Virus record (IMG/VR): IMGVR_UViG_3300020470_000126
Location: 1-31,249 of that record
DNA from: a virus
DNA length: 31,249 nucleotides
Reading direction: 5' to 3' (one strand)
Shown: positions 1 to 31,249 of the stretch, one piece after another
Layout: each line of letters opens with the position of its first letter
How positions within the stretch are numbered: position 1 is the stretch's first letter
Notes under the pieces: generated by a model
The model's input: the letters and a program-made list of their open reading frames with translations, nothing else
Database searches by the model: none
Told to the model about the DNA's origin: nothing
Translations under genes and position numbers: made by a program

Positions 1-1
1 A

Positions 2-457
2 CACAGAACAAGAGCAGGGTCACATTTAATACAAAACAAATATTTAAAAGAAGAATTACAAAAACTAAATATGGACACACCAGAAGTATGGACATCAATA
101 ATTACTAATGGTGGTTCGGTTCAGCATTTAGATTTTATAAATGATAGTATCAAGGAAGTTTTTAAAACTGCAATAGAAATAAATCAGAGAGAGATAATAA
201 CACAAGGTGGTGAAAGACAACAATACTTATGTCAAGGTCAATCACTTAATATATTTTTCCCAGCAGGAGCTTCTAAGAAATATTTACATGATGTGCACAT
301 GCAGGCATGGAAAGATGAATGCAAAGGATTATATTATTTAAGAACGGAAACATCTCACAGAGCAGAGAATGTTGCTGAAAAAGTTAAGTTAAACAAATTA
401 AAAGATTACTCAGAAGTTAAAGACACAGAAGAAGACTGCGAGGCTTGTCAAGGTTAG
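2..457 (+). CDS. nrdA: Ribonucleotide reductase class I alpha subunit, C-terminal fragment (5' end outside window)
   Basis: The reading frame is open from the first bases, so this is the last 151 residues of a longer gene; the ATG at 71 is internal. The large subunit carries the active and allosteric sites that reduce ribonucleoside diphosphates to deoxy forms for phage DNA synthesis. Visible family features are the TRAGSHL segment, the QGQSLNIF segment, the AWKDECKGLYYLR segment near the substrate pocket, and a C-terminal CEACQG tail holding the two mobile cysteines that pass electrons to the active site. NrdB follows after 9 bases, so the two subunits are co-transcribed. The tail cysteines are the natural partner of the glutaredoxin domain fused to the next protein. 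Confidence 0.93.
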   Translation, partial: HRTRAGSHLIQNKYLKEELQKLNMDTPEVWTSIITNGGSVQHLDFINDSIKEVFKTAIEINQREIITQGGERQQYLCQGQSLNIFFPAGASKKYLHDVHMQAWKDECKGLYYLRTETSHRAENVAEKVKLNKLKDYSEVKDTEEDCEACQG

Positions 458-466
458 GAGATTTCA

Positions 467-1699
467 ATGGAAGTACAAATTTATACAAAAACAGATTGCC
501 CATTTTGCGTTCAAGCAAAACAATGGTTCAAAGAATTCAACATAGATATCATAGAACATAATTTAGATAACGAAGAAGAAAGGTTATCATTTTTCCAAAG
601 AATAAACCACAGTCAAGAACAATTAGGAATTAAACTTCCACAGATTAATACAGTGCCTCAAATATTTGTAGATGGTAATCGTATTGGTGGATATGCTGAA
701 CTACTTAAAAAACAAGAAACAATTTTAAAAGGTAGAGGTGGTTCTCTTACTAAACTTTCAGAAACATACAAACCATTTTATTATCCGTGGGCTGTTGATT
801 TAACAGTAAGACATGAAAAGGCACATTGGATTGAAGATGAAGTTGATTTATCAGAAGATGTTACAGATTGGAAGATGAATAAAATAACACAAGTAGAAAA
901 AGATTACATCACAAACATACTTAGATTATTCACACAGTCAGATGTAGCAGTTGGTCAAAATTATTATGACCAGTTCATACCTAAATTTAAAAATAATGAA
1001 GTTAGAAACATGTTAGGTTCTTTTGCAAATAGAGAAGGTGTACATCAAAGAGCATATGCATTATTAAATGATACACTTGGATTACCAGATAGTGAGTATC
1101 ATGCATTTTTAGAATATAAAGAGATGGCAAATAAAATTGAATACATGCAGAAGTCAGATAACTCTACACACAGAGGACTTGCACTTGCACTTGCAAAATC
1201 TGTATTCAATGAGGGTGTTGCTTTATTTGCCTCATTTGTTATGTTACTTAACTTTCAAAGATTTGGTAAGATGAAAGGAATGGGTAAAGTTGTTGAGTGG
1301 TCTATTCGTGATGAATCTATGCATGTAGAGGGTAACTCTAATTTATTTAAATCATTCTGTGCCGAACATCCTAAACTTGTAGATGATAGTTTTAAAAAAG
1401 AAATTTACATGATGGCTACAGAGATTGTAAAACTAGAAGATAAATTTATTGACTTGGCATACAGTCTAGGTGATATAGAAGGTCTATCTGCTGATGATGT
1501 TAAAAAATATATCAGATATATAACAGACAGAAGATTATTACAATTAGGACTAAAAACAACATTTAAAGTAAAAGAGAATCCACTATCATGGTTAGAGTGG
1601 ATACTAAATGGTGCAGACCATACAAACTTTTTTGAGAATCGTGTAACTGAATATGAAGTTGCAGGACTATCAGGTAATTGGGAAACTGCATATAATTAA
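467..1699 (+). CDS. nrdB: Glutaredoxin-NrdB fusion (class I ribonucleotide reductase beta subunit)
   Basis: A 410-residue protein with two domains. Residues 1-85 are a glutaredoxin with the CPFC dithiol at 11-14 and the cis-proline motif TVPQIFVDG at 62-70. Residues from about 105 are the radical-generating small subunit. Diiron ligands fit D159, E190, H193, E249, E283 and H286, and the radical tyrosine is Y197 (EGVHQRAY), so it looks like an ordinary tyrosyl-radical enzyme rather than a Tyr-less variant. The fusion puts the reductant next to the catalytic complex and would free the phage from needing host glutaredoxin. Fused glutaredoxin-NrdB proteins are known in some bacteria. The start is preceded by AGGAGA. 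Confidence 0.94.
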   Translation: MEVQIYTKTDCPFCVQAKQWFKEFNIDIIEHNLDNEEERLSFFQRINHSQEQLGIKLPQINTVPQIFVDGNRIGGYAELLKKQETILKGRGGSLTKLSETYKPFYYPWAVDLTVRHEKAHWIEDEVDLSEDVTDWKMNKITQVEKDYITNILRLFTQSDVAVGQNYYDQFIPKFKNNEVRNMLGSFANREGVHQRAYALLNDTLGLPDSEYHAFLEYKEMANKIEYMQKSDNSTHRGLALALAKSVFNEGVALFASFVMLLNFQRFGKMKGMGKVVEWSIRDESMHVEGNSNLFKSFCAEHPKLVDDSFKKEIYMMATEIVKLEDKFIDLAYSLGDIEGLSADDVKKYIRYITDRRLLQLGLKTTFKVKENPLSWLEWILNGADHTNFFENRVTEYEVAGLSGNWETAYN

Positions 1700-1710
1700 T
1701 AAGGAAATTT

Positions 1711-1881
1711 ATGCCAATCAAAGAAATAGTATGTGAATCATGCGAAGCATCTTTCACAATAGAATACGAAATGTTAGGAACACAATATCTAGTTAGGTAT
1801 TGTCCATTTTGTAGTGCAGAATTAACAGATGAATTTACGCGTGAAGTTGAAGAATTAAATGATGACCCCTACGACATTTGA
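1711..1881 (+). CDS. Small zinc-ribbon protein, 56 aa
   Basis: An ATG preceded by AAGGAAAT opens a 56-residue frame with two cysteine pairs, CESC and CPFC, about 23 residues apart. That is a typical four-cysteine zinc ribbon, followed by an acidic tail. It starts 11 bases after nrdB and its end overlaps the next start by about 20 bases, so it belongs to the same operon. No function can be assigned; such ribbons occur in many small nucleic-acid-binding phage proteins. Confidence 0.7.
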   Translation: MPIKEIVCESCEASFTIEYEMLGTQYLVRYCPFCSAELTDEFTREVEELNDDPYDI

Positions 1882-2398
1882 ACCACCAAAGATAATAAAA
1901 AAATCATGTGCATTGACATATTTAAATATGTTCAAACATTTTATACCCTCTGTTGAATTTTGGGATAATGAACAAATTGCAGAAGAAGATTATGCAAAGA
2001 TTAATTTATCCAAACTAAATCTCATAGAACATGGTAATTATAAAAATCCTTTACTTGCTGGAATTGCAATAGGTTTACTTACACAAATTTATGAGGCAGG
2101 GGGTAAAGATTACTTTATACCTGAGGTTCATTTTTGTGGTATTAGTTTAAAAGATAGTAAGACACCACTAAATATTCATACAGATAATTGGGATGAAGAT
2201 AAAGTTAAAGTTTTAGGATTATTAAGTACAGATTGGGATATATATGATGGCGGTGGATTTTGGTATAATGAAAAAGTGTATCCTATGATACCCACAGAGT
2301 TTATTGTATTTAACCCAAATGTAAAACATTCAAGTGATAAAATTAGAACACCTAATAAACAAAGAATGGCAATAGATTTTACGGTGACAAAATTATGA
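1859..2398 (+). CDS. 2OG-Fe(II) oxygenase (prolyl-4-hydroxylase-like)
   Basis: A 179-residue protein with the signature of non-heme iron, 2-oxoglutarate-dependent oxygenases: HTD at 107-109 and H157 as the iron facial triad, and R169 (KQRMAIDF) placed to bind 2-oxoglutarate. The GGGFWYNEK and VFNPNVKHSS segments match the double-stranded beta-helix core. Marine T4-like phages often carry such genes; the substrate is not known and could be protein, nucleotide or a small molecule. Two adjacent ATGs (1859, 1862) are possible starts. It ends in an ATGA overlap with the nuclease gene downstream. Confidence 0.8.
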   Translation: MMTPTTFEPPKIIKKSCALTYLNMFKHFIPSVEFWDNEQIAEEDYAKINLSKLNLIEHGNYKNPLLAGIAIGLLTQIYEAGGKDYFIPEVHFCGISLKDSKTPLNIHTDNWDEDKVKVLGLLSTDWDIYDGGGFWYNEKVYPMIPTEFIVFNPNVKHSSDKIRTPNKQRMAIDFTVTKL

Positions 2399-2727
2399 AA
2401 ACATCAAGTGCAAAAGCAAAAGGTAGAAAACTACAACAATGGATGAGAAATCTTTTAATTGAAAAATTAGAAGTGCACCCAGAAGATATTGAATCAAGAA
2501 GCATGGGTGCTGGTGGTGAAGATTTAATTATGGCAAGAGCAGCAAGAGAAAAGTTTCCATTATCAATCGAATGTAAAAATCAAGAAAAAGTAAATGTATG
2601 GGAATCATATAAACAAGCAGAAGAAAATTCTGGTAACTATGAGCCTGTAGTTGTAATTAAAAGAAATAATGCAAAACCATTAGTTGTGGTAGATGCTGAA
2701 TATTTTGTTTCTTTGTTTAATAAATAA
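2395..2727 (+). CDS. PD-(D/E)XK-type endonuclease, small
   Basis: A 110-residue protein. GGEDLIMA around residue 43 and the strand FPLSIECKNQ (E59, K61) fit the D...ExK catalytic pattern of the restriction-endonuclease/Holliday-junction-resolvase fold, and VNVWESYKQAEEN is the helix that usually follows. Related small nucleases are common in T4-like marine phages. It is translationally coupled to the oxygenase gene by an ATGA overlap. The precise substrate (branched DNA, nicked DNA) is not evident from sequence. Confidence 0.72.
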   Translation: MKTSSAKAKGRKLQQWMRNLLIEKLEVHPEDIESRSMGAGGEDLIMARAAREKFPLSIECKNQEKVNVWESYKQAEENSGNYEPVVVIKRNNAKPLVVVDAEYFVSLFNK

Positions 2728-2733
2728 TAGACT

Positions 2734-3015
2734 ATGAAATTATTTTTTCAAATACTAGCAGAGTTTGGTTTACCAGTTGCAGCTGCGCTTATAATGGGTT
2801 TTTTTATTTACCTAATTATAAAATATATTTTAGAATCTGTTGTTGGTCAAGTTAAAACTATGCATGCCATAATTACTATGTTAGACAATAGAGTTAAAAC
2901 TATGAATCATGATATGATAAAATTAGATTTACTTATATCACATTCTTTAAATTTAAAACCAGATGAAGATAGAATATCTAGAGCAGATGGTAAAAATGAT
3001 GCGAGGCGTGATTGA
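2734..3015 (+). CDS. Holin-like membrane protein A (tandem pair)
   Basis: A 93-residue protein with one N-terminal membrane segment (about residues 8-32, LPVAAALIMGFFIYLIIKYIL) followed by a charged helix with heptad character that could form a coiled coil. The layout resembles BhlA/UviB-type holin-like proteins, but also other small phage membrane proteins. It is a clear paralogue of the next gene: both have a G-(L/F)-x-x-x-A-A membrane start, a FIY segment and an LDNR/LDND-type helix. No direct functional motif is present, so the holin role is a guess. Confidence 0.6.
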   Translation: MKLFFQILAEFGLPVAAALIMGFFIYLIIKYILESVVGQVKTMHAIITMLDNRVKTMNHDMIKLDLLISHSLNLKPDEDRISRADGKNDARRD

Positions 3016-3287
3016 TGCAAAATGCTTGGATAATAGATATTTTAAAACAATATGGATTTGCAACAATTGCTGCAGTCGGCATGGGTTGGTTTATATATTT
3101 TATATACAAATATGTAACAACAGAAATTAAAGTAAAACTAGGTGAAATGAATGTTGTGCTCATTGCACTCATTGATAGAGTGAGAATGTTAGACAATGAT
3201 ATCATAAGATTAAAAAGTAAAGTCAATACTGTCCTAGAATTGAGAGAAAAAGAGAAAAAAGACCCACCTAAAAAGAAAAATAAATAA
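3015..3287 (+). CDS. Holin-like membrane protein B (tandem pair)
   Basis: A 90-residue protein beginning at the ATG that overlaps the preceding stop (TGATG). One membrane segment (about residues 13-33, FATIAAVGMGWFIYFIYKYV), then a helix and a strongly basic tail (EKEKKDPPKKKNK), giving N-out/C-in topology by charge. It is paralogous to the gene before it, so the pair may act as partners, for example a holin and an antiholin, or an accessory membrane complex. It ends just upstream of the late promoter for the curli-type cassette. Confidence 0.6.
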   Translation: MQNAWIIDILKQYGFATIAAVGMGWFIYFIYKYVTTEIKVKLGEMNVVLIALIDRVRMLDNDIIRLKSKVNTVLELREKEKKDPPKKKNK

Positions 3288-3296
3288 GTCAATTCT

Positions 3297-3304
3297 TATA
3301 AATA
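3297..3304 (+). promoter_or_regulatory. T4-type late promoter TATAAATA for the curli-type cassette
   Basis: Exact match to the T4 late promoter box, in the 22-base gap before csgF. With late transcription starting about 6 bases after the box, the start site falls on the A of the ATG at 3310, predicting a leaderless or near-leaderless mRNA. Confidence 0.75.
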
Positions 3305-3309
3305 CATAT

Positions 3310-3792
3310 ATGATAACACTAGAATTAAAAAAATTAGTGTTAGTATTCTTCGCATTATGTATTTCCTTGACCAATACTAGCACAGCAAGTGAGTTAACTC
3401 ACAAGTTTGGTAATCCCGCTTTTAGCAAAGAGGGATATTCTCAACATGCATTATCTATAGAACAATTACAATACACTAGAGAAAATGACAGAATTAAAGA
3501 TGAGAAATCTGCATTATCTCAAGCAGAGAGAGATGAAAAAAATAAAACAATTAATAAGTTTATTGCGAATGTAGAAAGTCGTATCTATGCTAACTTATCT
3601 AAACAATTAGTTGATAATATGTTTGGCACAAGTTGTACATCTGATTGTGCAACAAGTGGAACGGCAGAAGTAGAAGGTTCAACAATTTATTGGGTGAAAG
3701 ATACTTCAACAGAAATTATAACATTGACAATAACTGACCCAGCAGGAACAGTATCAACATTATCTGTACCAGTTGGTGACTTTATATTTTAA
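3310..3792 (+). CDS. csgF: CsgF-like curli assembly factor
   Basis: A 160-residue secreted protein. Residues 1-27 look like a signal peptide (KKLVLVFFALCISLTNTSTAS). The mature N-terminus ELTHKFGNPAFS matches the CsgF pattern (FxNPxF) by which CsgF inserts into the CsgG pore, and the C-terminal half (ITLTITDPAGTVSTLSVPVG) matches the CsgF beta domain. In Enterobacteria CsgF couples subunit secretion to nucleation at the cell surface. It is followed directly by CsgG, as expected for partners. There is no Shine-Dalgarno sequence; the late promoter ends 5 bases before the ATG. Confidence 0.82.
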   Translation: MITLELKKLVLVFFALCISLTNTSTASELTHKFGNPAFSKEGYSQHALSIEQLQYTRENDRIKDEKSALSQAERDEKNKTINKFIANVESRIYANLSKQLVDNMFGTSCTSDCATSGTAEVEGSTIYWVKDTSTEIITLTITDPAGTVSTLSVPVGDFIF

Positions 3793-3799
3793 AAAAATT

Positions 3800-4615
3800 A
3801 TGAGTTGGACTTATGTACTAATATTTTTAGCAGGCATGTGTCTGTCTGGTTGTTCGACAACAATGGGAAGTTATGTCGAATATTCAGAGAAGCCTTTTAC
3901 ACAAACTTCTAGAACAGGAGATTTGTTAAGAGGTGTACCTGATTTAGACCAAGAAAAAATAACTATTGCAATTTATGATTTCCCTGATAGAACAGGACAG
4001 AGAAAACCTAATGATAGATTTTCTCAATTAAGTACGGCAATTGGCCAATCACCAGAATCGTATTTAATAGATGCACTTAAAAAAGTAAGTGGTGGTGATT
4101 GGTTTATTGTAGTAGAAAGAAAAGGTTTACAGAACCTAGTTAGAGAAAGACAACTAGTTAGGTCAACAAGATTAGAATATGATGGTGAGCAAAAAGCAAA
4201 TAATGTACTAAAACCACTAATATTTGCTGGACTTATTATTGAGGGTGGTATTGTCAGTTACGATACTAATATCGTAAGTGGCGGTGATGGTGCAAGGGCA
4301 TTCGGTATTGGGGCTTCCAAACAATATCGAACAGACCAAGTGGCAGTTGCCATGAGGGTAATAGCAGTGCAAACAGGAGAAGTGTTGATGACAGTATCAG
4401 CGAACAAAACTATTGCAAGTTATCAGACTGGTGCTGATGTCTTTAGATTCTTTGATTTAAGAACTAAGGCCTTAGAGATAGAAACTGGTGAAGCTGTAAA
4501 CGAACCCATAGATTATGCTATTCGTTCTGCCATTGAGTATGCAGTTTTGAAAATGGTTGAAAAGGGCGAAAAATTAGACTATTGGAAGTTCAAAAAATGG
4601 AGAGTAGAAGAATGA
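3800..4615 (+). CDS. csgG: CsgG-like outer-membrane curli secretion channel (lipoprotein)
   Basis: A 271-residue lipoprotein: a short hydrophobic signal ending in the lipobox LSGC, so the mature protein begins at Cys18. The body matches CsgG: IAIYDFPDRTGQRKP, an ERKGLQNLVRERQ segment, AGLIIEGGIVSYDTN before the first transmembrane hairpin, and a VAMRVIAVQTGEVLMTVSANKTI strand segment. CsgG forms a nonameric outer-membrane pore for amyloid subunits. The ATG at 3800 was chosen over an upstream TTG because it begins the signal peptide. CsgE, CsgC and CsgD are not seen nearby. Confidence 0.9.
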   Translation: MSWTYVLIFLAGMCLSGCSTTMGSYVEYSEKPFTQTSRTGDLLRGVPDLDQEKITIAIYDFPDRTGQRKPNDRFSQLSTAIGQSPESYLIDALKKVSGGDWFIVVERKGLQNLVRERQLVRSTRLEYDGEQKANNVLKPLIFAGLIIEGGIVSYDTNIVSGGDGARAFGIGASKQYRTDQVAVAMRVIAVQTGEVLMTVSANKTIASYQTGADVFRFFDLRTKALEIETGEAVNEPIDYAIRSAIEYAVLKMVEKGEKLDYWKFKKWRVEE

Positions 4616-5295
4616 AAAAAATAATCACAATATTATCGGTGATGTTTATTTCGTTATCAGTTTATGCTAATGACATTTATATAAACCAATCTGGTGCTAC
4701 ATTAGATTTAGATGTAACACAAGATGGTCAAAACAACACAGTAGGTAGTTCTACAACAGCTTCTAGTGTGATTGGTGCGACAACAAACTTGGCAATTACA
4801 CAAGTTGGTAATAATAATGTCATGACTTTTGATGTTAATGGTGCGACCTATACAGGTACATTCTCTGTAACAGGTAACTCAAACAATATAGACTTTAATT
4901 GTGATAGTGCAGGAAATAATAGTTCTTGTGGTACTGCAACAGCATCTATCGTTTGGGTAGGTTCATCTAACGACCTTGATATAGATATTGGTGAAACGGC
5001 AGCAGCTACTAATGCAACAGTAACTATTACTGGTGCAAGTGGTAGTGATAGTAACACAATTTTGGGTACAATAGATGGTACTTCAGCAATACTAACATTA
5101 TCAGTCAATGGAGATACAAATAATTTCTTAGTTGATATAGATGGTGATGGTGATGTAAATGGTCACACATATATTCATACACATACAGGTTCTATCGCTG
5201 ATGTTGATATAACTCAAAGTGGTGTTTATGACAACATGATAACATTAACAACATCTGGTGATAATCACGATATAGACATAACACAAACAGACTAA
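4612..5295 (+). CDS. Curlin-like repeat protein 1 (secreted amyloid candidate)
   Basis: A 227-residue protein starting at an ATG overlapping the csgG stop. It has a signal peptide (MKKIITILSVMFISLSVYA) and a mature start DIYINQSG. The body is rich in N, T, S, D, G and V and carries degenerate curlin-type repeats: INQSG, VTQDGQNN, ITQVGNNN, ITQSG, ITQTD. These Q and N ladders are the hallmark of CsgA/CsgB beta-solenoid strands. A more degenerate middle (residues about 80-180) has repeated DIDI/NGDTNN-type strands. It is the likely cargo of the CsgG channel. Whether it polymerises is not known. Confidence 0.78.
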   Translation: MKKIITILSVMFISLSVYANDIYINQSGATLDLDVTQDGQNNTVGSSTTASSVIGATTNLAITQVGNNNVMTFDVNGATYTGTFSVTGNSNNIDFNCDSAGNNSSCGTATASIVWVGSSNDLDIDIGETAAATNATVTITGASGSDSNTILGTIDGTSAILTLSVNGDTNNFLVDIDGDGDVNGHTYIHTHTGSIADVDITQSGVYDNMITLTTSGDNHDIDITQTD

Positions 5296-6395
5296 TGAAA
5301 AAGTTTTTTATTATGATGTTATTGTTTAGCACTAATGCATTTAGTGCGTCTATTGGTGATGTTATATTACAAGAAGGTAGCGGTATTGTAGAAAGAAAAG
5401 ATGGTGGTGAGTTTTCTAGTATAATAGACTTAGACATCTTTTCTTATGATACCGTTAAAACTGGCAAAGGTAAAACTGCCATTGAATTTGTTGATGATAC
5501 TAGAGTAGATGTAACAGAACATTCTAAACTAGTAATTGATGAATTTGTTTATGACCCAAATACAAAAACAGGTGCCTTGTCATTAAAGGCATCTTTGGGT
5601 ACAGTAAGATATGCCTCTGGTCAGATTGCAAAAAACTCAAAACAAAATGTAAAGATAGAAACACCAACTGCAACAATCGGTGTTCGTGGAACAGACTTTA
5701 CAATGACCATAGATGAAACAGGTAGTTCTACAATTATACTATTACCATCATGTGATACAAGTGGTAATTGTTATGTTGGTGAGATTGATGTAACATCAGA
5801 TGCTGGACAAGTTATATTAAGTCAAGCATTTCAAGCCACAGTTGTAGAAACAGTATCTAGTAGACCTATGAAACCTGTAACATTAGACATAGATGAAAAC
5901 TTAATAGGTAATTTATTAATCATATCTAAACCAAGAGAAATAGAAGAACAACAAAATAAAGAAAAACTTGCTGTAATTGCCAATGCATTAGACTTAGACT
6001 TTCTAGAGTTTGAAGAATTAGATGTAGATTATTTAGAAGATGAAACTGAAAATTGGGCAACAGGATTAGACATAGATTTTCTAGAGCAAAATTTCTTGGC
6101 AGATATTCTTGAACAAATTAATAGACAACTTGCCTTACAAATGAGAAATGAATTTGACAAAGAAAAAACAAGAGGAGATGTTAAATTAGGTAAAGACCCA
6201 GAAACAGGTATTATATTATTAGATGAAGACCCAAATTGGTTTTGGAGTAGAGAGGATGCTGCTGGCAATAAAATTGAATTAAGACTAAACAAAGAGTATG
6301 GTTATGTACTAAATATAACACAACAAGATTTTGAAATTATAGATTACGAAATAGGGGGAGTAGAAAATGACATCACAATTTATCAAGCTCAGTAG
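5295..6395 (+). CDS. Secreted FecR-domain protein
   Basis: A 366-residue protein with a signal peptide (KKFFIMMLLFSTNAFSA), then a FecR-type domain at about 20-150: IGDVILQEGSGIVER, DTVKTGKGKTAIEFVDDTRVDV, SLGTVRYASGQ and the typical TPTATIGVRGTDF. The C-terminal half (about 200-366) is acidic and helical, with no recognised domain. Outside TonB signalling, FecR domains occur in periplasmic or surface proteins near CHASE2 cyclases. It starts in a TAATG overlap and its end overlaps the next gene by 29 bases, so translation is tightly coupled. The role may be to scaffold or sense the repeat proteins. Confidence 0.8.
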   Translation: MKKFFIMMLLFSTNAFSASIGDVILQEGSGIVERKDGGEFSSIIDLDIFSYDTVKTGKGKTAIEFVDDTRVDVTEHSKLVIDEFVYDPNTKTGALSLKASLGTVRYASGQIAKNSKQNVKIETPTATIGVRGTDFTMTIDETGSSTIILLPSCDTSGNCYVGEIDVTSDAGQVILSQAFQATVVETVSSRPMKPVTLDIDENLIGNLLIISKPREIEEQQNKEKLAVIANALDLDFLEFEELDVDYLEDETENWATGLDIDFLEQNFLADILEQINRQLALQMRNEFDKEKTRGDVKLGKDPETGIILLDEDPNWFWSREDAAGNKIELRLNKEYGYVLNITQQDFEIIDYEIGGVENDITIYQAQ

Positions 6396-7311
6396 TTTAC
6401 TTATGTTGTTAATACTGTTAACTTCATATGCTTCTCTTTCTTTTGCAAATGAAATTTATATAAATCAAAGTGGTAGTAGTGTAGATATTGATATAACACA
6501 GGATGGTGAAAATAATAGAGTGTCAACAAAAAGTACAGCACAATCACCTGCTACACTTTATGGTAATAATCAAACTATAAATTTTTCACAAACAGGTGAT
6601 AATAATAAAATAGGTTTATACAAACACTACTATGGTTCAGATGGTCAAACATCTAGTACAATGTCAGCAGAACAATTAGGTAGTAATAATACAATGTATC
6701 TAGATAATCATGGAGATGATAATAATATTTACGCTATCCAAAAAACACATAATTCAATCATGGACTTAGAAATTGATTATGATAGTAATACAGTTTATGC
6801 TAGACAAAGATGTTCTAGAGGTTCAAATTGTGAACAAGACCATATGATACTTAATGCTTACACAGCAAATAATAATACAATCAAAATGGGTCAAGGATAT
6901 AATATATCAACAAGTGGTAATTGGGAATATGATGGCACAGAATATGGTGGTCACTATATGAATCTACTTGTAACTGGTGATAGAAACAATATAACTTTAT
7001 CAAGTAGAAACAATGATTCAAATACAGAACATACTCAAAATGTTAATGTGTATTCAGATGATAACAATGTTCAAATACAACAAACACATGGTCATGATAA
7101 AACTGCCACACTAAACATTTATAATGATGACAATACTGTACATTGGAAACAAATAAAAAATGCTGGACATACTGGCACAGTAAGTTTAAATGGTTCATAT
7201 GGAACTAATTTAAGTGTAACACAAAAAAGTAATTCAACAGCACAATCTTACTCACTATCACAAACTTGTAATACATCTGGTGGTTGTTCTATATCAGTAA
7301 CACAACAATAA
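6367..7311 (+). CDS. Curlin-like repeat protein 2 (secreted amyloid candidate)
   Basis: A 314-residue protein with a signal peptide ending near SFA and mature start NEIYINQSG, nearly the same as protein 1 (DIYINQSG), so the two are paralogues. Repeats are clearer here: ITQDGENN, FSQTGDNN, EQLGSNNTM, NHGDDNNI, VTGDRNNI, VYSDDNNVQIQQ, VTQQ. Spacing of roughly 20-25 residues suits a beta-solenoid with one strand-turn-strand unit per repeat. A cysteine pair (CSRGSNC) and a C-terminal CNTSGGC could form disulfides. Probable second substrate of the CsgG/CsgF channel. Confidence 0.8.
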   Translation: MTSQFIKLSSLLMLLILLTSYASLSFANEIYINQSGSSVDIDITQDGENNRVSTKSTAQSPATLYGNNQTINFSQTGDNNKIGLYKHYYGSDGQTSSTMSAEQLGSNNTMYLDNHGDDNNIYAIQKTHNSIMDLEIDYDSNTVYARQRCSRGSNCEQDHMILNAYTANNNTIKMGQGYNISTSGNWEYDGTEYGGHYMNLLVTGDRNNITLSSRNNDSNTEHTQNVNVYSDDNNVQIQQTHGHDKTATLNIYNDDNTVHWKQIKNAGHTGTVSLNGSYGTNLSVTQKSNSTAQSYSLSQTCNTSGGCSISVTQQ

Positions 7312-7313
7312 TT

Positions 7314-9161
7314 ATGAAAAAATTTTTAACTCATTGGACATTCTCGTTCATAACTCTTATTGCTTTAACTTTTATTGGTTTACAAGAACCATATGTCAAA
7401 GAAATATTAAAATTAAAATCATTTGACATTCTGATACAACAAGAAGAAAAAGAATTATCACAAGACATTGGTATAGTTACGATAGATGAAAAGGCAATTG
7501 AAAAGTATGGACAATGGCCTTGGTCAAGAAATGTCATTGCAGAGGTCATAACAAATTTAAGACAATCAGGTGCTGGTGTGATTATGATACCTATACTATT
7601 TTCAGAAGAAGATAGATTAGGTGGTGATGATATATTATCACAAACATTGATAGACAATGGTGTTGTGATTGCACAAGTAGGTACATCTCAAATCAATAAA
7701 AACTCTGTTCCAAGAGGAGTTGCAAAAATAGGAAATCCATTACCATATCTTTTTGAGTGGGATGGTATGTTAGGGCCAATCCCGATGCTAGGTCAAAATG
7801 CAAATGGAGTTGGTGTAATCAATACTGCACCAGAAATAGATGGTGTTGTAAGAAGAATACCATTGATAATGAGAATAGGTGAAGACACTTATCCTACCAT
7901 GGCAGTAGAAGTGATTAGAGTTGCAACAGGTAATCCAAGTTATCAAGTTAAGGCAGGTGATGGCGGAGTTCAAGCAATAAGAGTACCAGGGTTTCCTATT
8001 ATCAATACAGACCCAAATGCTAGAATCTGGTTACATTGGAACAAACAGTTTGAAATTATATCAGCCTCAGAGAATAACTTTTCAAAGTTTGAAGGTCGTA
8101 CTGTAATTATAGGAATGACTGCAGAAGGTCTAGGTGGAATTATTGCAACACCAGTTGGTGAACAATATGATTATATGTTATCGGCATCCACATTACAAAC
8201 TATGATAGATGGCAAACAAATTAATCGTTATGACATTAGTTCATTTTTAGAATTAGTTTTATCTTTTATTCTAGGTATTGTAGTTATACTGATTGCAAGA
8301 TTTACACCTTATTGGTTTGTTGGTTTAAGTTTACTATCACTTTATGGTATAAGTGTTTATGGTTCTTATTATCTGTTTAACACACATTTAATATTATCAG
8401 ATGTCAGTTGGATAATTATTGTAATCACTATAGTTGGTATGCATAGTATCTTTAACAGATTCATTTTAGAGTTTAGATTAAAACAACAAATAAGAAAACA
8501 ATTTGAAACTTATCTAGACCCAAGACAAGTTGCAGAGTTACAGAAAGACCCAAGTAAATTAAAACTAGGTGGTGATAGAAAAGAGATGAGTTTTCTGTTT
8601 ATGGATATTGTAGGATTTACACCAATATCAGAATACTATAAAAACAAAGATGACCCAGAGGGATTAGTTGAAGTTATCAATGACTATCTAAATCGTATGA
8701 CTAAGATTGTTTTGAATAATGGTGGAACAGTTGATAAGTACATGGGTGACTGTATTATGGCATTTTGGAATGCACCACTTGATTGTGAAGACCATGCAGA
8801 GATGGCAGTTAAGACTGCTATCGAATGTGCAGAAGAAACAGAAAGACTAAAACAGAATTTTAGAGAAAGAGGACTACCAGATATCAATATAGGTTCTGGT
8901 GTCAATACAGGAACATGTATAGTTGGTAATATGGGTAGTGATACTAGATTCGATTATTCAGTCATTGGAGATGCGGTAAACTTGGCCGCAAGATTAGAGG
9001 CAGCAACAAGAAATTACAAAGAGGAAAATGGTGGTATTGTATCTACCCTCTATTCTTCCTATACTATGGAAAAACTTAAAACCATCAAATCAGTAGAAGT
9101 TGATAAAATCAAAGTCAAAGGAAAGGAAGAATTAATCACAATCTACAAACCCTCTAAATGA
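7314..9161 (+). CDS. CHASE2 sensor-class III adenylate/guanylate cyclase
   Basis: A 615-residue membrane enzyme. One N-terminal membrane segment (about 8-24), an extracytoplasmic CHASE2 domain (about 30-300, with IGIVTIDEKAIEKYGQWPWSR), three membrane segments (about 311-383), then a cytoplasmic class III nucleotide cyclase domain. Metal-binding aspartates are D431 (FMDIVGFT) and D479 (KYMGDC); K475 and S549 fit the adenine-selecting pair of the IIIb subtype; N556 and R560 are the transition-state residues. All catalytic residues are present, so it should make cAMP. It starts 3 bases after curlin-like protein 2 and closes the cassette. A complete receptor cyclase is unusual in a phage. Confidence 0.9.
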   Translation: MKKFLTHWTFSFITLIALTFIGLQEPYVKEILKLKSFDILIQQEEKELSQDIGIVTIDEKAIEKYGQWPWSRNVIAEVITNLRQSGAGVIMIPILFSEEDRLGGDDILSQTLIDNGVVIAQVGTSQINKNSVPRGVAKIGNPLPYLFEWDGMLGPIPMLGQNANGVGVINTAPEIDGVVRRIPLIMRIGEDTYPTMAVEVIRVATGNPSYQVKAGDGGVQAIRVPGFPIINTDPNARIWLHWNKQFEIISASENNFSKFEGRTVIIGMTAEGLGGIIATPVGEQYDYMLSASTLQTMIDGKQINRYDISSFLELVLSFILGIVVILIARFTPYWFVGLSLLSLYGISVYGSYYLFNTHLILSDVSWIIIVITIVGMHSIFNRFILEFRLKQQIRKQFETYLDPRQVAELQKDPSKLKLGGDRKEMSFLFMDIVGFTPISEYYKNKDDPEGLVEVINDYLNRMTKIVLNNGGTVDKYMGDCIMAFWNAPLDCEDHAEMAVKTAIECAEETERLKQNFRERGLPDINIGSGVNTGTCIVGNMGSDTRFDYSVIGDAVNLAARLEAATRNYKEENGGIVSTLYSSYTMEKLKTIKSVEVDKIKVKGKEELITIYKPSK

Positions 9162-9190
9162 GAATCATTCTCAAATAGGAATCATTCTCA
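9159..9190. promoter_or_regulatory. Two tandem Fur-box-like palindromes
   Basis: The first, 9159-9173, reads TGAGAATCATTCTCA, a perfect 7-1-7 inverted repeat of the Fur-box form (consensus TGATAATNATTATCA). The second, 9176-9190, TAGGAATCATTCTCA, keeps the right half and most of the left. Their centres are 17 bp apart. They overlap the cyclase stop codon and lie about 35-65 bp upstream of a -35 box. A hairpin role at the end of the cassette mRNA is possible, but there is no T-tract. Confidence 0.45.
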
Positions 9191-9224
9191 TTTACACCCC
9201 TCAAAAATAGGGCCAAATTAGGCC

Positions 9225-9253
9225 TTGACAATACTTGTTCCACCTGTCATAAT
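9225..9253 (+). promoter_or_regulatory. sigma70-type promoter
   Basis: TTGACA (9225-9230), 17-base spacer, CATAAT (9248-9253). A GGCC-aaatta-GGCC dyad (9211-9224) abuts the -35 box. It would drive the small gene at 9288 with a leader of about 28 bases and is probably an early or middle promoter. Confidence 0.72.
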
Positions 9254-9287
9254 AGCTACATAATCATAGAAAGAGAGAGAGGAAATT

Positions 9288-9494
9288 ATGACAAATTACT
9301 TAAACCCCAAAAATATGACAAAAGTCACAAATGATGAAATGAGAGATATGATAGATTATCACATAGTTTATTCTGATGAAAAAAATCAATACCCTAATGT
9401 ATGGATAATGATGATGTATCTTCACGAATTACAAGAAACTAATGGATTTTCTATTTTATTGGAATATTGGAGGCATCCAAGATTCCTAAAATAA
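9288..9494 (+). CDS. Small phage protein of unknown function, 68 aa
   Basis: First gene after the promoter at 9225, with a strong purine-rich ribosome site (GAGAGAGAGGAAA) 5 bases before the ATG. The product is soluble, with acidic and aromatic residues (YPNVWIMMMYLHELQETNG) and no recognised domain. Its position directly behind a strong sigma70 promoter suggests an early host-interaction protein, but nothing in the sequence says what it does. Confidence 0.65.
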   Translation: MTNYLNPKNMTKVTNDEMRDMIDYHIVYSDEKNQYPNVWIMMMYLHELQETNGFSILLEYWRHPRFLK

Positions 9495-9497
9495 CCC

Positions 9498-9527
9498 TTG
9501 ACATATCTTGTATGGATATGTTAAGAT
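9498..9527 (+). promoter_or_regulatory. sigma70-type promoter
   Basis: TTGACA (9498-9503), 18-base spacer, TAAGAT (9522-9527), immediately after the stop at 9494. It would start the operon beginning at 9557, which includes the bS21-like gene. Confidence 0.6.
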
Positions 9528-9556
9528 TGCTGTAAATTAATGAAAAGAGGTAAATT

Positions 9557-9805
9557 ATGAAAGAGAGTATACGAAAAGAAATCATGAGCATGGATTTATC
9601 AGAGTTGAATGGTCTGATAGATTTTATTCGTGATGTACAAGTGATGAATGCAAAGTCATCATTAAAAGAAGGTCAACAAGTGTATGTGGTTCAAAAGACT
9701 AAAAGAGAGTTGGGTACACTTATTAAAATTAAACAAAAAAGATGTACAGTTGATATACAAGGTCGTAGATATTCTGTACCAATGTCAATGTTGGAGGTTG
9801 CTTAA
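9557..9805 (+). CDS. Conserved small phage protein with a KOW/SH3-like C-terminal part
   Basis: An 82-residue protein with ribosome site AAGAGG. The N-terminal 30 residues form an acidic helix (LSELNGLIDFIRDVQVM). The C-terminal half (QQVYVVQKTKRELGTLIKIKQKRCTVDIQGRRYSVPMSML) reads as a small beta-barrel of the KOW/SH3-like kind that often binds nucleic acid. Similar short proteins are found in marine T4-like phages. The role is unknown. Confidence 0.65.
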   Translation: MKESIRKEIMSMDLSELNGLIDFIRDVQVMNAKSSLKEGQQVYVVQKTKRELGTLIKIKQKRCTVDIQGRRYSVPMSMLEVA

Positions 9806-9807
9806 TT

Positions 9808-10023
9808 ATGGGTGCTGTAAAACAACAAGCTATGGAAGACGCCGAAAATATTTTACATGTGACTGCTGAAAAATTAATTGGTGGTGATATTACAGAAGAT
9901 GACGCATTGGAAATTTTAGATAACAATATGGATAATCTTGAAATTTTAGGATTTGAAAATAAGTTCGATGCGATACATGTGGTGTATGAATTAACTGATG
10001 GTTATGTAGGAGGCAAAATTTGA
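9808..10023 (+). CDS. Small acidic phage protein, 71 aa
   Basis: It begins 2 bases after the preceding stop. Acidic and helical (AMEDAENILHVTAEKLIGGDITEDDALEILDNN), with no cysteines or membrane segment. Its end overlaps the TTG start of the bS21-like gene by four bases and it carries that gene's AGGAGG site within its last codons, so its translation probably governs bS21 synthesis. Function unknown. Confidence 0.62.
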   Translation: MGAVKQQAMEDAENILHVTAEKLIGGDITEDDALEILDNNMDNLEILGFENKFDAIHVVYELTDGYVGGKI

Positions 10024-10355
10024 GAGGTAGTTCAAGTAAACCTAGACAAAAGTTTCAAGTTCGAAATTTTGAACACAAAAAACATTTTAAAAAGAAACAA
10101 CCAGAAGAAAAAGTATCTGGGTTAAGTGTAAGAGTTCATGGTGATGATATCAATAAGGCATTAAGAATCTTTAAAAAGAAAATACTTAAAGCTGGAGTTT
10201 TGAACGAAACTAACGAAAGACAATTTTACACTAAAAAAAGTGAAAAGAAAAGATTAGCAAAAGCAGCTGGTAGACAAAGGTGGTTAAGAAAACTTAGAGA
10301 AACAGCTGGGCGACATCAATATTCAAAAAATTATAGAAAAAAGGCAGGAAGATAA
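10020..10355 (+). CDS. rpsU: Ribosomal protein bS21-like
   Basis: A 111-residue basic protein whose middle (about 35-95) matches bS21: LSVRVHGDDINKALRIFKKK, then ILKAGVLNETNERQFYTKKSEKKR and a basic tail AAGRQRWLRKL. Host bS21 (about 70 residues) sits near the anti-Shine-Dalgarno region of 16S rRNA and aids initiation. Several marine phages are known to encode bS21, thought to bias host ribosomes toward phage mRNA. The start is TTG at 10020: no in-frame ATG lies before the domain, and AGGAGG sits 6 bases upstream. The 34-residue N-terminal extension and C-terminal tail make it longer than host copies. Confidence 0.8.
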   Translation: MRGSSSKPRQKFQVRNFEHKKHFKKKQPEEKVSGLSVRVHGDDINKALRIFKKKILKAGVLNETNERQFYTKKSEKKRLAKAAGRQRWLRKLRETAGRHQYSKNYRKKAGR

Positions 10356-10357
10356 AA

Positions 10358-10663
10358 ATGACAGATGTAAAATTACTACGCCTCACAACAGGCGAAGATG
10401 TTGTGGCAGAAGTGACATTCTCAGATGATGTGACAACAACAATTAAAAAACCATTTGTATTAATACCGATGGCACAAAATCAGAGTTCAGGTGAAGAAAC
10501 TAGATTATTCTTTTCACCATTTATACCATTTGCTGAGAATGAAGAAATGATTATTAAAGAAGAAAATATAATTACAGTAAATGAACCTAAGTCAGAGATT
10601 AGAGATAATTATTTACAATATATAGGTGCAATTGTACCAGTTGAGAAAAAGATTATATCATGA
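10358..10663 (+). CDS. Sm-like beta-barrel protein, phage-conserved
   Basis: A 101-residue protein starting 2 bases after bS21. The N-terminus KLLRLTTGEDVVAEVTFSDDVTTTIKKPFVLIP resembles the Sm1 strands of LSm/Hfq-type proteins (a ligand of the form LxTGExVxAxV). Related proteins are widespread in T4-like marine phages. An RNA-binding role is plausible from the fold and the neighbouring bS21, but unproven. It ends in an ATGA overlap with the next gene. Confidence 0.6.
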   Translation: MTDVKLLRLTTGEDVVAEVTFSDDVTTTIKKPFVLIPMAQNQSSGEETRLFFSPFIPFAENEEMIIKEENIITVNEPKSEIRDNYLQYIGAIVPVEKKIIS

Positions 10664-11211
10664 CAGATAAAAAAGATAATGAAACAAATATACTTGTAGG
10701 CCCTTGGGGTGACACACCAATTGAGAATAATGGTGAGTGGATTAAGGAAAAATACAACAAAGCATTAGATAAAAATAATACTTCAAAAAGAGTACAAGAA
10801 AAATTTGATAGAATTGAAATTTTAACTGAAAAATTAATGGTACAATTAATTCATACATTAAGTGAAAATAATTATAACATTTCAGATGAAAGATTTATTT
10901 TAGATATTGGATTTTTATCAGAAGTAATTAAAGGTGTTATATCAAGACAAGAAAAAGTACCGCATATTATTCAAGGATTATTAGATAATATAATGTCGCC
11001 AGAACCTACTAAAAATCAAGATGGCATGCATGTATATTATTCAAGATTCGATGCAAATCTTTTAAGTGAATTAGTTGGTATGGCAGATGATATTAAAGGT
11101 GAATCAGAAACAGAGATTCTTTTTGAACCAGATACAGAATTTGATAATGATGTAAAAGATTTATCTAATTGGAAAAAAGATAAAGATGATACGGAGAAAA
11201 ATGATGATTAA
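10660..11211 (+). CDS. Conserved phage protein of unknown function, 183 aa
   Basis: It opens at an ATG overlapping the previous stop. The N-terminus carries NILVGPWGDTP, then a long helical stretch (KRVQEKFDRIEILTEKLMVQLIHTLSENN) and an acidic C-terminus. No catalytic motif or membrane segment is visible. The architecture fits a helical protein-protein interaction factor. Its final codons overlap the start of the 43-residue gene that follows. Confidence 0.6.
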   Translation: MTDKKDNETNILVGPWGDTPIENNGEWIKEKYNKALDKNNTSKRVQEKFDRIEILTEKLMVQLIHTLSENNYNISDERFILDIGFLSEVIKGVISRQEKVPHIIQGLLDNIMSPEPTKNQDGMHVYYSRFDANLLSELVGMADDIKGESETEILFEPDTEFDNDVKDLSNWKKDKDDTEKNDD

Positions 11212-11332
11212 CGGTGAAGATTATTACGATTATGTTATGGAACAGTTATATGAAGAAGGTCAAGAATTAGGACTTGAAGGGCAAGAATTACTAGATTGGG
11301 TTGATGACCAATTTGAACAAAGAGGTGTATAA
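11201..11332 (+). CDS. Small acidic protein, 43 aa
   Basis: An ATG (alternatively 11204) following ACGGAG opens a 43-residue frame rich in E, Q, D and Y (YVMEQLYEEGQELGLEGQELLDWVDDQFEQ). It overlaps the preceding gene by 11 bases and abuts the next with no gap, which supports real translation. The fold is probably a helical hairpin. Function unknown. Confidence 0.55.
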   Translation: MMINGEDYYDYVMEQLYEEGQELGLEGQELLDWVDDQFEQRGV

Positions 11333-11479
11333 ATGAACATTGAAGAAAGAGAACCATATTCAGACCCAATGACACCAGAAGAAATTGAAAGGTTTCAATG
11401 GGGAGAAGATTATTTAGAAATGTATAGACAATTAAGAGAACAAATCTCTAGTAGAAGAAAGAGAAGGTGGGGATATTAA
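11333..11479 (+). CDS. Small protein with acidic N-terminus and basic tail, 48 aa
   Basis: It starts directly at the base after the preceding stop. The first half is acidic (EEREPYSDPMTPEEIERFQWGEDY) and the last 12 residues strongly basic (SSRRKRRWGY). The packing with neighbours supports a coding role; nothing indicates function. Confidence 0.55.
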   Translation: MNIEEREPYSDPMTPEEIERFQWGEDYLEMYRQLREQISSRRKRRWGY

Positions 11480-11568
11480 AACGAATTACAATAATGTAGT
11501 TGCCGATATGACTATACGAGGCATAAAATTAGTCAAGTTAAATTTAATAATCAAAAGGAGATTATAAC

Positions 11569-11886
11569 ATGGGTAGAAAGAAACTATCAAAAACACAAAG
11601 AGTAATTAATGCGTTCGAATCAGGTAGAACCCTTACTTGGACACAATTAAGAAACACCTTTGACCTAACTTCACCACAAGCAATGGTGGATAAATTAAGA
11701 AGTCAAGGTCATATGATATACATTAACAAAACTGCTAGTGGTACATCATATCGTATGGGTGAGCCAACACAAGCAATTATCAATGCTGGTGTAGGTGCAG
11801 TATTAATGAATGGAGCTGCAGATAAAACTATCGTGGCTGCTGGAATTAAAGCACTTTATGGTACTGGCGTAGGATACGCTTCTTAA
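11569..11886 (+). CDS. Winged-helix-like DNA-binding protein
   Basis: A 105-residue protein with AAAAGGAG before the ATG. Residues 1-65 read as a helix-turn-helix with wing (KLSKTQRVINAFESGRTLTWTQLRNTFDLTSPQAMVDKLRSQGHMIY): a basic N-terminus, three helices and a beta wing. The C-terminal 35 residues are small and hydrophobic (AIINAGVGAVLMNGAADKTIVAAGIKALYGTG) and may oligomerise. It has a 90-base upstream gap and a terminator behind it, so it is a monocistronic unit. Probably a phage regulator or nucleoid-type protein. Confidence 0.62.
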   Translation: MGRKKLSKTQRVINAFESGRTLTWTQLRNTFDLTSPQAMVDKLRSQGHMIYINKTASGTSYRMGEPTQAIINAGVGAVLMNGAADKTIVAAGIKALYGTGVGYAS

Positions 11887-11897
11887 TTAATTAAGAA
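11880..11897. repeat. Perfect 18-bp palindrome
   Basis: TTCTTAATTAATTAAGAA, centred just after the stop of the winged-helix gene. All A/T except one C/G pair in each arm. It could be an operator for the adjacent regulator or an upstream part of the terminator at 11904. Confidence 0.5.
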
Positions 11898-11903
11898 TTA
11901 GTG

Positions 11904-11928
11904 GGGTGACTTTCGGGTCACCCTTTCT
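11904..11928 (+). terminator. Rho-independent terminator
   Basis: Stem GGGTGAC/GTCACCC (7 bp, G+C-rich in an A+T-rich genome), loop TTTCGG, followed by TTTCT. It ends the winged-helix transcript. Confidence 0.75.
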
Positions 11929-11944
11929 AAAAATGGAGAATATT

Positions 11945-12166
11945 ATGCCTAGATTTAAAAACGAAAGAAAAAATGTTAATACACAATACAAATCTCTTTG
12001 TCTTAAAAACATTACACCAGATTTATATGATAGTTTAAAAAATGTATGTGATATAAGAGGTTGTAGTATGACCCACTTGATTCTTGATGCCACAAGACTA
12101 CATGTAAATAAAGTTGCAATGGAAATCGTAGAAGAAAGAGGTTTACAAAACTTAATTAAAAAATAA
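11945..12166 (+). CDS. Small basic protein, possible ribbon-helix-helix, 73 aa
   Basis: The ATG at 11945 with GGAGA 4 bases upstream was chosen over the in-frame ATG at 11934. The N-terminus is basic (PRFKNERKNVN), followed by KSLCLKNITPDLYDSLKNVCDIRGCSMTHLILDATRLHVN, which resembles the strand-helix-helix of CopG-type regulators. It ends in a TAATG overlap with RNase H. Assignment is weak. Confidence 0.5.
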   Translation: MPRFKNERKNVNTQYKSLCLKNITPDLYDSLKNVCDIRGCSMTHLILDATRLHVNKVAMEIVEERGLQNLIKK

Positions 12167-13005
12167 TGATATTAGTTGACATGAATCAAATCTCTTTAGC
12201 ATCTTTAATGATGCACTTGCACATGAATAAAGGTGAGTTAGAGGAAGAAATGGTCAGACATATGATATTAAATTCTGTACGAATGTATAGAACAATGTTT
12301 AATGAAGATTATGGTGAAATAGTTCTTACTTACGATTCAAGAGCATATTGGCGTAGAGAGGTATTTCCACAATATAAACATAGTCGTAGAAAAGGTAGAG
12401 AAGAAGATGGCAAAGATTGGGATAGTATTTTTGGAGTTCTCAATCAGATTAAAGATGAGATAAAAGAATTTCTACCCTACAAAGTTGTAGAAACTTATGG
12501 GGCAGAAGCAGATGATGTAATTGCAACATTATGTAAACATTATCAAAGTGAAAAAATCATGATTGTATCAGGTGATAAAGACTTTATACAGTTGCAAAAG
12601 TATGACAATGTAAGTCAATACAGTCCGATTACAAAAAAACTTGTAAATGGAGTTGACGCAGTTGTCTATATAAAAGAACATATACTAAAAGGTGATAAAT
12701 CAGATGGTATTCCAAATGTACTATCACCTGACCATACTTTTACAGATGATTTAAGGCAAAGGCCTTTAACATCTAAAAAGATGAAAAGTATATTGGCTCA
12801 AGACATTGATGATTTAAATGATGAATTGAAAAGAAATTATCAAAGGAATGAAAAACTAATTAATTTGGACAATGTACCAGAAAAATTAGAGGGCAATATC
12901 TTAGATGATTTTAAGAGTGCTACTTGTGGTGACAGAAGTAAACTATTAGATTATTTTATAGATAAAAGACTGAAAAGTCTAACTGAACAAATTGGAGAAT
13001 TTTAA
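12166..13005 (+). CDS. rnh: RNase H / 5'-3' FEN-family exonuclease (T4 Rnh-like)
   Basis: A 279-residue protein of the FEN superfamily, close in length to T4 RNase H (305). It removes RNA primers and trims Okazaki fragments in lagging-strand synthesis. Acidic metal-site motifs are seen in order: ILVDMN (D5), LTYDSRAYWRREVFPQYK with basic bridge residues, AEADDVIATL and IVSGDKDFIQLQ, then KGDKSDGIPNV, the helix-hairpin-helix-type region that binds duplex DNA. All the expected aspartates appear present. Start by TAATG overlap with the preceding gene. Confidence 0.88.
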   Translation: MILVDMNQISLASLMMHLHMNKGELEEEMVRHMILNSVRMYRTMFNEDYGEIVLTYDSRAYWRREVFPQYKHSRRKGREEDGKDWDSIFGVLNQIKDEIKEFLPYKVVETYGAEADDVIATLCKHYQSEKIMIVSGDKDFIQLQKYDNVSQYSPITKKLVNGVDAVVYIKEHILKGDKSDGIPNVLSPDHTFTDDLRQRPLTSKKMKSILAQDIDDLNDELKRNYQRNEKLINLDNVPEKLEGNILDDFKSATCGDRSKLLDYFIDKRLKSLTEQIGEF

Positions 13006-13006
13006 A

Positions 13007-13507
13007 ATGGCAAGACAAGGCAATTTTACATTATTGTTTTCAGAGATACTTGACAAAGTACATAAGGCGAAAACAAAATCAGAAAAAGTAGCAATACTAG
13101 TAATTAATGATACACCATCATTAAGAATGTTATTAAAAGCATCTTTTGACCCTACTAAAGAATGGGTAATACCAGAAGGTGAAGTTCCATATACACCAAA
13201 TGAAGCACCTGAAGGTACAGAACATACAGTTCTGGCCCAAGAGGCAAAAAAATTATGGCACTTTATCAAAGGTGGTGATAATGACACATCACAAGCACAA
13301 AAAGAAAACATGTTTATACAAATGTGTGAAGGTTTGTGTGCAGCAGAGGCAAAATTATTGATTGCGGCAAAGGACAAAAGATTACATCAAGTGTACAAAG
13401 GTTTATCGAAAGATGTAGTAAAAGAGGCATTCGGTTGGGATGACAATTTTATGATTGAAGCACCAGAGGTATACCCACAAGCACCAGGTAGTGCTTCAGG
13501 TGTATAA
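13007..13507 (+). CDS. Conserved T4-like phage protein (DUF6433-like)
   Basis: A 166-residue protein beginning MARQGNFTLLFSEILDKVHKA; the ATG at 13007 is preferred over an upstream TTG inside rnh. I recognise the family by its pattern (TPSLRMLLKASFDP, LWHFIKGG, KENMFIQMCEGLCAAEAKLLIAAKDK), widespread in marine T4-like phages and usually near replication genes. The last part (AFGWDDNFM) is characteristic. Biochemical function is not known. It lies 1 base after rnh. Confidence 0.7.
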   Translation: MARQGNFTLLFSEILDKVHKAKTKSEKVAILVINDTPSLRMLLKASFDPTKEWVIPEGEVPYTPNEAPEGTEHTVLAQEAKKLWHFIKGGDNDTSQAQKENMFIQMCEGLCAAEAKLLIAAKDKRLHQVYKGLSKDVVKEAFGWDDNFMIEAPEVYPQAPGSASGV

Positions 13508-13512
13508 AAAAC

Positions 13513-13541
13513 TTGACAATTATTGTTCAGTCTGATACAAT
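13513..13541 (+). promoter_or_regulatory. sigma70-type promoter for a structured leader
   Basis: TTGACA (13513-13518), 17-base spacer, TACAAT (13536-13541), right after a stop codon. Predicted start near 13548, giving a leader of about 96 bases before the ATG at 13644. Confidence 0.75.
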
Positions 13542-13547
13542 GGTTAT

Positions 13548-13643
13548 TAGAAGATGAGGTACAAAAAGTTCCCGTTCATATCGACCTACTCTCTCTCGAC
13601 CTCATCATAAGGTCGGTATGAACACCAGAGGTTATTTATTATT
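13548..13643 (+). ncRNA. Structured 5' leader with long hairpin and pseudoknot potential
   Basis: A 14-bp stem pairs 13574-13587 with 13610-13623 (one G-U pair, otherwise perfect). The 22-base loop contains ACCTCATC (13599-13606), an exact complement of GATGAGGT at 13553-13560 upstream, so the loop could pair outward as a pseudoknot. A third, competing 6-bp pairing joins CGACCT (13597-13602) to AGGTCG (13610-13615). The mutually exclusive pairings look like a switch. It lies between a strong promoter and the gene at 13644. No known riboswitch class is recognised. Confidence 0.6.
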
Positions 13644-13913
13644 ATGAGTAGAGCAGTTAAAAAAATACCTTATAAATTTGTCCATGTATTTTGGATTGAT
13701 ATTACATCAGATTCATCATGGAGAAGTATAGAAGATGTCAAAGAAGAAAATTTACCTAGATGTCTGAGTACAGGTTTTCTCATTAGTGATGAAGAAGATG
13801 TAATCAGATTGGTAAGTGATTTCAATTTCAAGGAAGATGGCAGCATTGATGAATGTGGTAATTCTACAATCATTCCAAAATGTGTTGTACAAGAAGTCAA
13901 AGAAATTTCTTAA
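13644..13913 (+). CDS. Conserved phage protein of unknown function, 89 aa
   Basis: First gene behind the structured leader. The product starts with a basic patch (SRAVKKIPYKFVHVFWIDITSDSSW), then an acidic region with two cysteines, and ends CVVQEVKEIS, a mixed alpha/beta layout (WIDI..., GFLISDEEDVIRLVSDF). Proteins of this type recur in T4-like marine phages without a known role. Its ribosome site (AGAGG) is weakly spaced, about 13 bases from the ATG, compatible with control by the leader. Confidence 0.62.
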   Translation: MSRAVKKIPYKFVHVFWIDITSDSSWRSIEDVKEENLPRCLSTGFLISDEEDVIRLVSDFNFKEDGSIDECGNSTIIPKCVVQEVKEIS

Positions 13914-13917
13914 TTAA

Positions 13918-14049
13918 ATGAATACTATTATACCAGATGTTATGATATATGTTATTGCTATAATATCAACAATAGTATTATTGATTGATTTAAAAATAAG
14001 AGAAAAAAAGAGAGAGATAGAGGAAAAAAATTTTAAGAAAGATGTTTGA
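13918..14049 (+). CDS. Single-span membrane miniprotein, 43 aa
   Basis: A 43-residue frame: a hydrophobic segment (about residues 5-24, IPDVMIYVIAIISTIVLLID) followed by a strongly charged helix (KIREKKREIEEKNFKK). It overlaps the next gene by 8 bases. The size and shape fit a small phage membrane protein such as a spanin-like or holin-like factor, but no specific motif is present. Confidence 0.5.
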   Translation: MNTIIPDVMIYVIAIISTIVLLIDLKIREKKREIEEKNFKKDV

Positions 14050-14815
14050 ACATGTAATCAGAAATCCATTTGATATGAAGCCAGTTTTCAATCCATGTGA
14101 AAACCCAAAGTTTAATGCAAATGAAACTGACATACAAATTCAAGCACAGAGAAAAATAGAATTAGATAATTTAGGCCCAGACATTTGGTTTGAAACAGAT
14201 GTTGCAAAGGAAGAAAAACTTGCTGAAAGAACAGCAGCAAAATTATCATTGTTTAATCAACCTGATGATTATCAATTATTTACAGAATGTAATAGTATAA
14301 AAGATTTAGGTTTGGCGATTGAAGATGATGTAGTTATCATGCATAATGGTAAACTTGAAGCGTGCTTTGTGGCATTTCCGTCATCATGGAATGCAGGAGA
14401 TAAAGTAGGAAAAACTTTGGCAGAATTACATGAACCCATTGCAGATAATAAGGCATTAGTTCGTGCATCTGATGGCATCATAAGAGCCATGACAAGTGGG
14501 CAATCATATCATAGATATACTTGGGGTATATCATCTTTAGGTGGATATAGTAATCATCCAAAATATGATAGACCCGATTTTAATAGTTTAGATGATTTGA
14601 CATTCAGAGTAGAACATGAAAGGACTGCAACAGTCATAGAGGGGACCACAGCAGTCTTCTTAATACATGTTGATATCTACCCTCTAAAAGATGTCTTAAA
14701 GACTGATTTTGGACTGATTAAGGGGGCTATTGATAGTATGAGTGAGAGTGTATTAGAGTATAAGAATTTAGTAAAAGTAAAGGAGTTGATGAATGAACAT
14801 ATTTTATCTACATGA
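14042..14815 (+). CDS. DUF3445 / heme-dependent oxidative N-demethylase-like protein
   Basis: A 257-residue protein. Residues 112-130 (FPSSWNAGDKVGKTLAELH, then EPI) match the signature of the DUF3445 family, followed by conserved elements (HRYTWGISSLGG at about 157, FRVEHERTATV at about 189, and AVFLIHVDIYPL at about 204). Members include a heme-dependent oxidative N-demethylase subunit and dimethylamine monooxygenase components that convert methylated amines to amine plus formaldehyde. If active, the phage copy would process methylated amines, abundant in seawater. The heme ligand cannot be confirmed by eye. It overlaps the next gene by 23 bases. Confidence 0.68.
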   Translation: MFEHVIRNPFDMKPVFNPCENPKFNANETDIQIQAQRKIELDNLGPDIWFETDVAKEEKLAERTAAKLSLFNQPDDYQLFTECNSIKDLGLAIEDDVVIMHNGKLEACFVAFPSSWNAGDKVGKTLAELHEPIADNKALVRASDGIIRAMTSGQSYHRYTWGISSLGGYSNHPKYDRPDFNSLDDLTFRVEHERTATVIEGTTAVFLIHVDIYPLKDVLKTDFGLIKGAIDSMSESVLEYKNLVKVKELMNEHILST

Positions 14816-15332
14816 AGACCCAATACAAAATATCAAGTGGCATGTTGATAAACATGTTGTAAAAATGGCAACAGAATATGCACAATTACTATCTACTGCA
14901 CATAGGTTTTTAGATGGTGAATTGTATGAAGACAGAACAAAAAATAATCACAGAATCAAAAGGTGGAAACTACCTGATGAAAGGGAAAGTATATTGTACA
15001 AAGCAAGTCATGTGAATCATCCTTGTAATGTGTGGGTGCGTGAAAGTAAATCAAATTATCGTTTGATGTACGAGATTTACATGGCTTGTCTTTCGGAATA
15101 TACATATAGATATGGAAAAATACATGGTGCATCGAAACCATCTATTAGTCTATTAAGGGCACCAAACAATATTAAAGACATTGGACTGACGGAAGTACCT
15201 CAGGCAATGCCAGAATATTGTAAGGTGGTGGGCAATCCTATTCAGGCATATAAAAATTATTATATGAATGAAAAGAAAGGATTTGCGAATTGGAAAAATA
15301 GAACGAGGCCAGAATGGTATGGAAATATTTAA
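14793..15332 (+). CDS. Conserved phage protein with DKHVVKM signature
   Basis: A 179-residue protein with AGGAG 7 bases before the ATG. It belongs to a family seen in many marine phages: MNIFYLHEDPIQNIKWHVDKHVVKM at the start, LLSTAHRFLDG, NHPCNVWVRESKSNY, EYTYRYGKIHGA, then QAMPEYCKV and AYKNYYMNEKK...W...RPEWY at the end. The conserved H, K, R and W pattern suggests an enzyme or nucleic-acid-binding protein, possibly distantly related to pyrimidine-dimer glycosylases, which I cannot confirm. Confidence 0.62.
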   Translation: MNIFYLHEDPIQNIKWHVDKHVVKMATEYAQLLSTAHRFLDGELYEDRTKNNHRIKRWKLPDERESILYKASHVNHPCNVWVRESKSNYRLMYEIYMACLSEYTYRYGKIHGASKPSISLLRAPNNIKDIGLTEVPQAMPEYCKVVGNPIQAYKNYYMNEKKGFANWKNRTRPEWYGNI

Positions 15333-15531
15333 CAGTAAAGACTTAACAGAAGATGTTGAAGGTTTAAAACTTATGGTTAAAAATTTAGAAGCAACTGTTA
15401 GTGATTTAGAAAAGAAAATTATATCACTAGAATATGCATGTGATACAAATGCAAATGAAGTTGAAGAATTACATGCAGCTGTAAATGATTTAGAACCAGA
15501 TATATCAGAAGTGGAGTTTCCAAAAAATTAA
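15319..15531 (+). CDS. Small coiled-coil protein, 70 aa
   Basis: The frame opens earlier (ATG 15268) but that part overlaps the previous gene; the ATG at 15319 gives a compact product. The sequence is a heptad coiled coil (DVEGLKLMVKNLEATVSDLEKKIISLEYACDTNANEVEELHAAVNDLE), acidic overall. Likely a small oligomeric or scaffold-type protein. Start uncertain, function unknown. Confidence 0.55.
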   Translation: MEIFNSKDLTEDVEGLKLMVKNLEATVSDLEKKIISLEYACDTNANEVEELHAAVNDLEPDISEVEFPKN

Positions 15532-15533
15532 TA

Positions 15534-15836
15534 ATGCCAACATATACATTTAAAAATAATGACACAGGTGAAGTGTTCGATAAAGTGATGAAAATTGCTG
15601 AGAAAGAACCTTATCTAAAAGATAATCCAAATATATCACCTGTACTAACAGCACCTAATTTTGTAGGTGACCACATTATTAAAAAAATGGATGGTGGAAT
15701 GAAAGAAACTTTACAAAAGATTGCTGATAAAAACCCGAATACCCCTCTTGCAGACAGATTTTCAAGAAGGTCTTCAAAGGATATTCAAAAGGAAAAAGTG
15801 GTTAAGAAGTATAATTTAAAAGACACCATAGTATAA
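15534..15836 (+). CDS. FmdB-like N-terminal protein, conserved in T4-like phages, 100 aa
   Basis: It begins MPTYTFKNNDTGEVFDKVMKIAEKEPYLKDNP, the same lead-in as FmdB-type regulatory proteins, but lacks their zinc-binding cysteines. The middle (ISPVLTAPNFVGD) and basic tail (KVVKKYNLKDTIV) are conserved in cyanophage-type relatives. The gene starts 2 bases after the preceding stop and its stop codon lies inside the late promoter at 15832. Function unknown. Confidence 0.62.
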   Translation: MPTYTFKNNDTGEVFDKVMKIAEKEPYLKDNPNISPVLTAPNFVGDHIIKKMDGGMKETLQKIADKNPNTPLADRFSRRSSKDIQKEKVVKKYNLKDTIV

Positions 15837-15839
15837 ATA
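15832..15839 (+). promoter_or_regulatory. T4-type late promoter TATAAATA
   Basis: Exact box overlapping the preceding stop codon. It predicts a start near 15845 and a leader of about 96 bases containing the hairpin at 15887. Downstream and co-directional are dsrC, phoH, lysozyme, exonuclease, iscA-type and dsrA genes. Confidence 0.7.
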
Positions 15840-15886
15840 GTACTGTGATATAATCAATATATTAGTTTTTAATAGATTGTACACAG

Positions 15887-15914
15887 GGGATTAACTCATG
15901 GATTAGTTAATCCC
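15887..15914 (+). terminator. 10-bp hairpin followed by T-rich stretch
   Basis: Perfect stem GGGATTAACT/AGTTAATCCC with loop CATGGATT, then TACTTTTATA. It may terminate upstream transcripts. Because it also lies between a late promoter and the next gene, it may instead be a leader structure or attenuator. Confidence 0.55.
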
Positions 15915-15940
15915 TACTTTTATAGGATAGGGTGAATATT

Positions 15941-16090
15941 ATGACACAAAATATAAAAACAAGAAATTTCGTACAAAAATATTTAAAAAGATTTTGTAGA
16001 GCAACAGTAGAAGTTGACAGAAAAAAAGAATCTAAAAAAGGTTATGTTAAACATAAAGGTGATATAGATGGCGAAACCAGAAGTAGGTGA
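15941..16090 (+). CDS. Small basic phage protein, 49 aa
   Basis: A 49-residue, Lys/Arg-rich frame with AGGGTGA upstream. The pattern NFVQKYLKRF...VEVDRKKESKKGYVKHKGD is a recurrent small protein of T4-like marine phages. It overlaps the next gene by 23 bases. The high positive charge suggests nucleic-acid binding; nothing more can be said. Confidence 0.6.
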   Translation: MTQNIKTRNFVQKYLKRFCRATVEVDRKKESKKGYVKHKGDIDGETRSR

Positions 16091-16271
16091 TACGATTGAA
16101 CATTCTGAACCTTATTTTGATAGAGTTGCTACAGGTAAAGTAGTGCAGTTATTAGATACTCAATTTTTGTATGAAGTTCATAAAATAGTTGAAAAGGGTA
16201 GAGAAAAAATACCTGCAGATAAAACAAGTACCAGAATGTGTATGTTTGATGAATCTTGGAAAAAAATTTAG
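16068..16271 (+). CDS. Small conserved phage protein, 67 aa
   Basis: A 67-residue mostly beta protein (VGDTIEHSEPYFDRVATGKVVQLLDTQFLYEVH), with a KOW-like turn pattern (a short barrel that may bind RNA or DNA). It lies inside the dsrC-phoH transcript, 9 bases before dsrC. No catalytic residue pattern is seen. Confidence 0.58.
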   Translation: MAKPEVGDTIEHSEPYFDRVATGKVVQLLDTQFLYEVHKIVEKGREKIPADKTSTRMCMFDESWKKI

Positions 16272-16280
16272 GAAATAGTT

Positions 16281-16610
16281 ATGATAGAAATAAATGGTAA
16301 ACAATTAGAAGTAGATGAAGAAGGTTATCTTTCTAATCTAAATGATTGGGAAAAAGATGTTGCAACAGTAATGGCAAAAGAAGATGGTATTGATTTATCA
16401 GAAGACCATTGGGAGATAATTAATTTTCTTCGTGAGTATTATGAAGAATATCAAATTGCACCTGCCGTTAGAGTTTTAACAAAAGCAGTAGGAAAGAAAT
16501 TAGGAAAAGATAAAGGTAATAGTAAATATCTTTATGAGTTATTTCCATATGGCCCTGGTAAACAAGCATGTAAATTTGCTGGATTACCTAAACCAACAGG
16601 TTGCGTATAA
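16281..16610 (+). CDS. dsrC: DsrC, two-cysteine sulfur carrier of the Dsr pathway
   Basis: A 109-residue protein of normal DsrC length. It has the expected DEEGYLSNLNDWEKDVA start, the HWEIINFLREYYEEYQIAPAVR core and the flexible C-terminal arm ending GKQACKFAGLPKPTGCV. Both redox cysteines are present: C97 and the penultimate C108, separated by 10 residues, which defines true DsrC rather than TusE. The arm carries a sulfur atom as a trisulfide to or from DsrAB and hands electrons to the membrane complex. Phage dsrC genes have been reported from sulfur-oxidiser viruses. Confidence 0.93.
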   Translation: MIEINGKQLEVDEEGYLSNLNDWEKDVATVMAKEDGIDLSEDHWEIINFLREYYEEYQIAPAVRVLTKAVGKKLGKDKGNSKYLYELFPYGPGKQACKFAGLPKPTGCV

Positions 16611-17317
16611 TGTCAAAAAAGAAAGAAATACATTCTGGTGATTTGGTAAAAATTGAACCAATTACAGATAATCAAAAATTAGTATTTGAAGGTCATAAAG
16701 CAGAGAAGAATGGTTTTTTCTTTGGATGTGCTGGTACAGGTAAAACATTTGTATCATTATATCTTGCATTACAAGATGTTCTTAAACATGGAACACCATA
16801 TGAAAGAGTTGTGATTGTTCGTTCATTGATACCAACAAGAGAAATAGGATTTCTACCTGGTGATGAAGAAGACAAGGCAGCATTGTATCAAGTGCCATAT
16901 GCAAACATGGTACAGTTTATGTTCAAACAACCTAATGAAGATGCATTTAGAGGGTTATATGATGCACTTAAAAGACAAGGAAGTTTACATTTTGTATCAA
17001 CATCATTTTTGAGAGGATTAACTTTTGACAATTCAATTATTATAGTTGATGAATGCCAAAACTTAAACTTTCATGAATTAGATACTATTATCACAAGAGT
17101 AGGACAAGATTCTAAAATAATATTCTGTGGTGATTTTAGTCAAACAGATTTAACAAAAACAAATGAAAGAAATGGTCTACATGATTTTTTAAGAATACTA
17201 GAGAACATGGAAGAATTTAATTGTGTAGAATTTGACATACCAGATATTGTAAGGTCTGGTTTTGTAAGAAACTATTTAATTGAAAAAACTAAACTTGGTA
17301 TAGGGGTAGACTTGTGA
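16610..17317 (+). CDS. phoH: PhoH-like P-loop ATPase
   Basis: A 235-residue protein of the PhoH family, common in marine phages. Walker A is GCAGTGKT at about 39-46, followed by the PhoH-specific VRSLIPTREIGFLPGD and Walker B IIVDECQN at about 144, then FCGDFSQTDL (sensor region). ATP-dependent; RNA helicase/nuclease-linked activity is reported in bacteria, and the phage role is unclear. Start is the ATG in a TAATG overlap with dsrC. Confidence 0.9.
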   Translation: MSKKKEIHSGDLVKIEPITDNQKLVFEGHKAEKNGFFFGCAGTGKTFVSLYLALQDVLKHGTPYERVVIVRSLIPTREIGFLPGDEEDKAALYQVPYANMVQFMFKQPNEDAFRGLYDALKRQGSLHFVSTSFLRGLTFDNSIIIVDECQNLNFHELDTIITRVGQDSKIIFCGDFSQTDLTKTNERNGLHDFLRILENMEEFNCVEFDIPDIVRSGFVRNYLIEKTKLGIGVDL

Positions 17318-17757
17318 AAATTAGTTTAGAGGGTTTATCTCTCATTAAAAAGTTTGAGGGTTGTAAATTAAAAGCATATAAATGTTCTGCAGGAGTATGG
17401 ACTATAGGTTATGGTCATACTGAGGGAGTACAAGAAGGTGATACTTGTACACAAGAGGAAGCTGAAAAATTATTAAGAGGTGATATCTTTAAATTTGAAG
17501 AATATGTAGAAGACAATGTAATAGTTGAATTAGACCAAAGTCAATTTGACGCATTAGTTGCATGGACATTTAATTTAGGCCCAGGTAATCTAAGAGAATC
17601 AACAATGTTAAAAAAATTAAATAACCAAGAATATGAATCTGTGCCTTTTGAAATGAGAAGGTGGAATAAAGCAGGTGGTAAAACTTTAGATGGTTTAATT
17701 AGAAGACGCGAGGCAGAATCTTTACTCTTTGAAAGCAAGGAGTGGGAACATGTATAG
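17314..17757 (+). CDS. GH24 lysozyme (endolysin)
   Basis: A 147-residue T4/lambdoid-type lysozyme that hydrolyses peptidoglycan during lysis. The catalytic triad is E15-x8-C24-x5-T30 (FEGCKLKAYKCSAGVWT), the known variant in which Cys replaces Asp. TIGYGHT, FNLGPGNLRESTMLKKLN and MRRWNKAGGKTLDGLIRRREAE follow as in the family. There is no signal peptide or SAR domain, so release would depend on a holin. The start is GTG in a GTGA overlap with phoH. Confidence 0.88.
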   Translation: MKISLEGLSLIKKFEGCKLKAYKCSAGVWTIGYGHTEGVQEGDTCTQEEAEKLLRGDIFKFEEYVEDNVIVELDQSQFDALVAWTFNLGPGNLRESTMLKKLNNQEYESVPFEMRRWNKAGGKTLDGLIRRREAESLLFESKEWEHV

Positions 17758-17760
17758 ATA

Positions 17761-18429
17761 ATGGCATTATTAGATTTCCCTGTCTTAAAAACAAAGACAG
17801 TTGATAAACAAAGATTTTATATAACACCAGAGGGTAATGAGTATCCCTCTATTACCACAGTTCTGTCACCTCGAAATAAAGAAGGTTTGATGAAGTGGCG
17901 TAAGAAAGTTGGAAATGATGTTGCAACACACATAGCAAATAAGGCCGCAGTAAGAGGTTCGAAAGTTCATAAAATGTGTGAAGATTATCTAAATGGATTA
18001 GATATGGAAAAACATAAAAAAGACTTTTTACCTTATTGTTTATTTAACGAATTAAAAGATAAGACTTTTGACAACATAAATGAAGTGATTGGACAAGAGA
18101 TAACTTTATATTCTGATAAATATAAAGTAGCAGGAAGAACAGATTTGATAGCAAACTATAAACATGAGTTATCAATCGTAGATTTTAAAACATCTACAAA
18201 TGAGAGAAAGGATTCTTATAATGAAAATTACTATATTCAAACTGCGGCATATGCTGAAATGTTTGAAGAATTAACAGGTCAACCTATTAATCAAATAGTA
18301 ATTTTAGTTGTAACAGAAAATGGTACAGTACAAGAGTTTATTAAAGATAAACAAGAATACTTACCATTATTAGAAGAAACATTAGAGGAGTGGTACAATG
18401 CAGGTAACTTGGACAGAGAGTGCAGCTAA
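17761..18429 (+). CDS. PD-(D/E)XK exonuclease (RecB/Cas4-like)
   Basis: A 222-residue nuclease. Motifs appear in order: [11 protein letters not shown] (about 61-71, catalytic His region), [22 protein letters not shown] (D of motif II) and [10 protein letters not shown] (DxK), then [12 protein letters not shown] (motif QxxxY). This is the single-stranded/end-processing nuclease fold of RecB and Cas4, without a 4-cysteine cluster, so closer to phage exonucleases. It ends overlapping the iscA-like gene by 32 bases. Confidence 0.82.
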
Positions 18430-18724
18430 TCAAGCAAAAGTAATATTAGCAGGTGAGGGTGATGATAGATTAAATGTTCGTTGTTTCATACAAGGTGGTG
18501 GATGTTCTGGTTTTCAATATGGATTTACATTAGACCAACAAAAAGAAGATGACTATGTATTTGAAACAAATGGTGCAAAGTTATTGATAGACCCAATGAG
18601 TGGCGTTTATTTCAATGGGGCAACAATAGATTACAAAGATGACCCACTAAACGGCAGTATGTTTATAATCAATAATCCAAATGCAAAATCAACCTGTGGT
18701 TGTGGAAGTAGTGCGGCGTTCTAA
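18398..18724 (+). CDS. A-type iron-sulfur cluster carrier (IscA/ErpA/HesB-like)
   Basis: A 108-residue member of the HesB/IscA family. All three conserved cysteines are present: C36 (GGGCSGF) and C100/C102 (STCGCGSS), which bind and pass on Fe-S clusters. That separates it from DsrR of sulfur oxidisers, which is IscA-related but lacks these cysteines. It abuts dsrA with one base between stop and start, which suggests translational coupling and that the carrier helps mature the [4Fe-4S] clusters of DsrA. Ribosome site AGAGGAG 7 bases before the ATG. Confidence 0.9.
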
Positions 18725-18725
18725 C

Positions 18726-20021
18726 ATGTCAGTAAAAGAAGAAGAAATAAAAAACTTTCAGTCTAGTATTAAATTTACTAAACATGAAACACCTATGTTA
18801 GATGAGTTAGAGAATGGCCCATGGCCTTCTTTTATTTCTGGTATCAAAACACTTAGAGATAAACACCCAGAAGAAAGAATTAATAAAATGACTAATGACT
18901 TATTAGGTCAATTAGAACATTCGTATGAAACAAGAAAAGGTTATTGGAAAGGTGGTACAGTATCAGTTTATGGATATGGTGGTGGTATCATACCTAGATT
19001 CTCAGAAGTAGGTAATCAATTCCCAGAATCAAAAGAGTTTCATACATTAAGAGTGCAACCACCTGCAGGTAATTACTATACAACAGATGCACTTAGAAAG
19101 TTAGCAGATTCATGGGAAAAGTATGGTTCTGGTTTGGTCACATTTCATGGTCAAACAGGAAACATTATGTTTATAGGTTCTACCACAGATGCCACTCAAC
19201 ACTTTTTTGATGAAATAAATGATTATGGATTTGATTTAGGTGGAGCAGGGCCATGTGTTAGAACTGCTATGTCATGTGTTGGTGCAGGCCGCTGTGAAAT
19301 GTCGAACATAAACGAACATAAGGCACACAGACTTTTAGTTAATAACTTCATGGATGATATGCACAGACCTGCTCTTCCATATAAATTTAAATTCAAAGTA
19401 TCGGGTTGTCCTAATGACTGTATGAACAGTATTGAAAGGGCAGATATGTCTATCATAGGAACATGGCGTGATGACATGCAAGTAAATCAAGAAGAATGGA
19501 AAAAATTCTTAAAAGAAAAGGGAAGAAAATATGCGATTGATAATATCATCACTAGATGTCCTACTAATTCTTTATCTCTTAGTGATGATGATACACTTGA
19601 TGTAGATAACAAGTCTTGTGTAAGATGTATGCATTGTCTGAATGTTGTTCCTAAGGCATTACACCCAGGTGATGATAAAGGTGCAACAATTCTAATGGGT
19701 GGTAAAAGAACATTGAAGATTGGTGACCTTATGGGTACAGTCATTAAACCATTTATTAAATTAGAAACAGAGGAAGATTGGGAATATCTAGTAGAGCTTG
19801 CAGAGAAAACAATAGACTTCTGGGCAGATAACGCATTAGAACACGAAAGATGCGGTGAGATGATTGAACGAATAGGATTACAAAACTTCTTAGATGGTAT
19901 CGAAGAAGATGTAGATGTTAATATGGTTGGTCATCCTAGAGAATCAAGTTATGTTAGAACAGATGATTGGGATGAAGAAGCTAAGAAGTGGTATGAAAAA
20001 GCAGATGAAAGAATTGCTTAA
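18726..20021 (+). CDS. dsrA: DsrA, dissimilatory (reverse-type) sulfite reductase alpha subunit
   Basis: A full-length 431-residue alpha subunit. The DsrA block TVSVYGYGGGIIPRF and ESKEFHTLRVQPPAG is followed by GLVTFHGQTGNIMFIG. Siroheme-[4Fe-4S] ligands are complete: C184, C190, C228 and C232 (SCVGAGRC...GCPNDC). A ferredoxin-type domain uses C278 (RCPT) and C298, C301, C304 (SCVRCMHC). DsrAB is an alpha2beta2 enzyme. DsrB is not in the window, so the phage subunit presumably pairs with host DsrB. The ATG at 18726 fits DsrA length better than the upstream frame opening. Viral dsrA is known from SUP05-type phages. Confidence 0.93.
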   Translation: MSVKEEEIKNFQSSIKFTKHETPMLDELENGPWPSFISGIKTLRDKHPEERINKMTNDLLGQLEHSYETRKGYWKGGTVSVYGYGGGIIPRFSEVGNQFPESKEFHTLRVQPPAGNYYTTDALRKLADSWEKYGSGLVTFHGQTGNIMFIGSTTDATQHFFDEINDYGFDLGGAGPCVRTAMSCVGAGRCEMSNINEHKAHRLLVNNFMDDMHRPALPYKFKFKVSGCPNDCMNSIERADMSIIGTWRDDMQVNQEEWKKFLKEKGRKYAIDNIITRCPTNSLSLSDDDTLDVDNKSCVRCMHCLNVVPKALHPGDDKGATILMGGKRTLKIGDLMGTVIKPFIKLETEEDWEYLVELAEKTIDFWADNALEHERCGEMIERIGLQNFLDGIEEDVDVNMVGHPRESSYVRTDDWDEEAKKWYEKADERIA

Positions 20022-20027
20022 AAATAC

Positions 20028-20056
20028 TTGACATTTTTGTAACAACCTAGTATAAT
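20028..20056 (+). promoter_or_regulatory. Near-perfect sigma70 promoter upstream of the second dsrC-like gene
   Basis: TTGACA (20028-20033), 17-base spacer, TATAAT (20051-20056): both hexamers match consensus. It begins 6 bases after the dsrA stop. Predicted start near 20063, leader about 18 bases. It would give the downstream pair (dsrC-like, gene 33) an early or middle promoter of their own. Confidence 0.85.
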
Positions 20057-20080
20057 GGTTTTAAATAATTGGAGTATATT

Positions 20081-20377
20081 ATGGATTTAAACAGAGATGG
20101 TGACGGCTTTTTAGTCAATACAAATGACTGGTCAGAAGAAGTCATGAATCAAATGGCAGAAGAAGATGATTTTGTCATTACAGATGAAATCAAAACCTAC
20201 ATAGACAAAGCAAGAGAAATGTATAATGAAACAGGAACAGTTCCTGCAGTGCGCAACTTTGCAAAAGAATTTGGAATGGATAGAAAGGCAAGTAAGTTAT
20301 ATGAAGTTTTTAAATCAGGCCCAATGAAAAAGATTGCAAAATATGGTGGATTACCAAAACCAACGGGTTGTGTTTAA
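20081..20377 (+). CDS. Single-cysteine DsrC/TusE-like sulfur-relay protein
   Basis: A 98-residue DsrC-family protein with a strong ribosome site (GGAG, 6 bases upstream). It keeps the GDGFLVNTNDWSEEVMNQMAEED start, VPAVRNF core and the terminal GLPKPTGCV. Only the penultimate cysteine (C97) remains; the position of the second cysteine is A86 (GPMKKIAKYGG). Single-cysteine members behave like TusE, which relays sulfur for tRNA 2-thiouridine, and cannot form the intramolecular disulfide of DsrC. The window therefore has two paralogues with different cysteine chemistry. It ends in a TAATG overlap with gene 33. Confidence 0.85.
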   Translation: MDLNRDGDGFLVNTNDWSEEVMNQMAEEDDFVITDEIKTYIDKAREMYNETGTVPAVRNFAKEFGMDRKASKLYEVFKSGPMKKIAKYGGLPKPTGCV

Positions 20378-20610
20378 TGACTGATGATAAAAATACAGTC
20401 CACACCCCTAAGACATTTTCATTAGAGATAGAAAAGATTGCATTTGATAAAAGATGTACACATCTTGATGCAATATCTATCTATTGTGAAAAAATGGGTA
20501 TTGAACCTGTATCAGTTGCAAAATTATTAACAAAAAGTTTAAAAGAAAAAATAGAGGCAAATGCAAGAGATTTAAATTATCTTCCAAAGGCGGCAAAATT
20601 ACCTTTATAA
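20377..20610 (+). CDS. 33: gp33-like late transcription coactivator
   Basis: A 77-residue protein. KTFSLEIEKIAFDKRCTHLDAISIYCEKMGIEPVSVAKLLTKSLKEKIEANARDLNYLP matches short cyanophage-type gp33, the T4 protein that bridges RNA polymerase and the sliding clamp for late promoter firing. It sits upstream of the gene 59 homologue, as in T4 (33-59-32). Coupled by TAATG to the single-cysteine dsrC-like gene, so both come from the sigma70 promoter at 20028. That makes the late switch and the sulfur protein co-transcribed. Confidence 0.75.
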   Translation: MTDDKNTVHTPKTFSLEIEKIAFDKRCTHLDAISIYCEKMGIEPVSVAKLLTKSLKEKIEANARDLNYLPKAAKLPL

Positions 20611-20613
20611 ATA
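20606..20613 (+). promoter_or_regulatory. T4-type late promoter TATAAATA
   Basis: Exact box overlapping the end of gene 33. Predicted start near 20619, leader about 56 bases to the gene at 20675. Confidence 0.68.
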
Positions 20614-20674
20614 GAATTAGAGAAATATACTGTTTCTCAAAACAACAAACTATTAACAAGATAGGAGAAAAATA

Positions 20675-21697
20675 ATGGCAATTAAAAATGCAAAAACTTT
20701 TGCTCAGGTTCAAACTGAGCTTCAAAACTTACCACTTGGTGAACACAAACTAATTGATATAGTTAAAATAATCAAACAATGTGAAACATTTAAAGATAAA
20801 ACACTTGATAGTTTTAAACCTGCTATAATTGATGAATCAGAATCTACTGTAAATTTAGATGAAGTATATGTTGATTTAACTTATCAAAGAAAACTTAAAC
20901 TAAAAAAATTATTACAACACTTACAAAGGTCAGGTGGATTTAGTTTGGAAGAAGCAGGTCATATTGATATTGCAGTTCGTTCAAATAAAAAGAAATTTGT
21001 ATGGGACGGATTTAGAAGGTCAATCATGGCTTTATTATGCGGTATGATAAGACTTGAACATTCATGTTATACACATACTGCACCTACAATAGAACTACAA
21101 AGAATAAAAGAGGCAGAACTTTTTACTGTTAGAAATGCAAAATCTGAAAGAATGGGTGCAGATGAAATATTTTTTGCAAGATATGCGGCTGGTGAAGAAT
21201 ATGCAAAAGATATGAAACATGTTTTAGATAGAGCAAACATTAATATTTGTGGATTAAAACCTGGTGGTAGAAATATGGGTGGATTTGCATTTGTTGAAAA
21301 AGAACTAGGTTATCAAGAGAGAGAACATGGTTCTTTAGTTGATAAAAACATATTAGATGATGATTTTGTCTGGGCATCAGAGCAACTTCAAGATAACTTT
21401 GAAGAAGGTCAATTATCATCATATCTCGTTTGTGCTTTGGCAAATACTAGACAAGTATTAAAAAATGATAATGAATCAGATATTAAAGATGAGCTCTTTA
21501 GTGAGAATTTTAAAGAGTGGGCTTCAAAAGAAGGTAATAAACAAAAAACTTTAATAGAAAAACCTATAAAAAATAGAGTAATAGAAACTATTACATTTAG
21601 AATATTAAGAGAAATCGTAAAACTAAATGGTAGAGCTCAAACTCTTTCAGGTTTATCAAAAGAAGATTTAGAACTATTAGAGGATTTAGAAGACTAA
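20675..21697 (+). CDS. ParB/Srx-like domain protein (phage-conserved)
   Basis: A 340-residue protein with AGGAGA upstream. YVDLTYQRKLKLKKLLQHLQRSGGFSLEEAGHIDIAVRSNKKKFVWDGFRRSIMALLCG (about 69-126) resembles ParB/Sulfiredoxin-like nuclease folds found in phage proteins (Y-Q-R, then a D-G-x-R-R motif, giving the usual GxxR box). The rest is alpha-helical with a charged C-terminus (SGLSKEDLELLEDLED). In phages such proteins may act on DNA or in partition-like roles. Placed between genes 33 and 59, which are usually adjacent in T4. The family call is tentative. Confidence 0.55.
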   Translation: MAIKNAKTFAQVQTELQNLPLGEHKLIDIVKIIKQCETFKDKTLDSFKPAIIDESESTVNLDEVYVDLTYQRKLKLKKLLQHLQRSGGFSLEEAGHIDIAVRSNKKKFVWDGFRRSIMALLCGMIRLEHSCYTHTAPTIELQRIKEAELFTVRNAKSERMGADEIFFARYAAGEEYAKDMKHVLDRANINICGLKPGGRNMGGFAFVEKELGYQEREHGSLVDKNILDDDFVWASEQLQDNFEEGQLSSYLVCALANTRQVLKNDNESDIKDELFSENFKEWASKEGNKQKTLIEKPIKNRVIETITFRILREIVKLNGRAQTLSGLSKEDLELLEDLED

Positions 21698-21705
21698 AAT
21701 AATTA

Positions 21706-22272
21706 ATGCAACCAATAGATGCGTATTTGATGTACTGTGCGATGAAAGCACACTTTGATAAAAGTGATTATGACTTTGTAAAATACAATGGTAAATCCAA
21801 AGTATCAAGAGATTCATTCTATAAAAGGAATGATAGAGTTTTCTTTGTCAAACTAACTCGTAAATATAAAAGTAAACAAGACATACAAGACTATTTACTT
21901 GCTAATTTTTTAATACATCCAAAAGGTTGGGTGGGTAAGTTTGATGAAGATAACTATATACATTGGAAGAAGAAAATACAAAGTTTAAGTTATACATTTA
22001 AATCGGAGATTGAACCTATATTAGATTCAAAACTTATTGCGGTATCTGAAAATACGCATCCTAAATTACTAAAAGAATATCTTGGTAAAAGAGTGTCACT
22101 AGAGAGCATGGTAATACTTAATAGTATATTAGGATTTAGTAAAATGTGGAATGTTAAACTTGAAGAAGATTATACATGGAAAGATGTTTCTAAACTTATG
22201 AATGATTACAAAAGTTTTTTAAAATTCGATGCAACAAAATTTAAATTTGTTTTAAAAGAATTAATGTCATGA
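21706..22272 (+). CDS. 59: gp59-like helicase (gp41) loader
   Basis: A 188-residue protein, close in length to T4 gp59 (217). The pattern MQPIDAYLMYCAMKAHFDKSDYDFVKYNGKSKVSRDSFYKRNDRVFFVKLTRKYK... matches gp59 homologues: the N-terminal HMG-like helices and the DAY...K..HF...YD...Y signature. gp59 loads gp41 helicase onto gp32-coated DNA at forks and recombination intermediates. In T4 it lies just before gene 32; here an accessory block of about 2.5 kb intervenes. Confidence 0.85.
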   Translation: MQPIDAYLMYCAMKAHFDKSDYDFVKYNGKSKVSRDSFYKRNDRVFFVKLTRKYKSKQDIQDYLLANFLIHPKGWVGKFDEDNYIHWKKKIQSLSYTFKSEIEPILDSKLIAVSENTHPKLLKEYLGKRVSLESMVILNSILGFSKMWNVKLEEDYTWKDVSKLMNDYKSFLKFDATKFKFVLKELMS

Positions 22273-22820
22273 GTGAAAAATATATAAATTTATATAAACA
22301 ATATCATAATGAACATATCAATTATGGAAATGGTGGTGGACTAAAATTTTATTTAAATTATGTAGTTGATTTAGTTCGTGATACTAAATCAGAAACTATA
22401 CTTGATTATGGTTGCGGTAAGGCAGAAGGTTATTTAAAATATAATCATCATAAACATTGGGGAATCATGCCAGAGTTATATGACCCTGCAATAGAAGAAT
22501 TTAGTAAATTACCAGAGGGTAATTTTGATGGTATAATATCCTTTGATGTATTAGAACATATACCAGAAGAAGAAATACCACAAGTAATTAAAGAAATATT
22601 TGAAAGAGCAAACAAGTTTGTTTTTTTAGGAATAGATACAAGTCCTGCTGAAGATATATTACCAAATGGAGAAAATGCACATTGTACACAAAAACCAATA
22701 GAGTGGTGGGTTAATATGATTAACACACATGGTAAAAAAGTTTATACTCATGTTATGACAAATGGACAATATGAGGGTTATGAAATATTAAATGATGAAT
22801 TGTATTTTGAAATGTTATGA
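22269..22820 (+). CDS. Class I SAM-dependent methyltransferase
   Basis: A 183-residue protein starting in an ATGA overlap with gene 59. Motif I is ETILDYGCGKAEG (about 43-55), the SAM-binding Gly loop; FDGIISFDVLEHIPEEEI (about 83-101) is the motif IV region common to the Methyltransf_11/23 families. The target may be a small molecule, lipid or glycan; the residues give no decision. First gene of the accessory insert. Confidence 0.72.
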   Translation: MSEKYINLYKQYHNEHINYGNGGGLKFYLNYVVDLVRDTKSETILDYGCGKAEGYLKYNHHKHWGIMPELYDPAIEEFSKLPEGNFDGIISFDVLEHIPEEEIPQVIKEIFERANKFVFLGIDTSPAEDILPNGENAHCTQKPIEWWVNMINTHGKKVYTHVMTNGQYEGYEILNDELYFEML

Positions 22821-23101
22821 ACAGACCAGACGGAATAGATTGGTATATAAAATGGTTTGCAAGTATAGTTTTAATTATAGGTGCTGCCACTACGGCTATG
22901 GATATGTATCCATATAATATGTACTTTCAATTTACAGGTATTACAGGTTGGTTAGTAGTGGGTTGGATATGGAAAGACTGGTCATTGATAATTGTTAATA
23001 TAGTGGGTTCATTAATACTACTTGCTGGTATTATACACTATCATTTTTATACAGATTGGTTTTTAAGAATTTATGAATATCATTTGGAGGCTTTATTATG
23101 A
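22817..23101 (+). CDS. Small polytopic membrane protein, 94 aa
   Basis: Starts in an ATGA overlap with the methyltransferase gene. About two or three hydrophobic segments: KWFASIVLIIGAATTAMDM, FTGITGWLVVGWIWKD and WSLIIVNIVGSLILLAGIIHY. Rich in W and Y at the membrane interface. Its last codons are part of the 46-bp repeat at 23076, and the stop overlaps the start of the truncated small frame there. No enzymatic motif. Confidence 0.62.
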   Translation: MNRPDGIDWYIKWFASIVLIIGAATTAMDMYPYNMYFQFTGITGWLVVGWIWKDWSLIIVNIVGSLILLAGIIHYHFYTDWFLRIYEYHLEALL

Positions 23102-23121
23102 TATGGGAAACACAATATAAA
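23076..23121 (+). repeat. 46-bp direct repeat, copy 1
   Basis: Identical over 46 bp to 23798-23843 (begins AATATCATTTGGAGG). It contains the 3' end of the membrane-protein gene, a GGAGG ribosome site and the start of a small frame. Confidence 0.9.
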
Positions 23122-23142
23122 GAATTTGAAGTTATAGATTAA
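23098..23142 (+). pseudogene. Truncated 14-aa copy of the small gene at 23820
   Basis: The frame starts MIWETQYK, the same as the intact copy at 23820, and then diverges to EFEVID and a stop that overlaps the ATG of the oxygenase gene (TAATG). It may now act only as a translational lead-in for that gene. Confidence 0.6.
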
Positions 23143-23798
23143 TGAATGATAAACTTATAAAATTAATTTCTGAAAAACCCCTAACACCTTTTGCTTCTCC
23201 TGCACAAGAGATTTATATTTTTGAAAGTGATATTAGAAATGACATTGATATTGAAGAAGTAACAAAAATAATTTTAAGTAATGAAAGAAATATTATTGAA
23301 AAACATCCAGCCTTTGATGATGGCAATACAGGTTTAGGTAATGAAAGTTTAACTTCAAGGTATCCTTATTTTAACCTTTTTCAATGGGAAAATTTAAATA
23401 TAAAAGAGGTTGTTAGAAAAACACATGATAAATTTATAAACGCATTGGGATATGACAATTTAGATTTATATGGACAATGCTGGGCAAATGTTTTAAGAGC
23501 TGGTCAAGAAATAAAAAAACATTCTCATTATAATCAACCATTATCATATCTAGGTGGCCATATTTGTATTCAAACAAATGATACACAAACTCATTATGTG
23601 AATCCATATACTAAAAAAGTATATTCATCTTTAAATGAAATAGGTAAGATAACATTGTTTCCTAATTGGATAGAACATTATACAGATATTCAATTAATGT
23701 CTAGAGAAAGAATTACTATAGCTTTTGATTTATTTAATGAAGAATTTTATAACACAAGAGTTGTTGATGAAATGAAATCACATTGGGAGAAATTATAA
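23142..23798 (+). CDS. Putative 2OG-Fe(II) oxygenase (PF13759-type)
   Basis: A 218-residue protein. KKHSHYNQPLSYLGGHICIQ (H127, H129) and LFPNWIEHYTDIQLMSRERITIAFDL (H179, then R190) match the double-stranded beta-helix of the 2OG-FeII_Oxy_5 family, in which an HxH pair replaces the usual HxD. It is bracketed by a 46-bp direct repeat, so it appears to be a late insertion into this locus. The substrate is unknown. It is the second oxygenase of this superfamily in the window. Confidence 0.72.
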   Translation: MNDKLIKLISEKPLTPFASPAQEIYIFESDIRNDIDIEEVTKIILSNERNIIEKHPAFDDGNTGLGNESLTSRYPYFNLFQWENLNIKEVVRKTHDKFINALGYDNLDLYGQCWANVLRAGQEIKKHSHYNQPLSYLGGHICIQTNDTQTHYVNPYTKKVYSSLNEIGKITLFPNWIEHYTDIQLMSRERITIAFDLFNEEFYNTRVVDEMKSHWEKL

Positions 23799-23801
23799 AT
23801 A
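23794..23801 (+). promoter_or_regulatory. T4-type late promoter TATAAATA at repeat junction
   Basis: Exact box formed by the oxygenase stop region and the first bases of repeat copy 2. Predicted start near 23807, upstream of the 51-aa gene at 23820. Confidence 0.55.
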
Positions 23802-23843
23802 TCATTTGGAGGCTTTATTATGATATGGGAAACACAATATAAA
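23798..23843 (+). repeat. 46-bp direct repeat, copy 2
   Basis: Second copy of the sequence at 23076-23121, 722 bp downstream. It supplies the GGAGG site and first 8 codons of the intact 51-aa gene. Confidence 0.9.
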
Positions 23844-23975
23844 AAATATACATTAAAATTAGATGGTAAAGATACTTTTGTCTACGCTTCTAGAAATTTA
23901 ACTTTAAAAGAAGCAAAAGAAGATATAAAAAATAGATTTACACCAAGTAAAGTAACAAACATTAAAGAATCATGA
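23820..23975 (+). CDS. Small protein, 51 aa (intact copy)
   Basis: MIWETQYKKYTLKLDGKDT... a 51-residue protein with a short beta-type N-terminus and a helix (LTLKEAKEDIKNRF). It looks like the kind of small alpha/beta protein often seen in T4-like phages. GGAGG lies 9 bases before the ATG. It overlaps the next gene in an ATGA junction. Function unknown. Confidence 0.62.
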   Translation: MIWETQYKKYTLKLDGKDTFVYASRNLTLKEAKEDIKNRFTPSKVTNIKES

Positions 23976-24769
23976 AAAGTTTAATTTATGGAAATGGTGA
24001 ATCTAGACAAGTTTGGGATATAACTAAATCTTACAAAGGTTTTAAAACATGGGGTTGTAATGCAATTTACAGAGATGCCGTTGTAGATAATCTTATTGCA
24101 ATAGATTATGGTATACAACAAGAGATATACGAATCTGGTTATGCAGAAACAAATCAATGTTACTTTGCAGATTGGGCTATATTAGAAAATTTTGACCCAG
24201 AATTTTTAAAGATAAATTATGCACCAAAACATATACACGAAACTGAAAGAAAAGATAGAACAAAATGTGTAGTTCAAGGAAAAGAGTTAGCAACTGCAGA
24301 AAAAAACTATCATGAAATGATAAATCAGTTTCCTCATCTAGACAAAGAAGACTGTAAGAATAAATGTTATACAAATGTAGGTTTATATATCACATGGTTA
24401 AATGAGCGAGATAGTGTTGATTATATAGAGTATCCTAGAGAATGGTGTGCAGGTGCAACTGCCATACATCTATCATGTCAAGAAGCTTCTTTACTTCAAG
24501 AAGGTTCTGATGAAGTATATATGTTAGGATTTGACCTGAGTGAATATGATGAACCTATTAATAATATTTACAAAGGAACAAAGAATTATCTACCAGAAAC
24601 ATCAAAAGGATTTAATACTGATAATTGGACTACACAATTAATACAGACATTTAAAGACTTCCCAGAAACACAATTTTATTGGGTTGTAAATGAAGATGCT
24701 AGTCCTTTAGTTTGTAATAATGTACAAAGTATTACCTATAAAGACCTTGACAAAAGATGTCAAGTATAG
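23972..24769 (+). CDS. Phage protein of unknown function (glycosyltransferase/MptE-like N-terminus)
   Basis: A 265-residue protein starting MKSLIYGNGESRQVWDI. The GNGESR loop, the phrase KTWGCNAIYRD and the strand VDNLIAIDYGIQQEIYESGY resemble a nucleotide-binding fold of the sialyltransferase-42/MptE (DUF115) kind, in which a Gly loop is followed by N-A and a D-motif. Later comes VYMLGFDLSEYDE. The match is loose. It ends with a hairpin in its last codons. Confidence 0.5.
   Translation: MKSLIYGNGESRQVWDITKSYKGFKTWGCNAIYRDAVVDNLIAIDYGIQQEIYESGYAETNQCYFADWAILENFDPEFLKINYAPKHIHETERKDRTKCVVQGKELATAEKNYHEMINQFPHLDKEDCKNKCYTNVGLYITWLNERDSVDYIEYPREWCAGATAIHLSCQEASLLQEGSDEVYMLGFDLSEYDEPINNIYKGTKNYLPETSKGFNTDNWTTQLIQTFKDFPETQFYWVVNEDASPLVCNNVQSITYKDLDKRCQV
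24746..24764 (+). repeat. 7-bp hairpin at end of coding region
   Basis: CTTGACA/TGTCAAG with loop AAAGA, inside the last codons of the upstream gene. No T-run follows, so it is more likely a processing or stability element than a terminator. The TTGACA is not followed by a good -10. Confidence 0.4.
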
Positions 24770-24782
24770 TAAAGTAGCAAGA

Positions 24783-24817
24783 ATAACTATTATAAATAGT
24801 TATGTATCGAAAGATAC
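24783..24817 (+). promoter_or_regulatory. Late promoter inside a palindrome, with 5' GAAA hairpin for gene 32
   Basis: TATAAATA at 24791-24798 lies in the right half of a 9-bp inverted repeat (24783-24791/24795-24803). The predicted transcript start, 24804, is the first base of GTATC-GAAA-GATAC (24804-24817), a perfect tetraloop hairpin. Gene 32 mRNA would thus begin with a 5' hairpin and have a leader of about 57 bases. A role in mRNA stability or gp32 autoregulation is inferred. Confidence 0.65.
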
Positions 24818-24860
24818 ACAAATAAACATACGATAATATAATAACATACGGAGAAAAATT

Positions 24861-25745
24861 ATGTCATTAGATAGTCTAAAAAGCAGTGGGTCACTTAATA
24901 AGTTGTTAGATGCAGCAAAAGGTGAATCTGCTCCCCAAGAGAAAAAATCATATGTAGATGAAAGGTTGTGGAAACCAGAGCTAGATAAGTCTGGCAATGG
25001 ATATGCAGTCATTCGTTTTTTACCTGCATGTGAAGGTGAAGACCTACCATGGGCAAAAGTATGGAATCATGCTTTTCAAGGCCCAACAGGTCAATGGTAT
25101 ATTGAGAACTCTCTTACAACACTCAATCAAAAAGACCCTGTGTCTGAACATAACACTAGATTATGGAATACAGGTTTAGAATCTGATAAAGAGATTGCTC
25201 GTAAACAGAAAAGAAAATTACAATACTTCTCAAACATTTATGTAGTAAGTGATACAAAACACCCAGAGAACGAAGGTAAAGTATTCTTGTTCCGTTTCGG
25301 TAAGAAAATCTTTGATAAGATAACTGCAGCAATGTCACCAGAGTTTGAAGATGAAAAGGCAATCAACCCATTTGATTTTTGGGAAGGTGCAAACTTCAAA
25401 TTAAAAATTAGAAAAGTAGATGGTTTTTGGAACTATGATAAATCAGAGTTTGAAGACACATCAAAACTTTTTGAAAGTGATGATGATGCAAATAAAGTTT
25501 GGAAATCACAATACTCTCTTGCAGAGTTTACTGCGGCTTCAAACTTCAAATCTTATGATGAGTTAAAGACCAGACTAGATGCAGTGCTTTCTGGTACTGT
25601 AAAAGTTGGTAATGTTGCTGATGATTTAGATGATGCACCTGTTGCAAAACCTAAAGTCGATACAAAACCTGTAACTACAAAAGTGGAAACACCTGTAGTT
25701 GAGGAAGATGATACATTAGCATATTTTGAAAAACTAGCTGAGTAA
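24861..25745 (+). CDS. 32: gp32-like single-stranded DNA-binding protein
   Basis: A 294-residue homologue of T4 gp32 (301). N-terminal LAST-like basic region, core SNIYVVSDTKHPENEGKVFLFRFGKKIFDKI (about 124-153), and acidic C-terminal tail (VVEEDDTLAYFEKLAE) for protein contacts. T4 gp32 binds zinc through H64, C77, C87 and C90. Here the His is kept (H70) but the cysteines are S84, D92 and S95 (IENS...DPVSE), so the zinc site is gone. Ribosome site GGAGAAA 5 bases upstream. Followed by a strong terminator. Confidence 0.92.
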   Translation: MSLDSLKSSGSLNKLLDAAKGESAPQEKKSYVDERLWKPELDKSGNGYAVIRFLPACEGEDLPWAKVWNHAFQGPTGQWYIENSLTTLNQKDPVSEHNTRLWNTGLESDKEIARKQKRKLQYFSNIYVVSDTKHPENEGKVFLFRFGKKIFDKITAAMSPEFEDEKAINPFDFWEGANFKLKIRKVDGFWNYDKSEFEDTSKLFESDDDANKVWKSQYSLAEFTAASNFKSYDELKTRLDAVLSGTVKVGNVADDLDDAPVAKPKVDTKPVTTKVETPVVEEDDTLAYFEKLAE

Positions 25746-25752
25746 TCATGTG

Positions 25753-25804
25753 GTGCCCCTATTGCCGAAGGCAGTTTAACTGCAATTCTTTAGGGGCACT
25801 TTTT
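25753..25804 (+). terminator. Terminator after gene 32 with branched interior
   Basis: Outer stem GTGCCCCTA (25753-25761)/TAGGGGCAC (25791-25799), then TTTTT. The interior holds two competing hairpins (TGCC-GAA-GGCA and GCAGT-TTA-ACTGC, sharing GCA), so it may fold as a branched element. Confidence 0.82.
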
Positions 25805-25827
25805 CTTGTATAATTCTATACAATCCT

Positions 25828-25835
25828 TATAAATA
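25828..25835 (+). promoter_or_regulatory. T4-type late promoter TATAAATA, start on the ATG
   Basis: CTTATAAATACATATATG is identical to the sequence before csgF. The predicted start coincides with the ATG at 25841, again a leaderless message. Confidence 0.75.
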
Positions 25836-25840
25836 CATAT

Positions 25841-26398
25841 ATGGCAAGAAGTAAATATATCCAAAGTGTCTTAAAGGCAGCAGGTGGTAGACCTAAATCA
25901 ACACAATGGTTTCGTGATAAAATAAAAGAATTTGGAACACCAAAGTCTGCTGATTTGATTCGTGATGGTAAAAGAACCACAACACCCACTTTTGGTATAC
26001 TAAATATGTTTGTATATGACCCTAAACTAAAAGAGAAATTACCATATTATGATACATTTCCTTTAGTATTACCCATTGAAGAATATAAAAATGGATTTTT
26101 AGGAATCAATTTACACTATCTATCTATGCCTATGAGAATTAGATTATTAGATAGACTAATGGATTATAGTAATAATGATAAGTTTGATAAAACTACTGAA
26201 TTAAGAACTAATTATAGTAATCTAAAAAAAGTAGATTTAATTAAACCTTGTCTAAAAAGATACTTGGCAAGTAATGTGAAAACAAATTTTAGAAAAGTAG
26301 AAGCAGATGAATTTATTGTTGCAACACTATTACCTGTACAGAGATTTAAGAAACAATCTGACAGTCATGTGTTTGCTAAATCAAGAGGAATGATATAA
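25841..26398 (+). CDS. 2: gp2-like DNA end protector (probable)
   Basis: A 185-residue protein. FVYDPKLKEKLPYYDTFPLVLPIEEYKNGFLGINLHYLSMPMRIRLLDRLMDY resembles the conserved core of gp2-type head proteins in cyanophages, which protect DNA ends in the capsid. The late promoter gives a leaderless start. No ribosome site precedes the ATG. It opens the tail/structure block. The other candidate is a baseplate wedge protein (gp53), whose fold does not fit as well. Confidence 0.55.
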   Translation: MARSKYIQSVLKAAGGRPKSTQWFRDKIKEFGTPKSADLIRDGKRTTTPTFGILNMFVYDPKLKEKLPYYDTFPLVLPIEEYKNGFLGINLHYLSMPMRIRLLDRLMDYSNNDKFDKTTELRTNYSNLKKVDLIKPCLKRYLASNVKTNFRKVEADEFIVATLLPVQRFKKQSDSHVFAKSRGMI

Positions 26399-27120
26399 TG
26401 GCACTTAAACCACTAAAGGGTTTTGCACAAGGAGTATTAAATGAATTCTTGGGTCTTATTCATCAAGAAGATTCTTATGCTAGAGTATCTCGTTACGAAG
26501 TGGTAATACAACCACCAAGAAGTGTGACTAGACCTGAAGGTATGAATGCAGGGTCATCTCTAACTTTAGGTGAGTTGGCTAAAAATGGAACGAATAGAGA
26601 TGTATCTTTAAAGTGTACTAGTATTAATCTACCAGGCAGAACAATGACACAAGCAGAAGATAATACTTTACAAGGGCCGTCAAGAAATATCGTAAGTGGT
26701 GCTTCTACTTATGCTGACATTACTGCACAATTTAGTATGTTAAATATAAATGGTCAAGACAGAAGATTTTTTGAAGAATGGCAGAATCAAGCAATAAGCC
26801 CAGGTGATTTTAGTGCAAAATATTATGATGATTATGTGGGTGAAGTAAACATTTATTTACTCAATGAAAAAAATTTAAGAATGTATGGTATAAAACTTAT
26901 TGAAGCATTTCCTAAAGTGATAGGAGATTTTGCTTTAAATGGAGAAACTAAAAATCAATTGGCAACAATGGATGTTACTTTCTCTTATAGATATTGGGAT
27001 ATACTTGAAGGTCAAAGTGATTTACCTAAGAGAATAATACAAGGTGCATTTGATTTGTTGGCTAACTCTGTAGAAAACAAACTACTTAGAAAGTTACCAA
27101 AAGTTAAAACAAGACTATAG
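26398..27120 (+). CDS. Tail tube/baseplate tube-initiator-like protein (gp19/gp54 superfamily)
   Basis: A 240-residue structural protein in a TAATG overlap with the previous gene. Pattern: YARVSRYEVVIQPPRS, VSLKCTSINLPGRTM, GASTYADITAQFSMLNINGQDRRFFEEWQNQAISP, VGEVNIYLLNEKNLRMYGIKLIEAFPKVIGDFALNGETKNQLATMDVTFSYRYWDIL. That strand order fits the tail-tube fold of gp19, gp48 and gp54, which builds the tube or its cap on the hub. Which member it is cannot be decided by eye. Confidence 0.62.
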   Translation: MALKPLKGFAQGVLNEFLGLIHQEDSYARVSRYEVVIQPPRSVTRPEGMNAGSSLTLGELAKNGTNRDVSLKCTSINLPGRTMTQAEDNTLQGPSRNIVSGASTYADITAQFSMLNINGQDRRFFEEWQNQAISPGDFSAKYYDDYVGEVNIYLLNEKNLRMYGIKLIEAFPKVIGDFALNGETKNQLATMDVTFSYRYWDILEGQSDLPKRIIQGAFDLLANSVENKLLRKLPKVKTRL

Positions 27121-27145
27121 ATAATAAACTAGAGGATGAATAATT

Positions 27146-27847
27146 ATGGCATTACCAAAATTAGAAGCGCCTGTTCACAGTTTGACATTACCGTCATCAG
27201 GTGAACAGATAAAATTTAGACCGTTCTTAGTAAAAGAACAAAAATTATTGATTTTAGCTGAAGAAAGTAAAAATCAAGATGATTTATATAATGCATTAAA
27301 AGACATTATAGATGGTTGTACATTTAATAAATTATCAGTTAATGCATTACCAATGTTTGATGTTGAATATTTGTTTTTAAAGATAAGAGCAAAATCTGTT
27401 GGGTCAAAAATTAATGTAAATGTAGTTTGCCCAGATGATAAAAAAACACAAGTAATGACAGAAATAGATTTAGATGATATTGATGTACAGATAGATGAAG
27501 AACATACAAATGTTATACAAGTTAATGATGATATTAAGTTAGTTATGCAATATCCTATAATGGATGATGTTAAAACATTGAAAAATACATCTACTATGGA
27601 AATGTTTAAAATTATTAATAAATGTGTAAAAGAACTTCATCATGGAGAAAATATTTACAATGGGCCAGACATGCCTGAAAAAGAATTAGATGAATTTTTT
27701 GAAAGTATGAGCCCCGACCAATTTATGAAAGTTAATGATTTTTTTGACACAATGCCAAGATTAAGACATTATGTAAGTGTGACAAATCCTAATACTAAGG
27801 TAGAAAGTAAAGTTTTAATGGAGGGTCTAGAGCATTTTTTAGTGTAG
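27146..27847 (+). CDS. 26: gp26-like baseplate hub/tail assembly protein (0-frame product)
   Basis: A 233-residue protein beginning MALPKLEAPVHSLTLPSSGEQIKFRPFLVKEQKLLILAEE, the pattern of cyanophage-type gp26. The CxxD element (VVCPDDKK) and the DEFFESMSPDQFMKVNDFFDTMPRLRHYV segment are characteristic. In T4, gp26 acts in baseplate hub assembly near the tape measure. The last codons carry a slippery heptamer; a minority of ribosomes should shift into the -1 frame and read on for 67 codons (see the separate entry). Confidence 0.85.
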   Translation: MALPKLEAPVHSLTLPSSGEQIKFRPFLVKEQKLLILAEESKNQDDLYNALKDIIDGCTFNKLSVNALPMFDVEYLFLKIRAKSVGSKINVNVVCPDDKKTQVMTEIDLDDIDVQIDEEHTNVIQVNDDIKLVMQYPIMDDVKTLKNTSTMEMFKIINKCVKELHHGENIYNGPDMPEKELDEFFESMSPDQFMKVNDFFDTMPRLRHYVSVTNPNTKVESKVLMEGLEHFLV

Positions 27848-27865
27848 GGCTCTCTCATGAGAGCC
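27835..27865 (+). promoter_or_regulatory. Programmed -1 frameshift signal: slippery TTTTTTA plus hairpin
   Basis: In the 0 frame the codons are TTT TTA preceded by T: heptamer T TTT TTA at 27835-27841. A 6-base spacer (GTGTAG, with the 0-frame stop) leads to the stem GGCTCTC/GAGAGCC (27848-27854/27859-27865, loop TCAT). This is the textbook layout of a -1 ribosomal frameshift. Confidence 0.82.
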
Positions 27866-28044
27866 TAGAAAATTACTTCAAAACTAATTTTGCTCTCATG
27901 CAACATCATAAATACTCTTTAACTGAATTAGAAAATATGATACCATGGGAGAGAGAAATTTATATAGGTTTATTACAAAAATTTATAAAAGAGGAAAATG
28001 AAAAAACAGAGAAAGAAAATCAAAGGATGAAAAACAATGGCTGA
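27841..28044 (+). CDS. Frameshift-extension of gp26 (-1 frame)
   Basis: The -1 frame from 27841 runs 67 codons to TGA at 28042: SVGLSHESLENYFKTNF, then ALMQHHKYSLTELENMIPWEREIYIGLL and a charged Lys/Glu-rich tail. The NFALMQHHKYSLTELENMIPWERE phrase is the second-frame part of tail-assembly chaperone pairs in T4-like marine phages. An internal ATG (27898) could make a 48-residue form, but the frame without a start upstream of it favours the fusion (299 aa). It overlaps the next gene by 8 bases. Such extensions typically bind the tape measure, two genes on. Confidence 0.78.
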   Translation, partial: SVGLSHESLENYFKTNFALMQHHKYSLTELENMIPWEREIYIGLLQKFIKEENEKTEKENQRMKNNG

Positions 28045-28327
28045 AACAGAAACTAAAAAAGTAAATATAGAACTAGAAGTAGATACAAATGTTGTAGATT
28101 CTAGTAAAAATCAATATCAATCATGGATAGACATGGCAAGAGCTGTGGATGCATGGAGAATATTTCCTAGAGTATTCATTACAACATACATCTATCTATT
28201 ATACAAAGTAGTCATATGGTACATGGAACTACCTAATCCAACAATGGAACAATCTGGTTTAGTCAGTATTGTAGTTGGTGCAGGTGCAGCATGGTTTGGA
28301 CTATACGCAGGAACGAGTAAAAAATAA
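28037..28327 (+). CDS. Conserved membrane protein beside the tape measure (holin candidate)
   Basis: A 96-residue protein with the pattern ARAVDAWRIFPRVFITTYIYLLYKVVIWYMELPNPTMEQSGLVSIVVGAGAAWFGLYAGTSKK: two membrane segments (about 44-64 and 73-90) with a polar hinge. The WRIFPRxFIT and EQSGLVSxVxGAGAAWFGLY phrases recur in marine T4-like phages at this place. A holin or tail-tip membrane function is plausible, not shown. Confidence 0.68.
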   Translation: MAETETKKVNIELEVDTNVVDSSKNQYQSWIDMARAVDAWRIFPRVFITTYIYLLYKVVIWYMELPNPTMEQSGLVSIVVGAGAAWFGLYAGTSKK

Positions 28328-29799
28328 TGGACCCAAAACAAATAGCTATAACCGAACAAAAAAATAGGAATAAGACCTTTCAGGCCGGCCTAGATAGAAT
28401 GAAAAAAGAACGAGATAAGGAGGCAAAAGCTAAAAAGAAAGAAGAAGATGAAAGAGAAGCAAAATCAGTGCATGAGCAGAAAAAAATAGCATTGATGCAA
28501 ATGAATAACATAGATGAGAAAGAAGCACAAACAAGACTTGAATTTCAACAAAGAGTTGAATCCCAAGAAGCACTTCTTAAACAAATGGCTGATGAAATAG
28601 GAGAGGGATATCAAGATGATGCAAGATATCAACTAAGGGCAAAATCTTTAGAGGAAGAAAAAGAGATAGAAAAAAAGAGAGTAGATGACCAACAAAAAGA
28701 CGCACTAGAATTAATAGCTGATAAACTAACTGGTTTAAAAGAATCTTTTAATAATTATGTGGGGGAGACACCAGTTTTTATGCAAGGGGTTGGTATAGCA
28801 TTAGGACTATTTTTATTAGGACAGTTTTTAACAAGTGATGTGTTTAAGGGTATATTAGATTATCTAATAAATGAAATAGTTCCAGCGTTTACAGCCTTTT
28901 ATAGAGATATCCAAAATTTTGAAATGTCTTGGACAGGTATCTTTTCTCTACTTTATAATAACTTTGCTGTAATTCTCGGCATCCTTTTTGCATTTAAACC
29001 TAGGTTATTATACAGAGCAGTGGCAGGAATAATTAGTGGAATAAAATTCATATACACGGATTTAAATAAAACTGCTGTGTTTGCCGGCGGTAGTAAAATT
29101 AAGAAGGCATTGTCATTACTAAGACTTGGGTTTGTTAATGTAGGCAAAGGGATTAGTAGAGCCGCAATTACCATGTTAGGATATGTGAAAAAGTTTATGA
29201 TAATGTTACTAGCAAATCCTATAGGATTAATAATAGCAGCAATAGCAGCAGCAATTGGAGCAGTAGTTTATTACTTTGATGATATTAAAAATTATGTTAA
29301 TGAATTGGGTGGAATCGGTAATTTGTTTGCAGTTGCAGTAGGTGCTATAAAAGATGGTTTTGCAAGGGTAGGTAATTTTTTCATTAAATTATCAAACAAA
29401 TTATTTGGCACTGAATTTGAAGAATTTGAAACAGATAACTTTAAAAAGGCAAATGAAAAAAGAAAACTTGATGCTGCGAGATACAGAATTGAAAAACAGG
29501 CTGCAGAAAAAGAAAAAGAAGAGGCAGATAAAAAGAAAAAACATGCAGATGAACAAATGGCGGCAGGAAATCAAGTAAGAGATATAGAAAATGAGGCTAT
29601 GGGTAAAAATGAACAATCTGCAGAAGATATGTTGGCGGGTGCGTTAGATAAACTAGGTGCGTTGTCTGGTGCACAACAACCTTCAGTCATAAATGTTGAT
29701 AATTCAGTACGAGATAATTCTTCATCATCTAACACGTCAGTTAGTAATGAAAATATAGAGGATAGTGATTTTGCAAAAGCTTTAGGATATATGGCCTAA
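28327..29799 (+). CDS. 29: Tail tape measure protein (gp29-like)
   Basis: A 490-residue protein (T4 gp29 is 590). Long charged N-terminal helix (KKERDKEAKAKKKEEDEREAK..., residues 25-130), a hydrophobic central region (about 150-340, with three or so membrane-like segments, such as LANPIGLIIAAIAAAIGAVVYYF), and an Ala/Lys/Glu-rich C-terminal coiled coil ending in a Ser/Asn-rich region. This layout is typical of tape measures, which set tail length and may help DNA entry. Position after gp26 and the membrane protein supports it. Confidence 0.82.
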   Translation: MDPKQIAITEQKNRNKTFQAGLDRMKKERDKEAKAKKKEEDEREAKSVHEQKKIALMQMNNIDEKEAQTRLEFQQRVESQEALLKQMADEIGEGYQDDARYQLRAKSLEEEKEIEKKRVDDQQKDALELIADKLTGLKESFNNYVGETPVFMQGVGIALGLFLLGQFLTSDVFKGILDYLINEIVPAFTAFYRDIQNFEMSWTGIFSLLYNNFAVILGILFAFKPRLLYRAVAGIISGIKFIYTDLNKTAVFAGGSKIKKALSLLRLGFVNVGKGISRAAITMLGYVKKFMIMLLANPIGLIIAAIAAAIGAVVYYFDDIKNYVNELGGIGNLFAVAVGAIKDGFARVGNFFIKLSNKLFGTEFEEFETDNFKKANEKRKLDAARYRIEKQAAEKEKEEADKKKKHADEQMAAGNQVRDIENEAMGKNEQSAEDMLAGALDKLGALSGAQQPSVINVDNSVRDNSSSSNTSVSNENIEDSDFAKALGYMA

Positions 29800-30236
29800 C
29801 GAGGATTTAAATGGTCTTCGGTTAATATTTTAAACTGCATACCATGAGACTTACAAAATTCTTCTGCTGATTTCCATTTTGCTTTGTTGATACCCCATGT
29901 TCTTACTCTACTAAACCATTTACCTGTTCTTCTTTTAGGAGTTTTTTCTGGTGGTGTACATTGATTCTTAGGTTTAACTTCTATGATATACTTTTGTAGT
30001 TTACCACTTCTATCTTTAACTTTAACATAAAAATCAGGGAAATATCTATGATAACGACCATCCCATGGCGAAAGATATGGAATAACCAATTCTTCACTAC
30101 CCCATTCTACCACAGATGCAGTAGTGTCACAGTATATCATCATCTTCTTTTCCCAAGAAGAACGATACACTATTTCATTAACATTCCCTTTATACTTAGA
30201 GGGATTTTTGGGTTTAAACAGTCCTTTATATGTCAT
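29796..30236 (-). CDS. 4: gp4-like head completion nuclease, minus strand
   Basis: A 146-residue protein, the only minus-strand gene. MTYKGLFKPKNPSKYKGNVNEIVYRSSWEKKMMIYCDTTASVVEWGSEELVIPYLSPWDGRYHRYFPDFYVKVKDRSGKLQKYIIEVKPKNQ matches T4 gp4 (gp50/65) homologues, with the nuclease-like strands WGSEE, FPDFYVK and EVKPK (PD-ExK type). gp4 finishes heads before tail joining. The start at 30236 was chosen because it begins the family's MTYKG motif; longer openings run into the promoter region. It converges with gp29 and overlaps its end by four bases. Confidence 0.88.
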   Translation of the reverse strand: MTYKGLFKPKNPSKYKGNVNEIVYRSSWEKKMMIYCDTTASVVEWGSEELVIPYLSPWDGRYHRYFPDFYVKVKDRSGKLQKYIIEVKPKNQCTPPEKTPKRRTGKWFSRVRTWGINKAKWKSAEEFCKSHGMQFKILTEDHLNPR

Positions 30237-30242
30237 AATCGT

Positions 30243-30250
30243 TATAAATA
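30243..30250 (+). promoter_or_regulatory. T4-type late promoter for the + strand (gene 48)
   Basis: Exact TATAAATA; predicted start near 30256, leader about 22 bases. It lies within 20 bp of an opposite-strand box, so the two late start sites overlap. Confidence 0.68.
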
Positions 30251-30268
30251 CTTTAAATCTTATAGGAC

Positions 30269-30276
30269 TATTTATA
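30269..30276 (-). promoter_or_regulatory. T4-type late promoter for the minus-strand gene 4
   Basis: TATTTATA on + is TATAAATA on -. Predicted start near 30263, leader about 27 bases to the ATG at 30236. The two divergent transcripts would share about 8 bp at their 5' ends. Confidence 0.68.
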
Positions 30277-30277
30277 C

Positions 30278-31249
30278 ATGGCATTAGATAACTTAAAGAG
30301 ACAAGGCAAGTCTGCTGCAGTCGGATTATTAGGAAAAAACTTACGAAGGGTTGCTGGAAACATAGGTAATCTTGTTCGTGGTGATATCACAGGGCCTGAT
30401 TCATCTGAATCAGCACCAATTAATCGTAGTAGACAAGGAACAAACATGTTATCTTTTCCTATTGATGTAGGTGCAGACCCTGGTATAGGTAATCATGGAC
30501 ACTATGTTATGTTTATGATTAATGAACAAGCAAATACTAAATTAAAATTTGGTGATGAAACAGAGAAACCTGCAGCAGGAACAGAGAACTTAGTTAAGGC
30601 TGCACAACAAAAAGGAATATCATCCATACAAAAAAAGTTTGATAGTAAACTAGGTGGATTCATACAATCAATCGTACCAGATTCCATATCTAAAAATTTA
30701 ATATCTGGTTTTACAGACACGATTGGTGGATTAAAATTAGACACCACAGGTAGAGTAAAACATAATCCCACAGTACAAACAACAAGAGTTGAAGATAAAG
30801 AATCAACCATACTGATTGATAAATTACCAACTAAAAGATTAGATACTGTTATAAACATGTATATGCCAACTAATGCAAAAGTTTCTTATGGTGCTGAATA
30901 CACAGATACAACAATGGGGGCTGCAGTACCAGGTATCATAGAGGCACTCATGGGTAATGTTGGAATAGAAACGGCAGTAGATAATGCCATGAGTGATGTT
31001 GGTGCTGCCGCAGAAAGAGCAGGATTAAAAGCATTAACAGAGATACCTGGTCTTGCTGGTGCAGTTGAGGCAGCAGAGATGGCCAAAGGTGTAGTGATGG
31101 CCGATAGAATGGAGTTAGTATTTAAAGGTATAGGAAAAAGAAAGTTTACTTTTGAATTTAAAATGATGCCAAGAAGTCAAGATGAGGCCGATGAAATACA
31201 AAGAATCATATATGCATTTAAATTTAATATGTTACCAGAGTTTGTAGGT
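30278..31249 (+). CDS. 48: gp48-like baseplate tail-tube cap, 3' end outside window
   Basis: The first 324 residues of a protein that runs off the window (T4 gp48 is 364). The N-terminal KRQGKSAAVGLLGKNLRR is basic; SFPIDVGADPGIGNHGHYVMFMINEQANTK is characteristic of gp48 in T4-like phages; DKLPTKRLDTVINMYMPTNAKVSYGAEYTDT and FEFKMMPRSQDEADEIQRIIYAFKFNMLPEF are tube-type strands and closing helix. gp48 caps the hub and starts tube growth. It follows the gp29 gene (with gp4 between), as in T4. Confidence 0.83.
   Translation, partial: MALDNLKRQGKSAAVGLLGKNLRRVAGNIGNLVRGDITGPDSSESAPINRSRQGTNMLSFPIDVGADPGIGNHGHYVMFMINEQANTKLKFGDETEKPAAGTENLVKAAQQKGISSIQKKFDSKLGGFIQSIVPDSISKNLISGFTDTIGGLKLDTTGRVKHNPTVQTTRVEDKESTILIDKLPTKRLDTVINMYMPTNAKVSYGAEYTDTTMGAAVPGIIEALMGNVGIETAVDNAMSDVGAAAERAGLKALTEIPGLAGAVEAAEMAKGVVMADRMELVFKGIGKRKFTFEFKMMPRSQDEADEIQRIIYAFKFNMLPEFVG

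Follow-up and report, generated by a model that had tools for sequence, protein, structure and literature searches.

The hairpin downstream of the DUF6433 gene analysed here belongs to a conserved family of structured RNAs, absent from Rfam, in T4-like marine phages; we regard this family as almost certainly real. The RNA occurs in several transcript settings at a conserved locus, and the best single mechanism for it, to which we give a probability of about 0.55, is that of a small structured RNA acting in trans through a CU tract in its loop. The window, by which we mean the whole stretch of DNA analysed, is a 31,249-base IMG/VR virus record, similar in its genes to T4-like marine phages of the Kyanoviridae type (a T4-RNaseH-like exonuclease, DUF6433 and phrog_624), as judged from Pfam and PHROG matches and from relatives. 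It also encodes HODM-like (PF11927) and DsrC-like (PF04358, E 4e-48) proteins at 14042-14815 and 16281-16610, which are unusual cargo for a phage. The parts of the locus are as follows.

13007..13507, + strand: DUF6433 gene (PF20025, phrog_461; Pfam and PHROG matches), the fixed upstream landmark, with the hairpin downstream of it in relatives
13513..13541, + strand: sigma-70-type promoter TTGACA-17-TACAAT, 11 of 12 consensus positions, with TG preceding the -10 box
13553..13560, + strand: 5' strand GATGAGGT, at the predicted transcript start; the loop-pairing (pseudoknot) strand
13574..13587, + strand: 5' arm of the 14-bp hairpin stem
13588..13609, + strand: conserved 22-nt loop ACTCTCTCTCGACCTCATCATA
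13589-13597, + strand: CU tract in the loop, the proposed contact site
13599-13606, + strand: loop segment ACCTCATC, which pairs with the 5' strand GATGAGGT
13610..13623, + strand: 3' arm of the hairpin, identified by sequence and stem covariation
13627..13631, + strand: ribosome-binding site AGAGG of the 89-aa gene, read from the sequence
13644..13913, + strand: 89-aa gene (phrog_25889), co-transcribed in the window's clade, with its ATG at 13644

All 14 pairs of the hairpin noticed in the preliminary description of this DNA can form, and it is the minimum-energy fold; the 8-base complement of the loop, the consensus promoter and the ribosome site just after the stem are likewise present as described there. 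The fold of 13566-13631 has a z-score of -3.46 that was equalled by none of 200 shuffles, and that of the longer segment 13545-13660 has a z-score of -1.57, equalled by 11 of 200. Taken alone, the 8-mer complement is unremarkable (two sites in the window against 0.85 expected, with as many in 23 of 100 shuffles), and its significance comes from its conservation across relatives, not from single-sequence odds. The third pairing that had been put forward as part of an interlocking switch, CGACCT (13597-13602) with AGGTCG (13610-13615), is present in the window; all six of its pairs are kept in only 10 of 41 motif-bearing relatives, the others having it in part, and we rejected it as a conserved switch.

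Relatives of the locus were collected by searching IMG/VR with the 89-aa protein, the best 80 of 88 loci being kept. A loop-pattern scan returned 77 stretches, four of which (L115, L125, L134 and L140) have no fold around the motif and were put down to chance. Once wider scans had been added, the stem test covered 75 distinct loop contexts; 49 of these fold, 48 in the window's clade (group A) and one in the distant locus L288, and the 26 that do not were set aside, one of them (L068) being a real element cut by a contig end. The alignment used for the counts comprises 40 rows after eight duplicates had been dropped. Standard pairs occupy 99.6% of its 556 stem cells, with G-U pairs tolerated, and double-sided changes are found at 10 of the 14 stem pairs; double-change cells number 81 against 18.7 expected (0 of 500 shuffles), and only 29-37% of cells are paired when the partner strand is slid by 1-3 columns. 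Within the loop, CTCTCTCTC and ACCTCATCA are invariant across the 40 rows, apart from adjacent extra CU or short insertions. Since the stem keeps its pairing through double changes and the loop is nearly invariant, selection acts on the structure of the stem and on the sequence of the loop. Compensatory changes across relatives, on which the preliminary description had staked its proposal of a novel structured RNA, were therefore found, and together with the conserved loop and the lack of an Rfam match to the element they bear that proposal out.

Upstream of the element, 40 of 43 distinct relatives have a sigma-70-type promoter, and in those 40 the sequence ATGAG or ATGA follows 7-13 nt after the -10 box, which places the 5' strand at the predicted transcript start. 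The promoter is absent from L003, L020 and L073, the last of which is cut by a contig end. L003 and L020 keep the hairpin directly after the DUF6433 stop codon, with neither promoter nor 5' pairing strand. Of 31 distinct sequences, which average 7.2 Watson-Crick bp between the 5' segment and the loop, 26 have at least 6 bp. The register of this pairing shifts from GATGAGGT/ACCTCATC in the window to ATGAGGTCT/AGACCTCAT in L075 and, where GG has been lost in L001 and L006, to TATGATGAG/CTCATCATA; besides the two loci without the strand, it is weak in L099, L133 and L143. Several relatives that have no hairpin (L011, L015, L016, L022, L024 and others) carry TATAAT inside a small palindrome, for example GTCCTGTATAATGGAC, before the gene that follows DUF6433.

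More distant T4-like phages were reached through DUF6433 and phrog_624 and then scanned for hairpins with pyrimidine loops. Those of group B, such as L290 and L413, have the form GATTCGGTTGGC [ACCTCTCTCTCTCATCAAAAAACTA] GCCAGCCGAATC; group D (L288, L327, L328 and L456) has the loop ACCTCTC(TC)AACCTCATCATC, group C (L463-L471) a loop like ACCTCTCTCTCTCAAATCTCTCTCAAGA, and the isolated phage Melnitz-1 a hairpin near position 37,300 of MZ577095 with the loop ACCTCTCTCTCGACTTTCTCTCTCA. Stems outside group A share no obvious sequence with those inside it, and because such hairpins were the target of the search, their pairing is not independent evidence; such evidence comes from their position and from a covariance model. 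All 39 distant hairpins lie on the same strand and downstream of DUF6433 and/or upstream of phrog_624, as in the window; the loci were fetched through these two genes with flanks of at most 4 kb, which fixes nearness in advance but not side, order or strand.

A covariance model built from group A only matched 24 of 25 non-clade loci at the hairpin with an E of 10 or less (L326 was the one without a match), and 12 of the 25 at E < 0.05. The search took in 25 of roughly 40 non-clade loci, and its E-values, rough as they are, were best for L288 (5.8e-5), L456 (6.2e-5) and Melnitz (4.8e-4), against nothing better than 3.7 in the control genomes Mosig, HTVC008M and G002. A few other low hits, such as that at position 532 of L463 (E 0.54), are probably due to chance. 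Scanning Mosig, HTVC008M, G002 and G005 for CU hairpins returned only matches unlike the element, and we take these four genomes to lack it, with the proviso that a diverged form could be missed by such a scan. A MAFFT alignment of the non-clade hairpins misplaced their stems and was excluded from the counts. The loop 18-mer occurs in 12 stretches of bacterial and archaeal genomes, none of which folds around the loop, and these were treated as chance; a DNA similarity search of isolated phages gave seven records with short, weak matches, none of them relevant.

The transcripts in which the hairpin lies differ between the groups. Of the 48 group A elements, 47 have the 89-aa gene behind them, and in the last the contig runs out; the gene begins 71-200 nt away in 14 of the 48. 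A tRNA match lies between hairpin and gene in L074, L085, L112, L142, L099 and L133; L075, L076, L154, L160 and L222 gave no tRNA match at gathering level there, although the sequence looks similar. Between the hairpin and the 89-aa gene, nothing resembling a terminator was found on the + strand of the window, and without such a terminator the RNA is part of an mRNA in this clade. In Melnitz, by comparison, the hairpin is transcribed from a promoter of its own, TTGACT-17-TATGAT, and is directly followed by an intrinsic terminator (fold z = -7.8), which the terminator scan missed, we would guess because the terminator's stem can absorb the U-run. A hypothetical protein annotated here, Melnitz1EXVC043M_65 (MZ577095 37295-37474; L202 3874-4053), starts inside the hairpin and spans the terminator, and is possibly an artefact of annotation.

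In groups B and D, a short ORF is followed by the hairpin, a second hairpin and a terminator, with fold z-scores of -7.2 in L413, -7.1 in L456 and -4.6 in L327. In L413 (3466-3489), L285, L290, L293, L325, L416 and others, the loop region of this terminator contains TTGACA, placed as the -35 box of the next promoter, so that terminator and promoter overlap. The hairpin of group C is followed at a distance of about 10 nt by a tRNA, with an Rfam tRNA match at this position in 6 of 6 loci, and the terminator comes after the tRNA. The tRNAs that follow the hairpin (L074 1886-1956, L463 2623-2693 and similar ones) have by eye the anticodon UCC (Gly) and an unusual T-loop, GGCAGTA; they score 39-61 bits in Rfam, and ARAGORN found them in 2 of 14 group A loci scanned. 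Related phage contigs also encode tmRNA (L290 7926-8288 and L288 4898-5232), for which the permuted tmRNA model matched as well. The 89-aa gene was absent from 40 of 40 non-A loci scanned, all of which have the hairpin, and the RNA is thus not tied to that gene.

Repeatedly, though not universally, the 3' portion of the loop has a partner in cis, which lies before the hairpin in group A and beyond it in groups B and D. In the latter two groups, the loop of the second hairpin bears a UGAUGAG-like sequence complementary to the first loop, with at least 8 bp in 15 of 29 cases and at least 6 bp in 22; the complement is lost in the other seven, where the loop is CUCUCAAAAAAAC or alike. Measured against dinucleotide shuffles, it reaches p < 0.05 in 11 of the 29, most strongly in L327 and L328, whose second-loop partner is AUGAGGUUG(A). 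The part of the loop that is always kept, in all groups, is the CU tract.

These features can be put together in a model in which a rigid hairpin of 11-16 bp would display the pyrimidine loop CUCUCUC in single-stranded form. In the window's clade, the RNA would start from its own promoter and make up the leading portion of the 89-aa gene's transcript, in some cases with a tRNA in between; elsewhere, it is delimited by its own terminator and so needs no gene behind it. Within the loop, the 3' portion ACCUCAUCA can pair in cis with a UGAUGAGG-like strand, located at the 5' end in the window and in the second hairpin loop in relatives, and this pairing might fold or mask the remainder of the loop. 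We infer that the RNA acts in trans with the CU tract as its contact site, and that its most likely partners would be purine-rich ribosome-binding sites (GAGAG, GAGG) of phage or host mRNAs, the translation of which would be blocked.

A pyrimidine tract presented on a stem, flanked in at least one isolate by a promoter and a terminator, is the anatomy of a trans-acting small RNA. The tract provides a conserved single-stranded contact sequence in every group; a promoter of its own, a generic feature of small RNAs, is found in the window, in the 40 of 43 clade members mentioned above and in Melnitz, with groups B and D following an ORF instead; and a terminator of its own, equally generic, is found in Melnitz, in groups B and D and, after the tRNA, in group C. 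The missing terminator in the window's clade and the missing promoter in L003 and L020 count against this interpretation. Staphylococcus aureus RNAIII and RsaE, alphaproteobacterial CcsR and AbcR and cyanobacterial Yfr1 are trans-acting small RNAs with CU-rich, anti-Shine-Dalgarno loops, and the element resembles them in that a stem presents a pyrimidine stretch complementary to purine-rich ribosome sites; it differs from them in being encoded by lytic T4-like phages, in showing no sequence relation in Rfam scans and in having targets that are putative.

With respect to such targets, many sigma-70 promoters of these phages are followed, just before the ATG, by GAGAGAG leaders complementary to the CU tract. 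Comparing promoter-linked genes with other genes, GAGAG leaders number 2/10 versus 4/191 in G001, 3/5 versus 6/60 in G003, 3/6 versus 3/75 in G012, 3/18 versus 9/194 in Melnitz and 1/3 versus 0/51 in the window. A first count with another promoter pattern was mixed, with 0/2 promoter-linked leaders in the window and 0/8 in G001. G005 (4/20 versus 4/169) and G002 (3/15 versus 5/180), in which no element was found, show the enrichment too, which makes this test of the leaders as targets mixed in its outcome; promoter-linked leaders number 0/6 in Mosig and 1/8 in HTVC008M. In duplex energies at gene starts, the true loop did no better than reversed or shuffled loops. One promoter of the window itself, near 9226 (9226-9290), has a leader with GAGAG just before the ATG. 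Palindromes like AATGAGAATCATTCTCATT lie upstream of a phage promoter in the window (9156-9193), in L309 (about 14873-14893) and in L106, and presumably resemble a Fur-type iron box.

The fixed loop on a stem of variable sequence would fit recognition by a protein equally well, and a serious, if less likely, alternative is that the CU-rich loop is bound by a phage or host RNA-binding protein, whether the RNA serves as operator or sponge or belongs to a small ribonucleoprotein. One candidate is the neighbouring 89-aa protein, which has no Pfam match and for which an AlphaFold2 model from a 42-sequence alignment reached a pLDDT of 90.7 (72.6 earlier, with 23 sequences). The predicted fold is a small Sm/SH3-like beta-barrel, which we take as a lead only. 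When the model was compared with the PDB, most of the chains returned were Hfq or Sm, and Hfq, at Z up to 6.3 (rmsd 1.8 Å over 51 residues), was among the nearest matches; these Z-scores stay below 8, within the range of common arrangements, and are tied with those of unrelated small barrels. Foldseek E-values were 0.09 or worse, and there was no strong PDB match for the protein. Against a role in binding, none of the 42 members matched the Pfam Sm/Hfq families, and a search of the 89-aa profile against PDB sequences listed no Sm or Hfq chain; moreover, the gene is missing near the element in all of the other-group loci scanned, and relatives of the protein occur in podovirus-like pelagiphages, phrog_25889 being common in pelagiphages. 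A more elaborate scheme, a phage riboregulation module in which a format-changing small RNA silences many early mRNAs with GAGAG leaders through its CU loop and, in the window's clade, is co-transcribed with a phage-encoded Sm/Hfq-like RNA-binding 89-aa protein, strikes us as decidedly improbable.

Another serious alternative, less likely again, is that the RNA is a cis-acting leader of the 89-aa gene, in which ACCUC in the loop would pair either with the 5' GAUGAGG or with the ribosome site AGAGGU and so switch translation. The regular position of the gene after the clade's elements, the usually conserved 5' strand and the ability of AGAGG to pair with ACCUC speak for such a leader, and sequestration of the ribosome site by this short complement is possible; the site itself is unpaired in the predicted fold of 13566-13631. 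Yet ribosome sites in the clade are often only AGGT, leaving a short complementarity to the loop, the third pairing is inexact in most members, a tRNA separates hairpin and gene in several of them, and the other groups have the same hairpin with its own terminator or before a tRNA and without the 89-aa gene. For these last reasons, the leader, riboswitch or T-box-like RNA suggested in the preliminary description is not supported as a general function. Neither in the window nor in the relatives that were scanned did an Rfam 15 model match the element at gathering threshold, and the four weak hits obtained up to E = 10 on 13400-13700 (301 bases; E 2.7-8.9) were taken as chance. The T-box model had no gathering match in the window and none up to E = 10 on the same 301 bases, and T-box leaders control aminoacyl-tRNA synthetase or amino-acid genes; the downstream gene here, phrog_25889, bears no such annotation. 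The riboswitch models described in Rfam gave no match in the window or in 13400-13700, and the anatomy of the RNA as predicted, a perfect hairpin with a pyrimidine loop, appears to offer no sign of an aptamer.

That the hairpin only confers stability or aids processing, as a 5' cap-like structure, a 3'-UTR protection or a help to tRNA processing with no regulatory partner, is suggested by its very stable stem and by the tRNAs or terminators that it adjoins in several groups; this is very improbable, given that it leaves the conservation of the loop across groups with unrelated stems unexplained. Finally, a DNA element (origin or operator) or a leader peptide is barely credible: the inverted repeat lies beside a promoter, and in some members, strikingly so in the window, a short reading frame runs from the ATG of GATGAGG across the loop, but the members are split 17, 9 and 14 among the three frames, with lengths of 2-38 codons. 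For this lack of conservation we rejected the peptide, and the tolerated G-U pairs and terminator-bounded forms fit an RNA.

Among known phage RNAs, the mRNA of T4 gene 32 has a 5' pseudoknot; the element is similar in having a pseudoknot near the transcript 5' end, but has a different locus and is also found where the downstream gene is missing. The small and antisense RNAs c4, sar, OOP and CfrI, for several of which partners are described in the portions of the literature available to us (PMC12197685, PMC2864571), are likewise phage-encoded; compared with them as presented there, the element has no adjacent antisense partner that we could identify and no Rfam match. Structured RNAs of marine T4-like phages include, in the available text of three papers (PMC2864571, PMC9004378, PMC9964418), wcaG, manA, PhotoRC-II and the glnA/glutamine riboswitch; the element matches none of these as given there, being a simple hairpin with a cis pairing as opposed to an aptamer-like fold. 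The accessible part of the Melnitz paper (PMC9004378) reports a glutamine riboswitch and a tmRNA, and a word search of that text found none of the terms 'sRNA', 'small RNA', 'noncoding', 'hairpin' and 'stem-loop'. Nothing like the element appears in the available parts of Weinberg 2010 (PMC2864571), the Pelagibacter structured-RNA paper (PMC2704228), the phage small-RNA review (PMC12197685), the S-CREM1 paper (PMC9964418) or the Red Sea mdRNA-seq study (PMC5069720). We thus found no description of it in the open-access literature, to the extent that these texts were available, and one may exist elsewhere.

Little is known about small RNAs in lytic phages that infect streamlined ocean bacteria. 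The RNA described here is conserved, fixed in position and provided with a conserved contact loop, and since Melnitz, an isolate whose host is in culture, carries one of its forms, post-transcriptional control can be tested directly in these viruses. The element may represent a new way for them to control genes.

Follow-up and report, generated by a model that had tools for sequence, protein, structure and literature searches.

The short, single-cysteine DsrC protein (DsrC_1) encoded by this virus, a marine T4-like phage, is, on balance, best read as a sulfur carrier of host origin, whose gene is an optional first cistron of the gp33–gp59 transcription unit and is expressed from the predicted promoter of that unit. 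The window, which is the whole stretch of DNA analysed (31,249 nucleotides of record IMGVR_UViG_3300020470_000126), also encodes a two-cysteine DsrC and the alpha subunit of a reverse-type sulfite reductase. The features on which the argument rests are listed in Table 1.

Table 1. Position and supporting evidence of the features discussed in the window.
Feature	Position	Strand	Evidence
Two-cysteine DsrC (C97, C108), 109 aa	16281–16610	+	PF04358, 163 bits; overlaps phoH (TAATG)
phoH, overlapping the end of the two-cysteine dsrC	16610–17317	+	PF02562, 146 bits
IscA/ErpA-type iron-sulfur protein, upstream of dsrA and dsrC_1	18398–18724	+	NF010147 (ErpA), 137 bits, above cut-off
dsrA (reverse-type sulfite reductase alpha), optional at the locus	18726–20021	+	TIGR02064, 606 bits for the longer frame 18681–20021
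Predicted sigma-70-type promoter TTGACA-17-TATAAT of the gp33–gp59 transcription unit	20028–20056	+	12/12, conserved position
Single-cysteine short DsrC (dsrC_1)	20081–20377	+	98 aa; PF04358, 86 bits; TIGR03342, 78 bits; AF2 model; tree
gp33-like late-transcription coactivator	20377–20610	+	PF16805, 68 bits; phrog_254
340-aa protein of unknown family, between gp33 and gp59	20675–21697	+	no Pfam or PHROG match
gp59-like helicase loader	21706–22272	+	PF08993; phrog_269

The two DsrC proteins of the window

The start of dsrC_1 was placed at the ATG of position 20081, which is preceded by GGAG a few bases upstream, in place of the TTG at 20069 given in the mechanical ORF list. The sole cysteine of the 98-residue protein is the penultimate residue, C97, and residue 86, at the CysB position, is alanine. 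In the two-cysteine DsrC this residue corresponds to C108 (CysA), and CysB is the one that DsrC_1 is missing. An earlier sequence-only reading of this DNA had described a second DsrC with one redox cysteine and alanine at the other position, which is what was found once the numbering is aligned in this way; its coordinates were also right (−35 element from 20028, −10 element to 20056, end of the ORF stop codon at 20377).

The two proteins are 44% identical to each other. DsrC_1 scored above the curated cut-offs of both PF04358 (86.3 bits against 24.9) and TIGR03342 (77.7 bits against 53.5). That reading had also proposed structural modelling of the DsrC proteins; the AF2 model of the short one presents the DsrC fold, with a mean pLDDT of 89.8, and its best Foldseek match is the DsrC of A. 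vinosum (1yx3; TM 0.80, E 7e-7). The C-terminal motif GGLPKPTGC is invariant across the short-subfamily rows of alignment A2, and the median dN/dS of 0.10, calculated for phage dsrC_1 copies and one host copy, corresponds to purifying selection; therefore, the C-terminal arm of the short DsrC is in use. DsrC sensu stricto has both CysA and CysB, and DsrC_1 has C97 only. Judged from its sequence, a CysA–CysB disulfide is impossible in a protein that lacks CysB.

Gene order and promoter

TTGACA-17-TATAAT at 20028 is the sole site in the window, on either strand, that matches the consensus at 12 of 12 positions, with four more sites at 11/12; 0.11 perfect sites are expected by chance per sequence of window length under a first-order Markov model. 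For the comparison of promoter and gene order, eighty relatives from IMG/VR were set against the genes of the window. The clade of the window has the order phoH–lysozyme–exonuclease–iscA–(dsrA)–promoter–(dsrC_1)–gp33–gp59, with the optional genes in brackets. Most of its members present a perfect TTGACA-17/18-TATAAT, which ends 22–26 bases 5′ of dsrC_1, with dsrA upstream or not. The predicted promoter had been ranked among the strongest of the window; it is the only 12/12 site there, and most relatives have it in the equivalent position.

The same perfect promoter is found directly 5′ of gp33 in four phages with dsrA and without dsrC_1 (L188, L198, L199 and L205), and it also precedes gp33, with shorter leaders, in three others of this type (L185, L193 and L196). 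Therefore, the promoter is that of the gp33–gp59 unit, in which dsrC_1, when present, is the first cistron; its stop overlaps the gp33 start in the window (TAATG). The proposal that dsrC_1 has its own promoter is thus rejected, since the perfect promoter stays before gp33 where dsrC_1 is absent. Promoter and dsrC_1 are not always linked, as seen in L002–L009, in which dsrC_1 comes after iscA and has no perfect promoter. L013, L015 and L060 have a perfect promoter 5′ of exonuclease–gp33–gp59, with dsrC_1 downstream of gp59; the gene follows gp59 throughout L013–L016 and L060–L066, and is located elsewhere in L012, L018, L046 and L077. The stretch from dsrA to dsrC_1 showed no terminator, so read-through from dsrA is possible. 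As for other virus records, G016 (the record of L179; 60 kb, with dsrA and dsrC) has 21 perfect TTGACA-16/18-TATAAT sites, against five in a 124-kb relative of the window.

The genes that had been described as a dsrC–dsrA block do not form one, as phoH, lysozyme, exonuclease and iscA/erpA lie between the two-cysteine dsrC and dsrA. The ATG of dsrA at 18726 adjoins the iscA stop. No dsrB was found in the window, and the phage DsrA would have to pair with a host DsrB. In L018, dsrC_1, the two-cysteine dsrC and dsrA are consecutive, with TAATG overlaps; separate timing of the two forms is therefore not general and, going by this gene layout, both DsrC forms sometimes share an operon.

The window also encodes a protein that joins a glutaredoxin domain, at its N-terminus, to a ribonucleotide reductase small chain (467–1699); a curli-type block (3310–9161) with CsgF (PF10614), CsgG (PF03783), a FecR-domain protein, a CHASE2-adenylate/guanylate cyclase and two proteins with curlin-like INQSG repeats and no Pfam match; and a protein matching the haem-dependent oxidative N-demethylase alpha subunit-like family PF11927 (14042–14815).

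Probable host origin of the dsrC genes

The two-cysteine DsrC of the window is 94–95% identical to DsrC of marine Gammaproteobacteria, and several of those contigs also hold dsrA. The same genomes encode a second, short, one-cysteine DsrC, which in L276/L280 is 94% identical to DsrC_1 (alignment A1), with the same length and alanine at CysB. In three genomes the host gene has dcd on one side and a CIA30-domain gene on the other, with mrp/apbC and metG further along, and these neighbours indicate that it is chromosomal and does not come from a stray phage contig. Because alanine is already present at CysB in the chromosomal host gene, the cysteine difference predates the phage gene, and the earlier picture of a paralogue that lost a cysteine has to be abandoned. 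Across the short subfamily, the CysB position is occupied by cysteine in a few bacterial members, by threonine or serine in many, and by alanine in hosts and phages.

Duplication within the phage is rejected on the basis of the tree described below, in which the phage short DsrC groups with the host short genes, and from their sequences the two phage dsrC genes look like separate acquisitions. Marine gammaproteobacterial sulfur oxidisers are likely the source of the two-cysteine phage gene as well. Joint capture of iscA and the short dsrC was also considered and is not supported, as identity between the phage IscA and the ErpA encoded near the host short DsrC is only 55%.

Within the host lineage, L284 (9284–9872) and L289 carry tandem overlapping copies of the short one-cysteine dsrC. 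No functional partner was found in the neighbourhoods of the host short dsrC at the loci examined; mnmA, about 6.5 kb from the tandem copies in L284, was discounted as a partner, with icd, iscR and iscU between them. In L263–L270, also of the host lineage, a DsrC-family member without any C-terminal cysteine (ending in SRRKGGY) is encoded on the contig of the dsr operon.

Phylogeny, distribution and relation to TusE

In the DsrC/TusE tree (118 rows and 110 columns, with weak inner forks and long rows possibly misplaced), phage DsrC_1 and the host short genes were included in a short subfamily with support of 100/100 and a branch of 2.22. The TusE clade (100/97) and the two-cysteine DsrC are both separate from it. 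A profile of the short subfamily was built from 14 members, and genomes with a score of at least 109 bits were taken as carriers, the next score being 95. By this measure, 42 of the 274 gammaproteobacterial genomes carry the subfamily. Of these 42 genomes, 40 have dsrA, whole or as a sizeable part, versus 54 of the 232 others (Fisher 1.5e-19, uncorrected for relatedness). In G085, one of the two dsrA-negative carriers, dsrE and dsrC share a contig, and dsrA may therefore simply not have been assembled. The short subfamily is absent from 54 of the 94 dsrA-positive genomes and is therefore not essential to the pathway.

Only one TusD/DsrE match exceeded the cut-off in most dsrA-positive genomes. 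Each of the ten putative genomes of the host lineage has one and no more, near the dsrC of the dsr operon, and six of the ten have MnmA above the cut-off. From these gene contents, we infer that every carrier of the DsrC/TusE type in cells of this kind would receive its sulfur from DsrEFH alone.

The sequence-only reading had compared the single-cysteine form with TusE. A functional TusE, passing sulfur from DsrEFH to the host MnmA so that tRNA 2-thiouridine is still made under high translation demand, is a rather unlikely identity for DsrC_1, which nevertheless shares the TusE pattern of CysA kept and CysB replaced, with alanine where TusE-type proteins have alanine, serine or threonine (PMC3397948). 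The short DsrC is also the sole single-cysteine family member found in several host genomes, MnmA being present, and a TusE function for one-cysteine phage proteins is likewise proposed by Kieft et al. 2021 (PMC8190135). However, the tree places DsrC_1 outside the TusE clade, and its bacterial relatives are nearly all restricted to dsrA-positive genomes, not spread among MnmA-positive ones at large. The neighbourhood does not support this identity either: no tus genes, tusBCD included, adjoin the short dsrC in the loci examined, neither in phages (iscA, dsrA, gp33) nor in hosts (metG, mrp, dcd), and there is no tRNA gene in the window. In the NCBIfam TusE equivalog, DsrC_1 reached 54 bits against a cut-off of 191, which none of the 274 genomes reached either, so that this cut-off says little here. 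The chromosomal orthologue, with its association with dsrA, offers a cultivable handle on the role of the one-cysteine protein and argues against a plain TusE role; such a role keeps some probability because organisms with DsrEFH only could need their own carrier to MnmA.

Proposed mechanism

The DsrEFH complex of A. vinosum hands the sulfur on DsrE-Cys78 over to the penultimate cysteine of DsrC, a step for which Cys100 (CysB) is dispensable, and CysB has been proposed to close the sulfite-releasing disulfide (PMC3397948). Since the penultimate cysteine suffices for loading in that organism, a protein with the penultimate cysteine only would be loaded and would not run sulfite release; loading without the release step should apply to DsrC_1 by analogy with a homologue at no more than 44% identity. 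In the favoured reading, that of a host-derived carrier, C97 of DsrC_1 would take sulfane sulfur during infection from DsrE of the host DsrEFH, the presumed donor because no other TusD/DsrE-type protein was found in the host genomes. As CysB is missing, DsrC_1 would form no intramolecular disulfide and would hand the sulfur on, with no sulfite release by the DsrC cycle. In this way it may divert sulfur from the DsrC/DsrAB branch to a separate pool, leading either to tRNA thiolation through MnmA or to persulfides that are parked or serve regulation in connection with sulfur oxidation. Candidate acceptors of the sulfur would be MnmA, DsrAB or such a pool. The earlier suggestion that a single-cysteine form makes no internal disulfide and can still carry sulfur agrees with the retention of CysA and the absence of CysB, the carrying itself being expected from the behaviour of A. 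vinosum DsrC.

More tentatively, the short single-cysteine subfamily might be a third, unrecognised carrier of the reverse-Dsr pathway, apart from DsrC and TusE, and phages might have two alternative ways into the host pathway, dsrA or the carrier at the same locus, with the carrier under the gp33 promoter.

Alternation of dsrA and dsrC_1

The locus was scanned with gp59 as anchor, which selects neither dsrA nor dsrC_1, and among the best 80 matches 69 contigs had enough sequence 5′ of gp33. Sixteen of these contigs have dsrA only, 46 have dsrC_1 without full dsrA, three have both and none has neither; in the other four, dsrC_1 is present and dsrA could not be judged. The window itself carries both genes. 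The Fisher p-value of the alternation among these best 80 matches, 1.5e-12, is overstated, as the contigs are related and not independent. A dsrA remnant of 28 residues is kept in seven of the 46 dsrC_1 contigs, and such remnants indicate that at least some of the phages with dsrC_1 only descend from dsrA carriers. In L211, L214, L222 and L242, a remnant of about 28 codons (residues 283–310) lies between iscA and dsrC_1. An unidentified insert of about 1 kb is located between dsrC_1 and gp33 in L006, L025, L045 and L049, and between dsrA and gp33 in L209, L219, L221 and L245. Inserts on either side of the optional genes occur here as in a gene-exchange hotspot.

The two genes thus appear at the locus as if they were alternatives, rarely together, which is one of two points for regarding DsrC_1 as a dominant competitor or sulfur sponge; the other is that the missing CysB would block the disulfide step proposed for DsrC (PMC3397948). 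Such a protein would load on DsrEFH, leave the DsrC cycle incomplete, and throttle or re-time the sulfur oxidation of the host. We consider this improbable: a form that the host itself keeps on its chromosome is not harmful as such; dsrA occurs together with both DsrC forms in the window and in a few other phages; and the alternation, seen among related phages, could be plain replacement of one gene by the other at a hotspot. A regulator, acting on transcription through a helix-turn-helix-like region of the DsrC fold and the coupling with gp33 in the clade of the window, is very improbable, as the Foldseek matches to LexA and TetR domains are weak, cover about 50 residues and are not significant (E at least 0.45), the coupling is not universal (see the gene orders above), the residues that do not vary belong to the sulfur-carrying arm, and a literature search on DNA binding by DsrC returned nothing relevant.

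Comparison with known systems

Both the single-cysteine dsrC of phages (dsrC_1) and the combination of dsrA with two dsrC genes in one phage are already known, from publications of 2014 and 2021. Roux et al. 2014 describe a dsrC_1 in SUP05 phages from which the second C-terminal cysteine and an insertion are missing (PMC4164917, after Anantharaman et al. 2014), and Kieft et al. 2021 figure phages with dsrA and two dsrC genes and report that 112 of 141 phage DsrC have only one of the two cysteine motifs, that of the second cysteine (PMC8190135). The one-cysteine DsrC is by this count among the commonest sulfur genes of marine phages, and its role has been guessed to be TusE-like or non-functional. 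The argument of Roux et al. that the missing insertion means loss of function is weakened, because the DsrC of D. vulgaris, which binds DsrAB, also lacks the insertion.

The gene studied here resembles the published marine phage group in lacking one C-terminal cysteine and the insertion of 7–8 residues (alignment A1 against the description in PMC4164917, as excerpted), a membership that rests on the published description, with Lau218 as the only sequence compared. The ownership of the promoter by gp33, the chromosomal host orthologue, the link with dsrA-positive genomes and the replacement of dsrA and dsrC_1 at one locus are new relative to the excerpts of the two papers (PMC4164917 and PMC8190135), where they are not reported. 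The first of these is also a warning that the time of expression of an auxiliary gene should not be read from the promoter in front of it.

Among individual proteins, the host short DsrC (L276/L280, L275 and L277) is the closest, with identity of up to 94%, the same length, one cysteine and alanine at CysB; it differs in being chromosomal, beside dcd and mrp and not gp33, with no perfect promoter upstream. The DsrC of Lauvirus lau218 (KJ183193), a vent podophage, is also a short DsrC, annotated as sulfur transfer protein and 51% identical, but it belongs to another phage family and gene context and has a long branch in the tree among the threonine-type short forms. The DsrC of A. vinosum and of the hosts shares the fold and the penultimate cysteine with DsrC_1, whereas it has two cysteines and falls in a separate clade. 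TusE of the E. coli type is similar to DsrC_1 in having one functional cysteine and CysB replaced, yet it forms its own clade, has the insertion, and is encoded beside tusBCD and in dsrA-negative genomes.

Follow-up and report, generated by a model that had tools for sequence, protein, structure and literature searches.

A probable programmed −1 frameshift joining the gp26 and gp51 reading frames into two forms of a tail assembly chaperone in T4-related phages

The viral record IMGVR_UViG_3300020470_000126, from a marine T4-like phage, contains a homolog of T4-type gene 26 whose reading frame closes at a TAG stop just past the heptamer T TTT TTA, and the overlapping −1 frame remains open beyond this stop. 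Does this gene encode a single protein, or could it yield two, and what is the −1 frame? We analyzed a window of 31,249 nt of this record, which is a fragment and not a whole genome. A first-pass annotation had proposed a programmed −1 frameshift on the basis of a slippery T TTT TTA, a 6-base spacer and a 7-bp stem-loop, and had likened the resulting fusion to the gpG-gpGT tail assembly chaperones of siphophages. Our data favor this reading. We estimate at roughly 0.9 the probability that one gene gives rise to two tail assembly chaperones of the G/GT type (233 and 299 aa) by −1 frameshifting.

The −1 frame and its relation to gp51

The predicted short form (27146..27847; features are on the plus strand unless indicated otherwise) is a gp26 homolog of 233 aa. 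It matched PF12322 (T4_baseplate) with an E value of 1.2e-64 and a score of 218.4 bits vs a curated cut-off of 24.5, and phrog_150 ('baseplate hub') at 3.5e-68. From 27841, the −1 frame stays open up to a TGA at 28042-28044 (67 codons and the stop, 27841..28044); it matched phrog_634, 'baseplate hub assembly catalyst' (gp51), at 5.8e-28. In tblastn searches, this tail had matches in 564 phage records. The frame had been described as open and conserved-looking, and it proved to be so: pairwise pN/pS was 0.09 in the tail frame vs 1.4 and 2.6 in the other two frames, the tail frame alone among the three was stop-free in every locus, and the tail core kept a constant register with no gaps past the heptamer. 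These values indicate strong purifying selection on the −1 frame. The computed length of the fusion, 299 aa, agreed with the earlier figure of about 299 aa, and its predicted junction peptide in the window form reads ...EHFLSVGLSHESLENYFK. Judged by homology, the tail is no new extension: hundreds of phage records already list it as a gene, 'gp51, baseplate hub assembly catalyst'.

It is conceivable that gp51 is instead a separate gene with its own start, at which ribosomes would initiate independently or re-initiate after terminating on gp26. Most GenBank entries annotate gp51 in this way, among them those of P-SSM2, Mosig, syn9, Syn33, ValKK3 and phiM12, and an ATG, GTG or TTG occurs soon past the stop in 46/165 loci. 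However, the starts chosen by annotators vary and are inconsistent with one another, and gp51 is left unannotated in the records of S-WAM1, S-MbCM7 and S-H9-1. More directly, the earliest tail-frame ATG, GTG or TTG lies at least 30 nt past the slip in 116 of the 165 distinct loci, and residues L5, H7, L10, N17 and F18, which precede the first start codon, are highly conserved. Because these 116 loci lack a start codon within 30 nt of the slip, the conserved N-terminal part of gp51 (LSHESLEN) could not arise by independent initiation and would need frameshifting. The first tail-frame start in the window (27898) is inside the conserved core, has no Shine-Dalgarno (SD) sequence of its own and is located ~72 nt past the GGAGGG motif described below. 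A free-standing gp51 would also leave the near-universal conservation of the heptamer unexplained. We rejected independent initiation on the basis of start-codon positions in the 165 distinct loci, and regard a separate gp51 gene as improbable.

Conservation of the slippery site and its flanking signals

The heptamer T TTT TTA (27835..27841) is positioned in the gp26 frame in the register X XXY YYZ, and the TAG stop of the short form (27845..27847) follows 3 nt past it, a distance that was also found in 144 of the 165 distinct loci. To follow the site in relatives, we gathered sequences with several protein queries and counted loci only if both gp26 and the tail were found. The tail was in relative frame −1 to gp26 in 268 of 269 such loci, the exception being phiTY18, where it is in frame. 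An in-frame T TTT TTN was present in 267 of the 268 loci with the −1 layout (165/166 after removal of near-duplicates); its last base was C in 164, T in 63, A in 39 and G in one. At other Phe-Phe or Phe-Leu pairs of the same genes, this spelling occurred in 42 of 546 cases. We give proportions and not a probability, because the loci share ancestry. Conservation of the heptamer is far beyond chance.

The sole locus without the heptamer, L088, has a gp26 that ends early (ELDEFIEQLNTKQFIS), so that both the slippery site and the final ~35 residues of the protein are missing. Around its gp26 stop (1897), the tail and an 11-bp hairpin downstream are still there. The locus looks like a deletion or a chimeric contig, and it is not a counter-example, since the gp26 3' end that would carry the site is absent.

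Homopolymers are prone to error, and the same tail is in frame in T4, so that a sequencing or assembly error might have split a single in-frame gene. However, hundreds of marine contigs show the same split, as do isolate genomes that come from several laboratories; this conservation refutes the error and makes it hardly conceivable. The slippery heptamer, the 6-base spacer and the 7-bp stem-loop of the first-pass annotation were all present in the window, and the conserved heptamer, the conserved −1 frame and the constant tail register together support its reading of a programmed −1 frameshift.

Upstream of the slippery site, we detected an internal SD-like sequence, GGAGGG (27820..27825), 9 nt before the heptamer, which is a candidate stimulator. 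Across 164 loci, predicted pairing with the anti-SD showed a sharp peak at this offset (mean −7.1 vs 0.0 kcal/mol background) and was below −5 kcal/mol in 88% of the loci. The pairing was also stronger than in synonymous resamples (−7.3 vs −5.5). The Glu codon within the motif was GAG in 114 cases and GAA in 24, opposite to the bias elsewhere in the gene (869:2701). This codon bias implies that the SD-like signal is owed partly, but not wholly, to the conserved Glu-Gly-Leu.

A hairpin, GGGCTCTC-TCAT-GAGAGCCT (27847..27866), was considered as the downstream stimulator and was assessed by resampling and by compensatory changes. Its core, GGCTCTC-TCAT-GAGAGCC (27848-27865), has 7 bp and a 6-nt spacer; with the extra terminal G.U pair 27847/27866, it has 8 bp and a 5-nt spacer. 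This hairpin was ~5 SD (standard deviations) more stable than synonymous resamples. Seven or eight of its 8 pairs were kept in 16/29 relatives with T TTT TTA, and compensatory changes were seen in pair 3 (GC to AU) and pair 6 (CG to AU or UA), at wobble positions of the tail frame. In an alignment of 27 sequences with T TTT TTA, cells with both sides changed numbered 12 (mean in shuffles, 4.0), and pairing was better in the true register than in any slid one; two of five covariation measures, however, were not above column shuffles of this alignment.

We expected a universal hairpin but did not find one among the 164 loci, and many carry the heptamer without an obvious hairpin. P-SSM2 has an unrelated hairpin of 11 bp at the same place, and other lineages likewise have unrelated hairpins. 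A strong hairpin at +10..+17 occurred in 35/164 loci, compared with 5.5 expected and a maximum of 10 in 20 resamples. Because strong hairpins are confined to these 35 loci, the hairpin appears to be a lineage-specific candidate stimulator and not a defining part of the signal. The stem of the first-pass annotation is therefore conserved, with compensatory changes, in part of the window's lineage, but not as a universal feature. Two elements go beyond that annotation: the upstream SD-like GGAGGG, and the turnover of lineage-specific hairpins with compensatory changes at wobble positions.

These flanking signals also bear on a different mechanism, in which RNA polymerase would slip on the T run and produce some mRNAs with a frame-joining indel. 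The site is always a T run, and 37 of the 165 distinct loci have 7-9 T. In the remaining 128/165, however, the run has just six T, and bacterial transcriptional slippage usually needs runs longer than six T. In addition, the codon register, the SD-like motif and the position of the hairpin all fit ribosomal slippage. Since most of the runs are only six long, we consider transcriptional slippage very unlikely.

Gene neighborhood, fold of the short form and predicted roles

The gp26/gp51 locus is located between a tail-tube-like gene (26398..27120; phrog_45, 1.2e-31) and a gene for a 490-aa protein (28327..29799) that we tentatively designate tape-measure-like, because it weakly matched several PHROGs of tape-measure proteins (1e-6 to 1e-5) and is positioned as in lambda and P2. 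The corresponding neighbor in phiM12 is annotated as tape-measure-like. Tail assembly chaperones are usually encoded at this place. One small conserved ORF intervenes on the tape-measure side (28037..28327, 96 aa; phrog_10198, 1.6e-23). It has a hydrophobic C-terminal half and overlaps the end of the frameshift tail; in relatives, its place is taken by ORFs of varying size in Mosig, phiM12 and P10VF and by none in others. On the minus strand, a head-closure (gp4-like) gene (29796-30284) is found between the tape-measure-like gene and a gp48-like tube-cap gene.

We also examined an AlphaFold model of the gp26 homolog (pLDDT 90.5). With VIA-align, model residues 1-95 matched three solved structures of the tail-chaperone type, 3fgx (Z 8.0), 2ob9 (the HK97 tail assembly chaperone, 7.7) and 3klu (YqbN, 7.3), and the next row scored 2.7. 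The match was confined to the N-domain (~90 first residues). Neither this model nor a T4-type long form had a significant Foldseek match in the PDB, and a sequence search among solved structures gave no match. The model suggests a tail-assembly-chaperone-like fold for the N-domain. We view this as supportive rather than decisive, because Z values near 8 are middling, the resemblance to chaperones came only through VIA-align and the Foldseek result was not significant.

The T4 proteins gp26 and gp51 are both described as chaperones of hub assembly, and the particle does not contain gp51 (PMC3004832). This description, the gene position and the fold of the gp26 model lead us to regard the short form as gpG-like and the long form as gpGT-like. 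The parallel with gpG-gpGT drawn in the first-pass annotation gains support from the gene position and the chaperone-like N-domain.

The computational support for a frameshifted chaperone gene comprises homology, the frame relation of the two parts, conservation of the heptamer, selection on the −1 frame, the lack of a usable start, the SD-like and hairpin signals and a chaperone-type fold. From the sequence, we infer the frameshifting event, its rate and the roles of both stimulators as follows. Most ribosomes would terminate at the gp26-frame TAG (27845) and so yield the 233-aa short form. A minority would pause at T TTT TTA, where GGAGGG may pair with the 3' end of 16S rRNA and pull back from upstream, and the hairpin may block the ribosome from downstream; both tRNAs would then slip by one base, and reading of the gp51 frame would produce the 299-aa long form. 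By analogy with lambda gpG/gpGT, which also suggests the binding partners of both forms, the short domain might coat the tape-measure protein, the tail added by frameshifting might recruit tail-tube subunits, and both forms would be gone before the virion is completed.

Two-gene phages and known frameshifting systems

T4 has two genes for these forms. Gene 26 (208 aa) consists of PF12322 alone, and gene 51 (249 aa) contains PF12322 and the tail in one frame; Acj9 and phiAS4 have the same arrangement. All 12 frameshift-layout genomes examined had one PF12322 gene, compared with two in T4, Acj9, phiAS4 and phiTY18. The window, a 31-kb fragment, contains one, and in complete records of relatives that share its layout the number is exactly one. 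The frameshift layout is also found in KVP40-like Vibrio phages, which belong to T4's own family. We looked for a relic heptamer in T4 gene 26 and rejected it: the Phe-Phe pair is spelled TTC TTT, and a stop closes the −1 frame immediately.

In the phylogenetic tree, a branch with SH-aLRT 91 separated the frameshift group from the rest, and T4-type short forms clustered together, as did the long forms, with the long-branched phiTY18 pair apart. The T4 lineage may have replaced frameshifting by duplication, on a tree that does not root the order of events. In the Vibrio phage phiTY18, a divergent short copy and an in-frame long copy of PF12322 are adjacent and share a strand, whereas the short gene of T4 is on the opposite strand; the two-gene state may have originated separately in this phage. 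In another locus (L281:2501-3246), the ORF of a T4-type gp51 homolog breaks after ~120 aa and the match extends to residue 247; the break may stem from a faulty sequence or from another type of recoding.

A 2016 paper described G-T frameshifting as a conserved property of long-tailed phages 'except T4' (PMC5009743). The first-pass annotation was aware of no description of a frameshift for T4-type gene 26, but this does not hold according to later papers: tail assembly chaperones of T4-like phages are credited to Vladimirov, Gautam and Davidson, Virology 2022 (as cited in PMC10885494 and PMC12846349), including, in the words of the citing papers, a short gene plus a longer fused gene in place of frameshifting in some T4-like phages (PMC10885494) and poly-T slippery sequences in the chaperone genes (PMC12846349). 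Because of these attributions, the locus is a further case of what appears, from the citing papers, to be a known kind, and what we add is the anatomy of the signal and a wide test of its conservation. The locus adds to the existing view that the G/GT rule extends to the relatives of T4, with T4 itself having two genes for the same two forms.

In the hundreds of marine phage genomes with this layout, a separately annotated gp51 is very probably the end of a frameshift product and not a free-standing protein. Therefore, separate annotations and experiments that express gp51 alone would start from the wrong protein. More tentatively, and with some doubt, we suggest that a three-part signal (SD-like motif, U6 heptamer and fast-changing lineage-specific hairpin) might set the chaperone ratio in most of the T4 superfamily outside the two-gene group, and that the T4 lineage swapped it for duplication. 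If this is true, recoding and duplication stand in for one another along a natural series of phages. Even with the chaperones and the poly-T site already known, the anatomy of the signal and the turnover of its hairpins would then be new.

Several known systems resemble parts of this arrangement. The E. coli dnaX signal consists of an internal SD ~10 nt upstream, the heptamer A AAA AAG and a hairpin a few nt downstream. The window shares this three-part composition, but dnaX is a cellular gene and differs in its heptamer. In the contractile-tail phage P2, the E/E+E' chaperone is made by −1 frameshifting on T TTT TTG, a T-rich heptamer like that of the window. The lambda heptamer is G GGA AAG, and that of the window is U UUU UUA. 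The lambda G-T gene is located between the tail-tube and tape-measure genes and encodes a short product and a longer −1 product, which are needed for tails and absent from the virion (PMC5009743). The window likewise has one gene with predicted short and longer −1 products in the same neighborhood; however, we found no sequence relation to gpG/gpGT, and the window adds the SD-like motif and the hairpin. The tail chaperone of the Vandenendeviridae phage Adele has a poly-T −1 site at the end of its short form (PMC12846349), and there too the downstream ORF is usually annotated as a separate gene, but Adele belongs to another phage family and its motif is given as GTTTTT. T4 gp26 and gp51 belong to the same protein family, with PF12322 in the short form and PF12322 plus the gp51 tail in the long form. 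They differ in that T4 and its close kin have two paralogous genes, the long one in frame, whereas the window and its group have one gene with a −1 heptamer.
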